A DNA stretch of 64,000 nucleotides from NCBI RefSeq assembly GCF_000963005.1, contig NZ_JZHZ01000007.1, positions 647,266 through 711,265 of the forward strand, given 5' to 3'. The notes under the pieces were generated by a model. The model saw only the letters and a program-made list of their open reading frames with translations. It ran no database searches and had not been told where the DNA came from. Both the position numbers and the translations under genes were made by a program. Each line of letters starts with the position of its first letter. Position 1 is the stretch's first letter. Below are positions 1-64,000 of this stretch, one piece after another. The stretch is from Xanthomonas sp. GPE 39. Its GTDB lineage: Bacteria > Pseudomonadota > Gammaproteobacteria > Xanthomonadales > Xanthomonadaceae.

Positions 1-130
1 GCTGGTGCCGCCGCCGCTGGTGCCGCCACCGCTGGTGCCGCCACCGCTGGTGCCGCCGCCGCTGGTGCCGCCGCCGCTGGTGCCGCCACCGCTGGTGCCG
101 CCACCGCTGGTACCGCCACCGCTGGTACCG
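1..130. repeat. 15-bp tandem repeat coding for a GGGTS linker
   Basis: Eight complete copies of a 15-bp unit, GCTGGTGCCGCCRCC with minor variants, run from base 1 to 120, and a ninth degenerates near 130. The array continues off the left edge. On the minus strand each unit reads Gly-Gly-Gly-Thr-Ser, so copy changes keep the frame and only alter linker length in the GH6 enzyme. Third-position differences (GCCGCC versus GCCACC, GGTACC in the last units) show the copies are not recently homogenised. Confidence 0.95.
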
Positions 131-1503
131 GTGATCGCCGGATAAGCGTTCTGGACCAGCATGACGAACTGGTTGTGGAACCATGCGCCAGAAATCGGAG
201 AATCGGGCAGTGCACCTGTCAACACGCCATCCGGTGTTGTGTATCCAGGGTCGCACATCTTGTCAAAGCCTTTGCCTTGATTGTTCGGAATGTACTTGCT
301 GGAGCCGTCCGAGACGCCGGGTTCTTTGATGAACGCATAAGCATCAATATGCGGTGCCGGTGCCGCAGTCGGAGGCATGCCGATGCCCGCTCCGCTTACA
401 TTGCACCAGTTACCACGGGCAGTACGCTTATCCACACGGCCGGAGTCGACATACGAGTTGATATCGCTTCCGCTGGCCGATGTCGGACGGCTGGCGCCAC
501 CCCAGCCGTTGCGGCTGGTGTCGATGACGAATCCAATATTGCTTGGCCAACCTGCGGAAACGAAGTTGTTATAAAGCTTTTGCACATAATCAGATTCGGT
601 GAAAATGGGGTTCCATTGGTAGAACTTGGACGATCTGATCGGCTGCCCACCGACATTCATACTGGAGTCTGGTAGGTTCGGCTCGCTGATTGGCGTCGCG
701 TTCGCCGTGTTGGTGGCAAATCCATCGAGACTGGCAATGCCTGCCGTGGTGTCTTGAAAAATTCGTGTGTACAGAGGGATGGTTTTGCTGAGGTTGTTGT
801 CCCAACCCAGCCAGCCGCTATGCCCGATATCGGCATAGTTGTATGTATTCGGAATCGCATGAAGCTTGTTGATGGCGTATTTGATGCCGGCTTCGTAAAT
901 GCCTGAGGAGTAGGCTTGACCGCAGGCCGGGGTATCCAAGTTGGTGACGAGGTTCGGGAGGCTGTCTGGTTCGACAATGTCGACGATACGCAGATCTTGG
1001 TATTTCGGATCTGCCAGGATCCCCGCGATTACATCGATGTATTCGCTTTTGTAACGAGTCAGTCCGTCTTGAGTCAAGGCGAGTTCGCCGTTAGAGGACA
1101 GTGCGTGGCAATCGCGTCCAGGCATGTCATAAATCACAAGCCCGATTGTAATCGGAGTTCCCGATTTCTTTTGCGCCAGGGCGGCATCCAGGTGATCTTT
1201 CAGGCCAAGCAGTCCCGCGTTTCTATCGCCGCCATAGATCGCGCCGATCGAGTCCAGCCAGACGAAGGTCGGGTAGGATTTGACCGTCTGCATTTTTGCG
1301 GCCAGCGCCGAGTCGTTGACCTTCGCAATCGACGAGTCGATATTCGTGGCGTAGTCTTTATTCAAATAATTGGTTGCGCCGACAAACGGATTGTCTACGT
1401 GAGATTGAGCATGGGCGGCCAGGCTGGAGAGCAGGCACACGCTCAGCAATGACGCAGTTGCTTTATATTTGGAGCCCTTGCGGGTCGGCTTTGTTGTTTT
1501 CAT
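1..1503 (-). CDS. cbsA: Secreted GH6 cellobiohydrolase (exoglucanase), C-terminus beyond window
   Basis: The frame opens at an ATG at 1503 and stays open to base 1, so the C-terminal part is missing. Residues 1-32 look like a Sec signal peptide (basic start, hydrophobic core, AHA before Gln33). The rest of the first ~455 residues matches glycoside hydrolase family 6: YDMPGRDCHALSSNGE and IVEPDSLPN contain the acidic residues typical of GH6 active sites, and WNPIFTESDYV and IDTSRNGWGG are further family motifs. From about residue 457 the protein becomes a Thr-Ser-Gly-Gly-Gly repeat linker, so a carbohydrate-binding or FnIII module probably follows outside the window. The role would be release of cellobiose from plant cell-wall cellulose after export by the type II system. 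It is less GC-rich than the housekeeping genes to its right. The gene symbol follows the Xanthomonas CbsA family and is less certain than the GH6 call. Confidence 0.88.
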   Translation of the reverse strand, partial: MKTTKPTRKGSKYKATASLLSVCLLSSLAAHAQSHVDNPFVGATNYLNKDYATNIDSSIAKVNDSALAAKMQTVKSYPTFVWLDSIGAIYGGDRNAGLLGLKDHLDAALAQKKSGTPITIGLVIYDMPGRDCHALSSNGELALTQDGLTRYKSEYIDVIAGILADPKYQDLRIVDIVEPDSLPNLVTNLDTPACGQAYSSGIYEAGIKYAINKLHAIPNTYNYADIGHSGWLGWDNNLSKTIPLYTRIFQDTTAGIASLDGFATNTANATPISEPNLPDSSMNVGGQPIRSSKFYQWNPIFTESDYVQKLYNNFVSAGWPSNIGFVIDTSRNGWGGASRPTSASGSDINSYVDSGRVDKRTARGNWCNVSGAGIGMPPTAAPAPHIDAYAFIKEPGVSDGSSKYIPNNQGKGFDKMCDPGYTTPDGVLTGALPDSPISGAWFHNQFVMLVQNAYPAITGTSGGGTSGGGTSGGGTSGGGTSGGGTSGGGTSGGGTSGGGTS

Positions 1504-2335
1504 GGTGGTCTCTCTATTTTGAGGTCTTATTAGGGTTGTTATTGATGCAAGCATGGTCGTGGCGCTTTGGCCGTTTCGATCACTTTGTGTGCTGCCCCCT
1601 GGCGATTAGTGTGTAGTGAAATGAAATTTTGGCGTAGCAGTCCCCGAAGCGCCGCCGATAAATAAATCGAGCGGCCCTGGTCATTGGGGGATGTGTTTAG
1701 TCGTTGCTGGAGAAACTATCTAAATGCGCTGGCAATCTGCTGCGATTCGTGCTGTTTTCTTTTGAAAAAATTGGATGGACCGCAGATGCGGGTAATTGCC
1801 AGAGGAACGGGTTGCTTCCAAAATATTTTCGAGATGGATTTCTCTTTGTGTCACCAATATGGTTTTGAGGCGCGGCATTAATGCGACGAGTGAACAAGAG
1901 AAGAGGATCTACATGTCACGCGGTCTTAATGCCTTGCTTGTTGGGAGCAGAAGATCAATTTCGAGATACAGCATTCTGTGAGCGTGCTCAAGAAATGAAT
2001 TAACCTTGAATACAAACTGATGAAGTGCTTATCGGTCGTCTAAAATAATGTGACGCCGCTTGCTGAACGAGTGGCTTAATATATGCTTACTAATGAAATC
2101 TTCACGCGGAATCTGGGGTCAATAACCCTTACCCACGTGTAAGTGCGCAAACGACCGGGCGTGAAAATACCTCTGCGGCGTCGCTGCCACGAAAAAATCA
2201 TGGTCCGCGCAGCCCCCGTTTGCGTCAGCGATCATCGGGTGGAGACGAACTGGATGTCAGCGGATTGCTTGCGCAGTGCAAGGTGTTTCAGGCGTCGTCT
2301 TGACCGGCTTGCTGCCGTGCCGAGTGTGCGGCAGG
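1504..2335. other. 832-bp AT-richer gap without a convincing gene
   Basis: No open frame here has a ribosome-binding site, a recognisable domain or GC-rich third positions; the frames are all under about 125 codons. The stretch from about 1620 to 2140 is clearly richer in A+T than its surroundings. The right end (about 2160-2335) returns to normal composition. The promoter of the GH6 gene must lie in the left part, but no clear sigma-70 pair stands out. I see no insertion-sequence ends. It may be decayed or foreign DNA. Confidence 0.6.
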
Positions 2336-4045
2336 TCACGTGGCGCTGCGCCACCCATGCTCACGTGCCAGCGCGCACAGGAGCGCGGCGAAATCTGCGG
2401 CAAAGCCTTGCATGTCGAACAGGCCGCTCGTTTCCCGGCGTTGTCGCAGCCGTTCTTGCAGCGCGTGCAGCGCACTCTGGTCGCGTCCGAGGCGCACCGC
2501 CATGGCGATGAAGGCGTCATCGTCGACCACGTTCATGTCATCCATGCCCAGATGGTGGTTGAGGCTGCCGGCCACGCGCGCGGCGAACGTGGTGCCGGGG
2601 CAGGTGAGGACCGGGCAGCCAGCCCACAGTGCATCGGAGGCGGTGGTGTGCGCGTTGTAAGAATGCGTATCTAAAAACAGGTCGGCATGCCGATAGCGGG
2701 AGAGATACTCCGGGTGCGCCAGTTTCGGCATGAAGCGCAGGCGCGCCGGGTCCAGGTCGGCTTGATGGGCGGTTTGGCGCAGCCGCGCATCCGCTTGGCC
2801 GGGACCGGACAGCAGCCAGAGGACGCTGTCCGGCACTTGGCGCAGCACCGCCAGCATTCGCGCCATGCTGCGTGGACTCAATTTGTAGCTGTTGTTGAAG
2901 CAGCAAAACACGGTGCCCGTTTCGGGCAGGCCGCAGTCGTGCCGCGTCGGTGGGATGCCGACGTGGCGGGTGGTGTCGGAGGGCTGGAATGCACGTGGTA
3001 GCCGCAGGACCCGCTCGCTGTAATGTGCAGTGAGAGCCGGTGGCAGGGCGTAGTCATCGCCGATGACATAGTCCATCCATGGCGCGCCAGACGTGCCAGG
3101 GTAGGCGAGCCAGTTGATCTGCACGGGTGCCGGACGCAGCGCCAGCACTTCGGGCGTGCCGCCGCCGCCCCAGCCACGCAGATCCAGCAGCATGTCGATG
3201 CCGGCCTCGCGGATGCGTTGGGCGATGGTGCGATGCGCTTGCGCGGTCACGCTGTGCCAGGTGTGCGCCGCCGCTTGCAGGCGGGCGTGGATCGCACTGC
3301 GGTCGTCACCGTTCAGTGCGAACAGGTGTACCTGCATGTCCGCATGCGCACGCAGGTGTTCGAACAGGGCGACGGTCAGCAAGCCGGTGGGATGGGCGCC
3401 GAACCCGTTGGACAGAAAGCCGATCCGTAGCGGGCCGTGCTGGCGGACCGTGGTTGCCGGCAGTGGGGTCAGTGTGGCTGCCAGCGCCTCGGCACGGTTG
3501 CGCGCGCAGCGCAGTTGCTCGGCCGGAGCGGCGTCCTCGTTGAGGAAGGCGAACGGTTCGATCGCGGGATGTCCACGGCGCACCGCGGTACGGACCTGCT
3601 GCGACAGCGCGTCGAGATCGCGCCAGTCGCACAGTTTGCGTCGCCAGTTGAGCAGGTGCGCGACAATCGATGGTTCCTGCGGCAGCAGGGCATACGCATG
3701 CGCGTAGGCATCTGCGGCGGCTTCCGCTTCGCCGTTGTCCTCCAGGGCGTGGCCCAGCCATAGGGCGATGCCGGGATGTTGCGGGGCTTGCTGCAATGCG
3801 TGGCGCAAGCTGTGCGCGGCGTCGGCATGGCGGCCCTGGGTCCATCGCACCCGGCCCAGCCGCGCCAGCGCTTCGGGGTGGCCTGGACGCAGTTGCAGCG
3901 CGCGCAGCGCGGCATGTTCGCCAGCGGTGATGGCGCCAGCGCCGAGTTCGGCATCGGCCAGCATCACCCAGGCAAGGAAATCTTGTGGGTTGCGTCGTAC
4001 CGTCTCGCGCAGGTGGCGCAGTTCGTCGGCGTCGTCGCCGCTCAT
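2336..4045 (-). CDS. TPR-containing O-GlcNAc transferase homologue (GT41)
   Basis: A 569-aa protein with TPR-type helical repeats over roughly residues 5-130 and a GT41/SPINDLY catalytic region from about 200 to the end. His218 in FGAHPTG and Lys388 in CFNNSYKLS fall at exactly the numbers reported for the Xanthomonas campestris OGT (XcOGT, about 568 aa), which has been studied as a structural model of human OGT. The family transfers sugar from a UDP-sugar to protein Ser/Thr; the natural substrate in Xanthomonas is not established. Its start lies 22 bp after the prfA stop on the same strand, so it is probably the last gene of a hemA-prfA-OGT operon. In many gammaproteobacteria prmC occupies this place. 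No strong Shine-Dalgarno precedes the ATG, so translational coupling is possible. Confidence 0.92.
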   Translation of the reverse strand: MSGDDADELRHLRETVRRNPQDFLAWVMLADAELGAGAITAGEHAALRALQLRPGHPEALARLGRVRWTQGRHADAAHSLRHALQQAPQHPGIALWLGHALEDNGEAEAAADAYAHAYALLPQEPSIVAHLLNWRRKLCDWRDLDALSQQVRTAVRRGHPAIEPFAFLNEDAAPAEQLRCARNRAEALAATLTPLPATTVRQHGPLRIGFLSNGFGAHPTGLLTVALFEHLRAHADMQVHLFALNGDDRSAIHARLQAAAHTWHSVTAQAHRTIAQRIREAGIDMLLDLRGWGGGGTPEVLALRPAPVQINWLAYPGTSGAPWMDYVIGDDYALPPALTAHYSERVLRLPRAFQPSDTTRHVGIPPTRHDCGLPETGTVFCCFNNSYKLSPRSMARMLAVLRQVPDSVLWLLSGPGQADARLRQTAHQADLDPARLRFMPKLAHPEYLSRYRHADLFLDTHSYNAHTTASDALWAGCPVLTCPGTTFAARVAGSLNHHLGMDDMNVVDDDAFIAMAVRLGRDQSALHALQERLRQRRETSGLFDMQGFAADFAALLCALAREHGWRSAT

Positions 4046-4067
4046 ATGTGTTTTGTTGCCAGGCGAC

Positions 4068-5153
4068 TCACGCGCTGTTGCTCAGCCGCGCCAGTGCGTC
4101 GACCTGGTGCTCGTGGCTCAGGCGTTCGATCAGCGCGTCGAGATCGCCTTCGATCACATCCGGCAGGTCGTATAGCGTCAGGCCCTCGACACGATGGTCG
4201 GTGATGCGGCCCTGCGGAAAGTTGTAGGTGCGGATGCGTTGGCTGCGGTCGCCACTGCCGACTTGCAGCTTGCGGTCCTGTGCTTCGGCGGCGGCCTGCT
4301 TGTTGCGTTCGGCATCGAGCAACTGCGCCTTGAGGCGTTTCATCGCCTTGTCGCGGTTGGCGTGCTGGCTGCGTTCGGTCTGGCACTCCACCACCACGCC
4401 ACTGGGGACGTGGGTGATGCGAATCGCCGATTCGGTCTTGTTGACGTGCTGGCCGCCCGCGCCGGAGGAACGGAAGGTGTCGATTTTCAGATCGGCTGGA
4501 TTGATTGCGATCTCTTCCACGTCGTCGGCTTCGGGAATGATCGCCACCGTTGCCGCCGAGGTGTGGATGCGTCCTTGCGATTCGGTGGCCGGCACGCGTT
4601 GCACGCGGTGGGTGCCGGATTCGAACTTCAATTTGGAGTAGGCGCCGCGACCGACGATACGCGCGACGATTTCCTTGTAGCCGCCGTGTTCGCCGGGGTT
4701 GTCCGATTCCACTTCCACTTTCCATCCCTGGCGCTCGGCGTAGCGCGCGTACATGCGGAACAGGTCGCCGGCGAAGATCGCGGCTTCGTCGCCGCCGGTG
4801 CCAGCGCGCACTTCCAGGAATAGGTTGCCGTCGTCGCGTGGATCGCGCGGGACCAGCAGCAGCGCCAGTTGCGCATCCAGCTCGGCCAGATGCGCCTGCG
4901 CGGCGGCGATTTCTTCCTCGGCCAGTTCGCGCAGTTCTGGATCGGCGCGCATCGCTTCGGCGGAGGCCAGGTCGGCCTTGGCTGCCGCTTCCTCGGCCAG
5001 CGCCGTGGCGACCGGCTGCAGTTGCGCGAATTCGCGCGAGTAGTCGCGGAAGCGTTGGTTATCGCTGACCACTTCGGGGTCGGAGAGCAGGCGTTCGAGT
5101 TCTTCGCGACGCTCGGCCAGCGCCTCCAGCTTACGGCGCAGGGTCGGTGTCAT
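4068..5153 (-). CDS. prfA: Peptide chain release factor 1 (RF1)
   Basis: A 361-aa class I release factor. The GGQ tripeptide that drives peptidyl-tRNA hydrolysis is at residues 233-235, and the stop-codon-reading tripeptide is Pro-Ala-Thr at 188-190. That is the RF1 signature (UAA/UAG) rather than the SPF of RF2. Length is normal for RF1. The start codon lies inside the 3' end of hemA (23-bp overlap), so the two are translationally coupled, as in the hemA-prfA operons of many gammaproteobacteria. Confidence 0.98.
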
Positions 5154-6414
5154 CGGGTTTCAGTATTGGGTGGAAGTAGCCCGGTTTTTCCGGGAACAGG
5201 CGCTCGGCGGCGTTTGCCAGTTCGCTGTCGCCGCGTAGTGCCGCTGCGCGCAGCGCCGCAGTGGGCGGGTGCAGCAGCCGGTTGGTCAGGGTGTTGGCGA
5301 GGAAGTCCAGGACCTCCTCGGCCGGTTTGCCGTGCGCCAGTTGTTGCCGTGCTTTGGCCAGGACCTCGTCGCGGGTGCTCTCGCCATGCGCACGCAGGCG
5401 CTTGAGTGGTGCTTGACGGGTGCTGGCCTGTAGCGTCTCCATGTAGCGCACGACCTGCAGGTCGATGATCGCCTCGGCGGCCTGGGCCGCTTCGCGCCGG
5501 CTGCGCCGGTTGTCCTCGACTGCGCGTTCCAGATCGTCCACGGTATATAGATAGGCGTCGGCCAGCTCGGCCACGTCGGTGGCGATATCCCGGGGGACCG
5601 CCAGGTCGAACAACAGCATCGGTTTGTGTTTGCGCGCGCGCAGCGCCTGCTCGACCTGCGCCCGCTTGATTACCGGCGCGGGCGCGGCGGTAGCCGAGAA
5701 CACCACGTCGGCCTCGTGCAGATGCCGTTCCAGTTCACTCAGGGGCAGTGCCACGCCACGATGGCGACTGGCCAGCTCCTGGGCGTGGGCAAGCGTGCGG
5801 TTGGCGATCAGCAGGCGTTGTACGCGGCTTTCGCTGAGATGCTTGGCGGCCAGTTCGATGGTTTCGCCTGCGCCGACCAGCAGCACGGTCGATTCGTTGA
5901 GCCGGGCGAAAGCGTCTTGGGCCAGACGTACTGCGGTCGAGGCCACCGAGACCGGATTGGCGCCGACACGCGTATCGGTGCGTGCGCGCTTGGCGACCGC
6001 GAAGGTCTGCTGGAACAGCCGATCCAGACGGTTGCCCATCGCCCCGTGTTCCCGCGCCAGCGCCCAGGCGTCCTTGACCTGGCCCAGGATCTGCGGTTCA
6101 CCCAGGACCATGGAATCCAGCCCGGTGGCGACGCGGAACAGATGCCGCACTGCGTCGGCGTCCTGGTGGCGATAGAGATGTCCATGTAGGCCGCTGGCGT
6201 GTGAATCCAGCCAATCGGCCAACTGCTGCGCGTCGTTGGCGATCGCGTAAAGCTCGGTGCGGTTGCAGGTGGACAGCAGCGCCGCTTCGGTCACCTCGGG
6301 CAGCGCGCGCAGCGATTGCAGCGCGTGCGGGAGTGCATCGCCAGCGAATGCCACCCGTTCGCGCAGGTCGACCGGCGCGGTCTGATGGTTCAATCCGAGC
6401 ACCCACAACGTCAT
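5131..6414 (-). CDS. hemA: Glutamyl-tRNA reductase
   Basis: A 427-aa enzyme that reduces glutamyl-tRNA to glutamate-1-semialdehyde, the first committed step of tetrapyrrole synthesis by the C5 pathway. It begins with the family motif [23 protein letters not shown] carries the catalytic Cys at residue 50, and a Rossmann NADPH motif ([13 protein letters not shown]) lies near 180-192. The C-terminal dimerisation helix is complete. It is divergent from the TPR gene starting at 6481, leaving only 66 bp for both promoters, and overlaps prfA downstream. Confidence 0.98.
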
Positions 6415-6480
6415 CTGTTCAGTCGCTTGCGATAAGCTGCTGGCTATTCAGGGCCCCATTTTACGGCCCGGCCGCTTCCG

Positions 6481-8154
6481 ATGCCCGCATTGATTCGCAT
6501 CCGTACCTTTTTGCTGCTGCCTCTCATCGCCGCCGCTGTGGCGACGCCGGTTGACGCCAAGCCCGCGCGCCCGGACCAGGGCGTGCTGACCCCGGTGCTG
6601 GCCGGCGAGTTCGCGCTACAGGCCGGGCAATTGGCCGACGCCACGCGCTGGTATCTGCAGGCGGCCAACGACAGTCCCGGCGATATCGGCCTGGCCGAGC
6701 GCGCCACCCGCATCGCGATGCTGTCCAACGATGGCAAGGCGGCGGCGCAGGCGCTGGCGTTGTGGCGGCAGCGCGCGCCGGCCTCGTTGGCGATGCGTAG
6801 TGCCGAGGCCGCACTGGCGTTGCGCGGCGGCAATTTGCATCAGGCGCGGGGTCTGCTGGTGGCGCTGTTGCGCGATAAGGATCCGCGTGGTTGGCGCTTC
6901 GCCTTGATGGCGCTGGTCAGCGGCAACCGCGATCCGGAGATCGCGGCGAAAGCACTGGACCAGTTGCTCGATGCGAACGCTATCCCGAATCAGCTCGAAG
7001 CCTGGCAGGAGTTCGGGCGATTGGCGCTGCGACTTGAACAACCCAAGCTGGCCGAGCGCATCGTCGACCAGTTGGTCAAACGCTTCCCCTCCGAGCCACG
7101 AGTGGCGCTGTTGCATGCCACCCAGTTGCAGCAGGAGGGCAAGAGTGAACAAGCCCACGCGCTGTTGCAGGGTGTGGAGCCGAAGGTGGCGGCGGATTCG
7201 GAACTGCGCGCTGCGCTGGCGTATTCCTATGATGCGATCGGCGATACCGCCAGCGCGGCACGGGTGCTGGCGCTAGGGCCGCAGAGCACGGAGAACTACG
7301 GTTTGCGCGCCTCGATGCTGGCCAAGCTGCAGGACAACGCGGCGCTGACTGCGCTGTACGACGAGTTGCGCAAGGGAACGAACCGGCCCGATCCGGAGCG
7401 GCGGCTGTTGCTCGGCAAGATCGCCGAATTCCTCAAGCGCAACCAGGAAGCGGTGGACTGGTACCGTGGCGTGTCGAGCGGGCCCTTGCGTAGCGAAGCG
7501 CGTTTGCGCATGGCCGACGCGCTGTATGGTTTGGGGCAGAAGGACGCCGCCTTCGCCGAGGCGCGCGCGCTGCAGGACGATGCCGATGCCGATGATGCCG
7601 CGCGTCGCGACGCCTACGTGTTGGAGGCGGAATTGCGCCAGCGCAGCGGCGACGATGCGGGCGAACTGCAAGTGTTCGAACGCGGCCTGGCCGCCTATCC
7701 GGACGACAATGCGCTGTTGTACGCGCGTGGATTGGCCTGGGAGCGCCGCGACCGCATCGATCGCGCCGAGGCCGACTTGCGCAAGATCCTGGTCACTGAG
7801 CCGGACAACGTGGCGGCGCTGAACGCGCTCGGCTACACCCTGGCCGATCGCACCAAGCGTTATCGCGAAGCGCTGGAGTTGATCGATCGCGCGCGTACCG
7901 CTGATCCGGAGAACGCGGCGATCATCGATAGCTACGGTTGGGTGTTGTACCGGCTCGGTAAGACCCAGGAAGCACTCGTGCAACTGCGCCGCGCCTGGGG
8001 TCTGCTGAAGGATCCGGAGATCGCCGCGCACATTGGTCAGTTGCTGTGGGAGCAGGGGAAGCACGAGGAGGCCAAGACGTATTTCGAAGCAGCGCGCAAG
8101 TTGGATCCGAACAATCGCGCCTTGCAGCGGGCCATGGAAAAGGCAGTGCCATGA
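6481..8154 (+). CDS. Exported tetratricopeptide-repeat protein upstream of lolB
   Basis: A 557-aa protein with an N-terminal signal sequence (hydrophobic residues 9-22, cleavage probable after VDA) and TPR-like helix pairs throughout. The clearest repeats are near residues 40-110 and 430-550, for example [25 protein letters not shown]. It resembles the large periplasmic TPR proteins found next to lolB in several Proteobacteria. Its stop overlaps the lolB start as ATGA, so it is co-translated with the outer-membrane lipoprotein insertase. The position suggests a role in envelope assembly, but no enzymatic motif is present and the function is unknown. Confidence 0.85.
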
Positions 8155-8801
8155 AGGCGCTGTTGCGCGCCGGATGGGGGGTGATGGCGGCCCTTGCGTT
8201 GGCTGGTTGTGTGGGGGTGCAGTCGCGCCCGCCGTCGCCGGCCTTTGGCGCGCCCGATGCGGCTGCGCGGCAGGTGGAAAAGGCCCGTGCGCAATGGTTG
8301 CAGGCACAGCCGAACTGGTCGTTCCAGGGCCGCGTCGCGGTCAGCAACGGGCGTAACGGTGGCAGTGGACGTATCGACTGGGCCCAGCACGGGCGCGGCT
8401 ACGACGTGCAGCTCAGCGCTCCGGTGACCCGGCAGAGCTGGCGCTTGCGCGGCGATAGCCAGTCCGGGGCTGGACGTCTGGACGGTCTGGAGGGTGGGCC
8501 GCGTGCCGGTGAGGATGCGCAGCAGGTGTTGCTGGCGGCGACGGGTTGGGAGATTCCGGTCAATTTGCTGCCGGATTGGGTGCGCGGCCTGGTGGCGCGC
8601 GATGCACAGGCGCCCGAGCGGCTCGACGACGATGCGCAGGGGCGTCCACATCTGCTGCGGCAGATGGGCTGGGACATCGAGTTTCAGGAGTGGTATCCGC
8701 CTGTTGCTGGGCGGCCGTCGCTGCCTCGGCGGATCGAGGCGCGCAGTGGCGATGCCAAGGTGCGGCTGCTGGTCGATCAATGGGACATTCCGGCGTCATG
8801 A
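8151..8801 (+). CDS. lolB: Outer-membrane lipoprotein receptor LolB
   Basis: A 216-aa protein whose start at 8151 overlaps the upstream TGA (ATGA). This start gives a proper lipoprotein signal: hydrophobic residues 4-18 and lipobox LALAGC with the lipidated Cys at 20. The mature part has LolB features such as [13 protein letters not shown] and [10 protein letters not shown]. LolB takes lipoproteins from periplasmic LolA and inserts them in the outer membrane. Length is close to E. coli LolB. The order lolB-ispE-(tRNA)-prs is widely conserved in gammaproteobacteria. Confidence 0.93.
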
Positions 8802-9661
8802 TCCATGCCTCGGACGGGGGCTGGTCGCATTGGCCGGCCCCGGCGAAGCTGAACCTGTTCCTGCAGATCACGGGCCGCCGCGCCGACGGTTATCACCAAT
8901 TGCAGACCGTGTTCCGCCTGCTCGATTGGGGTGACACGGTCTCTGTGCGGCCGCGCGCCGACGGCGTGGTGGCGCGCATCGGGCCTTCCGTGGCCGGGGT
9001 TGCCGAGGCCGACGACCTCCTGGTGCGAGCGGCCGTCTTACTGCAAAAAGAAGCCAACATCGCCAAAGGGGTGGATATCCGCGTCGAAAAGCGGATTCCT
9101 GCCGGGGGTGGTTTCGGCGGTGGATCCTCGGATGCGGCCACCGTGCTGCTTGTGCTCAACATGCTGTGGGGCGCCGGTCTGGATGAAGACGCGCTGGCCA
9201 GGTTGGGGCTGTCGCTGGGCGCTGACGTGCCGGTGTTCGTGCGCGGCCACGACGCCTGGGCCGAGGGTATCGGTGAGCGTTTGACCCCGATCGTGTTGCC
9301 TCCGGCCTGGTACGTCGTGGTCGATCCGGGTGTTCATGTGCCCACTGCGACCTTGTTCCAGTCTGAAGATTTGACGCGGGATGCCGCTCCCGCGAAAATA
9401 GGCGACTTCGTTTCAGGTTTCCTGCTCGGGAATGCGTTCGAGCCGGTCCTGCTTCGCCGTGAACCCGCTGTCCAGGCGGCGTTCCAGGCGCTGGCAAGGA
9501 TCGGAACGCCGCGCTTGACCGGATCGGGGAGCGGTTGTTTCGTCGAGTTTGCCGATCGCGCCGCCGCACAGCGTGCGCTGGCGGACTTGCCGGATGGGAT
9601 GCGCGCCTGGGTGGCAGGCGGCGTTGCCCGCTCACCGCTGCTCGACGCGCTGGAGGTTTGA
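8798..9661 (+). CDS. ispE: 4-diphosphocytidyl-2-C-methyl-D-erythritol kinase
   Basis: A 287-aa GHMP kinase of the MEP isoprenoid pathway that phosphorylates CDP-methylerythritol. [11 protein letters not shown] near residue 12 is the conserved N-terminal motif with the substrate-binding Lys. [15 protein letters not shown] at 101-115 is the ATP-binding glycine loop, and [11 protein letters not shown] near the C-terminus is the third GHMP motif. The start at 8798 overlaps the lolB stop as ATGA, which supports this start over in-frame upstream codons inside lolB. Confidence 0.97.
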
Positions 9662-9673
9662 CAAGTTTTACGC

Positions 9674-9750
9674 AGGGGCGTCGCCAAGAGGCCCAAGGCA
9701 CCAGGTTTTGATCCTGGCATTCGTAGGTTCGAATCCTACCGCCCCTGCCA
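9674..9750 (+). tRNA. tRNA-Gln (UUG)
   Basis: The cloverleaf folds with acceptor arms AGGGGCG at 9674-9680 and CGCCCCT at 9740-9746, an anticodon stem CCAGG/CCTGG with loop TTTTGAT (anticodon TTG), and a T arm GTAGG-TTCGAAT-CCTAC. Discriminator G is at 9747 and CCA is encoded at 9748-9750. It sits 13 bp after ispE and upstream of prs, a conserved place for tRNA-Gln in gammaproteobacteria. Confidence 0.95.
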
Positions 9751-9890
9751 TTTGATGCGAGTCTCTCGCAAGGTTCCGCACATTTGTGTGCGCGGATGCA
9801 GCAGGTGAAGCGCCGCTTTGCCTTGGTTCCTCCGGTTTCACATCGCTATCTTCGCCACACGCTCTTTGCCGCCACCTGAGTGATTTCTTC

Positions 9891-10850
9891 ATGCAAGACC
9901 AACGTAACCTGCTGGTGTTCTGCGGTAATGCCAACAAACCTTTGGCCAAGAGCATCTGTCGCGAGTTGGGCGTGCGTGCGGGCAAGGCGATGGTGTCGCG
10001 TTTCTCCGATGGCGAAGTGCAGGTAGAAATCGAGGAGAACGTGCGTCGGCAGGAAGTGTTCGTGGTGCAGCCGACCTGTGCGCCGAGCGCTGAGAACCTG
10101 ATGGAGTTGCTGGTGCTGATCGACGCGCTCAAGCGCGCAAGTGCCGCCAGTGTGACTGCGGTGGTGCCGTACTTCGGTTATTCGCGACAGGATCGGCGCA
10201 TGCGCTCTTCGCGCGTGCCGATCACCGCTAAGGTTGCCGCCAAGATGTTCAGTGCGGTCAACGCTGATCGTGTGCTGACCGTCGATCTGCATGCCGATCA
10301 GATTCAGGGTTTCTTCGATATCCCGGTCGATAACGTGTATGCCTCGCCGCTGTTGCTGGCTGATATCTGGCGCGCTTACGGGACCGACAACCTGATTGTG
10401 GTCTCGCCCGACGTGGGCGGCGTGGTGCGCGCGCGCGCTGTGGCCAAACGTCTGGACGATGCCGATCTGGCGATCATCGACAAGCGCCGTCCGCGTGCCA
10501 ACGTGGCGACGGTGATGAACATCATCGGCGACGTCGAAGGCAAGACGTGCGTGCTGGTCGACGATATCGTCGACACCGCCGGCACCCTGTGCGCCGCGGC
10601 CGCCGCTTTGAAGGCCCAGGGCGCGTTGAAGGTGGCTGCGTATTGCACCCATCCGGTGTTGTCCGGCCCGGCGGTGAGCAATATCAGCAATTCGCAACTG
10701 GACGAACTGGTCGTCACCGATACCATTCCGCTCTCGGAAGCGGCGCGCGCCTGCGGCAAGATTCGCCAGCTCAGCGTTGCCGAGTTGCTCGCCGAAACCA
10801 TTCGCCGCATCGCCTTCGGCGAGTCGGTCAGTTCGTTGTACGTCGATTGA
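9891..10850 (+). CDS. prs: Ribose-phosphate pyrophosphokinase (PRPP synthetase)
   Basis: A 319-aa enzyme that makes PRPP from ribose-5-phosphate and ATP for purine, pyrimidine, NAD, His and Trp synthesis. [14 protein letters not shown] is the conserved catalytic flexible-loop region and [12 protein letters not shown] is the PRPP/ribose-phosphate-binding loop. The ATG at 9891 ([12 protein letters not shown]) matches the usual N-terminus of the family; longer in-frame extensions upstream add only non-conserved sequence. Confidence 0.97.
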
Positions 10851-10960
10851 GGGTCGGGCGGGCGTTGCCCGTCCCGGCTTACGTTCCGGCTCTTCTGGTC
10901 GCGGGAGAGTCTTTCAAACCGTCGCGAGGCGGTTCATTCAACTAAGGTAGTAAGCGCAAA

Positions 10961-11605
10961 ATGGCAACCACGCATGAAATCAAGGTTCAGCGCCGCGAAG
11001 TCGAGGGTAAGGGTGCGAGCCGCCGCCTCCGTCGCGACGGCCTGATCCCGGCCATCGTCTACGGTGGCGATCTGAAGCCGGTCAACATCCAGCTCAATCA
11101 CAACGAAGTCTGGCTGGCTAGCCAGAACGACTGGTTCTATTCGTCCATCCTCAGCCTGAGCTTGAACGGCGACACGCAGAAGGTGTTGCTGCGCGATATG
11201 CAGCGTCATCCGTACAAGCAGTTGATCATGCACATCGACTTCCAGCGCGTGAACGACAACGAGGTGCTGCACGCTGCGGTGCCGCTGCACTTCCTCCACG
11301 AGGATGTGTCGCCGGCCGGCAAGTCGGCCGAAGTGGTCGTCACGCACGAATTGAACGAAATCCAGGTCGTGTGCTTGCCCAAGGATCTGCCGGAGTTCGT
11401 CGAAGTCGACTTGTCCAAGCTGTCGGTCGGCGATGTGATTCACTTGTCCGATCTGAAGCTGCCGGCTGGTGTCGAGTTGCCGCAACTGAAGTTGGGCAAG
11501 GAGCACGACGTGGCGGTGGTCATTGCCAAGCATGGCCGGGTCGAGGAAGAGCCCGAGGCAACCGATGCGGCTGCGGCCGAGCCGGCGAAGAAGGACGGCA
11601 AGTAA
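10961..11605 (+). CDS. rplY: 50S ribosomal protein L25, CTC-type long form
   Basis: A 214-aa two-domain L25. An N-terminal 5S-rRNA-binding L25 domain covers about residues 5-95 (VEGKGASRRLRRDGLIPAIVYG). A C-terminal TL5/CTC beta domain covers about 100-195, and an acidic-Ala tail follows (EEEPEATDAAAAEPAKKDGK). E. coli L25 is only about 94 aa and lacks the second domain, so this is the longer, general-stress-protein-like version. An SD-like TAAGGTAG precedes the start. The prs-rplY-pth-ychF order is conserved. Confidence 0.96.
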   Translation: MATTHEIKVQRREVEGKGASRRLRRDGLIPAIVYGGDLKPVNIQLNHNEVWLASQNDWFYSSILSLSLNGDTQKVLLRDMQRHPYKQLIMHIDFQRVNDNEVLHAAVPLHFLHEDVSPAGKSAEVVVTHELNEIQVVCLPKDLPEFVEVDLSKLSVGDVIHLSDLKLPAGVELPQLKLGKEHDVAVVIAKHGRVEEEPEATDAAAAEPAKKDGK

Positions 11606-11662
11606 TCGTCTGCGCGGCGCCTGGGCCATTGTGGTTCAGGCGCCGCGACGATGCGCTGCGGC

Positions 11663-12247
11663 ATGACTGGTCTGCGTCTGATCGTCGGTCTGGGCAATCC
11701 CGGAGCCGAGCACGCCAATACCCGGCACAACGCCGGGTTTCGTTTTGTCGATCATCTGGCGCAACAGGCCGGTGCGCGCTGGAGCGTGGAAGCCAAGTTG
11801 TTCGGTGAGACTGCCAAGGTGGATGTCGCTGGCCAGTCCGTGTGGCTGCTGAAGCCGGCCACCTATATGAATCTCAGCGGCAAGTCGGTGACGGCGGCGC
11901 TGCGGTTTTGGAAAATCGAGCCTGCGCAGGCGCTGCTGGCGCACGACGAGCTCGATCTGGCGCCGGGCACGGCGCGGCTCAAGTTCGATGGCGGCCACGG
12001 TGGCCAGAATGGCTTGCGCGACACCATTCGCTTGCTGGGGCATGCCGGCTTCCATCGCTTGCGTATTGGAATCGGGCATCCAGGGCACAAGGACAAGGTC
12101 GTGCCGTGGGTATTAAGCCGTGCAAGCCAGGGCGAGCAAATATTGATCGACCGCGCCATCGATGACGCTCTCGCGGTGCTGCCGTTGGCGGTGCAGGGCG
12201 ATTTCAACGAAGCGATGAAGCGGCTGCATACGAGCAGGGATTCGTGA
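11663..12247 (+). CDS. pth: Peptidyl-tRNA hydrolase
   Basis: A 194-aa enzyme that recycles peptidyl-tRNA dropped from ribosomes. LRLIVGLGNPGAEHANTRHNAGF is the Pth signature (quoted in two halves of the conserved block), with the catalytic His of the TRHN motif. KPATYMNLSG and HDELDLAPG with the conserved Asp follow. I place the start at 11663 (MTGLRLIVG), where homologues begin; an in-frame ATG at 11651 would add only four residues. It lies between rplY and ychF. Confidence 0.95.
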   Translation: MTGLRLIVGLGNPGAEHANTRHNAGFRFVDHLAQQAGARWSVEAKLFGETAKVDVAGQSVWLLKPATYMNLSGKSVTAALRFWKIEPAQALLAHDELDLAPGTARLKFDGGHGGQNGLRDTIRLLGHAGFHRLRIGIGHPGHKDKVVPWVLSRASQGEQILIDRAIDDALAVLPLAVQGDFNEAMKRLHTSRDS

Positions 12248-12308
12248 TTGGGGATTGGGGATTCGCCTCCACGACGCGGGGCGAATCTCCAATCCCGAAT
12301 CCCAAATC
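12246..12308. repeat. Imperfect inverted repeat between pth and ychF
   Basis: The left arm GATTGGGGATTGGGGATTCG and the right arm from about 12280 (GCGAATCTCCAATCCCGAAT, then CCCAAATCCC) are near-complementary around a loop of about 12 nt. The arms are built from GGGATT units. This looks like the GGGATT/GGGAAT-type interspersed palindromes common in Xanthomonas intergenic regions. It could also act as an mRNA stem-loop or attenuating terminator between pth and ychF, although no T-run follows. Confidence 0.75.
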
Positions 12309-12321
12309 CCGGAAGTAAATC

Positions 12322-13413
12322 ATGGGCATTAAGTGCGGCATCGTCGGGTTGCCCAATGTTGGCAAGTCGACTCTGTTCAATGCATTGACCAAGGCGGGCA
12401 TCGCTGCGGCCAATTTCCCGTTCTGCACCATCGAGCCCAACGTCGGCGTTGTGCCGGTGCCAGATCCGCGGCTTGGTGCGCTGGCGGCGATCATCAATCC
12501 GCAGAAGGTCGTTCCCACCGCGGTCGAATTCGTCGATATCGCTGGCTTGGTTGCCGGTGCCGCCAGTGGTGAGGGATTGGGCAACAAGTTCCTTGCGCAC
12601 ATCCGCGAAGTCGATGCGATTACCCACGTAGTGCGCTGTTTCGAGCATAGCGACATCATCCACGTCAACAACAAGGTCGATCCGGTTTCCGATATCGAGA
12701 CGATCGATATCGAATTGGCCCTGGCCGATTTGGATAGCGTGGAAAAAGCGCTCAACCGTGCCGAGCGCGCGGCCAAGGGCGGCGACAAGGACGCTGCCGC
12801 GCGCAAGCCGGTGCTTGCCAAGTTGCAAGCTGCGCTGGCCGACGGCAAGCCTGGGCGTAGCGCGGGGCTGGATGAAGAAGAAAAAGCGTTGGTGCGCGAT
12901 TTGTTTTTGCTCACGCTCAAGCCGGTGATGTACATCGCTAACGTGTTGGAGGATGGCTTCGAGAACAATCCGCACCTGGAGGCAGTGCGCGCGCGCGCCG
13001 CGACCGAGGGTGCCGAAGTGGTGCCGGTATCGGCGGCGATCGAGGAAGAGTTGTCGCAACTGGATGATGCCGATCGCGACGCGTTTCTGGTCGATCTGGG
13101 CTTGCAGGAGCCGGGGCTGAACCGGGTGATTCGCGCCGCCTATGCGCTGCTGGGTCTGCAGACGTATTTCACCGCCGGGGTGAAGGAAGTGCGGGCATGG
13201 ACAGTGAAGGTGGGGGCGACCGCGCCGCAGGCGGCAGCGGTGATCCATACCGATTTTGAGAAAGGCTTCATCCGTGCCGAGACCATCGCCTACGACGATT
13301 TCATCAAGTACAAGGGTGAGAGCGGCGCGCGCGAGGCCGGACGTTTGCGCCTGGAAGGCAAGGAGTACCGCGTGCAGGAAGGCGATATCCTGCATTTCCG
13401 CTTCAACGTCTGA
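12322..13413 (+). CDS. ychF: Redox-regulated ATPase/GTPase YchF (EngD)
   Basis: A 363-aa Obg-family P-loop ATPase. Walker A is [15 protein letters not shown] at residues 8-22, the switch II DxxG is EFVDIAGLV, and the C-terminal TGS domain ends with [16 protein letters not shown]. YchF preferentially hydrolyses ATP, binds ribosomes and is tied to the oxidative stress response. Full length, following pth as in E. coli. Confidence 0.97.
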
Positions 13414-13495
13414 TCCGATCCGAAGCTGTTGCGCGTGCTTTGCGCAAGCGCACACGGACAATTGCGCTGCCATGTCTGCCCGCGTCAAAAGGCTG

Positions 13496-13524
13496 TTGAC
13501 AAGGCAATGGTGTCAAGGAAGAAT
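13496..13524 (+). promoter_or_regulatory. Candidate sigma-70 promoter for tRNA-tuf transcription unit
   Basis: A perfect -35 TTGACA at 13496-13501 is separated by 17 bp from AAGAAT at 13519-13524 (4 of 6 matches to TATAAT). It lies about 60 bp upstream of tRNA-Tyr, the first of three tRNAs before tuf. No other pair of comparable quality is seen in the ychF-tRNA gap. Confidence 0.5.
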
Positions 13525-13582
13525 AGCGGGCTGTTTCACCCCTCTTTGATTCGGTTTCGCGACCGGGTTGGGGCGGGTAGTT

Positions 13583-13668
13583 GGAGGGATACCCAAGCGG
13601 CCAACGGGGGCAGACTGTAAATCTGCTGGCTTACGCCTTCGGTGGTTCGAATCCACCTCCCTCCACCA
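13583..13668 (+). tRNA. tRNA-Tyr (GUA)
   Basis: A class II tRNA with acceptor GGAGGGA/TCCCTCC and anticodon loop centred on GTA (GCAGA-CTGTAAA-TCTGC). It has an extra long variable arm (TGGCTTACGCCTTC region) and T arm GGTGG-TTCGAAT-CCACC. Discriminator A is at 13665 and CCA is encoded at 13666-13668. It is the first gene of the tRNA-tuf cluster. Confidence 0.96.
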
Positions 13669-13700
13669 GTAATTTTGTTGTGGCAGTGTGTCATCCCGTA

Positions 13701-13774
13701 GCGGGAGTAGTTCAACGGTAGAACCTCAGCCTTCCAAGCTGATGGTGCGGGTTCGATTCCCGTCTCCCGCTCCA
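13701..13774 (+). tRNA. tRNA-Gly (UCC)
   Basis: Acceptor arms GCGGGAG/CTCCCGC, anticodon stem TCAGC/GCTGA with loop CTTCCAA (anticodon TCC), and T arm GCGGG-TTCGATT-CCCGT. CCA is encoded at 13772-13774. It reads AGG-poor/GGA-type glycine codons and lies between tRNA-Tyr and tRNA-Thr. Confidence 0.95.
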
Positions 13775-13804
13775 TTGAACGCGCGTGTGTCACAATAAAG
13801 CAAC

Positions 13805-13880
13805 GCTCACGTAGCTCAGTCGGTAGAGCACCTCCTTGGTAAGGAGGAGGTCGAAGGTTCGATTCCTTTCGTGAGCACCA
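13805..13880 (+). tRNA. tRNA-Thr (GGU)
   Basis: Acceptor arms GCTCACG at 13805-13811 and CGTGAGC at 13870-13876. The anticodon stem is CCTCC/GGAGG with loop TTGGTAA (anticodon GGT), and the T arm contains TTCGATT. CCA is encoded at 13878-13880. Only 45 bp separate it from tuf, as in the tyrU-glyT-thrT-tufB cluster of E. coli. Confidence 0.96.
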
Positions 13881-13925
13881 TATTCAGTCGTCAAATCTTT
13901 CTAAGATCATCGAGAAGAAGCAGCC

Positions 13926-15116
13926 ATGGCCAAGGGTAAGTTCGAGCGCACCAAGCCGCACGTCAACGTCGGCACCATCGGTCACGTCGACCACGGCAAG
14001 ACCACGCTGACGGCAGCACTGACCAAGGTCGGCGCGGAGCGCTTCGGCGGCGAATTCAAAGCCTACGACGCGATCGACGCGGCGCCGGAAGAGAAGGCGC
14101 GCGGTATCACGATCTCGACCGCCCACGTGGAATACGAATCCCCGACGCGTCACTACGCGCACGTGGATTGCCCGGGGCACGCGGACTACGTGAAGAACAT
14201 GATCACCGGTGCGGCGCAGATGGACGGCGCGATCCTGGTGTGCTCGGCCGCTGACGGCCCGATGCCGCAGACCCGCGAGCACATCCTGCTGTCGCGTCAG
14301 GTCGGCGTGCCGCACATCGTGGTGTTCTTGAACAAGGCCGACATGGTCGACGACGCCGAGCTGCTTGAGCTGGTCGAGATGGAAGTGCGCGAGCTGCTGA
14401 GTAAGTACGACTTCCCGGGCGACGACACCCCGATCATCCATGGTTCGGCGCGTCTGGCGCTGGAAGGTGATCAGAGCGAGATCGGCGTGCCGGCGATCCT
14501 GAAGCTGGTGGAAGCGCTGGACACGTTCATCCCGGAGCCGCAGCGCGACGTGGACAAGCCGTTCCTGATGCCGGTGGAAGACGTGTTCTCGATTTCCGGT
14601 CGCGGCACGGTGGTGACCGGTCGTATCGAGCGCGGCATCATCAAGGTGGGCGACGAAATCGAAATCGTCGGCATCCGTGCGACGCAGAAGACCACGGTGA
14701 CGGGCGTGGAAATGTTCCGCAAGCTGCTGGACCAGGGTCAGGCTGGCGATAACGCGGGTCTGCTGCTGCGCGGCACCAAGCGTGACGACGTGGAGCGCGG
14801 CCAGGTGCTGTGCAAGCCGGGTTCGATCAAGCCGCACACCGAGTTCGAGGCCGAGGTGTACGTGTTGTCGAAGGACGAGGGTGGTCGTCACACGCCGTTC
14901 TTCAAGGGCTACCGTCCGCAGTTCTATTTTCGCACCACCGACATCACTGGCGCGTGCCAGTTGCCGGAAGGCGTGGAGATGGTGATGCCGGGCGACAACA
15001 TCAAGATGGTGGTGACGCTGATCAACCCGGTGGCGATGGACGAAGGCCTGCGTTTCGCGATCCGCGAAGGCGGCCGGACCGTCGGCGCCGGCGTGGTGGC
15101 CAAGATCATCAAGTAA
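13926..15116 (+). CDS. tuf: Elongation factor Tu
   Basis: A 396-aa GTPase that delivers aminoacyl-tRNA to the ribosome. G1 is [11 protein letters not shown]3 is [13 protein letters not shown]4 is NKADMVDD, and domains 2 and 3 are complete to KIIK. Its left context (Tyr-Gly-Thr tRNAs) is that of tufB, while its right context (rpsJ) is that of tufA. Only one tuf is present and the genes expected between the two copies are absent. See the finding on this junction. Confidence 0.99.
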
Positions 15117-15124
15117 TGCACTCT

Positions 15125-15208
15125 GGCAGCCTTGGCTGCCGGATGTAGTGGATAGGCGGCGACTTGGGTCGCCGCGAAGGCGAAGGGTCGGCGAAAGTCG
15201 GCCCTTCG
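15125..15208 (+). terminator. Three successive stem-loops after tuf
   Basis: GGCAGCC-TT-GGCTGCC at 15125-15140, GCGGCGAC-TTGG-GTCGCCGC at 15156-15175, and CGAAGGG at 15181-15187 pairing with CCCTTCG at 15202-15208. All are perfect in the arms named. None is followed by a clear U-tract, so they could be Rho-independent terminators of poor type, mRNA-stabilising structures or processing sites at the 3' end of the tuf transcript. Confidence 0.5.
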
Positions 15209-15259
15209 TCGTTCATGGTCACGGCATAGGCCGGTCTGCATATTTCTTGCCGCAGAGTG

Positions 15260-15288
15260 TTGCGAACAGCTCAAGCGCCCCTTATAAT
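15260..15288 (+). promoter_or_regulatory. Candidate distal promoter upstream of rpsJ
   Basis: TTGCGA at 15260-15265 and a perfect TATAAT at 15283-15288 are spaced by 17 bp, about 310 bp before rpsJ. It would give a long leader to the S10 operon or serve a gene that used to stand here. Confidence 0.55.
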
Positions 15289-15409
15289 GCGCGGCTCGGC
15301 GTTCCTGGGTAGGGCGCCGGCAAGACAGCGAAAAGAGGGGCAGGAAGTCGCTCGTGTTCGCAAGACCGGGAAGGTCGCGTTGTGTGGAGAACTCAATAAC
15401 CTTGTGTTA

Positions 15410-15438
15410 TTGACGCCGCTCTATCTGCGCATTATACT
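15410..15438 (+). promoter_or_regulatory. S10 operon promoter (sigma-70)
   Basis: TTGACG at 15410-15415, a 17-bp spacer and TATACT at 15433-15438 form a near-consensus promoter. Transcription would start around 15445, leaving a leader of about 155 nt before rpsJ. In E. coli L4 regulates the S10 operon through its leader; whether that applies here is not shown by the sequence. The 15117-15600 gap otherwise holds only the second promoter and three stem-loops listed separately. Confidence 0.7.
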
Positions 15439-15600
15439 TTTCCGTCTAGGCAGGCCGGGTCGACTGGTCTGCCTCAGTTTTTGGGGTGTAGGAATGCCCT
15501 CGCCGAGTCGGAACGCTTGGCGCATATGACATCAGGACATCACCGGGGCAGGTATCCCAGAGGCCTTGCCCGTCGCTCTTTTAACGAAGGAACCACCGTT

Positions 15601-15912
15601 ATGGCGGACCAAAAGATCCGGATTCGGTTGAAGGCGTTCGATAGTCGTTTGATCGACCGTTCAGCCAGCGAGATCGTTGAGACGGCCAAGCGGACCGGCG
15701 CGCAAGTGCGTGGCCCGATCCCGTTGCCGACCAAGATCGAACGCTACACCATTCTCGTTTCTCCGCACGTCGATAAAGACGCGCGCGACCAGTACGAGAC
15801 CCGCACGCACAAGCGCGTGCTCGACATCGTCGACCCCAACGACAAGACCGTGGACGCGCTGATGAAGCTAGAACTCGCGGCTGGCGTCGATGTCCAGATC
15901 AAGTTGACCTGA
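15601..15912 (+). CDS. rpsJ: 30S ribosomal protein S10
   Basis: A 103-aa protein ([17 protein letters not shown]), full length. S10 is part of the 30S head and, as NusE, of the transcription antitermination complex. It is the first gene of the S10 operon. ACGAAGGA stands 10-15 bp before the ATG, and longer in-frame openings upstream of 15601 have no conserved sequence. Confidence 0.99.
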
Positions 15913-15923
15913 GGACTGCGACC

Positions 15924-16574
15924 ATGACGAAGAAATATTCGTTGGGCTTCGTGGGCCGTAAGGCCGGTATGAGCCGCGTCTTCACTGAAGACGGCCGCTC
16001 CATTCCGGTGACCCTGATCGAAGCGACCCCGAACCGTATCACCCAGCTCAAGACGGTTGAGAGCGACGGCTACAGCGCTGTGCAGATCACCGTGGGTGCC
16101 CGTCGCGCCGCGTTGGTCAACAAGCCGGCGGCTGGCCACTTCGCCAAGGCGAAGGTGGAAGCGGGGCGTGGCCTGTGGGAGTTCCGCGTCGAAGATGCGC
16201 AGCTGGGCGACTTTGCCATCGGCGGCGAGATCAAGGCGGACATCTTTGAAGTCGGCCAGAAGGTCGACGTCCAGGGCGTCACCAAGGGCAAGGGCTTCCA
16301 AGGCACCATCAAGCGGCACAACTTCCGCATGGGCGACGCCACCCACGGTAACTCGCTGTCGCATCGCGCGCCGGGTTCGCTGGGTCAGCGCCAGACCCCG
16401 GGTCGCGTTTTCCCGGGCAAGAAGATGTCCGGCCACATGGGCGCGGTGCAGCAGAGCACGCAGAATCTGGAAGTGGTCAAGGTTGACGTCGAGCGTGGCT
16501 TGATCGCCATTCGCGGCGCGGTGCCTGGCGCTGCCGGTGGCGACGTGATCGTGCGTCCGGCTAGCAAGGCATAA
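15924..16574 (+). CDS. rplC: 50S ribosomal protein L3
   Basis: A 216-aa protein starting [20 protein letters not shown]. The L3 signature [13 protein letters not shown] and the [15 protein letters not shown] region that reaches the peptidyl-transferase centre are present. It is among the proteins that nucleate 50S assembly. It begins 11 bp after rpsJ within the S10 operon, preceded by GAGGA. Confidence 0.99.
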
Positions 16575-16586
16575 GGAGAGATGACG

Positions 16587-17192
16587 ATGGAACTCGTTAT
16601 CACGGGTAGCAATAACAAGGTCTCGGTTTCCGATGCCGTGTTCGGTCGCGATTTCAGCGAGGATCTGGTGCACCAGGTCGTCGTTGCCTATCGCAACGCC
16701 GGTCGCGCTGGTACCAAGGCGCAGAAGACACGTTCGGAAGTCAATGGCACCACCAAGAAGTCGAAGAAGCAGAAGGGCGGTGGCGCTCGCCACGGCGCGC
16801 TGACTGCTCCGATCTTCGTCGGTGGCGGCGTGACCTTCGCGGCCAAGCCGCGCAGCTTCGAGCAGAAGGTGAACCGCAAGATGTACCGTGCGGCGATCTG
16901 CGCGATCTTCTCGGAACTCAATCGCCAGGGTCGTCTCAAGGTTGTCGACGCGTTCGACGTCCAGACCAGTAAGACCAAGGGTCTGATCGAGAAGCTGAAA
17001 GGTCTGGATGTGGGCAAGCGCCCGCTGATCGTGACCGAAGAAGCGTCCGAGCATCTGTACCTGTCCGCTCGTAATCTTCCCTATGTGGAAGTGCGCGATG
17101 TGCAGGGCCTGGATCCGGTGTCGCTGGTCGGGGCCGATACGGTCGTGATCACCGCCGATGCGGTCAAGAAGGTCGAGGAGTGGCTGGCATGA
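16587..17192 (+). CDS. rplD: 50S ribosomal protein L4
   Basis: A 201-aa protein, [14 protein letters not shown]. Two in-frame ATGs compete. At 16581 the AGGAGAG box would touch the start codon, while 16587 leaves a normal spacing of about 7 nt and matches the usual N-terminus, so 16587 is preferred. The basic loop around [16 protein letters not shown] extends into the peptide exit tunnel. In E. coli L4 is also the autogenous repressor of the S10 operon. Confidence 0.98.
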
Positions 17193-17488
17193 GCAGCAAC
17201 GAAAAAATCTTCAGCGTGCTGCGTGCCCCGCGTGTCTCGGAAAAGACCGCGCGCCTGCAGGAACTCTCCAATCAATACGTCTTCGAGATCTCGAGCGAAG
17301 CCACCAAAGCCGATGTCAAGGCTGCGGTTGAGCAGTTGTTCGACGTCAAGGTCGAGTCGGTCAATGTGTTGAACGTTAAGGGCAAGAACAAGTCCTTCCG
17401 TTCGCGCAGCGGTCGTCGCGGCGATTGGCGCAAGGCGTACGTGCGTCTGGCCGAAGGCCAGTCCATCGACGTAACGGCCAAGGCCTGA
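17189..17488 (+). CDS. rplW: 50S ribosomal protein L23
   Basis: A 99-aa protein, [19 protein letters not shown]. The ATG overlaps the rplD stop as ATGA, which indicates coupling and fixes the start. L23 lies at the tunnel exit and docks trigger factor and SRP. The conserved APRVSEKT block and the basic C-terminal GDWRKAYV segment are present. Confidence 0.98.
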
Positions 17489-17498
17489 GGTACATCCC

Positions 17499-18326
17499 AT
17501 GCCATTGATGAAATTCAAACCCACTTCCGCAGGCCGTCGTTCGGCCGTGCGCGTGGTCACGCCCGATCTGCACAAGGGCGCCCCGCACGCTGCGCTGGTG
17601 GAAAAGCAGAGCAAGTCCGGTGGTCGTAATCACCACGGCCGCATCACCACCCGCCACGTCGGTGGTGGTCACAAGCAGCACTACCGCATCATCGACTTCA
17701 AGCGCAACAAGGAAGGTATTCCGGCGCGAGTGGAGCGGATCGAATACGATCCCAACCGCACCGCCCATATCGCCCTGCTGTGCTACGCCGATGGCGAGCG
17801 TCGCTACATCATCGCCCCGAAGGGCCTGAAGGCTGGCGATCAAGTGATCGCCGGTTCCGATGCCCCGATCAAGACCGGTAACACCCTGCCGCTGCGTAAT
17901 ATTCCGGTCGGTACGACGGTGCACGGCATCGAGTTGAAGCCAGGTAAGGGTGCGCAGATTGCGCGTGCCGCTGGCGCGGCGGTGCAGTTGGTTGCGCGCG
18001 AAGGCATTTACGCCACCCTGCGTCTGCGCTCCGGCGAAATGCGCAAGGTGCCGTCCGAGTGCCGCGCGACCATCGGTGAAGTCGGCAACGACGAACACAA
18101 CCTCGAAAAGCTGGGTAAAGCTGGTGCCAAGCGTTGGCGCGGCGTGCGCCCGACCGTTCGCGGTGCGGCCATGAACCCGGTCGATCACCCGCACGGTGGT
18201 GGTGAGGCGAAAGCTGGTCAGGGTAATCCGCATCCGGTCACCCCGTGGGGTGTGCCGACCAAGGGTTACAAGACGCGCCATAACAAGCGCACCGAACAAT
18301 TCATCGTCCGCGATCGTAGGGGCTAA
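17499..18326 (+). CDS. rplB: 50S ribosomal protein L2
   Basis: A 275-aa protein, [37 protein letters not shown] and the C-terminal [15 protein letters not shown] block carry the conserved His residues required near the peptidyl-transferase centre. Full length. It starts 10 bp after rplW in the S10 operon. Confidence 0.99.
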
Positions 18327-18332
18327 TCGACC

Positions 18333-18602
18333 ATGGCACGTTCACTTAAGAAGGGCCCGTTCGTCGATCACCACCTCATCAAGAAGGTGGAGGCCGCGGC
18401 CGGCAGCAAGCGTCCGATCAAGACCTGGTCGCGTCGTTCCATGATCCTGCCGGAAATGGTGGGTTTCACCATCGCCGTGCATAACGGCAAGAACCACGTT
18501 CCGGTGCTGGTCAACGAGAACATGGTCGGCCACAAACTCGGCGAATTTGCCGTCACCCGGACCTTCAAAGGTCATGGTGGCGACAAGAAGTCGAGCCGCT
18601 AA
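18333..18602 (+). CDS. rpsS: 30S ribosomal protein S19
   Basis: An 89-aa protein, [18 protein letters not shown], with the C-terminal signature [16 protein letters not shown]. It binds the head of the 30S next to S13. It starts 6 bp after the rplB stop. Confidence 0.99.
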
Positions 18603-18614
18603 GGAGAGATGACG

Positions 18615-18950
18615 ATGGAAGCGAAAGCAATCCTGCGCACCGCGCGCATCTCACCGCAGAAAGCCCGTCTGGTCGCTGACCAGGTGCGCGGTCTTTCCGC
18701 CGAGCGGGCGGTCAACCTACTGAAGTTTTCGGACAAGAAAGCCGCTCACCTGATCAAGAAGGTGGTGGAGTCGGCGATCGCCAATGCCGAGAATAATCAA
18801 GGCGCGGATGTCGACGAGCTGAAGGTCAAGACCATCATGGTTGATGAAGGTCCGAGCTTGAAGCGTTTCATGGCGCGGGCGAAAGGCCGCGGTACCCGCA
18901 TCCTCAAACGCACCAGCCACATCACTGTGGTTGTGGGCGCCGCCAAGTAA
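18615..18950 (+). CDS. rplV: 50S ribosomal protein L22
   Basis: A 111-aa protein, [20 protein letters not shown]. As with rplD, an ATG six bases earlier (18609) lies directly against AGGAGAG, and 18615 has the better spacing and the conserved N-terminus. The C-terminal beta-hairpin ([20 protein letters not shown]) lines the exit tunnel and is the site of macrolide-resistance changes in other bacteria. Confidence 0.98.
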
Positions 18951-18967
18951 GCGGAAAGGAAAAGACG

Positions 18968-19702
18968 ATGGGTCATAAAGTTAATCCGATCGGAATCCGC
19001 CTCGGTATCGCCAGGGACTGGAATTCCAAGTGGTACGCCAACAAGGGTGAGTTTGCCGGTTACCTGGCAGCCGACCTCAAAGTGCGTGAAATGCTGCGCA
19101 AGAAGTTGGCGCAGGCTGGTATCAGCAAGATCCTGATCGAGCGTCCGGCCAAGACCGCGCGCGTGACGATCCACACCGCCCGTCCGGGCGTGGTGATCGG
19201 CAAGCGCGGTGAGGACATCGAGAAGCTGCGTAAGGAAGTGAGCGAGATGATGGGCGTTCCTGCTCACATCAATGTCACCGAAGTGCGTAAGCCGGAGTTG
19301 GATGCGCAGTTGGTTGCCGAGTCGATCGCGCAGCAGTTGGAGCGTCGCATCATGTTCCGCCGCGCGATGAAGCGCTCGGTCGGTAACGCGATGCGCCTGG
19401 GTGCCCTGGGCATCAAGGTCAGCGTTTCCGGTCGCTTGAACGGTGCGGAAATCGCACGTTCCGAGTGGTACCGCGAGGGCCGTGTGCCGTTGCATACGCT
19501 TCGTGCCGACATCGACTATGGCTTCGCCGAAGCCAAGACGACCTACGGCATCATCGGTATCCAGGTGTTGATCTACAAGGGCGAGATCTTCGATTTCTCC
19601 CAGGTTGGCCAGGAAAAGCAGGACGATTCCCCGCGCAACGATCGCAATGATCGTGGCGACCGTGGCGACCGTCCCTCGCGTCCGGCCCGTGAAGCGAGGT
19701 AA
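18968..19702 (+). CDS. rpsC: 30S ribosomal protein S3
   Basis: A 244-aa protein, [14 protein letters not shown]. The KH domain contains [17 protein letters not shown] and the C-terminal S3 domain ends at about residue 212. A charged, repetitive tail ([17 protein letters not shown]) follows, a common lineage-specific S3 extension. S3 sits at the mRNA entry channel and has helicase activity in the ribosome. Confidence 0.99.
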
Positions 19703-19707
19703 CGGCA

Positions 19708-20121
19708 ATGTTGCAACCTAAGCGAACCAAATACCGCAAGATGCACAAGGGCCGTAACGATGGCCTGGCGTGGAGCGGCAACGCCGTCAGCTTCGGCGAA
19801 TACGGCTTGAAGGCCACCGCGCACGGTCAGTTGACCGCGCGCCAGATCGAAGCGGCGCGCCGCTCGATCAGCCGCTACGTCAAGCGCGGCGGCAAAATGT
19901 GGATCCGCGTGTTCCCGGACAAGCCGATCACCAAGAAGCCGATCGAAGTGCGAATGGGCTCCGGTAAGGGTAACGTCGAGTACTGGGTCGCGCAGATCCA
20001 GCCCGGTCGCATGATTTATGAAATCGAAGGTGTCGGTGAAGATATCGCGCGCGAGGCGTTCCGCCTGGCCGCTGCCAAGCTTTCGGTGACCACCACCTTC
20101 GTGACCCGGACGGTACGCTGA
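19708..20121 (+). CDS. rplP: 50S ribosomal protein L16
   Basis: A 137-aa protein, [20 protein letters not shown], with the conserved [18 protein letters not shown] block. It contacts the A-site tRNA. In E. coli Arg81 is hydroxylated by RoxA; an Arg lies in the matching region but modification cannot be read from sequence. It shares one base with rpmC (TGATG). Confidence 0.99.
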
Positions 20122-20306
20122 TGGACATCAAACAACTCCGCGAGAAGTCGGCCGACGATCTGAAGGCCCATCTGACCGATCTGCGCAAGGAGCAGTTCGC
20201 CCTGCGCATGCAGAGGGTCACCGGGCAGCTGCCGAAGACTCACGAAACCCGCCGGGTGCGCCGCGAGATCGCTCGCGTCAAGCACCTGCTCGGCAGCACG
20301 AAGTAA
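20121..20306 (+). CDS. rpmC: 50S ribosomal protein L29
   Basis: A 61-aa helical protein, [18 protein letters not shown], with the L29 motif [13 protein letters not shown] at the end. It overlaps rplP by one base, so coupled. It surrounds the tunnel exit together with L23. Confidence 0.97.
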
Positions 20307-20317
20307 GGATGGCCGTG

Positions 20318-20587
20318 ATGAGCGATAAGAACGAAAACAAGACGCTGCGCACGGTCGAAGGCCGTGTAGTCAGCAACAAGATGGACAAGACCGTCACCGT
20401 GCTGGTGGAGCGTCAGGTCAAGCATGCGTTGTACGGCAAGTACATCAAGCGCTCGACCAAGCTCCATGCACACGATGCCGACAACGCCTGCAACGAAGGC
20501 GATGTCGTGCGCGTGACCGAGATTGCGCCGATGTCCAAGACCAAGAACTGGCGGGTGGTGGAAATCGTCACCCGCGCGGTCGAATAA
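20318..20587 (+). CDS. rpsQ: 30S ribosomal protein S17
   Basis: An 89-aa OB-fold protein, [29 protein letters not shown] near 20305 favours the ATG at 20318 over an earlier one at 20309, and homologues begin here. It is the last gene of the classical S10 operon; rplN follows after 14 bp. Confidence 0.97.
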
Positions 20588-20601
20588 GGGAGATCTGAAT
20601 C

Positions 20602-20970
20602 ATGATCCAGATGCAGAGCTACCTCGACGTCGCCGACAACTCCGGTGCCAAGGAAGTGATGTGCATCAAGGTGCTCGGCGGCTCCAAGCGCCGTTACGCG
20701 CACATTGGCGACATCATCAAGGTCACCGTCAAGGACGCGATCCCGCGCGGCAAGGTCAAGAAGGGCGAAGTCTACGATGCCGTCGTGGTGCGTACCCGCA
20801 AGGGTGTGCGCCGTCCGGATGGTTCGTTGATCCGCTTCGATGGCAACGCCGCGGTGTTGCTCAATAACAAGCAGGAGCCGATCGGTACGCGTATTTTCGG
20901 GCCTGTGACCCGCGAGCTGCGTTCCGAGAAGTTCATGAAGATCGTCTCGCTCGCTCCCGAAGTGCTGTGA
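20602..20970 (+). CDS. rplN: 50S ribosomal protein L14
   Basis: A 122-aa protein, [20 protein letters not shown]. The L14 signature [20 protein letters not shown] is present. It is the first gene of the spc segment. No separate promoter is visible in the 14 bp after rpsQ, so S10 and spc are probably one transcript here. In E. coli S8 represses from a site near rplX. Confidence 0.99.
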
Positions 20971-20985
20971 GCGGAGGACATACAC

Positions 20986-21303
20986 ATGGCTAACCGTATC
21001 AAGAAGGGCGACCAAGTCGTCGTCACCACCGGCAAGGACAAGGGCAAGCAGGGCGAAATCGTCCGCGTCGACGGCGATCGGGTGATCGTCTCCAACGCGA
21101 ACATCGTCAAGCGCCACACCAAGCCGAATCCGCAAGCGGGTGTCGCTGGCGGCGTGGTCGAGCGCGAAGCGTCGATCCATATTTCCAACGTGGCGATTCT
21201 CAACCCGGCGACGGGCAAGGGCGAGCGCGTTGGCTTCAAGGTGCTGGAGGATGGACGCAAACTGCGTGTGTTCCGCTCCAGCGGTGAGGCGCTCGACGCC
21301 TGA
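20986..21303 (+). CDS. rplX: 50S ribosomal protein L24
   Basis: A 105-aa KOW-domain protein, [23 protein letters not shown]. It is one of the assembly-initiating 50S proteins. CGGAGGACA forms a strong SD before the ATG. Confidence 0.99.
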
Positions 21304-21314
21304 GGAATGACACA

Positions 21315-21857
21315 ATGACTTCCCGTCTCGAAAAGATCTACAAGGAAGAAGTGGTACCGGCTCTGATGAAGAAGTTCGGTTACACCAATCCGATGGAAGT
21401 ACCGAAGCTGGTCAAGGTCACGCTTAACATGGGCGTGGGCGAGGCGGCGACGAACAAGAAAATCCTGGAGAACGCTGTTGCCGATATGGCGAAGGTCTCC
21501 GGCCAGAAGCCGGTCGTGACCAAGTCGCGCATCTCGGTGGCGTCCTTCAAGATCCGCGATGGTTGGCCGATTGGCTGCAAGACCACGCTGCGTCGCGCCA
21601 AGATGTACGAATTCCTGGATCGCCTGATCAACATCTCGCTGCCGCGCGTGCGCGACTTCCGTGGTGTGTCCGGTCGCTCGTTCGATGGTCGTGGTAACTT
21701 CAACATGGGTGTGAAGGAGCAGATCATCTTCCCGGAAATCGACTTCGACGCCGTCGATGCGATCCGGGGTATGGATATCGCCATCACCACCACCGCCAAG
21801 ACCGACGCCGAAGCCAAAGCGTTGCTCGAAGCGTTTAAGTTTCCCTTCCGCAATTAA
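21315..21857 (+). CDS. rplE: 50S ribosomal protein L5
   Basis: A 180-aa protein, [33 protein letters not shown] and [20 protein letters not shown] are family signatures. It binds 5S rRNA and contacts the P-site tRNA. Confidence 0.99.
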
Positions 21858-21922
21858 CGATCGTCCGTGATCAAGAGTCCGGCCAGCCATGGCCGGACTT
21901 TCTAATCGAAAAGGTCATACAC

Positions 21923-22228
21923 ATGGCAAAGACCTCCATGGTCAACCGCGACATCAAGCGGAAAAAGCTGGCGAAGAAGTTCGCCGACAAGCGCGAAGCG
22001 CTGAAGAAGATCATCGCCTCCGGCACTGCGTCCTACGACGAGAAGGCCGAGGCAGTGACCAAGCTGCAGAAGCTTCCGCGCGATTCGTCGCCGAGTCGGC
22101 AGCGTAACCGCTGTGCACTGTCCGGTCGTCCGCGTGGCGTCTACAGCAAGTTCGGCCTGGGCCGCAATATGCTGCGTAAGGCGACCATGAACGGCGACGT
22201 GCCAGGTCTGCGCAAGGCTAGCTGGTAA
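21923..22228 (+). CDS. rpsN: 30S ribosomal protein S14, zinc-free type
   Basis: A 101-aa protein, [43 protein letters not shown] lacks the CxxC pair of zinc-ribbon S14 (the block is shown by its two halves), and the length is that of the long C-minus form. So this copy does not need zinc. It has its own strong context 65 bp after rplE. Confidence 0.98.
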
Positions 22229-22332
22229 AACGCCGCTTGGCTTCCCACTTCTGTTCAGGGAGTGGGTTCAGTAATTTCGCCACTCGCTTGCGATTTGGTC
22301 AACGCGTCCGGTGCAAATCGGACGTTTTGTCG

Positions 22333-22338
22333 TATACT
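22333..22338 (+). promoter_or_regulatory. Possible internal promoter before rpsH
   Basis: The 267-bp gap between rpsN and rpsH is unusual inside this operon. It holds TATACT at 22333-22338 preceded only by weak -35 candidates (GTGCAA region about 17-18 bp upstream), followed by a short repeat CTTGC...GCAAG near 22347-22361. It might give extra transcription of the rpsH-secY half. Confidence 0.3.
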
Positions 22339-22495
22339 CCCGCTCCTTGCCGCACAGCAAGGAAAGGGCTGTTTTGGTAAATGCGCACGATCGTCTCCAA
22401 GACCTTGCGCGTTTGCCTTCCGTGCGTCACTCCACACGTTTCACCACACAAGATTTTCGCGAAAGCGGATATCGGTGCACTCAAAGGTAGACACC

Positions 22496-22894
22496 ATGAG
22501 CATGACTGATCCCATCGCCGACCTGCTGGTTCGCATTAAGAATGCGGCCGCGGTTGGTAAGCCGACGGTAAAGATGCCGTCCTCCAAGATCAAGGTTGCG
22601 ATCGCGCAAGTGCTGAAAGCCGAAGGCTACATCAGCGATCTGCGGGTCAACGCAATCGAAAACAACAAGTCCGAGCTGGAAATCGTGCTGAAGTATTTCG
22701 AAGGCCGTCCGGTCATCGATACGCTCAAGCGCGTGTCGCGTTCGGGTCTGCGTCAATATCGCGGCAAGGCTGAGTTGCCGAAGGTTCTCGGCGGCCTGGG
22801 TGTTGCCATCATTTCCACGTCCAAGGGCATCATGACCGATGCGCAGGCCCGTCAGGCCGGCGTCGGTGGCGAAGTCCTGTGCTTCGTGGCCTAA
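22496..22894 (+). CDS. rpsH: 30S ribosomal protein S8
   Basis: A 132-aa protein, [21 protein letters not shown], with the C-terminal signature [23 protein letters not shown] split over the conserved end (residues about 110-132). S8 is a primary 16S binder and, in E. coli, the spc-operon repressor. The start 22496 follows AAAGGTAG and matches homologues; in-frame upstream codons are not conserved. Confidence 0.98.
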
Positions 22895-22910
22895 GGGAAG
22901 GAGTACTCAT

Positions 22911-23438
22911 ATGTCCCGTGTAGCCAAGAAGCCGATTTCCCTCCCGAAGGGCGTCGAATTGAGCGTCCAGCCCGATCAGGTGAGCGTAAAGGGGCCGAAG
23001 GGTACCCTGTCGCTGCCGAAGCCGGCTGGTGTCGAAATCAAGCAGGAAAACGGTATCGCCACCCTGTCGGCGAATACCGACTCGCACATCGCTATCACTG
23101 GTACCGTGCGTGCCATCCTGGCGAACATGGTGCAGGGCGTCTCTGCTGGTTTCGAGCGTAAACTCGAACTGGTGGGCGTCGGTTACCGTGCCACGATGCA
23201 GGGTAAGGATCTGAGCCTGGCGCTCGGTTTCTCGCACCCGATTGTGTTTCAGGCACCTGAAGGCATTACCCTTGCGGCCCCGACCCAGACTGAAATTCTG
23301 GTGCAAGGCGCCGACAAGCAGCTTGTTGGCGAGGTCGCCGCCAAGATCCGCGGCTTCCGTCCGCCAGAGCCCTACAAGGGCAAGGGTGTGAAGTATGCCG
23401 GTGAAGCCATCATTCGCAAGGAAGCCAAGAAGGCATAA
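22911..23438 (+). CDS. rplF: 50S ribosomal protein L6
   Basis: A 175-aa protein, [19 protein letters not shown], of two similar L6 domains. The second contains [14 protein letters not shown], the family signature. GGAAGGAG is a very strong SD. It lies near the GTPase-associated centre. Confidence 0.99.
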
Positions 23439-23531
23439 GGCAGGGAGTTCTGCCCGGAATTGGTCTGTTGCAGCCTGATATCCGACAGTCACTTCGCCCA
23501 ATGTCGATCCGCTTCCGTAGGACACATAACC

Positions 23532-23891
23532 ATGAGCATCAATAAGAATATCGCCCGTCTGCGTCGCGCCAAGTCGACCCGCGCCCACATCCGCAATCTG
23601 GGTGTGGCCCGCCTGTCGGTGCTGCGCACTGGGCAGCATTTGTACGCGCAGGTCTTTACCGCCGATGGCGCGAAGGTGCTCGCCGCGGCGAACACCTTGC
23701 AGGCCGACGTCAAGGATGGCCTGAAGAACGGCAAGAACAGCGATGCCGCCGCGAAGGTCGGCAAGCTGATCGCTGAGCGCGCCAAGGCTGCCGGCATCGA
23801 GAAGGTCGCTTTCGACCGCTCGGGCTACCGTTATCACGGCCGTATCAAGGCGTTGGCTGAAGCGGCGCGCGAAGGCGGCCTGCAGTTCTGA
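23532..23891 (+). CDS. rplR: 50S ribosomal protein L18
   Basis: A 119-aa protein, [20 protein letters not shown], ending [19 protein letters not shown]. It binds 5S rRNA with L5 and L25. A gap of 93 bp after rplF is longer than usual for the operon; nothing else is seen in it. Confidence 0.98.
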
Positions 23892-24045
23892 TCCTTGTGG
23901 GTGCGGCGTTGCCGCGCCCGTCCTGCCGATGCGGGTTGCATCGGATCCAGGTGCGTCTTCTGTATGCACCTGGGGAGTTCCGTTCCACACCACAACTATA
24001 AGCGGCATGCGAGCCGTCAATTTTTCCATCATCAAGGGCATCACA

Positions 24046-24591
24046 ATGGCTGAAGAACAGCGTGCACCGCGGGGTCGTGAACGCGACCGCAACCGCGAAG
24101 AAAAAGTCGACGATGGCATGATCGAAAAGCTGGTCGCGGTTAACCGCGTCAGCAAGACGGTCAAGGGTGGTCGTCAGTTCACCTTTACCGCGCTAACCGT
24201 GGTCGGTGATGGCAATGGCAAGATCGGATTCGGTTACGGCAAGGCGCGCGAAGTGCCGGTCGCGATCCAGAAGTCGATGGAATATGCGCGCAAGGGCATG
24301 CTCAACATCGATCTGAACAACGGTACCCTGTGGCACGCGGTCAAGTCCGGTCACGGTGCGGCGCGCGTGTTCATGATGCCGGCCTCCGAAGGTACCGGCG
24401 TGATCGCCGGCGGCGCGATGCGCGCGGTGTTGGAAGCGGTTGGCGTGAAGAACGTGCTGGCCAAGGCGGTTGGTTCGCGTAACCCGATCAACCTGGTGCG
24501 CGCCACGCTGCGCGGCCTGGAAGAAATGCAGTCGCCGGCCCGCATCGCGGCTAAGCGCGGCAAGAAGGTGGAGGATCTGGCCCATGGCTGA
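24046..24591 (+). CDS. rpsE: 30S ribosomal protein S5
   Basis: A 181-aa protein, [20 protein letters not shown], with a charged N-terminal extension. The S5 core [19 protein letters not shown] follows, and then the C-terminal S5 fold. It helps form the mRNA entry site and affects accuracy. The start at 24046 gives the usual length for the group; the 154-bp gap before it has no gene. Confidence 0.97.
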
Positions 24592-24775
24592 TGCATCCAA
24601 CAAGACAGTGAAGGTGCGCCTGGTGCGCGGCCTGCGTGGGACCCAATCGCGTCACCGCTTGTCGGTGCGTGCGCTGGGCCTGAATAAACTCAACGATGTG
24701 CGTGAACTGAAGGACAGCCCGCAAGTGCGTGGCCTGATCAATAAAGTTCAGTACCTCGTCCAGGTTGAGGAGTAA
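24584..24775 (+). CDS. rpmD: 50S ribosomal protein L30
   Basis: A 63-aa protein starting [19 protein letters not shown]. Homologues begin at the same place. The start lies 8 nt inside the rpsE 3' end, so the two genes are coupled. The motif [20 protein letters not shown] is typical of L30. Confidence 0.97.
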
Positions 24776-24780
24776 TCGCC

Positions 24781-25224
24781 ATGACGTTGCATCTGAATGA
24801 TCTGAAGCCGGCCGACGGCGCCCGCACCGAACGCACCCGCGTCGGTCGTGGCATCGGTTCGGGCTTGGGTAAGACCTGCGGCCGCGGCCACAAAGGCTCG
24901 TTCGCACGTAAGGGTGGTGGCAAGATCAAGGCTGGCTTCGAAGGCGGCCAGACCCCTATGCAGCGCCGTCTGCCGAAGATCGGCTTCCGCTCCAAGCTGG
25001 CCAAGGACACGGCAGAAGTGCTGTCCTACCAGCTCGATAATCTGCCGGAAGGCGAGATCGATTTCGCCGCGCTGCGCGCCGCCAAGCTGGTCCCGAGCAC
25101 TGCCAAGAAGGCCAAGGTGGTCCTGAAGGGCGAACTGACCAAGAAGTTCGTGCTCAAGGGCGTTGCGGCGACCGCTGGTGCCAAGGCGGCAATCGAGGCT
25201 GCCGGCGGCAGCGTGCAGGAGTAA
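24781..25224 (+). CDS. rplO: 50S ribosomal protein L15
   Basis: A 147-aa protein, [20 protein letters not shown]. The Gly-rich N-terminal [18 protein letters not shown] and [14 protein letters not shown] are signatures. It starts 5 bp after rpmD. Confidence 0.99.
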
Positions 25225-25231
25225 CACGCAA

Positions 25232-26602
25232 ATGGCGCAGGCGGGCATGGGGCAACTCGGCGGCGGGCTTGGCAAGTTCACGGAACTTCGCCAGCGTCTG
25301 TTGTTCGTTATCGGCGCATTGATCGTCTACCGCATCGGTTGCTATGTGCCGGTGCCGGGGGTCAATCCCGAAGCCATGCTGGCGCTGATGCAGGCGCAGG
25401 GCGGCGGTATCGTGGACATGTTCAACATGTTCTCGGGCGGCGCCCTGCACCGTTTCAGCATCTTTGCGTTGAACGTGATGCCGTACATCTCGGCATCGAT
25501 CGTGATCCAGCTAGCCACGCACATCTTCCCGTCGTTCAAAGCGATGCAGAAGGAAGGTGAGTCCGGGCGGCGCAAGATCACGCAGTATTCACGCATCGGT
25601 GCAGTCTTGCTGGCCGTCGTGCAGGGCGGCAGTATTGCCCTGGCGCTGCAGCATCAGACGGCGCCTGGTGGCGCGCCGGTGGTCTACGCGCCCGGCATGG
25701 GCTTCGTGCTCACAGCGGTGATTGCCTTGACCGCGGGCACCATCTTCTTGATGTGGGTGGGCGAACAGGTCACTGAGCGTGGTATCGGCAATGGCGTGTC
25801 GCTGATTATCTTCGCTGGCATCGTCGCCGGCTTGCCAGCAGCGGCGATCCATACCTTGGAAGCCTACCGCGATGGCAACATGAGTTTCATCTCGCTGTTG
25901 CTGATCGTGCTGACCATTTTGGCTTTCACCTTGTTCGTGGTGTTCGTCGAGCGCGGGCAACGCCGGATCACGGTCAATTACGCACGACGCCAAGGCGGTC
26001 GCAATGCGTACATGAACCAGACTTCGTTCCTGCCGCTCAAGTTGAATATGGCTGGCGTGATCCCGCCGATCTTCGCCTCCAGTATCCTTGCCTTCCCCGC
26101 GACGTTGTCGATGTGGTCGGGTCAGGCCGCCTCCAGCACCACTTTCGGCACGGTGTTGCAACGTGTCGCCAACGCGCTTGGCCCAGGCGAGCCTGTGCAC
26201 ATGATCGTGTTCGCTGCGTTGATCATCGGCTTCGCGTTCTTTTACACGGCATTGGTGTTCAACTCGCAGGAAACGGCGGACAACCTGAAGAAGTCCGGCG
26301 CACTGATTCCTGGCATCCGTCCGGGCAAGGCCACCGCCGACTACGTGGATTCCGTCTTGACTCGGTTGACTGCGGCCGGCTCGCTGTACTTGGTAATCGT
26401 GTGTCTGCTGCCTGAAGTGATGCGTGCCCAATTCGGTACCACTTTCCACTTCGGCGGCACCTCGCTCCTGATTGCTGTCGTGGTGGTGATGGACTTCATC
26501 GCGCAGATTCAGGCGCACTTGATGTCGCACCAGTACGAAAGCCTTTTGAAGAAGGCCAACCTGAAAGGTGGCGCGCGCGGTGGCGGTTTTGCCCGCGGTT
26601 GA
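25232..26602 (+). CDS. secY: Protein translocase subunit SecY
   Basis: A 456-aa inner-membrane protein with ten predicted transmembrane segments, the channel of the SecYEG translocon. [20 protein letters not shown] covers the conserved periplasmic plug/TM2 region. The cytosolic loop with [10 protein letters not shown]-like [16 protein letters not shown] binds SecA and ribosomes. The start at 25232 lies 7 bp after rplO with AGGAG inside the rplO end. The partner genes secE and nusG are not in this window. Confidence 0.98.
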
Positions 26603-26941
26603 TTGCTATACTGTTTGAATCCTTCCGCGAAGAGGCTCCATTTCCTGGAGTGCTCTTGCGACTTGAAGGGCGGCCCGTGCAGCGGTCTCGTGCGCGGGTG
26701 AGATATCGTGGTCCTGCGCTGGAGTCGCGCGGGCGGTGGGCAGCAATTTGCGTGCTCGCCAACGATGTCCGGCGCCGGAGCATGGGCACACTCCCCATGC
26801 CGGGCTTGCGGAACCGAAACGTTCCACGGGCTTCCATGTAACCCGAGACCTTGCTAGACTTACAAGTTCACTTTTTGATCCATCCTGCCTGATAGTGCCA
26901 TGCTGCGCTGTCGGGCCATCACTCAGTTGGAGAACCGCGTC
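26603..26941 (+). other. Gap between secY and rpsM where rpmJ would be expected
   Basis: Many bacteria place rpmJ (L36, 37-41 aa) here. None of the frames in this 339-bp gap gives an L36-like basic Cys/His sequence. The only longer frame starts at 26599 and is Arg-rich without a family pattern. Possible -10 elements are TATACT near 26608 and TAGACT at 26855-26860 (with TTCCAT 17 bp upstream). One or both may drive the alpha segment rpsM-rplQ. Confidence 0.6.
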
Positions 26942-27298
26942 ATGGCGCGTATTGCAGGCGTCAACCTGCCAGCCCAGAAGCACGTCTGGGTCGGGTTGCA
27001 AAGCATCTACGGCATCGGCCGTACCCGTTCGAAGAAAGTCTGCGAAGCCGCAGGCGTGACCTCGGCCACCAAGATCCGCGATCTGTCCGAGCCGGAAATC
27101 GAGCGCTTGCGCCTCGAAGTCGGCAAGTACATCGTCGAAGGCGACCTGCGTCGTGAAATCGGCATCGCGATCAAGCGATTGATGGACCTGGGCTGCTACC
27201 GCGGCCTGCGTCATCGTCGTGGCCTGCCCCTGCGCGGTCAGCGCACCCGGACCAACGCCCGCACCCGTAAGGGTCCGCGCAAGGCGATCAAAAAGTAA
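26942..27298 (+). CDS. rpsM: 30S ribosomal protein S13
   Basis: A 118-aa protein, [19 protein letters not shown]. The H2TH region [20 protein letters not shown] and the basic tail [16 protein letters not shown] are present. It bridges the subunits and contacts P-site tRNA. It starts 'MARIAGV' after GGAGAACC, and the longer upstream opening is not conserved. Confidence 0.98.
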
Positions 27299-27307
27299 GG
27301 GACAGAC

Positions 27308-27700
27308 ATGGCTAAGCCCGCAGCAGCAAAGACCAAGAAAAAGATCAAGCGCGTCGTCACCGACGGCGTCGCCCACGTCCACGCATCGTTCAACAACACC
27401 ATCGTGACCATCACGGATCGGCAGGGCAATGCATTGTCCTGGGCGACCTCCGGTGGTGCCGGTTTCCGCGGTTCGCGCAAGTCCACGCCGTTCGCGGCGC
27501 AGGTGGCCGCCGAAAAAGCCGGGCGTGCCGCGCTCGACTACGGCGTGAAGTCGCTGGAAGTGCGCATCAAGGGCCCGGGTCCGGGTCGCGAGTCCGCCGT
27601 CCGTTCGTTGAACAACGTCGGATATAAGATCACCAACATCATCGACGTGACGCCAATCCCGCACAACGGGTGCCGTCCGCCGAAGAAGCGTCGCGTCTAA
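27308..27700 (+). CDS. rpsK: 30S ribosomal protein S11
   Basis: A 130-aa protein, [20 protein letters not shown]. The C-terminal signature [17 protein letters not shown] with the Asn-Gly site prone to isoaspartate formation is present. It lines the E site in the platform. It starts 9 bp after rpsM. Confidence 0.99.
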
Positions 27701-27714
27701 AGGAGCGATAAGAA

Positions 27715-28344
27715 ATGGCTCGTTATATCGGTCCTACCTGTAAGCTCGCGCGCCGCGAAGGCGCCGATCTTTCTCTCAAGAGCCCAGCGCGTGCGCTGGA
27801 TTCCAAGTGCAAGCTCGAGCAGAAGCCGGGTCAGCACGGCGCGACTGCGCGCAAGGGCAAGCTGTCCGACTACGCCACCCAGCTGCGCGAAAAGCAGAAG
27901 GTCAAGCGTATCTACGGTCTGCTGGAGCGTCAGTTCCGCAACTACTACAAGAAGGCCTCGACCAAGAAGGGCAACACCGGCGAGAACCTGCTGCAGTTGC
28001 TGGAAACCCGTCTGGACAACGTCGTCTATCGCATGGGCTTCGCCGTGACTCGCCCTGCTGCGCGTCAGTTGGTGTCGCACCGCGGTGTGTTGGTCAACGG
28101 CAAGTCGGTGAATCTGGCGTCGTACCAGGTCAAGGCTGGCGACGCGATCGCGCTGTCGGAAAAAGCACAGAAGCAGCTTCGTGTGCAGGAAGCGCTAGGC
28201 GTTGCCGAAACGCACGATCTGAACCCGTCTTGGGTCGAAGTCGATTCGAAGAAGTTCAGCGGCATCTTCAAGGCCGTACCGGATCGTGCGGATTTGCCTG
28301 CCGACATCAACGAAGCGCTGATCGTCGAGTTGTATTCGAAGTAA
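27715..28344 (+). CDS. rpsD: 30S ribosomal protein S4
   Basis: A 209-aa protein, [20 protein letters not shown]. The S4 RNA-binding domain is around residues 98-160 ([20 protein letters not shown]). It is a primary 16S binder and, in E. coli, the repressor of the alpha operon. No zinc-finger cysteines are present at the N-terminus. Confidence 0.99.
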
Positions 28345-28394
28345 TCACATTGGAGAGCTTCCGGTGACGGAAGCTCGTCAGGAGAACCCGCAAC

Positions 28395-29393
28395 ATGACG
28401 GTTACCGCCAACCAGGTCTTGCGTCCGCGTGGGCCGCAGATCGAACGCCTTACCGACAACCGTGCCAAGGTCGTTATCGAGCCTTTGGAGCGCGGTTACG
28501 GGCATACGTTGGGCAATGCCCTGCGTCGCGTGCTGCTGTCCTCGATTCCCGGCTTCGCGATCACCGAAGTCGAGATCGACGGCGTGCTGCACGAGTACAC
28601 CACGGTCGAAGGATTGCAGGAGGACGTGTTGGAAGTCCTGCTCAACCTCAAGGACGTGGCCATCCGGATGCATACCGGCGACAGCGCCACCTTGTCGCTG
28701 TCCAAGCAGGGTCCGGGTACGGTCACTGCCACCGACATCAAGACCGACCATAACGTTGAAATCCTCAACAACGATCATGTGATCTGCCACCTGACCAAGG
28801 ACACGGCACTCAACATGCGTCTGAAGATCGAGCGTGGCTTCGGTTACCAGCCTGCCGCCGCGCGTCGTCGTCCGGACGAAGAAACCCGCACCATCGGCCG
28901 CCTGGTCCTGGATGCGTCGTTCTCGCCAGTGCGTCGCGTTGCCTACGCCGTCGAGTCCGCGCGTGTGGAACAGCGTACCGACTTGGACAAGCTGGTTCTG
29001 GACATCGAAACCAACGGCACGATCGATGCCGAGGAAGCCGTGCGGACCGCCGCCGATATCCTCAGCGATCAGTTGTCTGTCTTCGGCGACTTTACCCATC
29101 GCGACCGCGGTGCGGCCAAGCCGGCGAGCAACGGTGTCGATCCAGTGCTGCTGCGCCCGATCGACGATCTGGAGCTTACGGTGCGTTCGGCCAACTGCCT
29201 GAAGGCCGAGAGCATTTACTACATCGGCGATCTGATCCAGAAAACCGAAGTGGAATTGCTCAAGACCCCGAATCTTGGCAAGAAGTCGCTCACCGAGATC
29301 AAGGAAGTGCTGGCGCAGCGCGGCCTATCGCTGGGGATGAAGCTGGAAAACTGGCCGCCTGCTGGCGTCGCTCAGCACGGCATGCTCGGCTAA
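28395..29393 (+). CDS. rpoA: RNA polymerase alpha subunit
   Basis: A 332-aa protein. The N-terminal dimerisation domain starts with [20 protein letters not shown], written with Asp-Asn just before. The linker is near 235-248, and the C-terminal domain ([40 protein letters not shown]) binds UP elements and activators. It sits between rpsD and rplQ as in all alpha operons. GGAGAACCCGC precedes the ATG. Confidence 0.99.
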
Positions 29394-29663
29394 GTCACTC
29401 GGATCCGGACCGTTGTCGCAAGGCAGCGGTCTTGGTCCAGATGGATAGAGCGCCGGGAGAGGTGATGCCGCGCGATGCGGCGACCCTGCGCCGTCGCATG
29501 CGTATCACGCCTTGTAACATGCAGTACTCCGCCGACGGGTCGCCATGCCTGCGGCGTCGCTCGGTCAAGGACGGCCGGCTCGGACCATCCGCAGTCCATT
29601 TTTCACGCCAGGATGGCGACAGCGATCTCCAACAGCTTCAATCTTTCATAGGAATCCAAGCCC

Positions 29664-30047
29664 ATGCGTCACCAGAAATCCGGTCGCAAGTTCAGCCGCA
29701 CCAGCGCACATCGCCAGGCGATGTTCTCCAACATGGCGGCGTCCTTGTTCAAGCACGAGTTGATCAAGACCACCCTTCCGAAGGCCAAGGAACTGCGCCG
29801 TGTCGCCGAGCCATTGATCACCATCGCCAAGGTCGATGGCGTTGCCAATCGCCGTTTGGCCTTCGCGCGTCTGCGCGACAAGGAAGCGGTGGGCAAGCTG
29901 TTCGTCGAGCTGGGCCCGCGTTACCAGTCGCGTCCGGGCGGCTACTTGCGCATCCTCAAGTGCGGTTTCCGCGCCGGTGATAATGCGCCGATGGCGTATG
30001 TCGAACTGGTCGATCGCCCGCTCGTGGCCGAGGCTGTCGCCGAGTAA
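29664..30047 (+). CDS. rplQ: 50S ribosomal protein L17
   Basis: A 127-aa protein, [20 protein letters not shown], with the family signature [19 protein letters not shown]. It is the last gene of the superoperon and is followed by a strong terminator. The 270-bp rpoA-rplQ gap contains no gene I can support. Confidence 0.98.
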
Positions 30048-30074
30048 GTCTGTTTACCACGGCAGTAGCAAAAA

Positions 30075-30097
30075 GCCCGGCATGTCCGGGCTTTTTT
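30075..30097 (+). terminator. Rho-independent terminator of the ribosomal superoperon
   Basis: GCCCGG at 30075-30080, loop CATGT and CCGGGC at 30086-30091, followed by six T (30092-30097) and preceded by A-rich sequence. It lies 28 bp after the rplQ stop. Confidence 0.92.
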
Positions 30098-30232
30098 GTG
30101 TGTGTGCTTTCGTGTCTGGCCTAGCAGAAGGCGTTGTGAGTCGTCATGCCAGCTATTCCCACCGATGGATGGCGCATGGTAAGCGAGTGGATGGGGGATA
30201 ATGATCGAATCGTCGTTGCGAGTCCGATTCCA

Positions 30233-30745
30233 ATGAACCTGTTCCGTTGGCGTTTCCGTGCACAGTTTTTGCTCGGTTTCCTGGTCTGCGCCGCATTGCT
30301 TGGTTATGCGATTTTTGTGCAGTTGCAACTGGGCATCGAGCCGTGTCCGTTGTGCATCTTTCAACGGATTGCGTTTGCTGCGCTGGGCCTGTTGTTCCTG
30401 ATCGGTGCATTGCACGGACCGGTGCGCAGCGCAGGGCGCAAGGTCTACGGCGTGCTGGCATTCCTGGCGGCGGGCGTAGGGGCGGGCATCGCCGCTAAAC
30501 ATGTCTACGTGCAGGTATTTCCCGATCCGATGGCATCGTGTGGCGCGCCGCTGAGCTTTCTGCGGCAGACGCTGGGGCCGTTCGAGGTGATGCGTCGGGT
30601 GCTGACCGGCACTGGTGATTGCGGCAAGATCGATTGGCGCTTCCTGGGCCTGTCGATGCCGATGTGGTGCCTGATCTGTTTTGTGTTGTTGGGTGTGTTC
30701 GCGTTGTATGCAGGTTTCAAGACCAGGCGGCGCTCGCTGCATTGA
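30233..30745 (+). CDS. dsbB: Disulfide bond formation protein DsbB
   Basis: A 170-aa inner-membrane protein with four hydrophobic segments. The first redox pair is Cys38-Pro-Leu-Cys41 and the second pair is Cys103 and Cys130 in the second periplasmic loop. DsbB reoxidises DsbA and passes electrons to quinone. The start MNLFRWRFRAQFLLGF at 30233 gives normal length and topology; upstream in-frame codons add an unrelated stretch. Length matches E. coli DsbB (176 aa). Confidence 0.95.
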   Translation: MNLFRWRFRAQFLLGFLVCAALLGYAIFVQLQLGIEPCPLCIFQRIAFAALGLLFLIGALHGPVRSAGRKVYGVLAFLAAGVGAGIAAKHVYVQVFPDPMASCGAPLSFLRQTLGPFEVMRRVLTGTGDCGKIDWRFLGLSMPMWCLICFVLLGVFALYAGFKTRRRSLH

Positions 30746-30991
30746 GAGTCTGCAGGTGGGGCATTGAGCGTGCGCAGTAGTCGCTGTCGCGATGTCCGTT
30801 GATGTCGCATCGGTGGCGTCGGCCGCCCGGCAGTCGCTGACGATCACGATTCCGATCCATCGTCTGCAGGCCAGGAGCAAATTGTGCTCCCGGCGCTGCA
30901 GCGGCACGTTCCTGGATGTGCCTGATGCCTTTTCTCCGTCTTCCCGCCAGGCCGGCCCGACTCGGGGCGGCCTGGTAGGTCTGCGGCCTGT

Positions 30992-33115
30992 TTAGAAATC
31001 CTGCTGCAGGCTCAGGTAGACGCCACGGCGCGGTGCCCATTGCGGTGCGAAGACGCCGATGCCGCCGCCGTCGCGTAGCTGATAGTGGCGGTCGAGCACG
31101 TTGAGTACGGCCAACTGCGCATGCAGCGGATGGCTGCTGCCAAGGCCGAAGTCGTGCCCGGCGCTGAGGTTCAGTTGGAAGTACGACGCGATCGCGCCGC
31201 CGTTGGGTACGCCGTTGGCGTCGGTGCGCAAGCCAGTGCCGAACAGGTAGTTCGCGCCGATCCGGCTATCGTCGGCCAGGGCATAGGTGATGCCGCCGGA
31301 AGACGTCAGCTTCTGGTCGTGATCGAGGTGGATCCAGTGGTCGTACACATAGGCCAGCGCATCCGGATCGAAGTTGTACAGGCTGGTCATCACCCGCTTG
31401 CCCATCGCCTTGCTGTAGGCCGCGTTGAAGTAGGCGTTGACCGGGCCATTGCTGTAGTCGGCGCTGAATTCGGCGCCGCGGATACGGCCGTAGCGGTAGT
31501 TGAAGGTGGAATAGACGTAGGCGGCACCGAACTGGCCTTCGTCCTGCAAGCGATCGGCCTTGCGGTAGTAGGTGTCCAGGCCCAGGGTGAGGTGGTCGCC
31601 AACGGCCTGCGAGATTCCCAGGTCGTAGTAGTGGCTGCGTTCGCTCAGGGGCGTGGTCGGGCCGCCTGCGGCCGATTGCTGATTGGTGGTGCCGTCGTAC
31701 AAGGCGATGTCGCTGGTGGAGATCAGCTCGCTGGCTGGCGGGGTGAAGTAGCGCGCATAGCCGGCATGCAGGGTGGTGCTGTCGCTGGCATGCCAGACTA
31801 CGCCAAGGCGCGGGCTGAGCTGGCCCTCGGTGATGCCGAAGGCTTTGTAACGATCACCGCGCACGCCGTAGTTGATGGTCCAGGCATCGCTGGGCTGCCA
31901 CTCGTCCTGCAGGTAGACCGCATAGGTGCTGGCGTGGAAGCGGCTGGCATCGGGAATGAACAGCGGCACATCGCTGCTCTGGCTGCCGTCGTCGTTGGCC
32001 GGGAAAACGTAAGCGTTATTGCTGGCGATGGCATGTTCGAAATTGCCGTACACGCCATAGCGCAGGGTGTGCGATCCGCCCCACGGGGTGGAAAAATCGG
32101 CTTGCACAGTGTTGGCGCGGTTGCTGCGCTGGACCTGCGAGGCGACACCGTTGAAGATCAGGTCGCCTGCGATGTCGGGAGAGAACGCGACGCTGCTGTA
32201 GCGTTGACCGGCCGACAACTGATAGTTGGTGGTGCCTAGCTCGCCTTGTAGTACCAAATTGCCGAAGCGGGTGTTCTCGCGTTGGTTTTCGTTGAGCTGC
32301 GAGGAGTCGAAGCTGCTGTTGCCCAGATAGGTGAAGGCAGGCGTCTGTCCCGGGTTATTGGGGATTTGAAAGCGGTTGTTGGCGTAGCCGACCATCAAGC
32401 TGAGTCGGGTGTTTTCGTTGATCAGGTAGCCGAGATCGGCGAAGGCTTTGCCCTGGTGGGTTTTGTCGTGGTACGGATTACTGCTATCGGTCGGGTTTTC
32501 CAGGCCGATGCGGTTTTGCAGGTAGTTGCCGCTGCCGAACCAACTGAGCCGACCTTCGCTGCCCCACCAGGAGGCATTGGGGTTGAGTGTGCCGTAAGAG
32601 CCTGCGGTGATGCCGACGCTGCCGCCGTTACCCAGTTCAACGCCGTTTTTCGTGGTGATGTCGATGACCGCAGCGGTGCGGTCGCCGAACTGCGCCGGCA
32701 GCGCGCCGTCGAGTAGGCGGATATTCTTGATCGTGCGCGGGTCCAGACTCTGGCCGAAGCCGGAGATGGATTCGGGAATCATCACGCCATTGATGCGGTA
32801 TTGCAGATTGGCGTGGTCGCCGCGCACGTGGATGCCGCCATAGGAGTCCTGGACCACGCCCGGCGCCTGCAGTAGCACCTGGTTGAGCGGCGTGGAGGCG
32901 CCCAACGGCAGGCGGTCGATATCCTCGGCGGTGATCGCGTATTGGCTGCTGCCGATGTCCGGCGATAGCGCGTTGCGCGCGGCTTCGAGTTTGGCGGTGA
33001 CCGTGACTGGGTCCAGGTCGACAGCCGTGTTGGTGGAGGCGTCGGCAGCGAGGGTGAGTCCCGGGGTAGCCAGCAGGACCAGGGCAATAGCAGTGGTGAG
33101 AGTGCGGGGTGTCAT
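30992..33115 (-). CDS. TonB-dependent outer-membrane receptor, probably zinc-regulated
   Basis: A 707-aa receptor. From the ATG at 33115 the signal peptide is MTPRTLTTAIALVLLATPG with cleavage after LAADA-like sequence. The plug domain covers about residues 45-165 (QVLLQAPGVVQDSYGGIHVR, ITTKNGVELGNGG). The beta-barrel ends in YLSLQQDF, with the C-terminal Phe needed for BAM insertion. A longer frame opens at 33163, but that would put a Zur-box-like palindrome (33147-33163) in the coding sequence and push the signal peptide inside, so 33115 is preferred. Extracellular loops contain Asp/His clusters such as YDHWIHLDHDQ. With the operator this suggests a ZnuD-like zinc receptor, but the ligand is not proven. 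Confidence 0.9.
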   Translation of the reverse strand: MTPRTLTTAIALVLLATPGLTLAADASTNTAVDLDPVTVTAKLEAARNALSPDIGSSQYAITAEDIDRLPLGASTPLNQVLLQAPGVVQDSYGGIHVRGDHANLQYRINGVMIPESISGFGQSLDPRTIKNIRLLDGALPAQFGDRTAAVIDITTKNGVELGNGGSVGITAGSYGTLNPNASWWGSEGRLSWFGSGNYLQNRIGLENPTDSSNPYHDKTHQGKAFADLGYLINENTRLSLMVGYANNRFQIPNNPGQTPAFTYLGNSSFDSSQLNENQRENTRFGNLVLQGELGTTNYQLSAGQRYSSVAFSPDIAGDLIFNGVASQVQRSNRANTVQADFSTPWGGSHTLRYGVYGNFEHAIASNNAYVFPANDDGSQSSDVPLFIPDASRFHASTYAVYLQDEWQPSDAWTINYGVRGDRYKAFGITEGQLSPRLGVVWHASDSTTLHAGYARYFTPPASELISTSDIALYDGTTNQQSAAGGPTTPLSERSHYYDLGISQAVGDHLTLGLDTYYRKADRLQDEGQFGAAYVYSTFNYRYGRIRGAEFSADYSNGPVNAYFNAAYSKAMGKRVMTSLYNFDPDALAYVYDHWIHLDHDQKLTSSGGITYALADDSRIGANYLFGTGLRTDANGVPNGGAIASYFQLNLSAGHDFGLGSSHPLHAQLAVLNVLDRHYQLRDGGGIGVFAPQWAPRRGVYLSLQQDF

Positions 33116-33146
33116 GACAAGGCGAGCCAGAGAGAAAGTAAAAGGG

Positions 33147-33163
33147 ATGTTACTAGATAACAT
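33147..33163 (-). promoter_or_regulatory. Zur-box-like palindrome upstream of TonB-dependent receptor
   Basis: ATGTTACTAGATAACAT is a 17-bp palindrome with perfect outer half-sites ATGTTA/TAACAT. Zur operators in gammaproteobacteria follow ATGTTATANTATAACAT, so both arms match and only the centre differs. It is 31 bp upstream of the preferred start codon, a typical operator distance. No other copy was noticed in the window. Confidence 0.55.
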
Positions 33164-33325
33164 TCAATGTTCGGGGCGCCGTTCGCGTCAGTCGGAAGTC
33201 ATGGCGGTGAAGATTGCGTTACTCGCCATTCAGATCAGTGCCGATTTCGTCGTGTTCCGGCGCGTGTCGCGCTATGCGTCGCGCTCTGGCTCTGCGAACA
33301 TCGCAAGCTTCCAAGGAGACCTTTC

Positions 33326-34723
33326 ATGACGCTGTCCGCCTCCGTCCCTTTTTCCGAATCCGCCACATCGTCTTGGTCGCCCGCGAGTTGGCGTGGCAAA
33401 CCTGCGCTGCAGATGCCGGTGTATCCGGATCAGCAGGCACTGGAACAGACGCTTGGGGAGCTGCGCGAATTGCCGCCGCTAGTGACCTCGTGGGAGATCT
33501 TTGCGTTGAAAAAACAGTTGGCCGAGGCGCAGGAAGGTAAGCGCTTCCTACTGCAGGGCGGCGATTGCGCGGAGAACTTCAGCGACTGTGCCTCCAGCAC
33601 CATCTCCAATCGGCTCAAGGTGCTGCTGCAGATGAGTCTGGTGTTGGTACATGGTCTGCGCCTGCCGGTGGTGCGCGTCGGTCGTTACGCTGGCCAGTAT
33701 GCCAAGCCACGTTCGGCCGACATGGAGACCCGCGATGGCGTGAGCCTGCCCAGCTATCGTGGTGATGTGGTCAATGCGCCGGAATTCACCGCGCAGGCGC
33801 GCGTACCGGACCCGCGACGCATGATCACCGCGCATTCCCGCTCGGCGATGACGATGAACTTCGTGCGTGCGCTGATCGATGGCGGTTTCGCCGATCTGCA
33901 CCATCCCGAGTACTGGAATCTGAATTGGGTGGGTTACTCGCCGCTGGCCGACGACTACCAAAAGATGGTGGCATCGATTGGCGATGCGGTGCGCTTCATG
34001 GAAACGCTGTCGGGCGCGCAGCTATACAACCTCAATCGGGTCGATTTTTACACCTCGCACGAGGCGTTGCTGCTGCCCTACGAAGAGGCGTTGACCCGCG
34101 AAGTGCCGCGGCAGTGGGGCTGGTTCAATCAGAGTACGCATTATCCCTGGATTGGTATGCGCACTGCGGCGCTGGATGGCGCGCATGTGGAATATTTTCG
34201 TGGCATCCGCAATCCGATTGCGATCAAGGTTGGGCCATCGGCGCAGCCGGATCAGTTGCTGCGCCTGATCGACGTGCTCAACCCGGAGGACGAGCCGGGC
34301 CGGCTGACCTTCATCCATCGTATGGGGGCAACGCAGATCGCCGAGAAGTTGCCGCCGCTGTTGGAGGCCGTCCGTCGCGATGGCCGCCGCGTGTTGTGGG
34401 TGTGCGATGCGATGCACGGCAATACCGAGAGTACCAGTAACGGTTACAAGACCCGGCGCTACCAGAACGTGCTGGACGAGGTGGAGCAGTCGTTCGACAT
34501 CCATGCCGCGACGGGAACCCGTCTGGGAGGCGTGCATCTGGAATTGACCGGCGAAGATGTCACCGAGTGCATCGGCGGTGCCCGCGAACTGACCGAGCGT
34601 GACCTGGAACGCGCATATCGCTCCAGCGTGGATCCACGTCTGAACTACGAGCAGTCGCTGGAGATCGCGCTGGCGATCGTGCGCAAGCAGAACGGGCGCG
34701 GTTCACCGTCGCTGTCGGTCTGA
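33326..34723 (+). CDS. Class II 3-deoxy-D-arabino-heptulosonate-7-phosphate synthase
   Basis: A 465-aa enzyme of the plant-type (class II, AroA-II) family, first step of the shikimate pathway (PEP plus erythrose-4-phosphate). Conserved blocks are FLLQGGDCAENF, RVGRYAGQYAKPRS, RLTFIHRMGA, CDAMHGNTESTSNGYKTR and GGVHLELTGEDVTECIGG, which include metal-binding Cys, His, Glu and Asp residues. The start at 33326 has AAGGAGAC 6 bp upstream. It is divergent from the receptor gene, with a 210-bp shared intergenic region. Confidence 0.95.
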   Translation: MTLSASVPFSESATSSWSPASWRGKPALQMPVYPDQQALEQTLGELRELPPLVTSWEIFALKKQLAEAQEGKRFLLQGGDCAENFSDCASSTISNRLKVLLQMSLVLVHGLRLPVVRVGRYAGQYAKPRSADMETRDGVSLPSYRGDVVNAPEFTAQARVPDPRRMITAHSRSAMTMNFVRALIDGGFADLHHPEYWNLNWVGYSPLADDYQKMVASIGDAVRFMETLSGAQLYNLNRVDFYTSHEALLLPYEEALTREVPRQWGWFNQSTHYPWIGMRTAALDGAHVEYFRGIRNPIAIKVGPSAQPDQLLRLIDVLNPEDEPGRLTFIHRMGATQIAEKLPPLLEAVRRDGRRVLWVCDAMHGNTESTSNGYKTRRYQNVLDEVEQSFDIHAATGTRLGGVHLELTGEDVTECIGGARELTERDLERAYRSSVDPRLNYEQSLEIALAIVRKQNGRGSPSLSV

Positions 34724-34998
34724 CTATCGCTGTGGCATTGCGGAGAAAGGAGCGCCGCATAACGTCTGCGTTTCGATCTGGTTCCGTTGGCGGGCCGATA
34801 CATGACAGATCCGCGTAGCGCTGATCCTGGGCTCCTCGCCTGGTGGTTCTCGCGGTGCATTGCCGGAGACATGCACAGGCACGACGGATTGCGGTGCCCA
34901 GACTCTCGGGAGTTCACGGGCACTTGCAAGAAGGCTGATTGGGGACACTTGGCGCGTTTCGTGTGTAAATGAAGACGGCGCCAGCACTGCGTTTGCAG

Positions 34999-35481
34999 TC
35001 AGGTGATGGAGCGTCGTCGCCGTCGCACTAGGTCGCGTGCCAGGATGCCGACCACGGCGAGGTTGATGGCCAGCACGGCCCACGAGGCCCAGCCGGGATG
35101 CCGCACGATCGCGTAGACGTCGAACGGCAGGTAGATGGCGGCGGAGATGCAGCCCAGCAAGGAGGCCCATGCCTTGGCGCGCCATAGACCCCAGGCTTCG
35201 ATGATATGCAGTGCGCCGTAGGCGAGCATGCCGGCGGCAGCCAGATGCACCGCGCCGGGGCTAATCATGTTCAACAGCGATGGCAGTGCGCCGTGATCCG
35301 GATCTAGGCTGAAGCGGACGATCAGCCTGTCCACCCCCGCGCGCAGCGGAAGTGGACCCAGTAGTTCCAGGCCCGTGGCCGCCAGCACCGCGAGCAGACC
35401 TTTACCGGCCTCCAGCAGTGCGATCACGTGCAGGCCCGGGTGCGCGTGTGGATCCGGGTTGTACGCTTTTTTGGCGGCCAT
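34999..35481 (-). CDS. DUF2127 family membrane protein
   Basis: A 160-aa protein with four hydrophobic helices (about residues 18-40, 70-95, 103-122 and 128-147) and a basic C-terminus RRRRRS. The pattern HVIALLEAGKGLLAVLAATG and YGALHIIEAWGLWRAKAWA is that of DUF2127. Function unknown. It starts 12 bp after the typA stop, so it is probably co-transcribed with it. The 275-bp region to its left holds no supported gene. Confidence 0.85.
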   Translation of the reverse strand: MAAKKAYNPDPHAHPGLHVIALLEAGKGLLAVLAATGLELLGPLPLRAGVDRLIVRFSLDPDHGALPSLLNMISPGAVHLAAAGMLAYGALHIIEAWGLWRAKAWASLLGCISAAIYLPFDVYAIVRHPGWASWAVLAINLAVVGILARDLVRRRRRSIT

Positions 35482-35493
35482 GGGGTGGGGCGA

Positions 35494-37323
35494 TCAGCCA
35501 GCGCGACCGGCGCGCTTGCGCTCGTTCTCGGTCAGGTGCTTCTTGCGCAGGCGGATCTCCTTCGGCGTGACTTCGACCAGTTCGTCGTCCTCGATGAAGT
35601 CCAGCGCCTGTTCCAGCGTGTACTTGATCGCCGGCGTCAGTTTGATCGCGTCGTCCTTGCCCGAGGCGCGCATGTTGGTCAGCGGTTTGGTCTTGATTGC
35701 GTTGACCGTCAGGTCGTTGTCCTTGGAGTGGATGCCGACCAACTGGCCTTCGTACACGTTGTCGCCTTCAGCAGCGAACAGGCGGCCGCGTTCTTCCAGC
35801 GGTCCCAGCGCGTAGGCGGGCGTGGCGCCGGGGGCGTTGGCGATCATCACGCCGTTCTGGCGCTTGGCGATCGCGCCCTGTTCCTTCGGGCCGTAATGGT
35901 CAAACACGTGGAACAACAGGCCCGAGCCCTGGGTCAGGGTGCGGAACTCGTTCTGGAAGCCGATCAAGCCGCGCGCTGGAATCATGTAATCCAGGCGCAC
36001 GCGGCCCTTGCCGTCTGGCTCCATGTTCTTCAGCTGACCCTTGCGGATACCCAGCTTCTCCATCACGCCACCTTGGTGCTGCTCTTCGATGTCGACCACC
36101 AACTGTTCGACCGGCTCCATCAGCTTGCCATCGATTTCCTTGATGATTACTTCCGGGCGCGACACGGCCAGTTCGAAGCCTTCGCGGCGCATGTTCTCGA
36201 TCAGCACCGACAGATGCAGTTCGCCGCGGCCGGACACCAAGAATTTATCGGCGTCTTCGAGCTGTTGCACTTTCAGCGCCACGTTGTGCACGGTTTCGCG
36301 TTCCAGACGATCCTTGAGTTGGCGGCTGGTCAGGAACTTGCCCCCAGACAGATCCTTATTGCCGGCGAATGGCGAATTGTTGACCTGGAAGGTCATCGAG
36401 ATGGTCGGTTCGTCCACGGTCAGCGGCGGCAGCGCTTCAGGGGTATCGAGCGCGCACACGGTGTCGGAGATGGTCAGCTCCTGAATGCCAGAGATGGCGA
36501 CGATGTCGCCGGCTTGCGCGCTGTCTTGCTCGATGCGCTCCAGGCCCAGGAAACCCAACACTTGCAGCACCTTGCCTTGGCGCTTCTTGCCTTCGCGGTC
36601 GATCACCGACACCGGCATGTTTTTCTTCAGTACGCCGCGCTGGATGCGGCCGATGCCGATCACGCCGACGAAATTGTTGTAGTCCAACTGGCTGATGCGC
36701 ATCTGGAAAGGACCGTCCGGATCCACTTCCGGCTTCGGCGCATGGCGCATGATCGCTTCGTACAGCGGGGTCATGTCGCCGTCGCGCACGGAGTCTTCCA
36801 GGCCGGCGTAACCGTTCAGCGCCGAGGTGTAGACGATGGGGAAGTCCAACTGCTCGTTGGTCGCGCCGAGCTTGTCGAACAGGTCGAACACCTGATCGAT
36901 CACCCAGTCCGGACGCGCGCCGGGGCGGTCGATCTTGTTGACCACCACGATCGGCTTGAAGCCCATCGCGAATGCCTTCTGCGTCACGAAGCGGGTCTGT
37001 GGCATCGGCCCGTCCATCGCATCGACCAGGATCAGCACCGTGTCCACCATCGACAGTACGCGCTCCACTTCGCCGCCGAAGTCGGCGTGTCCGGGAGTGT
37101 CGACGATGTTGATGCGGTTCTCGCGCCAGGTGATGGCGGTGTTCTTGGCCAGGATGGTGATGCCGCGTTCCTTTTCCTGGTCGTTGCTGTCCATCACCCG
37201 CTCGGCTAGCACCGTGCGCTCGGACAGGGTGCCGGACTGCTTCAGCAGGCAGTCGACGAGGGTGGTCTTGCCATGGTCGACGTGGGCGACGATGGCGATA
37301 TTGCGGAGATTTTCGATGGACAT
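35494..37323 (-). CDS. typA: Ribosome-associated GTPase TypA/BipA
   Basis: A 609-aa translational GTPase. G1 is [13 protein letters not shown]3 is [12 protein letters not shown] and G4 is NKIDRPGA. Domains II, III and V of the EF-G type and the BipA-specific C-terminal domain follow. It assists 50S assembly under stress and low temperature and affects virulence traits in several bacteria. It is full length, with DUF2127 12 bp downstream. Confidence 0.98.
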
Positions 37324-37524
37324 GCGAAAGGGGGCCAGCCGGCGCCAGGAATGAAGAGAGTAAGCTCGCTAGTATACCTGCATCTGGTCGTGGCTGCCGG
37401 TATGTTGCGGCGGTGGCCGAGCGAGTGCGTTCGTGCGGTGATCGTCGAGCTGGGGCAGAGCCCGAACGGACTGGCGTGTATCCTATGCCTCCTTCATGAC
37501 GCCCCCGTTTCCTAGAGGAACCCC

Positions 37525-38019
37525 ATGTCTCTGATTGCCCATTTCGACACCGCCCGCGGCACGATTAAGATCGAGTTGTATCCCGACAAGGCGCCGCTGA
37601 CCGTGGCCAACTTCGTCAACCTGGCCAAGCGCGGCTTCTACAACGGGCTGAGTTTCCATCGCGTAATCGCCGACTTCATGATCCAGGGCGGTTGCCCGGA
37701 AGGTTCCGGTCGCGGCGGCCCGGGCTACCGTTTCGAGGACGAGACCGACAACGGTGTGCGCCACGAGCGCGGCGTGTTGTCGATGGCCAACGCTGGCCCC
37801 AGCACCAATGGTAGCCAGTTCTTCATTACCCACGTCGCCACGCCGTGGCTGGATGGCAGGCACACCGTGTTCGGCAAGGTGATCGAGGGTCTAGAGGTCG
37901 TGGACAGCGTCGCTCAGGGTGACGCGATCAACACGATTACCATCGAAGGCGATGCCGAGGCTGTGCTGGCGGCCAAGGCCGACCGTGTCGCCGAGTGGAA
38001 CCGTCTGCTCAGCGCTTGA
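37525..38019 (+). CDS. ppiB: Cyclophilin-type peptidyl-prolyl isomerase, cytosolic
   Basis: A 164-aa protein without a signal peptide. FHRVIADFMIQGG holds the catalytic Arg/Phe core, and GVLSMANAGPSTNGSQFFIT is the cyclophilin signature. It catalyses cis-trans isomerisation of Xaa-Pro bonds. AGAGGAACC precedes the ATG. Length equals E. coli PpiB. Confidence 0.96.
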   Translation: MSLIAHFDTARGTIKIELYPDKAPLTVANFVNLAKRGFYNGLSFHRVIADFMIQGGCPEGSGRGGPGYRFEDETDNGVRHERGVLSMANAGPSTNGSQFFITHVATPWLDGRHTVFGKVIEGLEVVDSVAQGDAINTITIEGDAEAVLAAKADRVAEWNRLLSA

Positions 38020-38117
38020 TCCTTGCGGGCCGCGCGGCTAGCCCAGTGGCCGGTCGCGTCGGGCCTGCGTGTTACGCATGCGCCCGGTCGCCGCGTCGTC
38101 GCTGTGCCAGATAGTGA

Positions 38118-39245
<1,128 letters not shown>

Positions 39246-39400
39246 TCGTTGTCGCGATGGTGAGGTCACGGAACGCCGGGCATTGCCCGGCGTTTCGCAT
39301 TTTGAGACAGCGTGCACCGGACGCGTATGCCGTTGGTACGTGTCGCGGTCGCGAGGCGATGTGCTACGTTGCCAGCGCCATTTTTGAGGGGTATCGGATC

Positions 39401-41896
39401 ATGCTCATGCCGTTACGTTGGATCGGCGTGCTGGCGCTTGCCAGTGCGTTGCCTGTTCTCGCCCATGCCGCCGATGGCGGTTATCGACAACCACCCCAGC
39501 CGCTGTTGAGCGTGATGCGTGCGCCGCTCAATCCGTCGCCGCGATTGGACCCGACCGGCACGACGCTGTTGCTTGTGCAGCGCCAGGCGTATCCGCCGAT
39601 TGCCCGCGTCGCCGAGCCGTACCTCAAACTGGCGGGGGTGCGCGTGGAGCCCCGTACCCACAGCCGTCACGACATGTCCAGCGGCTACGGGATCCGTGCG
39701 TGTCTGGATGGCTTTAGCCTGGTCGATGTGGCCAGTGGTCGCCAGACCGCGGTGCACCTGCCTGCCGGTGCCTGTCCGGCGCAGCCGGTGTGGTCGCCGG
39801 ATGGTCGCCGTTTCGCTTTCAACAACACCGCCGCCGACCGTGTCGAACTGTGGGTGGGCGATGTCGCCACCGGCGCCGTGCATCGCATCGATGGTGTGCA
39901 GCTCAATCCAGTGCTGGGTGGCGAAATCCAGTGGCTCGGTGGCAGCCAGGCGCTGCTGGTGCTGACGGTGCCGCAGGATCTTGGACCGGCGCCGCTCAAG
40001 ACGGCGGTGCCGCCAGGGCCTGAGGTCAAGGAGACGAGCCGTGGCAAGGGCGAGAGCAGCACCTACGAGGCGCGCGACACGCTCTCCAGTCCAGAGGACG
40101 AAGCGCAGTTCACTTATTACGCGACCTCGCAACTGATGACCGTCGATGTGGCCAGCGGGCAACAGCGCAAGGTCGGTGTCCCAGCGTTGTATTCGGTGGT
40201 CGATGGCGCGCCGGACGGTCGCCACGTGCTCGTGCAGCGCCTGCAGCGCCCTTATTCCTATGTCACCACCTATGGCCGGTTTGCGCATGACGTGGCGGTC
40301 ATGGACCTGGCCGAGGGCAGCGAGCGGGTGCTGGCGCAGTTGCCGGTGGCCGATCGGGTGCCGGTGCAAGGCGTGCCGATCGGACCGCGCGCTTATTCCT
40401 GGCGTGCCAACCAGCCGGCCACCCTGGTCTGGGCCGAGGCCCTGGATGGTGGCGATTGGAAGGCCACTGTGCCGGCGCGCGACAAGCTGTTGACACTGTC
40501 GGCACCGTTCACCGGCAAGCCGCGCGAATTGGCGCGGGTGACCCAGCGCTATGCCGGTTTGAGCTGGTTCGCACAGGGCGGACAGGCGCTGCTGGATGAA
40601 GTCGATCAGAACCGCCACTGGCGCCGCACCACGCTGTTGGATACCGATCATCCAGGTAGCACCGGGCGGGTGTTGTTCGACCTGTCCATGGACGACTTGT
40701 ACGCCGATCCCGGTAGCCCGGTCATGCGCCTGCTGGCGAACGGTGAGCCGGTCTTGCAGGAGGACCACGGTGCCCTGTTCCTGGAAGGGCAAGGCGCCAC
40801 GCCGTCCGGTGATCGTCCGTTCCTGGATCGCTACGACTTGGCGACTGGCAAGACCCAACGTCTGTTCCGCAGCGATGCGAACGTGGACGAGATATTCGCT
40901 GGTTTTGCCGGTGACGACCCCACGCGGCTGCTGACCTGGCGGCAGTCCCCGGTGGATCCGCCGAACATCTACCTGCGCACGCTGGGCCAGCCACAACCGA
41001 ACGCGGCTGCGGGCGAGGTGGCGTATGCCTCCAGCCTCGTGCCCGTCACCCATTTCCCCGACCCGACGCCGTTGGTACGCCAGATCAAGAAGCAACTGGT
41101 GACGTACACCCGCAAGGATGGCGTGGAATTGTCCTTCACCTTGTATACGCCACCCGGCTACAAGGCGGGCACACGGTTGCCGGCGATTCTGTATGCCTAT
41201 CCGCTGGATTATGCCGATGCTTCCAAGGCCGGCCAGGTGAGCGGTGCCGAGGCGCGTGATTTCACTCGCCTGCATTCCTACCAACTGTTGTTGCTGGCCG
41301 GCTACGCCATTATCGACGATGCCGCGTTTCCGATCGTCGGCGACCCCAAGAACGCCTATGACACCTACCTGCAGCAACTGGTGGAAAATGCCCAAGCTGC
41401 GGTGGACAAGGCGGTGGCGCTTGGAGTGGTGGACCGCGACCGGATCGGTGTGACCGGCCACAGCCATGGCGCGCTGATGACGGCCAACCTGCTAGCGCAT
41501 ACCGATCTGTTCCGTGCCGGCGTTGCCACCAGTGGCAGCTACAACAAGACCCTGACACCGTTCGGTTTCCAGAGCGAGCGCCGCTCGTTCTGGACTGCGC
41601 CGCAGGTCTACGCGCAGGCATCGGCGTTCTTCCACGCCGACAAAATTAATGAGCCGCTATTGATCGTGCATGGCATGGATGATGCCAACCCTGGCACCGA
41701 GACCACTCAGGCGCCACGCTTGTTCCAGGCGATCCGCGGCAACGGTGGTACCGCGCGACTGGTGCTGCTGCCGTTCGAGCCGCACTGGTACACCGCACGC
41801 GAGTCGAACGAGGACGTGGTGGCGGAAATGCTGGAGTGGTTCGACCGCTACGTGAAGCATGCGCCGCCGCGAGCGGCGGCGGTCAAGGCCAAGTAA
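39401..41896 (+). CDS. Exported S9-family (prolyl oligopeptidase-type) peptidase
   Basis: An 831-aa protein. Residues 1-24 form a signal peptide (PLRWIGVLALASALPVLAHA). An N-terminal beta-propeller-like region follows, then a C-terminal alpha/beta hydrolase. The nucleophile is Ser688 in GVTGHSHGALM, the Asp is in HGMDDANPGTE, and the His is in FEPHWYTARE. The catalytic Ser/Asp/His order is that of S9 peptidases. It probably trims peptides in the periplasm. Two ATGs (39401, 39407) are close together; the first has GAGGGG at a suitable distance. The exact S9 subfamily is not clear. Confidence 0.9.
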   Translation: MLMPLRWIGVLALASALPVLAHAADGGYRQPPQPLLSVMRAPLNPSPRLDPTGTTLLLVQRQAYPPIARVAEPYLKLAGVRVEPRTHSRHDMSSGYGIRACLDGFSLVDVASGRQTAVHLPAGACPAQPVWSPDGRRFAFNNTAADRVELWVGDVATGAVHRIDGVQLNPVLGGEIQWLGGSQALLVLTVPQDLGPAPLKTAVPPGPEVKETSRGKGESSTYEARDTLSSPEDEAQFTYYATSQLMTVDVASGQQRKVGVPALYSVVDGAPDGRHVLVQRLQRPYSYVTTYGRFAHDVAVMDLAEGSERVLAQLPVADRVPVQGVPIGPRAYSWRANQPATLVWAEALDGGDWKATVPARDKLLTLSAPFTGKPRELARVTQRYAGLSWFAQGGQALLDEVDQNRHWRRTTLLDTDHPGSTGRVLFDLSMDDLYADPGSPVMRLLANGEPVLQEDHGALFLEGQGATPSGDRPFLDRYDLATGKTQRLFRSDANVDEIFAGFAGDDPTRLLTWRQSPVDPPNIYLRTLGQPQPNAAAGEVAYASSLVPVTHFPDPTPLVRQIKKQLVTYTRKDGVELSFTLYTPPGYKAGTRLPAILYAYPLDYADASKAGQVSGAEARDFTRLHSYQLLLLAGYAIIDDAAFPIVGDPKNAYDTYLQQLVENAQAAVDKAVALGVVDRDRIGVTGHSHGALMTANLLAHTDLFRAGVATSGSYNKTLTPFGFQSERRSFWTAPQVYAQASAFFHADKINEPLLIVHGMDDANPGTETTQAPRLFQAIRGNGGTARLVLLPFEPHWYTARESNEDVVAEMLEWFDRYVKHAPPRAAAVKAK

Positions 41897-42127
41897 TCGT
41901 CCATCGGCACGGCACGGACGGCGCTATTGCGCCGCTCCGTCCATGTCGTTCCCGCGCGGGCTTGCCGTTGGCTTGATAACGTGCGCGACAACCCAATCCA
42001 CCGGCCGCGTGCTCGCTCTTGACCTGTGCGCGATGGGCGACCCTGCCGAGCTGGCGAAGATTCACCGCGCGCTGGACGGCTGAGGCGCAGTGGCGTCGCC
42101 GCACACTGCACACCGCCGTGCCTTGGC

Positions 42128-42736
42128 TCAGCTCAGGCCTTCGGCCTGCAGTGCGGCTTGCACCTGCGGATCGGCGGACATCCGCTCGAAATGCAGTTGC
42201 AGGTTGGCACCGAGCGGAATCTGCTGCGCGCGCGCCCAGCGCATGGTGACGAACAGGTAGGCGTCGGCGACTGAGCGCTGCATGCTGCCCAGCCAGCTCT
42301 TCTGTTCCAGCGCTGCGTCCACGCGCGCGTACAGCGTGCGTACCCGCTCGCGCGCATGCTCCTGAGTACGTGCGATTGCCGCCGGGTCGTCCAGGTAACG
42401 GGTGCTGCCGAACAGAGGAGGGAAGGCCATATGCAGATCGGTGTTGAGGAACGCCAGCCAGCGTTGCACCTCGGCGCGTCCGCGTGGGCTGCCGTCACCG
42501 ACCAAGTGCGCGTCGGGAGCTAGATCGGCGATGTAGTTGAGGATCGCCGAATTCTGGGTGAGGACCCAGTCGTCCACCTGCAGCGCCGGCACCGCGCCTG
42601 CGGGATTGAGGGCCAGATAGGCGGGTGCCTTCATCGCGGCGGCATCGAGCAGTTGCAGTTCGAACGGCAATCCCGCCCAACGCAGGGCGATGTGATCGGC
42701 TAGCGAACAGGCGCCAGGCTTGGCATACAGTTTCAT
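42128..42736 (-). CDS. Beta-class glutathione S-transferase
   Basis: A 202-aa GST. The N-terminal thioredoxin-like domain starts MKLYAKPGACSLADHIALRW with Cys10, the residue typical of bacterial beta-class GSTs (Proteus, E. coli). NPAGAVPALQVDDWVLTQNSAIL is the GSH-binding part (residues about 44-66). The all-helical C-terminal domain is complete. Likely role is conjugation or peroxide detoxification. Confidence 0.93.
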   Translation of the reverse strand: MKLYAKPGACSLADHIALRWAGLPFELQLLDAAAMKAPAYLALNPAGAVPALQVDDWVLTQNSAILNYIADLAPDAHLVGDGSPRGRAEVQRWLAFLNTDLHMAFPPLFGSTRYLDDPAAIARTQEHARERVRTLYARVDAALEQKSWLGSMQRSVADAYLFVTMRWARAQQIPLGANLQLHFERMSADPQVQAALQAEGLS

Positions 42737-42868
42737 TGCAAGGACTCCGCAAGGTGATCGGGAGGCAAGAGCCTACCCGCAGTGTGGGGTACTTGGCGAT
42801 GACCGCACGCGTTGACGGTGAGGCCGCAGAACCTGCGGCCCGTGCAGCGTAAGCGCGCTGAAGACTAG

Positions 42869-43330
42869 CTAGGACGCGTTGCGTGGCCGTAACTTCTGAA
42901 CGCGATAGAAGGTATGGTCCCCGATGGTGGCGACCTGATAGGCATTGCGCCAATTGGGACTGGCGATCGTATTGGCGACGAAATGGCTGGCACCGGGCAC
43001 GATTTCCTTACGCCTGCCTTGCGGAAGCGCCCAGTTGCGCTCCGCGGCGAAGGCGACCTTGACCGCATCGGCCCAGGCGCTGTTGTTTTTCAGTTCGGTG
43101 CCTGGCTTCACCAGCGTCGGAGCGAACTGCTTGCGCGCAGTCACGACCTGACACATCGAATCACCCCACAGGCCGCTGTCCAAGCGGCGCAGTGCGACTT
43201 CGGCGACGGCTTGCTGCCCGCGCAAGGTCTGATCGCGGGCTTCCAGATACACGGTGGTACTCAGGCACAACGAGTCGGCGGCAGGTTGCGGTAGCAGTTG
43301 CGATAGCCAGAGAATCCAGGCCAGTTTCAT
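42869..43330 (-). CDS. SleB/CwlJ-type cell-wall hydrolase
   Basis: A 153-aa protein beginning MKLAWILWLSQLLPQPAADS, a short signal peptide. The Hydrolase_2 fold shows as CLSTTVYLEARDQTLRGQQA (catalytic Glu expected in YLEAR) and VPGASHFVANT, with the C-terminal GDHTFYRV. Family members cleave peptidoglycan. Start: a perfect AAGGAG stands 6 bp before the ATG at 43330, while longer in-frame openings lack an RBS and signal sequence. Confidence 0.87.
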   Translation of the reverse strand: MKLAWILWLSQLLPQPAADSLCLSTTVYLEARDQTLRGQQAVAEVALRRLDSGLWGDSMCQVVTARKQFAPTLVKPGTELKNNSAWADAVKVAFAAERNWALPQGRRKEIVPGASHFVANTIASPNWRNAYQVATIGDHTFYRVQKLRPRNAS

Positions 43331-43669
43331 ATTACTCCTTGCTCCGTATGGGTCGTCGCGGTGCTGCGCCGGATGGCGCGGCAAGCGAGACGACTTGGCG
43401 TCATGGGGAGGCGGCCTGTCACGTGCCGCCCGGATGCCGGTCCAATTTGGAGTCCGGCGGATCCGCCAAGGTGGGCGGATCGGGTGAGAAGGCGCGCACA
43501 ATAGGGGCTGGGTTCCCAATCGCAACTGAATCTCGGCGGTTGACAGTGGTTGCGTTTTCTGTGGCGAAAATGCCGCCGCGCGGAGCAGCGCAGCGGTTTT
43601 CGCCTGAGTCGTGGACCCGGCGCGGCGTGCATCGGAGTGTGCCGCCATCGCCCGACACAACGCGCATTG
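43331..43669. other. Intergenic region with candidate promoter for the SleB-type gene
   Basis: No gene is supported in these 339 bp. On the minus strand TTGCGA (43520-43525) and TATTGT (43498-43503) are spaced by 16 bp and could drive the cell-wall hydrolase with a leader of about 160 nt. A plus-strand TTGACA at 43540-43545 has no good -10. Confidence 0.4.
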
Positions 43670-45757
<2,088 letters not shown>

Positions 45758-45895
45758 TCACCGCTGCGGCAAGTGGGCTAGAGACGGATGGAGCGGCGGC
45801 GCAGTGCCTGCCGTCAGTCCCTATGCGTAGAGTCAGACCATCGGCCGCAACGGTTCTTTGCCGTGGTCAATGCCGCACCTATCGGGTTGCCGTGT

Positions 45896-46921
45896 TCACT
45901 CCCAGCCGGCCAGCGCCAACTTGCCGATGGTGCTCCCTGATTCCAAACGCCGATGTGCTTGACGCAGGTTGGTCGCGTTGATTGGGGTCAGGGTTTCGGT
46001 CAGCGTGGTGCGCAACGCACCGGCATCCACCAGACTGGCCGTGCGCGCCAGAATGCGGTGTTGTTCGATCATGTCCGCAGTGCGGAAGCGTGGGCGCGCG
46101 AACATCATTTCCCAATGGATGCCGATGCATTTGGCCTTGTACGGATCGCCGATGTGCAGCGGTCCAGTCGGCTCGACGATCAGCCCGACGTGGCCCTGTG
46201 GCGCGATCAGCTCGCCCAACGCCTGCCAATAGCGGTCGGTGTCGGCCAGGTTCAGCGCCGCGTCCACTTGCTCGATGCCCAGTTCCTGCAACTGCGGTGC
46301 AAGCGGTTGGCGATGGTCGATGACGTGGTGTGCGCCCAGTTGCAGGCACCAATCGCGGGTTTGGGCGCGCGAGGCGGTGGCGATCACATTGAAGCCGGCG
46401 TGCCGCGCCAACTGGATCGCGATCGAGCCGACTCCACCAGCGCCGCCGATCACGAGCAGGCACAGGCCGCGATTGCGCGCGTCGTCGAAGTCGAACGGCA
46501 TGCGTTGGAACAGCAGTTCCCAGACGGTCAACGTGGTCAGCGGCAGTGCCGCAGCCTGGGCGAAATCCAGCGTGGTCGGTTTGCGCGCGACAATGCGTGC
46601 ATCGACCAACTGATATTGCGCATTGCTGCCGGCGCGGGTGATGTCGCCAGCGTAGTACACCTCGTCGCCGGGTTCGAAGCCCTCGGCATGTGGGCCGACT
46701 GCTTCGACCACACCAGCGGCATCGTAGCCCAGCACCTTGGGCTGGGTTTCCAGCAATGGCTTAGGTGTGCGCACCTTGGTGTCCACCGGGTTGACCGACA
46801 CTGCCTCCACTCGGACCAGCAGGTCGAAGCCGGTAGGCGTTGCTGGCATGGGCAGGTCCATGTCTTGCAGTGACTGCGGATCGTCGATCGGCAGGTATCG
46901 GGTGAGGGCGACCGCTTTCAT
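45896..46921 (-). CDS. Zinc-type alcohol dehydrogenase-like (MDR) oxidoreductase
   Basis: A 341-aa medium-chain dehydrogenase/reductase. The N-terminal GroES-like fold includes AVSVNPVDTKVR and KVLGYDAAGVVEAVG. The NADPH-binding motif is VIGGAGGVGSIAIQLARHAG. The zinc ligands of true alcohol dehydrogenases are not apparent, so a quinone oxidoreductase-like activity is likely. The ATG at 46921 has AGGAG 8 bp upstream; in-frame codons further upstream belong to a non-conserved extension. Substrate unknown. Confidence 0.9.
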   Translation of the reverse strand: MKAVALTRYLPIDDPQSLQDMDLPMPATPTGFDLLVRVEAVSVNPVDTKVRTPKPLLETQPKVLGYDAAGVVEAVGPHAEGFEPGDEVYYAGDITRAGSNAQYQLVDARIVARKPTTLDFAQAAALPLTTLTVWELLFQRMPFDFDDARNRGLCLLVIGGAGGVGSIAIQLARHAGFNVIATASRAQTRDWCLQLGAHHVIDHRQPLAPQLQELGIEQVDAALNLADTDRYWQALGELIAPQGHVGLIVEPTGPLHIGDPYKAKCIGIHWEMMFARPRFRTADMIEQHRILARTASLVDAGALRTTLTETLTPINATNLRQAHRRLESGSTIGKLALAGWE

Positions 46922-47562
46922 TGAAGACTCCTGGGTATTGGGAGAAGGGGCGATGCCATGGTTCGGGCAGTGGCCGCAGGCAGCAGATTGCGCGCAACGA
47001 CGCCAGCTTAGGAGACCGACATCACCACGGGCACGGGGCTGGTCGTCTTTGATCGCTGCATGTGGGCCGGTTGAGGTGCCGACTGACTGTTGCAGATTTT
47101 GCCGCAACTATTAAGCCGTGCTCGTGCCCACGATCAGGTCGCCAAGGGGTGCGACACCGGCTTTTTGCGATCATCGACCGCATGACATGCAAAGCGCTGA
47201 CCGCCTCGGGACCAGCCTATTTTCGCTTCTGTCGAAGACCTGACTGGCTAAGCAGCGGCTGTCTCTTGATCCGGAATGGGATATCCATCGTTGTGCGGAC
47301 CGCTGTCTACCAAGACAAACGCAAATGTAAAAGTTGCGTTGCATGATTTCATCAAGCTGTATAGGGTGTAGTCGGTGCCATGCAGCAAGCAGTCAGTGGC
47401 GTCGGCTTCCACATGTTACGTGCTTGTTAACGCTCTCTTCACCATGCCAAGCATAAGGTGCGCGGCGATGGCATGCGGAAACGGCCGTCTGGATGTGATG
47501 AGACATCTGTACTTAAACCATGCCTCTATCGTTTTAACTCCCCGAAACAAGGAGCTGTATTA
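46922..47562. other. 641-bp intergenic region upstream of the OmpA gene
   Basis: No supported gene. The middle part (about 47180-47520) is AT-richer and probably carries the ompA promoter and a long leader; strong OmpA expression often depends on such leaders. Candidate elements are TTGCGT at 47334-47339 or TTGCAT at 47339-47344 with TATAGG at 47360-47365, but spacings (20 or 15 bp) are poor. I do not see a divergent regulator gene. Confidence 0.5.
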
Positions 47563-48663
47563 ATGAACAAGAAAATTCTCACCGCCGCGTTGTTGGGCGG
47601 TCTGGCCGTTGCCCAGGCAGCATCCGCTCAGGAATTCGACGACCGTTGGTACCTGACCGGTGCTGCTGGTTTCAATTTCCAGGACGAGCATCGCCACACC
47701 AACGATGCCCCGTTCGTCACCCTTGGTCTGGGCAAGTTCATCAACCCGAACTGGTCGCTGGACGGTGAACTGAACTATCAGAACCCGAACTTCAAGGCCA
47801 ACGAAGACCTGAACTGGAGCCAGTACGGCGTCTCCGTCGACCTGCGTCGCCACTTCATCCAGGAAGGCCGTGGTTGGAACCCGTACGTGCTGTTCGGCGC
47901 GGGCTACCAGCGCGCTGAAGAATCGTTCGATACCGGCGGTCCCATCTCCCCCGGCAAGCGCAAGGACGGCAACTTTGCCGCCAAGGTCGGCGCCGGTCTG
48001 CAGACCACCTTCGACAAGCACATTGCGGTGCGCGCTGAAGTGGCCTACCGCGCTGATTTCGACGACAAGAGCGTCGCGGCTCCGTCCCGTAACTGGTTCG
48101 GCGACACGCTGGCCTCGGTTGGCGTGGTGATCCCGCTTGGGCCTGCCCCGTCCGCTCCGGTCCCGCCGCCGCCGCCGCCGCCGGTTGCCCCGAGCTGCGC
48201 GGATAAGGATGACGACGGTGACGGCGTCAACAACTGCGACGACAAGTGCCCTGACTCCAAGCCGGGTCAGACCGTTGGTCCGGACGGTTGCCCGGTGCCG
48301 GTGTCGATCGACCTGAAGGGTGTCAACTTCGACTTCAACAAGTCGACCCTGCGTCCGGATGCTATCTCGATCCTGAGCGAGGCCACGGAGATCCTGAAGC
48401 GTTACCCCGACCTGAAGGTCGAGGTTGCCGGTCACACCGACTCCATCGGTAGCGACAAGTACAACCAGAAGCTGTCCGAGCGTCGCGCCCGCGTCGTGTA
48501 CGACTACCTGGTCAAGAACGGCGTTGACGCTTCGCGTCTGATCGGACCGATTGGCTACGGCAAGACCCGCCCGATCGCGCCGAACACCAACCCGGATGGT
48601 TCGGACAATCCGGAAGGTCGCGCCAAGAACCGTCGTACCGAGCTGAACGTCCAGAACAACTGA
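47563..48663 (+). CDS. ompA: OmpA-family outer-membrane protein
   Basis: A 366-aa protein with signal peptide 1-22 (AQAASA before Gln23). The N-terminal beta-barrel covers about residues 25-190 (WYLTGAAGFNFQDEHRH; VGVVIPLG). A proline run (PVPPPPPPPVAP) and a Ca-binding/TSP3-like acidic segment with four Cys (DKDDDGDGVNNCDDKCPD) follow. The C-terminal OmpA domain binds peptidoglycan (VEVAGHTDSIGSDKYNQKLS, SERRARVVYDYLV). It anchors the outer membrane to the wall. An OmpA protein of this plan (OmpA1) has been linked to leaf-scald virulence in X. albilineans. AAGGAGCTG is a strong SD. Confidence 0.96.
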   Translation: MNKKILTAALLGGLAVAQAASAQEFDDRWYLTGAAGFNFQDEHRHTNDAPFVTLGLGKFINPNWSLDGELNYQNPNFKANEDLNWSQYGVSVDLRRHFIQEGRGWNPYVLFGAGYQRAEESFDTGGPISPGKRKDGNFAAKVGAGLQTTFDKHIAVRAEVAYRADFDDKSVAAPSRNWFGDTLASVGVVIPLGPAPSAPVPPPPPPPVAPSCADKDDDGDGVNNCDDKCPDSKPGQTVGPDGCPVPVSIDLKGVNFDFNKSTLRPDAISILSEATEILKRYPDLKVEVAGHTDSIGSDKYNQKLSERRARVVYDYLVKNGVDASRLIGPIGYGKTRPIAPNTNPDGSDNPEGRAKNRRTELNVQNN

Positions 48664-48685
48664 TCGGACGCTTCACGTCTCAAGC

Positions 48686-48710
48686 AAAGCCCGGCCTCGC
48701 GCCGGGCTTT
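48686..48710 (+). terminator. Rho-independent terminator after ompA
   Basis: AAAGCCCGGC at 48686-48695, loop CTCGC and GCCGGGCTTT at 48701-48710, a perfect 10-bp hairpin with a T-rich continuation, 23 bp after the ompA stop. Confidence 0.9.
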
Positions 48711-48931
48711 GTGTTTGTGTGTGGTCGCCTTGATCGAAGAGGTCGCCTCTGCGCTATTGGCGCGCAGACAAACAATACGTCCGCTACCGGACCGTTGTGA
48801 TCTGGATCTCTTGCGGGGTGCATTTTTTCATCCTTCCCAATTATTTAGCCGATGTAGTGCCGGTATTGATTGAAACTCTGCCGTGGCCTGCCTACACTCG
48901 CTGCGTCGTCTCGCCCGAGTGGAAAAAACCG

Positions 48932-49438
48932 ATGCTGCGTATCGTGATGGCTAGCCTGATTGGTCTGGCCCTGGTTCCTGTTGCCCATGCCGCGCCGGAT
49001 TGCTCCGGCGATCTCCTGCCCAAGCCGCTGGCGTTACCGGCCACGGTTGCAGCGCCGGTGGCCACCGAGTTGTTCAGCCGCGATGTGCAGCTGGGGATGC
49101 CCAGCGGGGTGCTGACGCAGTCCTACAGCAGCGATCAGTCGCTGGATCGGGTGCTGCTGCGCCTGCGTGCGGAGAGCTGTCAGAGCGTGGCGAAAGCGAT
49201 TCCTCCCGGTGGTGCGGTCAATCCGAATGATCCGTCGGCCTACAAGCCGAAGACCGCGTTCGACAACACGCCGTGGCGCTTTGACATGAGTCAGAACGGA
49301 AAACGTATGACCGCCGATGAATTCGATGCGTGGATGAAGGCGCGTGGCGTGCATGTGATCAAGGCCCGTCCGGCTGCCGCCCCGGCCGCTGCGGCTGCTG
49401 CGCCGGTACCGGTACCAGCACCGGTCGAGGCCAAGTAA
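48932..49438 (+). CDS. Small exported protein of unknown function
   Basis: A 168-aa protein with signal peptide MLRIVMASLIGLALVPVAHA and cleavage before APDC. The mature part has two Cys (about residues 23 and 82), a central region DVQLGMPSGVLTQSYSSDQS and a segment WRFDMSQNGKRMTADEFDAW. It ends in an Ala-Pro-rich tail (AAPAAAAAAPVPVPAPVEAK). No recognised domain. It is likely periplasmic, and lies between ompA and the pseudouridine synthase on the same strand but after the ompA terminator. Confidence 0.8.
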   Translation: MLRIVMASLIGLALVPVAHAAPDCSGDLLPKPLALPATVAAPVATELFSRDVQLGMPSGVLTQSYSSDQSLDRVLLRLRAESCQSVAKAIPPGGAVNPNDPSAYKPKTAFDNTPWRFDMSQNGKRMTADEFDAWMKARGVHVIKARPAAAPAAAAAAPVPVPAPVEAK

Positions 49439-49549
49439 GCCCGGCGCGGGTTCGTCTGCGGTCCGGTCGCTGCCCGCGCCCATCCGATGGTGCGATAGTT
49501 GAAACCGCCGCGTTCAAGCCGGTCGCGTGCGCTGACGTCGACGGCGGCG

Positions 49550-50299
49550 ATGCCTCCCGTTGTGGTGGCTGGGCCACGACATGGTCTAGCGCGCACGCTG
49601 TCCAAGTTGGGGCTGTGCTCGCGGACCGAGGCGGTGCGTTGGATTGCCGCCGGTCGCGTTGCGGTCGATGGGCGGGTTGTCACCGACCCTGAATTCCCGA
49701 TCTTGCGTGGCCGGCATCGCCTTGCCTTGGATGGTGCGCCGCTGTCGGCGAGCGAACGCTTGTACCTGATGCTCAACAAGCCGCGTGGGCTTGTGACCAC
49801 CGCGCAAGACGAGCGTGGCCGCGAGACGGTCTACCGCTGTTTCGATGGTGCCGGCTTGCCATGGCTGGCGCCGGTCGGTCGTCTGGACAAGGCCAGCGAA
49901 GGCTTGTTGCTCTTCACCAACGATCCGCAATGGGCGGCGCGCGTCACCGATCCGGGAAGTGGTCCGGACAAGACGTACCACGTGCAGGTGGATGTTCTGC
50001 CGGATGCGGCACTGTTGCAGCGTATGTGTGCGGGCGTTGTCGCCGATGGCGAAGTGCTACGTGCCAAGCAGGTGCGTCTGTTGCGCCAGGGCGAGCGCCA
50101 CGCCTGGCTGGAGGTGGTGCTGGACGAGGGGCGTAACCGACAGATCCGGCGTTTGCTCGCCGCCCTGGGTGTGGACGTCGTGCGTCTGGTGCGGGTGGCG
50201 ATCGGCACGCTAGCGCTGGGTGAACTGAGCAAGGGGGCATGGCGCACACTCAGTGCGGCCGAAGTCAGCGCGTTGGCAGTGACGGACGTGAGCGCGTAA
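49550..50299 (+). CDS. RsuA/RluB/E/F-family rRNA pseudouridine synthase
   Basis: A 249-aa protein from the ATG at 49550. The N-terminal S4 domain is LARTLSKLGLCSRTEAVRWI. The catalytic core has PVGRLDKASEGLLLFTND with the catalytic Asp in GRLDKASEG, and EGRNRQIRRLLAALG in the conserved C-terminal motif. It converts specific uridines of 16S or 23S rRNA to pseudouridine; which one is not clear. Start is uncertain: an in-frame codon at 49499 would add 17 non-conserved residues. Confidence 0.9.
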   Translation: MPPVVVAGPRHGLARTLSKLGLCSRTEAVRWIAAGRVAVDGRVVTDPEFPILRGRHRLALDGAPLSASERLYLMLNKPRGLVTTAQDERGRETVYRCFDGAGLPWLAPVGRLDKASEGLLLFTNDPQWAARVTDPGSGPDKTYHVQVDVLPDAALLQRMCAGVVADGEVLRAKQVRLLRQGERHAWLEVVLDEGRNRQIRRLLAALGVDVVRLVRVAIGTLALGELSKGAWRTLSAAEVSALAVTDVSA

Positions 50300-50515
50300 G
50301 CCGCGCGCTGAATCGCATGGCCAGGAGATCGCCGAAATCGGGGTGCAGCCTGGTCGTGCGATTGAGTCGGGCGAAGTAGGCTCGACACATCGTCGCTTGC
50401 CTGCGCAGCGTGTACCCCTTAGCCATCATCCATGCGGTTCTCTGCCGAGGTGTCGCCAGAATCTCTGGCTTGCGCGGCGAGCAAGCACGCTTGGCTTGTT
50501 GGCACCTGACGCATG

Positions 50516-51718
50516 TCAGGTGCCAATGACCTTCAACTCGCGACCGATCCGAGTGAACGCATCGATTGCCTGATCCAGGTGCGCGCGGGTATGCGCGGCG
50601 CTGATCTGAGTGCGGATGCGCGCCTGCCCCTTGGGCACGACTGGGAAGAAGAAGCCGATTGCGTAGATGCCTTCTTCCAGCAGGCGCTCGGCAAAGCGCT
50701 GTGCCAGCGGCGCGTCGTACAGCATCACCGGGCAGATCGGGTGAGTGCCGGGCTTGATGTCGAAACCGGCGGCGGCCATGCGTGCACGGAAGTAGGCGGT
50801 GTTCTCGACCAGGCGTTCGCGTAGATCGTCGGCTGCGTCCAGCATTTCGAATGCTTTGATGCCGGCAGCCACCACGTGCGGCGGTAGCGAATTGGAGAAC
50901 AGGTAGGGCCGTGAGCGTTGGCGCAAGAGTTCGATCACCTCGGCTCGGCCAGTAGTGAACCCGCCGAGCGCCCCGCCCATGGCCTTGCCCAGGGTGCCGG
51001 TGAACAGGTCGATCCTGTCCAGCACGCCCTTGACCTCAGCCGAGCCGCGGCCACTGGATCCGAGGAAGCCGGTTGCGTGGCACTCGTCGATATGCACCAG
51101 CGCGTTGTACTGTTTGGCGAGTGCGGTGATTTCGTCCAATGGGGCGATGAAGCCGTCCATCGAGAACACCCCGTCGCTGGTGATTAGCTTGGTCTTGCAG
51201 CCGGCTGCATCGGCGGCTTGCAATTGCGCTTCCAGCTCGGCCATGTCGCAGTTGGCGTAGCGGAAGCGTTTTGCCTTGCACAGGCGCACGCCATCGATAA
51301 TCGAAGCATGGTTGAGCGCGTCGGAGATGATCGCGTCGTGTTCGCCCAGCAGCGGTTCGAACAGGCCGCCGTTGGCGTCGAAGCAGGCGGCGTAGAGGAT
51401 CGTATCCTCGGTGCCGAAGAACGCGGCGATCTGCGCCTCTAGCCGCTTATGCAGATCCTGGGTGCCGCAGATGAAGCGCACCGAGGCCATGCCGAAGCCG
51501 TGCGTGTCCAGGGCGTCCTTGGCGGCAGCGATCAGTGCGGGATGATCGGCCAGACCCAGATAGTTGTTGGCGCAGAAATTCAGCACGCGGCGGCCGTCGG
51601 CCAGCGCAATCTCGGCCGCTTGCGGGCCGACGATGATGCGTTCTGACTTGAACAGACCTTGCGCGCGAATCGCGTCCAGTTCGTCGGCGTAGTGCTGGGT
51701 GAGACGGGAGTCGGTCAT
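50516..51718 (-). CDS. kbl: Glycine C-acetyltransferase (2-amino-3-ketobutyrate CoA ligase)
   Basis: A 400-aa PLP enzyme that cleaves 2-amino-3-ketobutyrate with CoA to glycine and acetyl-CoA. Lys245 in [16 protein letters not shown] is the PLP lysine, Asp211 in [12 protein letters not shown] binds the pyridine nitrogen, and [13 protein letters not shown] is near the N-terminus. The start at 51718 gives the usual length; an in-frame extension to 51880 is not conserved. It lies 185 bp downstream of tdh on the same strand. Confidence 0.96.
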
Positions 51719-51903
51719 GACGGGCACGCACGGCGGAAGATCCGCCGATTTTACCGTGGCGATGCTTTCAAGGAGAGGGTGTTTGGCTGACGAAGTGTGG
51801 TCCGTGCAAAGATCGGCTGCTGAGCGACCACCGAGACGATGCAGGGTGTCTGGCGACGCCCCGCGTCTTTCTGGATTCAATGCTGCCCATCGCGACCGAT
51901 CGC

Positions 51904-52923
51904 TTACCAGCTCAGGACGACTTTGCCTGCTTTCCCTTCTTCCATCAGGTCGAAACCTTTTTGGAATTCGTCGATGGTCAATTGGTGAGTGAGTACCTTG
52001 CCCAACGGAAAACCGGACAGCACCAACTGGGTCATCTTGTACCAGGTCTCGTACATCTTGCGGCCATAGATGCCTTGCACGGTCAGCCCCTTGAAGATGA
52101 TCTTGTCCCAGTCGGCGCCAGCGCCGCGCGGCATGATGCCGAGCATGGCGATCTTGCCGCCGTGGTACATGCAGTCGAGCATGTCATTGAAGGCGCGCGG
52201 GTTGCCGCTCATTTCCAGGCCCACGTCGAAGCCTTCCATGTGCAGGTCGGCCATCACGTCCCGGAGCGAGGTATTGGCGACGTTGACCACGCGTGTGGCG
52301 CCCATGTCCGCCGCCAGCTTGAGGCGAAAGTCGTTGACGTCAGTGACCACCACGTTGCGTGCACCGATGTGCTTGCAGATGCCGGCGGCGATGATGCCGA
52401 TCGGGCCGGCGCCGGTGATCAATACATCCTCGCCGATGACGTCAAATTCCAGCGCGCAGTGCGCGGCGTTGCCGTAGGGATCGAAGAACGCTGCCAACTC
52501 CGATGGAATCGGGTCGGGAATCGGCCACAGGTTGGACGCCGGTATCACCATGTACTCGGCGAAGGCGCCGTTGACGTTGACGCCGATACCGAGGGTGTTC
52601 GGACACAGATGCGGGCGTCCACCGCGGCAGTTGCGGCAGTGGCCGCAGACAATATGGCCTTCTGCGGAAACGCGCTGGCCGACCTGATAGCCGCTGACCG
52701 CTGGGCCCAGTTCGGCGATGCGGCCGACGAATTCGTGGCCGATGGTCAGGCCTGGCTTGATCGTGCGCTGACTCCATTCGTCCCACAGGTAGATGTGCAG
52801 GTCGGTGCCGCAGATCGCGGTTTTTTCCAATTTGATGAGGACTTCGTTGGGGCCAGGCGTCGGCACCGGCACCTGTTCCAGCCAAATGCCCTTGGTTGCG
52901 TCGCGCTTGACCAGCGCCTTCAT
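51904..52923 (-). CDS. tdh: L-threonine 3-dehydrogenase
   Basis: A 339-aa zinc enzyme that oxidises threonine to 2-amino-3-ketobutyrate, the substrate of Kbl. Catalytic zinc ligands Cys38, His63 and Glu64, and structural-zinc Cys93, 96, 99 and 107 are in the same places as in E. coli Tdh. The NAD motif is [15 protein letters not shown]. The start [14 protein letters not shown] at 52923 aligns with E. coli; an in-frame ATG at 52935 would add MAQT and cannot be excluded because neither has a clear SD. The order tdh-kbl is reversed relative to E. coli kbl-tdh. Confidence 0.96.
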
Positions 52924-53086
52924 TGTCTGCGCCATGGTGGTGCAAGGTTCGGTTGGAGAGGAGCAAAGTATAAGCCGCGCGTTCGCATGGTCATGCGCCG
53001 CGGCGTATAGGGTGCCATTGGTCACGGTCGGGAACAGCCGCCGCCGCCGTTAGACTGGCGGATCTTTCTTCAAGGAAACCGCTTCT

Positions 53087-55246
53087 ATGCGTCCGACTCC
53101 GTGGACCATCGCCGTTGCCGTTGCCGCCGTTCTGGCCAGTGTTTCGTGCGCCCATGCCGGTGAGGGTATGTGGGTGCCACAGCAGTTGCCGGATATCGCT
53201 GGCCCGCTGCAAAAAGCCGGTTTGAAACTGTCGCCACAGCAACTGGCCGACCTGACCGGCGACCCCATGGGCGCGGTGGTCTCGCTCGGTGGCTGTACCG
53301 CCAGCTTCGTCTCCCCGCAAGGCTTGGTGGTGACCAATCACCATTGTGCTTACGGTGCGATCCAGCTCAATTCCACCCCGCAGAAGAACCTGATCCGCGA
53401 CGGTTTCAACGCTGCCACTGGCAGCGCGGAATTGAGCGCCGGTCCGAACGAACGCATCTACGTCCTTGATCGCATCACCGACGTCACCGCGCAGGCCAAG
53501 GCGGCCATGGACGCCGCTGGCAAGGATGCGCTCAAACGCAAGCAGGCGCTGGAAAACTTCGACAAGGCGCAGGTCGCCGCATGCGAGGCCGAGGCCGGTT
53601 ACCGCTGCACGCTTTACAGCTTCTCCGGTGGCAATACCTACCGTTTGTTCCGTAATTTGGAAATCCGCGACGTCCGCCTGGTGTACGCGCCGCCGTCGGG
53701 AATCGGCAAGTTCGGTGGCGAAATCGACAACTGGATGTGGCCGCGCCACACCGGCGATTTCTCGTTCTTTCGTGCCTATGTCGGCAAGGACGGCAAGCCT
53801 GCGGCGTATGCCAAGGACAACGTGCCGTACCAGCCTAAGCATTTCCTGGCATTCGCCGACCAGCCGCTGGGTGCGGGCGATTTCGTGATGGTGGCCGGCT
53901 ACCCTGGGCGCACCAGTCGTTACGCGCTGGCTGCCGAATTCGACGCCGTCGCCGACTGGGGCTATCCCGTGGCCGCGCAGCAATACCGCGACCTGATCGC
54001 GTTGGTGGAGCAGGCTGGAAAGCAGAACCCCGAGATTCAGGTGAAGTACGCGGCCACAATGGCCAGTTGGAACAACGTCGCCAAGAACTTCGAAGGCCAG
54101 TTGGAAGGCTTCAAGCGCATCGACGCCGCCACCAAGAAACGCGAAGAGGAGCGTGCGGTGCTGGAGTGGTTGAAACATCAGGGGCGCACGGGCAGCGCGG
54201 CCTTGCAGGCGCATGCGCAATTGCTGGCGCTGAACGAGCAGGCCAAAACCACCCGCGACCGCGACCTGGTGCTGCGGCAGTTGCGCCGTACCGGCGTGCT
54301 GGGAAGTGCGGTGTCGCTGTACCGCCTGGCGATCGAACGCGCCAAGCCGGATGCCGAGCGTGAGCCGGGGTATCAAGCGCGTGACCTGCCCGAGATCGAG
54401 GGTGCGATGAAGCAGATGGAGCATCGTTATGTTCCGGCGATGGACAGCCAACTGCAGCGTTACTGGTTTGCGCAATATCTGAAGTTGCCCAAGGCGCAGC
54501 ATGTGCCGGCGCTGGATCAGTGGCTGGCCGGCGCCGATGCGCAAGCCGCCGCTACGCGGCTGGCCGGCACGCGGTTGGGTAGCACAGAGGAGCGTCTGAA
54601 ATGGTTGCATGCCGACCGCGCCGCGTTCGAAGCCAGTGACGATCCGGCGCTGCGCTACGCGGTGGCATTGATGCCTGCGTTGCTGCAGATCGAGCGCGAA
54701 CAGAAGCGTCGCGAAGGCGAGGATCTGTTGGCGCGTCCGCGCTACCTGCAGGCTGTGGCCGATTACAAGAAGAGCAAGGGTGAGTTCGTCTATCCGGATG
54801 CCAACTCCTCGCTGCGCATCACCTTTGGCAACGTCATGGGGTATGCGCCGAAGGATGGCGTGTTCTACACCCCGTTCACGACGCTCGATGGCGTGGTCGC
54901 CAAGGATACCGGGAGCGAACCGTTCGATTCGCCGAAGGCGCTGTTGCAAGCGGCCAAGGCCAAGCGCTATGGCGGCTTGGAAGACAAGAAACTGGGTACG
55001 GTGCCGGTGGATTTCCTGTCCGATCTGGATATCACCGGCGGCAACTCCGGTTCGCCGGTGATGGACGCGCACGGCAAACTGGTTGGTCTGGCATTCGACG
55101 GTAACTGGGAGTCGGTGAGTTCGAATTGGGTGTTCGACCCGGCGATGACCCGAATGATCGCGGTTGATACGCGCTACCTGCATTGGATCATGCAGGAAGT
55201 GGCGCCGGCACCACGGCTGTTGCAAGAGTTGAAACTGGCCAAGTGA
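53087..55246 (+). CDS. S46-family dipeptidyl-peptidase (DPP7/DAP BII type)
   Basis: A 719-aa periplasmic peptidase with signal peptide 1-24 (cleavage after CAHA). The S46 triad is His86 in VVTNHHCAYG, Asp224 in RHTGDFSFF and Ser654 in GGNSGSP. His86, Asp224 and the substrate-binding Asn330 fall at the same numbers as in Pseudoxanthomonas mexicana DAP BII, and the Ser is offset by three. Gly672 in FDGNWE fits the DPP7-type specificity for hydrophobic P1 residues rather than the Arg of DPP11 (acidic P1). Family members release dipeptides from the N-termini of oligopeptides. AAGGAAACC is the SD. Confidence 0.94.
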   Translation: MRPTPWTIAVAVAAVLASVSCAHAGEGMWVPQQLPDIAGPLQKAGLKLSPQQLADLTGDPMGAVVSLGGCTASFVSPQGLVVTNHHCAYGAIQLNSTPQKNLIRDGFNAATGSAELSAGPNERIYVLDRITDVTAQAKAAMDAAGKDALKRKQALENFDKAQVAACEAEAGYRCTLYSFSGGNTYRLFRNLEIRDVRLVYAPPSGIGKFGGEIDNWMWPRHTGDFSFFRAYVGKDGKPAAYAKDNVPYQPKHFLAFADQPLGAGDFVMVAGYPGRTSRYALAAEFDAVADWGYPVAAQQYRDLIALVEQAGKQNPEIQVKYAATMASWNNVAKNFEGQLEGFKRIDAATKKREEERAVLEWLKHQGRTGSAALQAHAQLLALNEQAKTTRDRDLVLRQLRRTGVLGSAVSLYRLAIERAKPDAEREPGYQARDLPEIEGAMKQMEHRYVPAMDSQLQRYWFAQYLKLPKAQHVPALDQWLAGADAQAAATRLAGTRLGSTEERLKWLHADRAAFEASDDPALRYAVALMPALLQIEREQKRREGEDLLARPRYLQAVADYKKSKGEFVYPDANSSLRITFGNVMGYAPKDGVFYTPFTTLDGVVAKDTGSEPFDSPKALLQAAKAKRYGGLEDKKLGTVPVDFLSDLDITGGNSGSPVMDAHGKLVGLAFDGNWESVSSNWVFDPAMTRMIAVDTRYLHWIMQEVAPAPRLLQELKLAK

Positions 55247-55402
55247 TGTGGGCATTGCGACGGCGGCACTGTGATCGCCGCCGTTGCAGCAGGCCGTGGT
55301 GACGACAAAGCGGCACCGCACAGGTTTTCACCAACGGAGCGAGTATCATGCCGCTCCGTTTTCGTTAGCGAGACGGTTTTTCCCCCAACGGAATCTCAGC
55401 GC

Positions 55403-56047
55403 ATGCGCATTTTGCTCGCCCGTCACGGCGAAACCCCGTGGAACGCCGAAGGCCGCTACCAGGGCCAGATCGACATCCCGCTTTCTCCGGTCGGCGAGGC
55501 CCAGGCCCAGGCATTGGGTGCGCGCCTGCGCGAAGTGTCGCTGTCGCGTGCGGTCGCCTCGCCGCTCTTGCGTGCGCAGCGCACCGCATGTTTGGCCCTG
55601 GGCGCCGAGCGTGAAGCGATGTTGCAGACCGAGCCGGACTTGCAGGAAATCGCCCACGGCGAGTGGGAAGGGTTGCTGGCCAGCGAGATTCACGACAAGG
55701 ACCCGGCGCGCTTGCGCGCCTGGCGCGAAGAGCCCGATACCGTGCTGATGCCGGGCGGGGAATCGCTGCGGCAGGTGTTGGAGCGCTCCTGGCGTGGTCT
55801 GGCGCGTGCCACCGAAGGGCTGGGCGAACACGACACCTTGCTGGTGGTGGCACACGATGCGGTTAACCGGGTGATCCTGTGCCGAGTACTGGGCCTGCCG
55901 ATTGCGCGGCTGTGGAGTTTCCGTCAGGCACCCACCACGTTGAATCTGCTGGAAGGGCCGGATCTGGACCAGTTGGAGGTGGTGCGGTTGAACGATTGCG
56001 CGCACCACACACCGTTCTTCGGCGAGGCAAAGCACCGGGCGCTGTAA
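55403..56047 (+). CDS. Histidine phosphatase family protein (phosphoglycerate mutase-like)
   Basis: A 214-aa protein. ILLARHGETPWNAEGRYQGQ contains the phosphohistidine motif RHGE, SPLLRAQRTA the second Arg, and VVAHDAVNRVI the second His. The family covers cofactor-dependent mutases, CobC and broad phosphatases; this member is short and single-domain. No cobalamin genes are near, so CobC is not supported. It precedes folC by 118 bp on the same strand. Confidence 0.9.
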   Translation: MRILLARHGETPWNAEGRYQGQIDIPLSPVGEAQAQALGARLREVSLSRAVASPLLRAQRTACLALGAEREAMLQTEPDLQEIAHGEWEGLLASEIHDKDPARLRAWREEPDTVLMPGGESLRQVLERSWRGLARATEGLGEHDTLLVVAHDAVNRVILCRVLGLPIARLWSFRQAPTTLNLLEGPDLDQLEVVRLNDCAHHTPFFGEAKHRAL

Positions 56048-56164
56048 TCGCCGCTACTTCGTTCGCCTTGCGATGCTGTGCATAGTGATGCAACAGCACA
56101 AAAGCAAAGCACGGCTGCGGCGGTTCACGCGTTTTCGGCACATCAATCGAGTTGGGTTGATCGT

Positions 56165-57424
56165 ATGAACACGCTTTCCGATTGGCTGGCCTATATCGAG
56201 CAGCAACATCCGCGCGACATCGCCATGGGCCTGGAGCGGGTGCGTGCAGTGGCCGTGCGCATGGGCCTGACCCGACCAGCCAAGCGCGTCATCACCGTCG
56301 GTGGCACCAACGGCAAAGGGTCGACGGTGGCCTTCATCGAGGCGATCGCGCGTGCCGGCGGTTGGGCGGTGGGCAGTTACACATCGCCGCATCTATTGCG
56401 CTACAACGAGCGGGTACATCTCGATGGCGAAGAGGCCAGCGATGCGCAATTGATCGCTGGTTTCGCCGCAGTGGAGGCCGCGCGTGGCGACACGCCACTG
56501 ACCTATTTCGAATACGGCACCCTGGCGGCACTGTGGTTGTTCCAGCAGGCAGCGCTGGATCTGGCGGTGTTGGAAGTGGGCCTGGGGGGCCGGCTCGACG
56601 CGGTGAACGTGGTCGATGCCGATGTGGCGGTGATTACTACCGTGGACATCGACCATACAGATTGGCTCGGCAGCGACCGCGAAGCGATCGGTGCGGAGAA
56701 AGCCGGCATTGCGCGGCCGTGGAAGCCCCTGGTGCTCGGCGAGATTGATCCGCCCTCCAGTGTGCTGCGCCATGCCTATGCAATCGGTGCCAGTACGTTC
56801 CGCGCCGGCAGCGATTTCTTCCACGAACCGCTCGACGCCGAACGCTGGCGTTGGCGCGACGTCGGCACCAACCTATTGTTGCCCTTGCCGCAGTTGCGCG
56901 CGCCGGTACAGCGAGCCAATGCCGCCACGGCCATCGCCGCGCTGCGTGCGCTGCGCAAGTCCCTGCCGCGTAGCGCTTACGCCGACGGCATTGCGGCGGC
57001 ACGTTTGCGTGGACGGCTGCAGGTTTGCATGCGCGATGGGGTGGAGGTGCTGGTCGACGTCGGCCACAATCCGCAGGCGGCGCGGGAACTGGCCGCATCG
57101 CTGCAAGCGCAGCCGATTGTCGGCGCAACCTGGGCCGTATTCGCGGCGTTGGGCGACAAGGACGCTGTCGGTGTGGTGAAGGCGTTGGAAGCGCAGGTCG
57201 ATACCTGGCACCTGGCCGGCTTGTCCGGAGCGCGCGCCCAGAGCGGTGTGCAATTGCGGGAACGGCTGGCCGGCACTGCCGCCGCCGTGGCCGTCGTCGC
57301 CGAGAGTGTCGTGCAGGCGTTGCAGCAGGCGTTGCAGCAGGCGCGTCCTGGGGACCGGGTGCTGGTGTTCGGTTCGTTCCACACGGCGGCCGACGCGCTG
57401 CATTGGCTGCATTCAGCCGATTGA
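56165..57424 (+). CDS. folC: Dihydrofolate/folylpolyglutamate synthase
   Basis: A 419-aa Mur-ligase-type enzyme. The P-loop VGGTNGKGS is at residues 45-53, with GSYTSPHLLRYNER and DIDHTDWLG and a C-terminal glutamate-ligase domain with DVGHNPQAA. It adds glutamate to dihydropteroate and folates. It starts the folC-dedD-cvpA-purF block, whose order is the same as in E. coli (accD-folC-dedD-cvpA-purF). Confidence 0.95.
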   Translation: MNTLSDWLAYIEQQHPRDIAMGLERVRAVAVRMGLTRPAKRVITVGGTNGKGSTVAFIEAIARAGGWAVGSYTSPHLLRYNERVHLDGEEASDAQLIAGFAAVEAARGDTPLTYFEYGTLAALWLFQQAALDLAVLEVGLGGRLDAVNVVDADVAVITTVDIDHTDWLGSDREAIGAEKAGIARPWKPLVLGEIDPPSSVLRHAYAIGASTFRAGSDFFHEPLDAERWRWRDVGTNLLLPLPQLRAPVQRANAATAIAALRALRKSLPRSAYADGIAAARLRGRLQVCMRDGVEVLVDVGHNPQAARELAASLQAQPIVGATWAVFAALGDKDAVGVVKALEAQVDTWHLAGLSGARAQSGVQLRERLAGTAAAVAVVAESVVQALQQALQQARPGDRVLVFGSFHTAADALHWLHSAD

Positions 57425-57494
57425 TCCCGCCCCTTGCTAGGGTCACCTTATAATTGCTGCGGCACTCCGCCATGCCGCTCCCCCAAATTTTTCC

Positions 57495-58583
57495 GTGGAT
57501 ACCGTCCTGAAACAGCGATTGATTGGCGCCCTGATCCTGGTGGCGCTTGCCGTGATCTTCCTGCCGATGTTGGTCAAGGGGCCTGCGCCCGATAGCGGGG
57601 TCGCCAACGTACCGCTGAAGGCACCTGCCGCGCCCGCCGATGGCCAGTTCGAGACCCGCGAGTTACCCCTGGTGACTCCGGGCGAGACCCCCAGCGGTGG
57701 TGCGGTGGGCATGACTCAAGCGCCCGCCACCGCTACCGCTGCGCCGCCGCCTGCCGCCGCACCCGCGCCGATGCAGGACAATCCCGATGCCGCCGATCTG
57801 GCCACTCCGGCCACCGCGAGTGCCGCGCAACCGCTGCCGCCGAGCGTGGCGGCGGGGAATTACGCGGTCAATTTTGGCGCTTACGCCACCCCGTCCGATG
57901 CCGATGCGGTGGTCGCGCGGCTCAAGCAGGCGCATTTGCCGGGTTTCCGTGAGGCGACCATGCTGGGCGGACGCCAGGCATGGCGGGTACGGATCGGTCC
58001 CTATGCCGACCGTGCCCAGGCTGAATCGGTACGCTTGCAGGCGGTGAAGGTGCGTAACGATGTCAATGCCCAGGTGGTGACCCTGGACGCTGCGCCAAGT
58101 CCTGCCGTCGCGCCTCCGGCAGCCAGCAGCGTGGCCGTTGCCGCGCCGAGCGCGCCTGCCAAGACCGAGGCGTTGCCGGCGCCGCAGGCCAAGCCGGTCG
58201 TTGCAGCCAAGCCCGCGTCGCCCAAGTCCGAGCCTGCGAAGCCCGAGCCTGCCAAGCCGGAAGCATCCAAGTCCGAGCCGACCAAGTCTGCCGTTACCGC
58301 CGCCGCTAAACCGGCGCCTAGCGCGCCGGCGGCGCCGGCCGCGTCCGGTACCGGTTTCGCCGTCCAACTGGGCGCGTTTGCCAAGAACGAAGACGCCGAT
58401 GCGCTGCGCGATAAGGCCCGCGCGTCCGGCTTCAGCGCCTTCGTCGAGCAGGTCCGCACCGACAAGGGCACCTTGAGTCGGGTCCGGGTCGGGCCGGTCG
58501 CCAGCCGTGCCGAGGCCGAGCAGTTGCGCGTGCAGGTTGCGGCAAAGGTCGGTATCAGCGGTATGGTACGTCCACATCCTTGA
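57495..58583 (+). CDS. dedD: DedD-like protein with two SPOR domains
   Basis: A 362-aa membrane-anchored protein starting at a GTG (57495). A TM helix lies at about residues 9-27 and a Pro/Ala-rich stretch at 30-118. SPOR domain 1 covers about 121-198 (NYAVNFGAYATPSDADAVV), a Lys/Pro/Glu-rich linker about 205-285 (PKSEPAKPEPAKPEASKS), and SPOR domain 2 about 287-360 (FAVQLGAFAKNEDADALR). SPOR domains bind denuded glycan at the septum. E. coli DedD has a single SPOR domain, so the second copy is unusual. 70 bp follow folC. Confidence 0.92.
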   Translation: MDTVLKQRLIGALILVALAVIFLPMLVKGPAPDSGVANVPLKAPAAPADGQFETRELPLVTPGETPSGGAVGMTQAPATATAAPPPAAAPAPMQDNPDAADLATPATASAAQPLPPSVAAGNYAVNFGAYATPSDADAVVARLKQAHLPGFREATMLGGRQAWRVRIGPYADRAQAESVRLQAVKVRNDVNAQVVTLDAAPSPAVAPPAASSVAVAAPSAPAKTEALPAPQAKPVVAAKPASPKSEPAKPEPAKPEASKSEPTKSAVTAAAKPAPSAPAAPAASGTGFAVQLGAFAKNEDADALRDKARASGFSAFVEQVRTDKGTLSRVRVGPVASRAEAEQLRVQVAAKVGISGMVRPHP

Positions 58584-58676
58584 TCGGGCTGTGGCCCATG
58601 GAGTTGCCTGCATGTTCCAGGGAAGGCAAACGTGGTGCGCGATCCACGCGAAGCGGTGCGGTCGAGGGAGGCGCGC

Positions 58677-59429
58677 ATGATCGACATCGTGTTGTTGGCC
58701 GTGATCCTGGTCTCGGCCTTGCTCGGTGCCTTGCGCGGTTTCGTCGGCATCGTGGTCGGGACCCTGTCCTGGCTACTGGCGGGTTGGGCCAGCTTCCAGT
58801 TCGGCGGGGATGTCGGGCGCTGGCTGGCCGACAGCCCGCATCCGAGCATGAGCTACTACTTCGGCGGTTATGCGTTGACGTTTGTGACGGTGATGCTGGT
58901 GGTCGGCATCACCGGCATGGTGATCCGCACCGTGGTGCGTTCCACTATGTTGTCGGGCACCGACCGCGCGCTCGGGTTTGGTCTGGGCGCGTTGCGCGGC
59001 GGGTTCTTCGCTGCCGTGCTGACCTTATTGATGAGCTTCACCCCGCTGACTCGCGAACCGCAGTGGCGCCAATCGATGGTGCTGCCGGTGTTGAGCCCCG
59101 GTGTGAGCTGGATGCGCGCGCAATTGCCGGACTGGCGCGTGCCGCAACTGAATATGTCGCAATTACCGCAACTCAACATGTCGAAGATGGATTTGGGCAA
59201 CGTGCCTTCGGCGGGCGATAATGCCGCCGTGCACAATGCCCTGCAGGCGACTGGTCTGCAGGACATGATGTCCAAGGCCCTGGGGCGTCCCGGGGCGCGG
59301 TCCGCGCCGCCCGGGAGCGATCCGTCGCAGCGCATGCCTGCGAATATCGACCCGGCGCAGGCGCGCCCGGCAGCGCGCGATCCGGCACGGGTCGAGTCCA
59401 ACGGCCAGGCACGGCCACCTTCCCAATAG
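58677..59429 (+). CDS. cvpA: CvpA family membrane protein
   Basis: A 250-aa protein. The N-terminal CvpA domain (residues 1-160) has about four TM helices ([20 protein letters not shown] at the start). A hydrophilic Pro/Gln/Ser-rich tail follows, to residue 250. CvpA is required for colicin V production in E. coli and for gut colonisation or bile tolerance in others; the core function is unsettled. It precedes purF by 28 bp, so co-transcribed. The start 58677 (MIDIVLL) is chosen over upstream codons because it begins the first TM helix. Confidence 0.93.
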
Positions 59430-59457
59430 CGGCATTCGTACTGCGGAGAGTGTTCAA

Positions 59458-60924
59458 ATGTGTGGCATCGTTGGAATCGTCGGCAACCAGAATGTGGCCG
59501 GTCAACTCTATGACGGCCTGGCCGTGTTGCAGCATCGCGGCCAGGACGCGGCAGGCATCGCCACCGCCGATGGCACCCGGCTGCGTGTGCAGAAGGCCAA
59601 CGGCTTGGTGCGTGATGTGTTCGACGAAAAGCGCATGGCGGTGCTGGAAGGCCGCGTCGGCATCGCCCATTGCCGTTATCCCACTGCTGGTTCGGAAGGC
59701 ATGGACGAAGCGCAGCCGTTTTACGTCAACTCGCCCTACGGCATCGCGCTGGCTCACAACGGCAATCTGATCAACACCGAGGCGTTGCGCCAGCAGGTAT
59801 TCGAAGCCGACCGTCGCAACATCAACACCGATTCGGACAGCGAGGTGCTGCTGAACGTGTTCGCCTACGAGCTGGACGCGCAGCGCATGTTGACCCCGGA
59901 AGCGGCGATCCGCGCGGTGGCCGGCGTGCATCGTCGCTGCAAGGGCGGCTACGCGGTGGTCAGCGTGGTGCTGGGCCTGGGGTTGGTCGCGTTCCGCGAT
60001 CCGCACGGCATCCGTCCGCTGGTACTGGGCAAGCGCGAGGGCGTGGAGGGTGACGAGTACATCGTGGCGTCCGAATCCTCGGCGCTGGACATCCTCGGCT
60101 TTACCCGCGTGCGCGACGTGCGTCCTGGCGAGGCGCTGGTCATTACCGGTCGCGGCGAACTGTTCTGCGAAGTCTGTGCCTCGCCCACCCACCACACGCC
60201 CTGCATCTTCGAGTACGTGTACTTCGCCCGCCCGGACTCGATGATCGACAACGTTTCGGTGCACAAGGCGCGCATGCGCATGGGCATGAAGCTGGGCGAG
60301 AAGATTCTGCGCCTGCGTCCGGACCACGACATCGACACCATCATCCCGATCCCGGACACCTCGCGCGATGCCGCGCTGGAGATGTCCAACGTGCTCGGGG
60401 TGAAGTACCGCGAGGGCTTCGTCAAGAATCGCTATATCGGCCGCACGTTCATCATGCCGGGGCAGGGCGAGCGGGTGAAGTCGGTACGTCGCAAACTCAA
60501 CCCGATCCACCTGGAGTTCCGCAATCGGGTGGTGTTGCTGGTGGACGATTCGATCGTGCGCGGCACCACCAGCCGGCAGATCGTGCAGATGGCGCGCGAA
60601 GCCGGCGCACGCAAGGTCTATTTGGCCAGTGCCGCACCGCCGGTGCGCTATCCCAACATCTACGGCATCGACATGCCGGCCGCCGACGAACTGGTCGCGC
60701 ATGGTCGCAGCGAAGAGGAAGTCCAGGAGTTTCTGGGGTGCGACTGGTTGATCTATCAAGATCTGGAGGATCTGGAGACGGCCGTGCGCGAGGGCAATCC
60801 GGAACTGAAGACGTTCGACTCCTCTTGTTTCAACGGCCACTACACCACTGGCATCGAACAGGATTATTTCGAGCGCATCATGCAGTTGCGCTCGGACGAG
60901 GCAAAGCGCAAGCGCCGTGCCTGA
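59458..60924 (+). CDS. purF: Amidophosphoribosyltransferase
   Basis: A 488-aa enzyme for the first step of purine synthesis (PRPP plus glutamine to phosphoribosylamine). [10 protein letters not shown] starts with the nucleophile Cys exposed after Met removal. The class II glutaminase half contains [11 protein letters not shown]. The PRTase half has [18 protein letters not shown], the PRPP-binding loop. Full length, no propeptide, as in E. coli. It overlaps the next gene by 8 bp. Confidence 0.98.
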
Positions 60925-61825
60925 GCGGCATGACGGTGCCGCCGCTACCGATTGCGCGGTGGCGTCGGCTGGTTTGGTCGCGCTGCACGGCGACCACGCG
61001 GCGCAGGCCTGCGCTGCGGTGACCGGCGATCTATATCTGGCCGCCCGTGCCTGCCTGGATGCAGCCGATCCTGCCGAAAAAGTGGCCCTTACCCAACGTT
61101 ATGCCGCTGCCTGGCGCAACGGTGCACTGGCGATCTCGGCCACGGCGCCGGCGCCCGAGCCGATGCGCATGCCAGGACGACCGCCACGTCCGTTGCTGGT
61201 GCATCCGCGTGCGCTGTCGCGACGTGGGCTCGGCAGTCCCGAAGGCCGCGCGGCCTTCATTCATGCCATCGCGCATATCGAGCTCAATGCCATCGATCTG
61301 GCCTGGGATGCGGTCTATCGTTTTCGCGGCCTGCCGACGGCGTTCTATGCCGATTGGGTCGCGGTGGCGGATGACGAGTCGCGCCACTTCGTGTTGCTGC
61401 GCGACCGCCTGCACGCGTTGGGTCACGCGTATGGCGATTTTGCCGCGCATAACGGTCTGTGGGAGATGTGCGAGAAGACCGCCCATGACGGTCTGGCGCG
61501 GATGGCGCTGGTGCCGCGGGTGCTGGAGGCGCGTGGACTGGACGTGACTCCAGGCATGATCGTCAAACTGCGTGCGCTCGGCGACGAGGCCACGGCGCAG
61601 ATTCTGGAATTGATCCTGCGCGAGGAAGTGGCGCATGTCGCCGCCGGTTCGCGCTGGTACCGCTGGTATTGCGAACGCGCGGGAATCGAGCCGCGTGCGC
61701 GCTTCGCCGAGCTGCTGCGTGAATATGCTGGCGGTTACCTGCACGGCCCATTCAATTTGCAGGCACGCCTACAGGCCGGTTTTGAGGAAGACGAACTGCT
61801 GGCGTTGCAGCATCATGCCGGCTGA
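60917..61825 (+). CDS. DUF455 family ferritin-like protein
   Basis: A 302-aa protein with a GTG start inside the purF end. DUF455 proteins are ferritin-like (MiaE-related fold). Visible metal-ligand candidates are Glu in [14 protein letters not shown], ExxH in [12 protein letters not shown] and ExxH in [12 protein letters not shown], the spacing of a diiron four-helix bundle. No signal peptide, so cytosolic. Function is not known. Coupling to purF suggests co-expression, not a proven role in purine metabolism. Confidence 0.85.
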
Positions 61826-62074
61826 GCCGGTGATTGCTGCGGCGGATGCGCTCTGTTTGCGCGGAAACATCGAACGCGCTGTTGTTTCTGACGAGGCGAT
61901 CAGGTCTATCGCGACTGAGCAGTAGGACAGCCGATGGCGATTCGGCAGAGCGCGTCACTCAGGCGCTGATTGTGCTGCGGGCGCTCGGGCATGTTGGTCT
62001 GATTCGAGGTAGTCGATACGCATTGTGCTGGCGATGCGCCACGCCAGCTTTCGCGCCTTAAGGCGAACGCGATG

Positions 62075-62812
62075 CTACAGATGTTGCAACCGGCATCCTT
62101 GCGCATCCGCGCGTAGAACCGAGCCCTGTTCGTACCAGTCGCCGAGTACGATGCGGGTGCAGGCACGGCCATCGATGTCCAGTGCATGCACGGCGGGGCG
62201 GTGGGTGTGGCCGTGGATCATGCGCGCCACGCCGTAGCGTGCGAAGGTCGCGGCCACCTCGGCCGGCGCCACATCGGTGATGGTCTCGAACTGCGCGTGG
62301 TCGCCCTGCTTCAGTTCGGTCTGGCGCGCCTGGCTGGCGGCGCGCGCATGTTGTGCGTAGGCGATGCGCGCTTGCAGTGGTTGTGCCAGGAACTGCTGTT
62401 GGAATGCCGGGTCCCGGGTCTGCGCACGGAACGCCTGGTAGGCGGTGTCGTCGGTGCACAGCAGGTCGCCATGCATCAGCAGCGTGGGCTCGCCGTATAG
62501 ATCGATCACGCAGGGATCTGGCAGTAGGCGGATGCCGGCACGCTGCGCGTAGTCGGCACCGAGCAGGAAATCGCGGTTGCCGTGCATGAAAAATACCGGC
62601 ACGCCAGCCTCGTGTAGTGCGCGTAGTTCCAGCGCCACCGCATCAGCGGCGGCCGATGGCGTGTCGTCACCGATCCAGGCCTCGAACAGGTCGCCGAGGA
62701 TGTATAACGCTTCGGCTTGGCGCGCCTCCCCACGCAGGAAGTTCAGGCACAGCTCGGTGATTGCCGGGCGTGCCGGATCCAGATGCAGGTCGGAGATGAA
62801 CAGCGTGGTCAT
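62075..62812 (-). CDS. lpxH: UDP-2,3-diacylglucosamine hydrolase
   Basis: A 245-aa calcineurin-like phosphoesterase for the fourth step of lipid A synthesis. LFISDLHLD holds Asp8 and His10, [13 protein letters not shown] holds Asp41, and [18 protein letters not shown] and [12 protein letters not shown] hold the remaining metal ligands. Length agrees with E. coli LpxH (240 aa). It is convergent with the DUF455 gene, with a 249-bp spacer that holds no gene. Confidence 0.96.
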
Positions 62813-62985
62813 TGCGGCATTGTAATGCCCGGATTCGGGACCGGGAATCGGCGACAGCGCGTTACGACGTTGCGCAATTGCGTAGGCTTGCCGATGCGCA
62901 TGCCACTGCGCGGCGCATCATCTGCTATCGCGGTTGAGTGCGGCCTTGCGTTTCGGGCCTCGGGTCACGTATTGCCGGTGCTTGC

Positions 62986-63513
62986 TTATCCCACCAGCCA
63001 CAGCGATAGCCCGGCCAACAGCGTGCCGATACCGGTCGCGGCAAGTACGTCGCTGGGGTAATGCAGTCCCAGTACCACGCGCGACAACGCCACGCAGGCG
63101 ATGAACGGCACCAATAGCGGCGCAAGCCAAGGGTAGTAGGCCAGGGCGACGATGCCGAAGGACACCGCATGCAAGGTATGACCGGAGGGGAAGCTGAATT
63201 CGTCCAGCGGCGCCACCCAGGCGCGGATGCGCAGGTCGGCGGCATATGGGCGCGGGCGCCGCGTCCAGCGTTTGAGGCCTTTGTACAAGCTCAATGCCAC
63301 CACGCCGGTGGCGGCCATGTGCGCCGAGGCGAAGACGCCGTTCATGCCGTCGCACAACACCAGCAAGGTCATCAGCGCGTACCAGAACACGCCATCGCCG
63401 AGCCGGCTGATCATCGAGAAGAAGTGCCGCACCGAGCGCCGTCGGCACCAGTGGTTGGCGCGGCGGCACCAGCGTGTCTCGTGCCAGCGTAGGGTGTCAA
63501 GCCGCGTCGACAT
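62986..63513 (-). CDS. PAP2-type membrane phosphatase
   Basis: A 175-aa membrane protein of the lipid phosphatase superfamily. The three-part active site is present: LKRWTRRPRP (KX6RP), FPSGHTLHA (PSGH) and SRVVLGLHYPSD (SRX5HX3D). It probably dephosphorylates a lipid or polyprenyl phosphate in the envelope. The start at 63513 gives MSTRLDTLRWHETRW and overlaps the stop of the upstream glycosyltransferase by 17 bp, so the two are coupled. Confidence 0.88.
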   Translation of the reverse strand: MSTRLDTLRWHETRWCRRANHWCRRRSVRHFFSMISRLGDGVFWYALMTLLVLCDGMNGVFASAHMAATGVVALSLYKGLKRWTRRPRPYAADLRIRAWVAPLDEFSFPSGHTLHAVSFGIVALAYYPWLAPLLVPFIACVALSRVVLGLHYPSDVLAATGIGTLLAGLSLWLVG

Positions 63514-64000
63514 GGAGCCTCCGGGTGTCCGCCAGTTCGCCAAGAAGCGCATCGAAATCGGCGACGACCCGCTCCGGACGCAGTGGTCGCATCGTCGCGC
63601 AGGCCGCTTCGCCCAGGCGTCGGCGCAGGGCGTCGTCGCTCCCCAGGCGCAGCGCTGCAGCGATGAATGCATCATCGTCGGCCACTGCCGCGCCGTTGAT
63701 GCCGTCGCGCAGGTATTCGCGTGCCGCACCGTAATCGAAGGCGACAGTGGCCACGCCGCTGGACATGGCTTCCAGGGTCACGTTGCCGAAAGTTTCGCTG
63801 CGGCTGGGGAACAGGAACAGGTCGCCGCTGGCGAAGTGGCGGGCCAGCGCGTCGCCACGCTGCACGCCGCAGAAGATGAAGTCGGGATTCTCCTGCGCCA
63901 GGCGCTCGCGCAGTGGGCCGTCGCCCACCCACACGAAGCGTGCACGCGGGCGGATCTTCTGCAACTGGCGGAACGCGTGCACTGCCAGCGGCAGATTCTT
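63497..64000 (-). CDS. GT4-family glycosyltransferase, N-terminal part beyond window
   Basis: The frame is open at base 64000 and ends at 63497; only the last 167 residues are visible. FVWVGDGPLRERLAQENPD, FASGDLFLFPSRSETFGNVT and LEAMSSGVATVAFDYGAARE are the nucleotide-sugar-binding C-terminal motifs of GT4 (EX7E type: the two Glu in SETFGNVTLE). The sugar and acceptor are unknown. Together with the PAP2 gene it may act on an envelope lipid. Confidence 0.9.
   Translation of the reverse strand, partial: KNLPLAVHAFRQLQKIRPRARFVWVGDGPLRERLAQENPDFIFCGVQRGDALARHFASGDLFLFPSRSETFGNVTLEAMSSGVATVAFDYGAAREYLRDGINGAAVADDDAFIAAALRLGSDDALRRRLGEAACATMRPLRPERVVADFDALLGELADTRRLHVDAA

Follow-up and report, generated by a model that had tools for sequence, protein, structure and literature searches.

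Direct repeats that are longer than both the reads and the k-mer collapse in k-mer graphs: the sequences flanking the repeat are joined to each other, and the intervening sequence is left as a loop contig with overlapping ends. Near-identical tuf genes on one chromosome can also recombine, as in the tuf gene conversion and the tuf-mediated inversions of Salmonella (PMC5485169, in excerpt). A locus in the draft genome of Xanthomonas sp. GPE 39, at which a single tuf gene connects a tRNA cluster directly to rpsJ, has features of both systems. As in the collapse of repeats by short-read assemblers, the flanks are joined across one tuf copy and a loop piece with overlapping ends exists; unlike in a plain collapse, guided scaffolding appears to have set this loop into a nearby wrong gap, which makes the block look relocated and not absent. 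Two near-identical tuf genes on one chromosome are shared with Salmonella, but in contrast to the inversions described in the excerpted source, the tuf genes are same-strand direct repeats in 16 unbroken same-genus relatives, and no biological rearrangement is needed. We attribute the join, with a probability of roughly 0.97, to misassembly by repeat collapse, followed by misplacement of the loop in scaffolding, and see no unusual biology in it. The titles and abstract openings listed in searches of the literature on tuf misassembly and on tufA and tufB in Xanthomonas or Xylella describe no such join.

The window, the whole stretch of 64,000 bases that was analysed, is C1:647266-711265 of the GPE 39 assembly (G000; 8 contigs, 3,534,477 bases in total, C1 3,517,237 bases). 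ARAGORN places tRNA-Tyr(gta) at 13583..13668, tRNA-Gly(tcc) at 13701..13774, and tRNA-Thr(ggt) at 13805..13880, all on the plus strand and together forming the left flank of tufB. The tuf reading frame (13926..15116, plus strand; 396 amino acids as printed) follows, and then come rpsJ, which encodes S10 (15601..15912, plus strand; 103 amino acids from the MADQ start) and is the right flank of tufA, and rplC (15924-16574) to its right. The order given in the earlier note, with tRNA-Tyr, -Gly, and -Thr, one tuf, and rpsJ, is thus borne out by both the tRNA predictions and the reading frames. The window holds no N across its full 64 kb, the tRNA-tuf-rpsJ join included, and the lack of a gap across the join is a point against collapse.

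The published draft of GPE 39 (named 'X. pseudalbilineans') has eight scaffolds, the largest of 3,511,121 bases, and a total of 3,528,360 bases without gaps (PMC4584326, in excerpt). C1 and the total of the deposited assembly exceed these gap-free sizes by 6,116 and 6,117 bases, corresponding to about 61 gaps of 100, of which the two beside the displaced block described below were seen directly. According to the same excerpt, 76-bp paired reads were assembled with Velvet and SOAPdenovo, and the last scaffolding step was guided by X. albilineans GPE PC73 (PMC4584326). For GPE 39, k-mers of 25 to 73 are given in an excerpt of a second paper (PMC3849588). The insert size differs between these excerpts, being 200 bp in one (PMC4584326) and 300-500 bp in the other (PMC3849588); pairs of 300-500 bp could bridge an identical stretch of 213 bases, though not one of 524.

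The gene order in relatives was examined by using window positions 12322-16574 as a query against 41 genomes, the window's own among them, all of which matched, with the best matches listed. The set comprises 19 same-genus genomes and another 21 more distant ones, and distances were obtained by subtracting match coordinates. In 16 same-genus genomes (G001, G003-G015, G017, G018) the tRNA-tuf and tuf-rpsJ parts share a contig and a strand, with a distance of about 16.1-16.25 kb. In the other three (G002, G016, G019) the matches break off within tuf where a contig starts or ends, the lengths of the contigs being known for G002 alone. The order of the window, tRNA-tuf-rpsJ, occurs in none of the 19, and a single-tuf order as the ancestral state, which had been named as a possible refutation, is not what these relatives have. 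In the single-contig genome G008 (L111, L112) the full order is ychF, tRNA-Tyr/Gly/Thr, tuf, tRNA-Trp, secE, nusG, rplK, rplA, rplL, rpoB, rpoC, rpsL, rpsG, fusA, tuf, rpsJ, and rplC. The order that the earlier note gives as canonical for Xanthomonas is consistent with the 16 unbroken genomes and matches G008 gene by gene.

Some relatives differ in other respects. The ychF gene of G001 (C1:19461-20552) lies far from the tRNA-tuf part (3191145-3192790), unlike in the other 15 unbroken genomes, reflecting either a rearrangement between ychF and the tRNA genes or an assembly matter. In Stenotrophomonas maltophilia NEC1 (L016:11089-17217), ychF and tuf are separated by about 6 kb vs. about 0.5 kb in G008, possibly by an insertion at the tRNA genes. 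G034, from another family of the same order, has rpsL-rpsG-fusA-tuf at C1:200500-220400 (L121) with an rpsJ/rplC match just after it, and a second cluster, tRNA-tuf-tRNA-Trp-secE-nusG-rplK-A-L-rpoB-rpoC, at C1:279000-298500 (L122), apart from its str cluster. Both lie on one contig about 60 kb apart, the stretches read being free of N, and in this genome the separation of rpoBC from str is apparently real.

The genes expected between the two tuf copies are present in GPE 39. All cluster members tested were found in the genome (tuf, secE, nusG, rplK, rplA, rplL, rpoB, rpoC, rpsL, rpsG, fusA, rpsJ, and rplC), and the second tuf, rpoB, secE, and fusA, for which the earlier note had proposed a search, all lie in C1:629632-647165. 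This block, described in that note as missing, is an uninterrupted piece of 17,534 bases directly to the left of the window, as read in C1:610000-648500. It contains, in order, tuf, tRNA-Trp, secE, nusG, rplK, rplA, rplL, rpoB (domain at C1:635250), rpoC, rpsL, rpsG, fusA, and a partial tuf. The leading tuf runs from the third codon to the stop, its first two codons being absent, and its match (C1:629632-630844) includes bases beyond the stop codon; at the right end, after fusA, another tuf is represented by its first 78 bases (match at C1:647086-647165). Runs of exactly 100 N border the block on both sides, the right-hand one stopping at the window start, and consequently there is no sequenced junction at its scaffold site. 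The first 72 bases of the block are identical to its last 72, all within tuf: it starts at the base matching window position 13932, one past a difference at 13931 and where tuf identity sets in, and its last base corresponds to 14003. A k-mer of 73, the upper value published, gives overlaps of 72 (73-1), which matches this end overlap. Across the genome searches, only tRNA-Thr and fusA were found upstream of tuf and only tRNA-Trp and rpsJ downstream; with just these two upstream and two downstream flanks, a block that is chromosomal and has tuf at its borders has to lie between them.

As deposited, the block sits inside a cellobiohydrolase gene and splits it at its repeat linker. The window opens on the catalytic side of this gene (1..1554, minus strand), cut at the window start in a Gly/Thr/Ser linker repeat. 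We take the enzyme to be cbhA-like, presumably with GH6 and CBM2 modules. Left of the first N run lie the linker repeat and the binding domain, and right of the second the same repeat resumes at the window start and leads into the catalytic part. This site was compared in four relatives (G002, G008, G003, and G017), of which G002 is the nearest, judged from neighbouring proteins. In G002 one open frame of 706 codons makes up the whole gene, with catalytic part, linker, and binding part in this order, the same neighbours, and no N. The neighbours adjoin with no block between them in G008, G003, and G017; the catalytic part is present at this site in G017 and was not detected there in G008 and G003. 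In these drafts, genes for such enzymes are broken up over different contigs by their linker repeats (PMC4584326, in excerpt). Judged from these comparisons of sequence, the scaffold position of the block is not credible. A TPR protein encoded nearby (2336-4045, minus strand), beside prfA and hemA, occurs in the same four relatives as well. It presumably resembles glycosyltransferases of the O-GlcNAc-transferase/SPINDLY type.

A comparison of the two tuf copies indicates where the false join may lie. At their starts, the tuf of the window and the tuf on the fusA side differ once in 80 comparable bases, at 13931, where the tRNA-side copy has C and the fusA-side copy has A. The tuf of the window and that leading the block are identical over 13932..14144 (213 bases), 14277-14800 (524 bases), and 14853-15070 (217 bases), stretches that all exceed the 76-bp reads reported; nine sites in the coding region separate the two beyond 14144. 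With these nine differences in the body of tuf the repeat is imperfect and the switch point is not fixed, but the join most likely falls within the 213 identical bases of 13932..14144 (plus strand). The second codon is GCC in tufB and GCA in tufA in all six relatives compared (of the 16 unbroken genomes), the fusA-side tuf fragment of G002, which has GCC, being an exception to this marker. The tuf of the window would accordingly be a chimera, with the start of tufB (tRNA side, GCC as codon 2) and the end of tufA (rpsJ side), as expected from a false path through the repeat. The base of the block tuf at eight of the nine differing sites is absent from the 12 relative copies read in these six genomes, and that at the ninth, 15071, is shared by three of the 12. 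This fits a block tuf whose body is one undivided copy, although the allele pattern cannot prove the phase because tuf copies convert. At window position 14145 the block tuf has T in place of A in the first position of codon 74, a change from Thr to Ser, so that this genome would encode two non-identical EF-Tu proteins.

The preferred reading can be reconstructed as follows. A short-read k-mer assembler would have met two tuf copies that share 213 identical bases from codon 3 onward and longer identical stretches further in, and would have gone from the tRNA side by the shorter route, via tuf, into rpsJ. The intervening 17.5 kb would have remained as a loop contig with ends overlapping by 72 bases, which reference-guided scaffolding may then have dropped, between 100-N gaps, into the nearby gap in the cellobiohydrolase linker. 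If the order in the reference is canonical, the contig carrying the cellobiohydrolase gene, the tRNAs, tuf, and the S10 operon would span both sides of the block; if the longer right-hand part decided where this contig was ranked, the contig of the block would come just before it, i.e., in the linker gap. The true order most likely is tRNA-Tyr/Gly/Thr-tufB-tRNA-Trp-secE-nusG-rplK-rplA-(rplJ, putative)-rplL-rpoB-rpoC-rpsL-rpsG-fusA-tufA-rpsJ. The overlap of 72 bases, the 100-N borders, the split gene, and the order in relatives together support the assembly collapse that had been offered as one of two options.

The other option was a real tuf-tuf recombination that would serve as a lineage marker. 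In such an event a hybrid tuf would have stayed behind, flanked by the tRNAs and rpsJ, and the block, with a tuf of its own, would have been inserted about 14 kb upstream in the cellobiohydrolase linker. The deposited scaffold does read in this order, and the Salmonella cases show that tuf copies do recombine. The borders of the block, however, are 100-N gaps, so that no sequenced link ties it to any other place, and both of its ends fall within the same 72 bases of tuf. The insertion would moreover disrupt a gene that G002 has intact and whose neighbours are together in G008, G003, and G017, and it would have produced an order found in 0 of 19 same-genus genomes. On these grounds we regard a real recombination as very improbable, and the option as unsupported. 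Much the same low probability applies to the broader proposal that the direct-repeat tuf genes recombined in this strain, leaving the hybrid tuf by rpsJ, and that the block re-entered elsewhere or partly persists as a circle. That the block is an extrachromosomal circle cut out from between the tuf genes, with one hybrid tuf kept on the chromosome, seems to us extremely improbable. Its overlapping ends could close the piece, but the same overlap is expected of a loop in an assembly graph, and the published k-mer method explains its length. A circle with rpoBC and fusA would be expected to disappear if it has no replication origin, and the absence of an origin is assumed here. A plasmid search with the junction returned 23 records, none with at least 80% query coverage, and among those listed only tuf or short tRNA-side matches.

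Equally far-fetched is the view that the single-tuf order is ancestral in, or a lineage marker of, the Lysobacterales, although two further assemblies likewise read tRNA-tuf-rpsJ. The best 80 of 590 named loci encoding relatives of YchF included 13 with a ychF at least 80% identical. A complete tuf is reached in seven of these 13, followed by secE in six and by rpsJ in L021 alone; two others end inside tuf, and four have no tuf in the stretch covered. L021 belongs to Lysobacter chinensis TLK-CK17 (G041; L113, L114), in which the block is an orphan contig of 16,244 bases that opens with the start of the fusA-side tuf, has secE near its other end, and closes with 244 bases of N. The second assembly, G027, which is one of the 21 more distant genomes, from the same order and 94% complete, has ychF-tRNAs-tuf-rpsJ at C94:41500-46400 (L123) and one full tuf match. 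Searches of it found no rpoB domain, and the best fusA match is only 33% identical. The join in G027 probably reflects the same collapse, the loop contig of the block having been lost from the incomplete assembly.

The collapse reading makes this locus a caution and not a discovery: a pair of tuf genes about 17 kb apart readily misleads short-read assemblers in this group, and three assemblies (G000, G041, and G027) were seen to carry this join. As illustrated by G027, in which neither an rpoB domain nor a close fusA was found, completeness estimates, typing by rpoB or fusA, and comparisons of operon order can be misled. The order as printed parts tufB-secE-rpoBC-str from S10, a separation that we attribute to assembly; if it were true, one of the most conserved operon clusters of bacteria, as characterized in an excerpt of PMC8046335, would be split.
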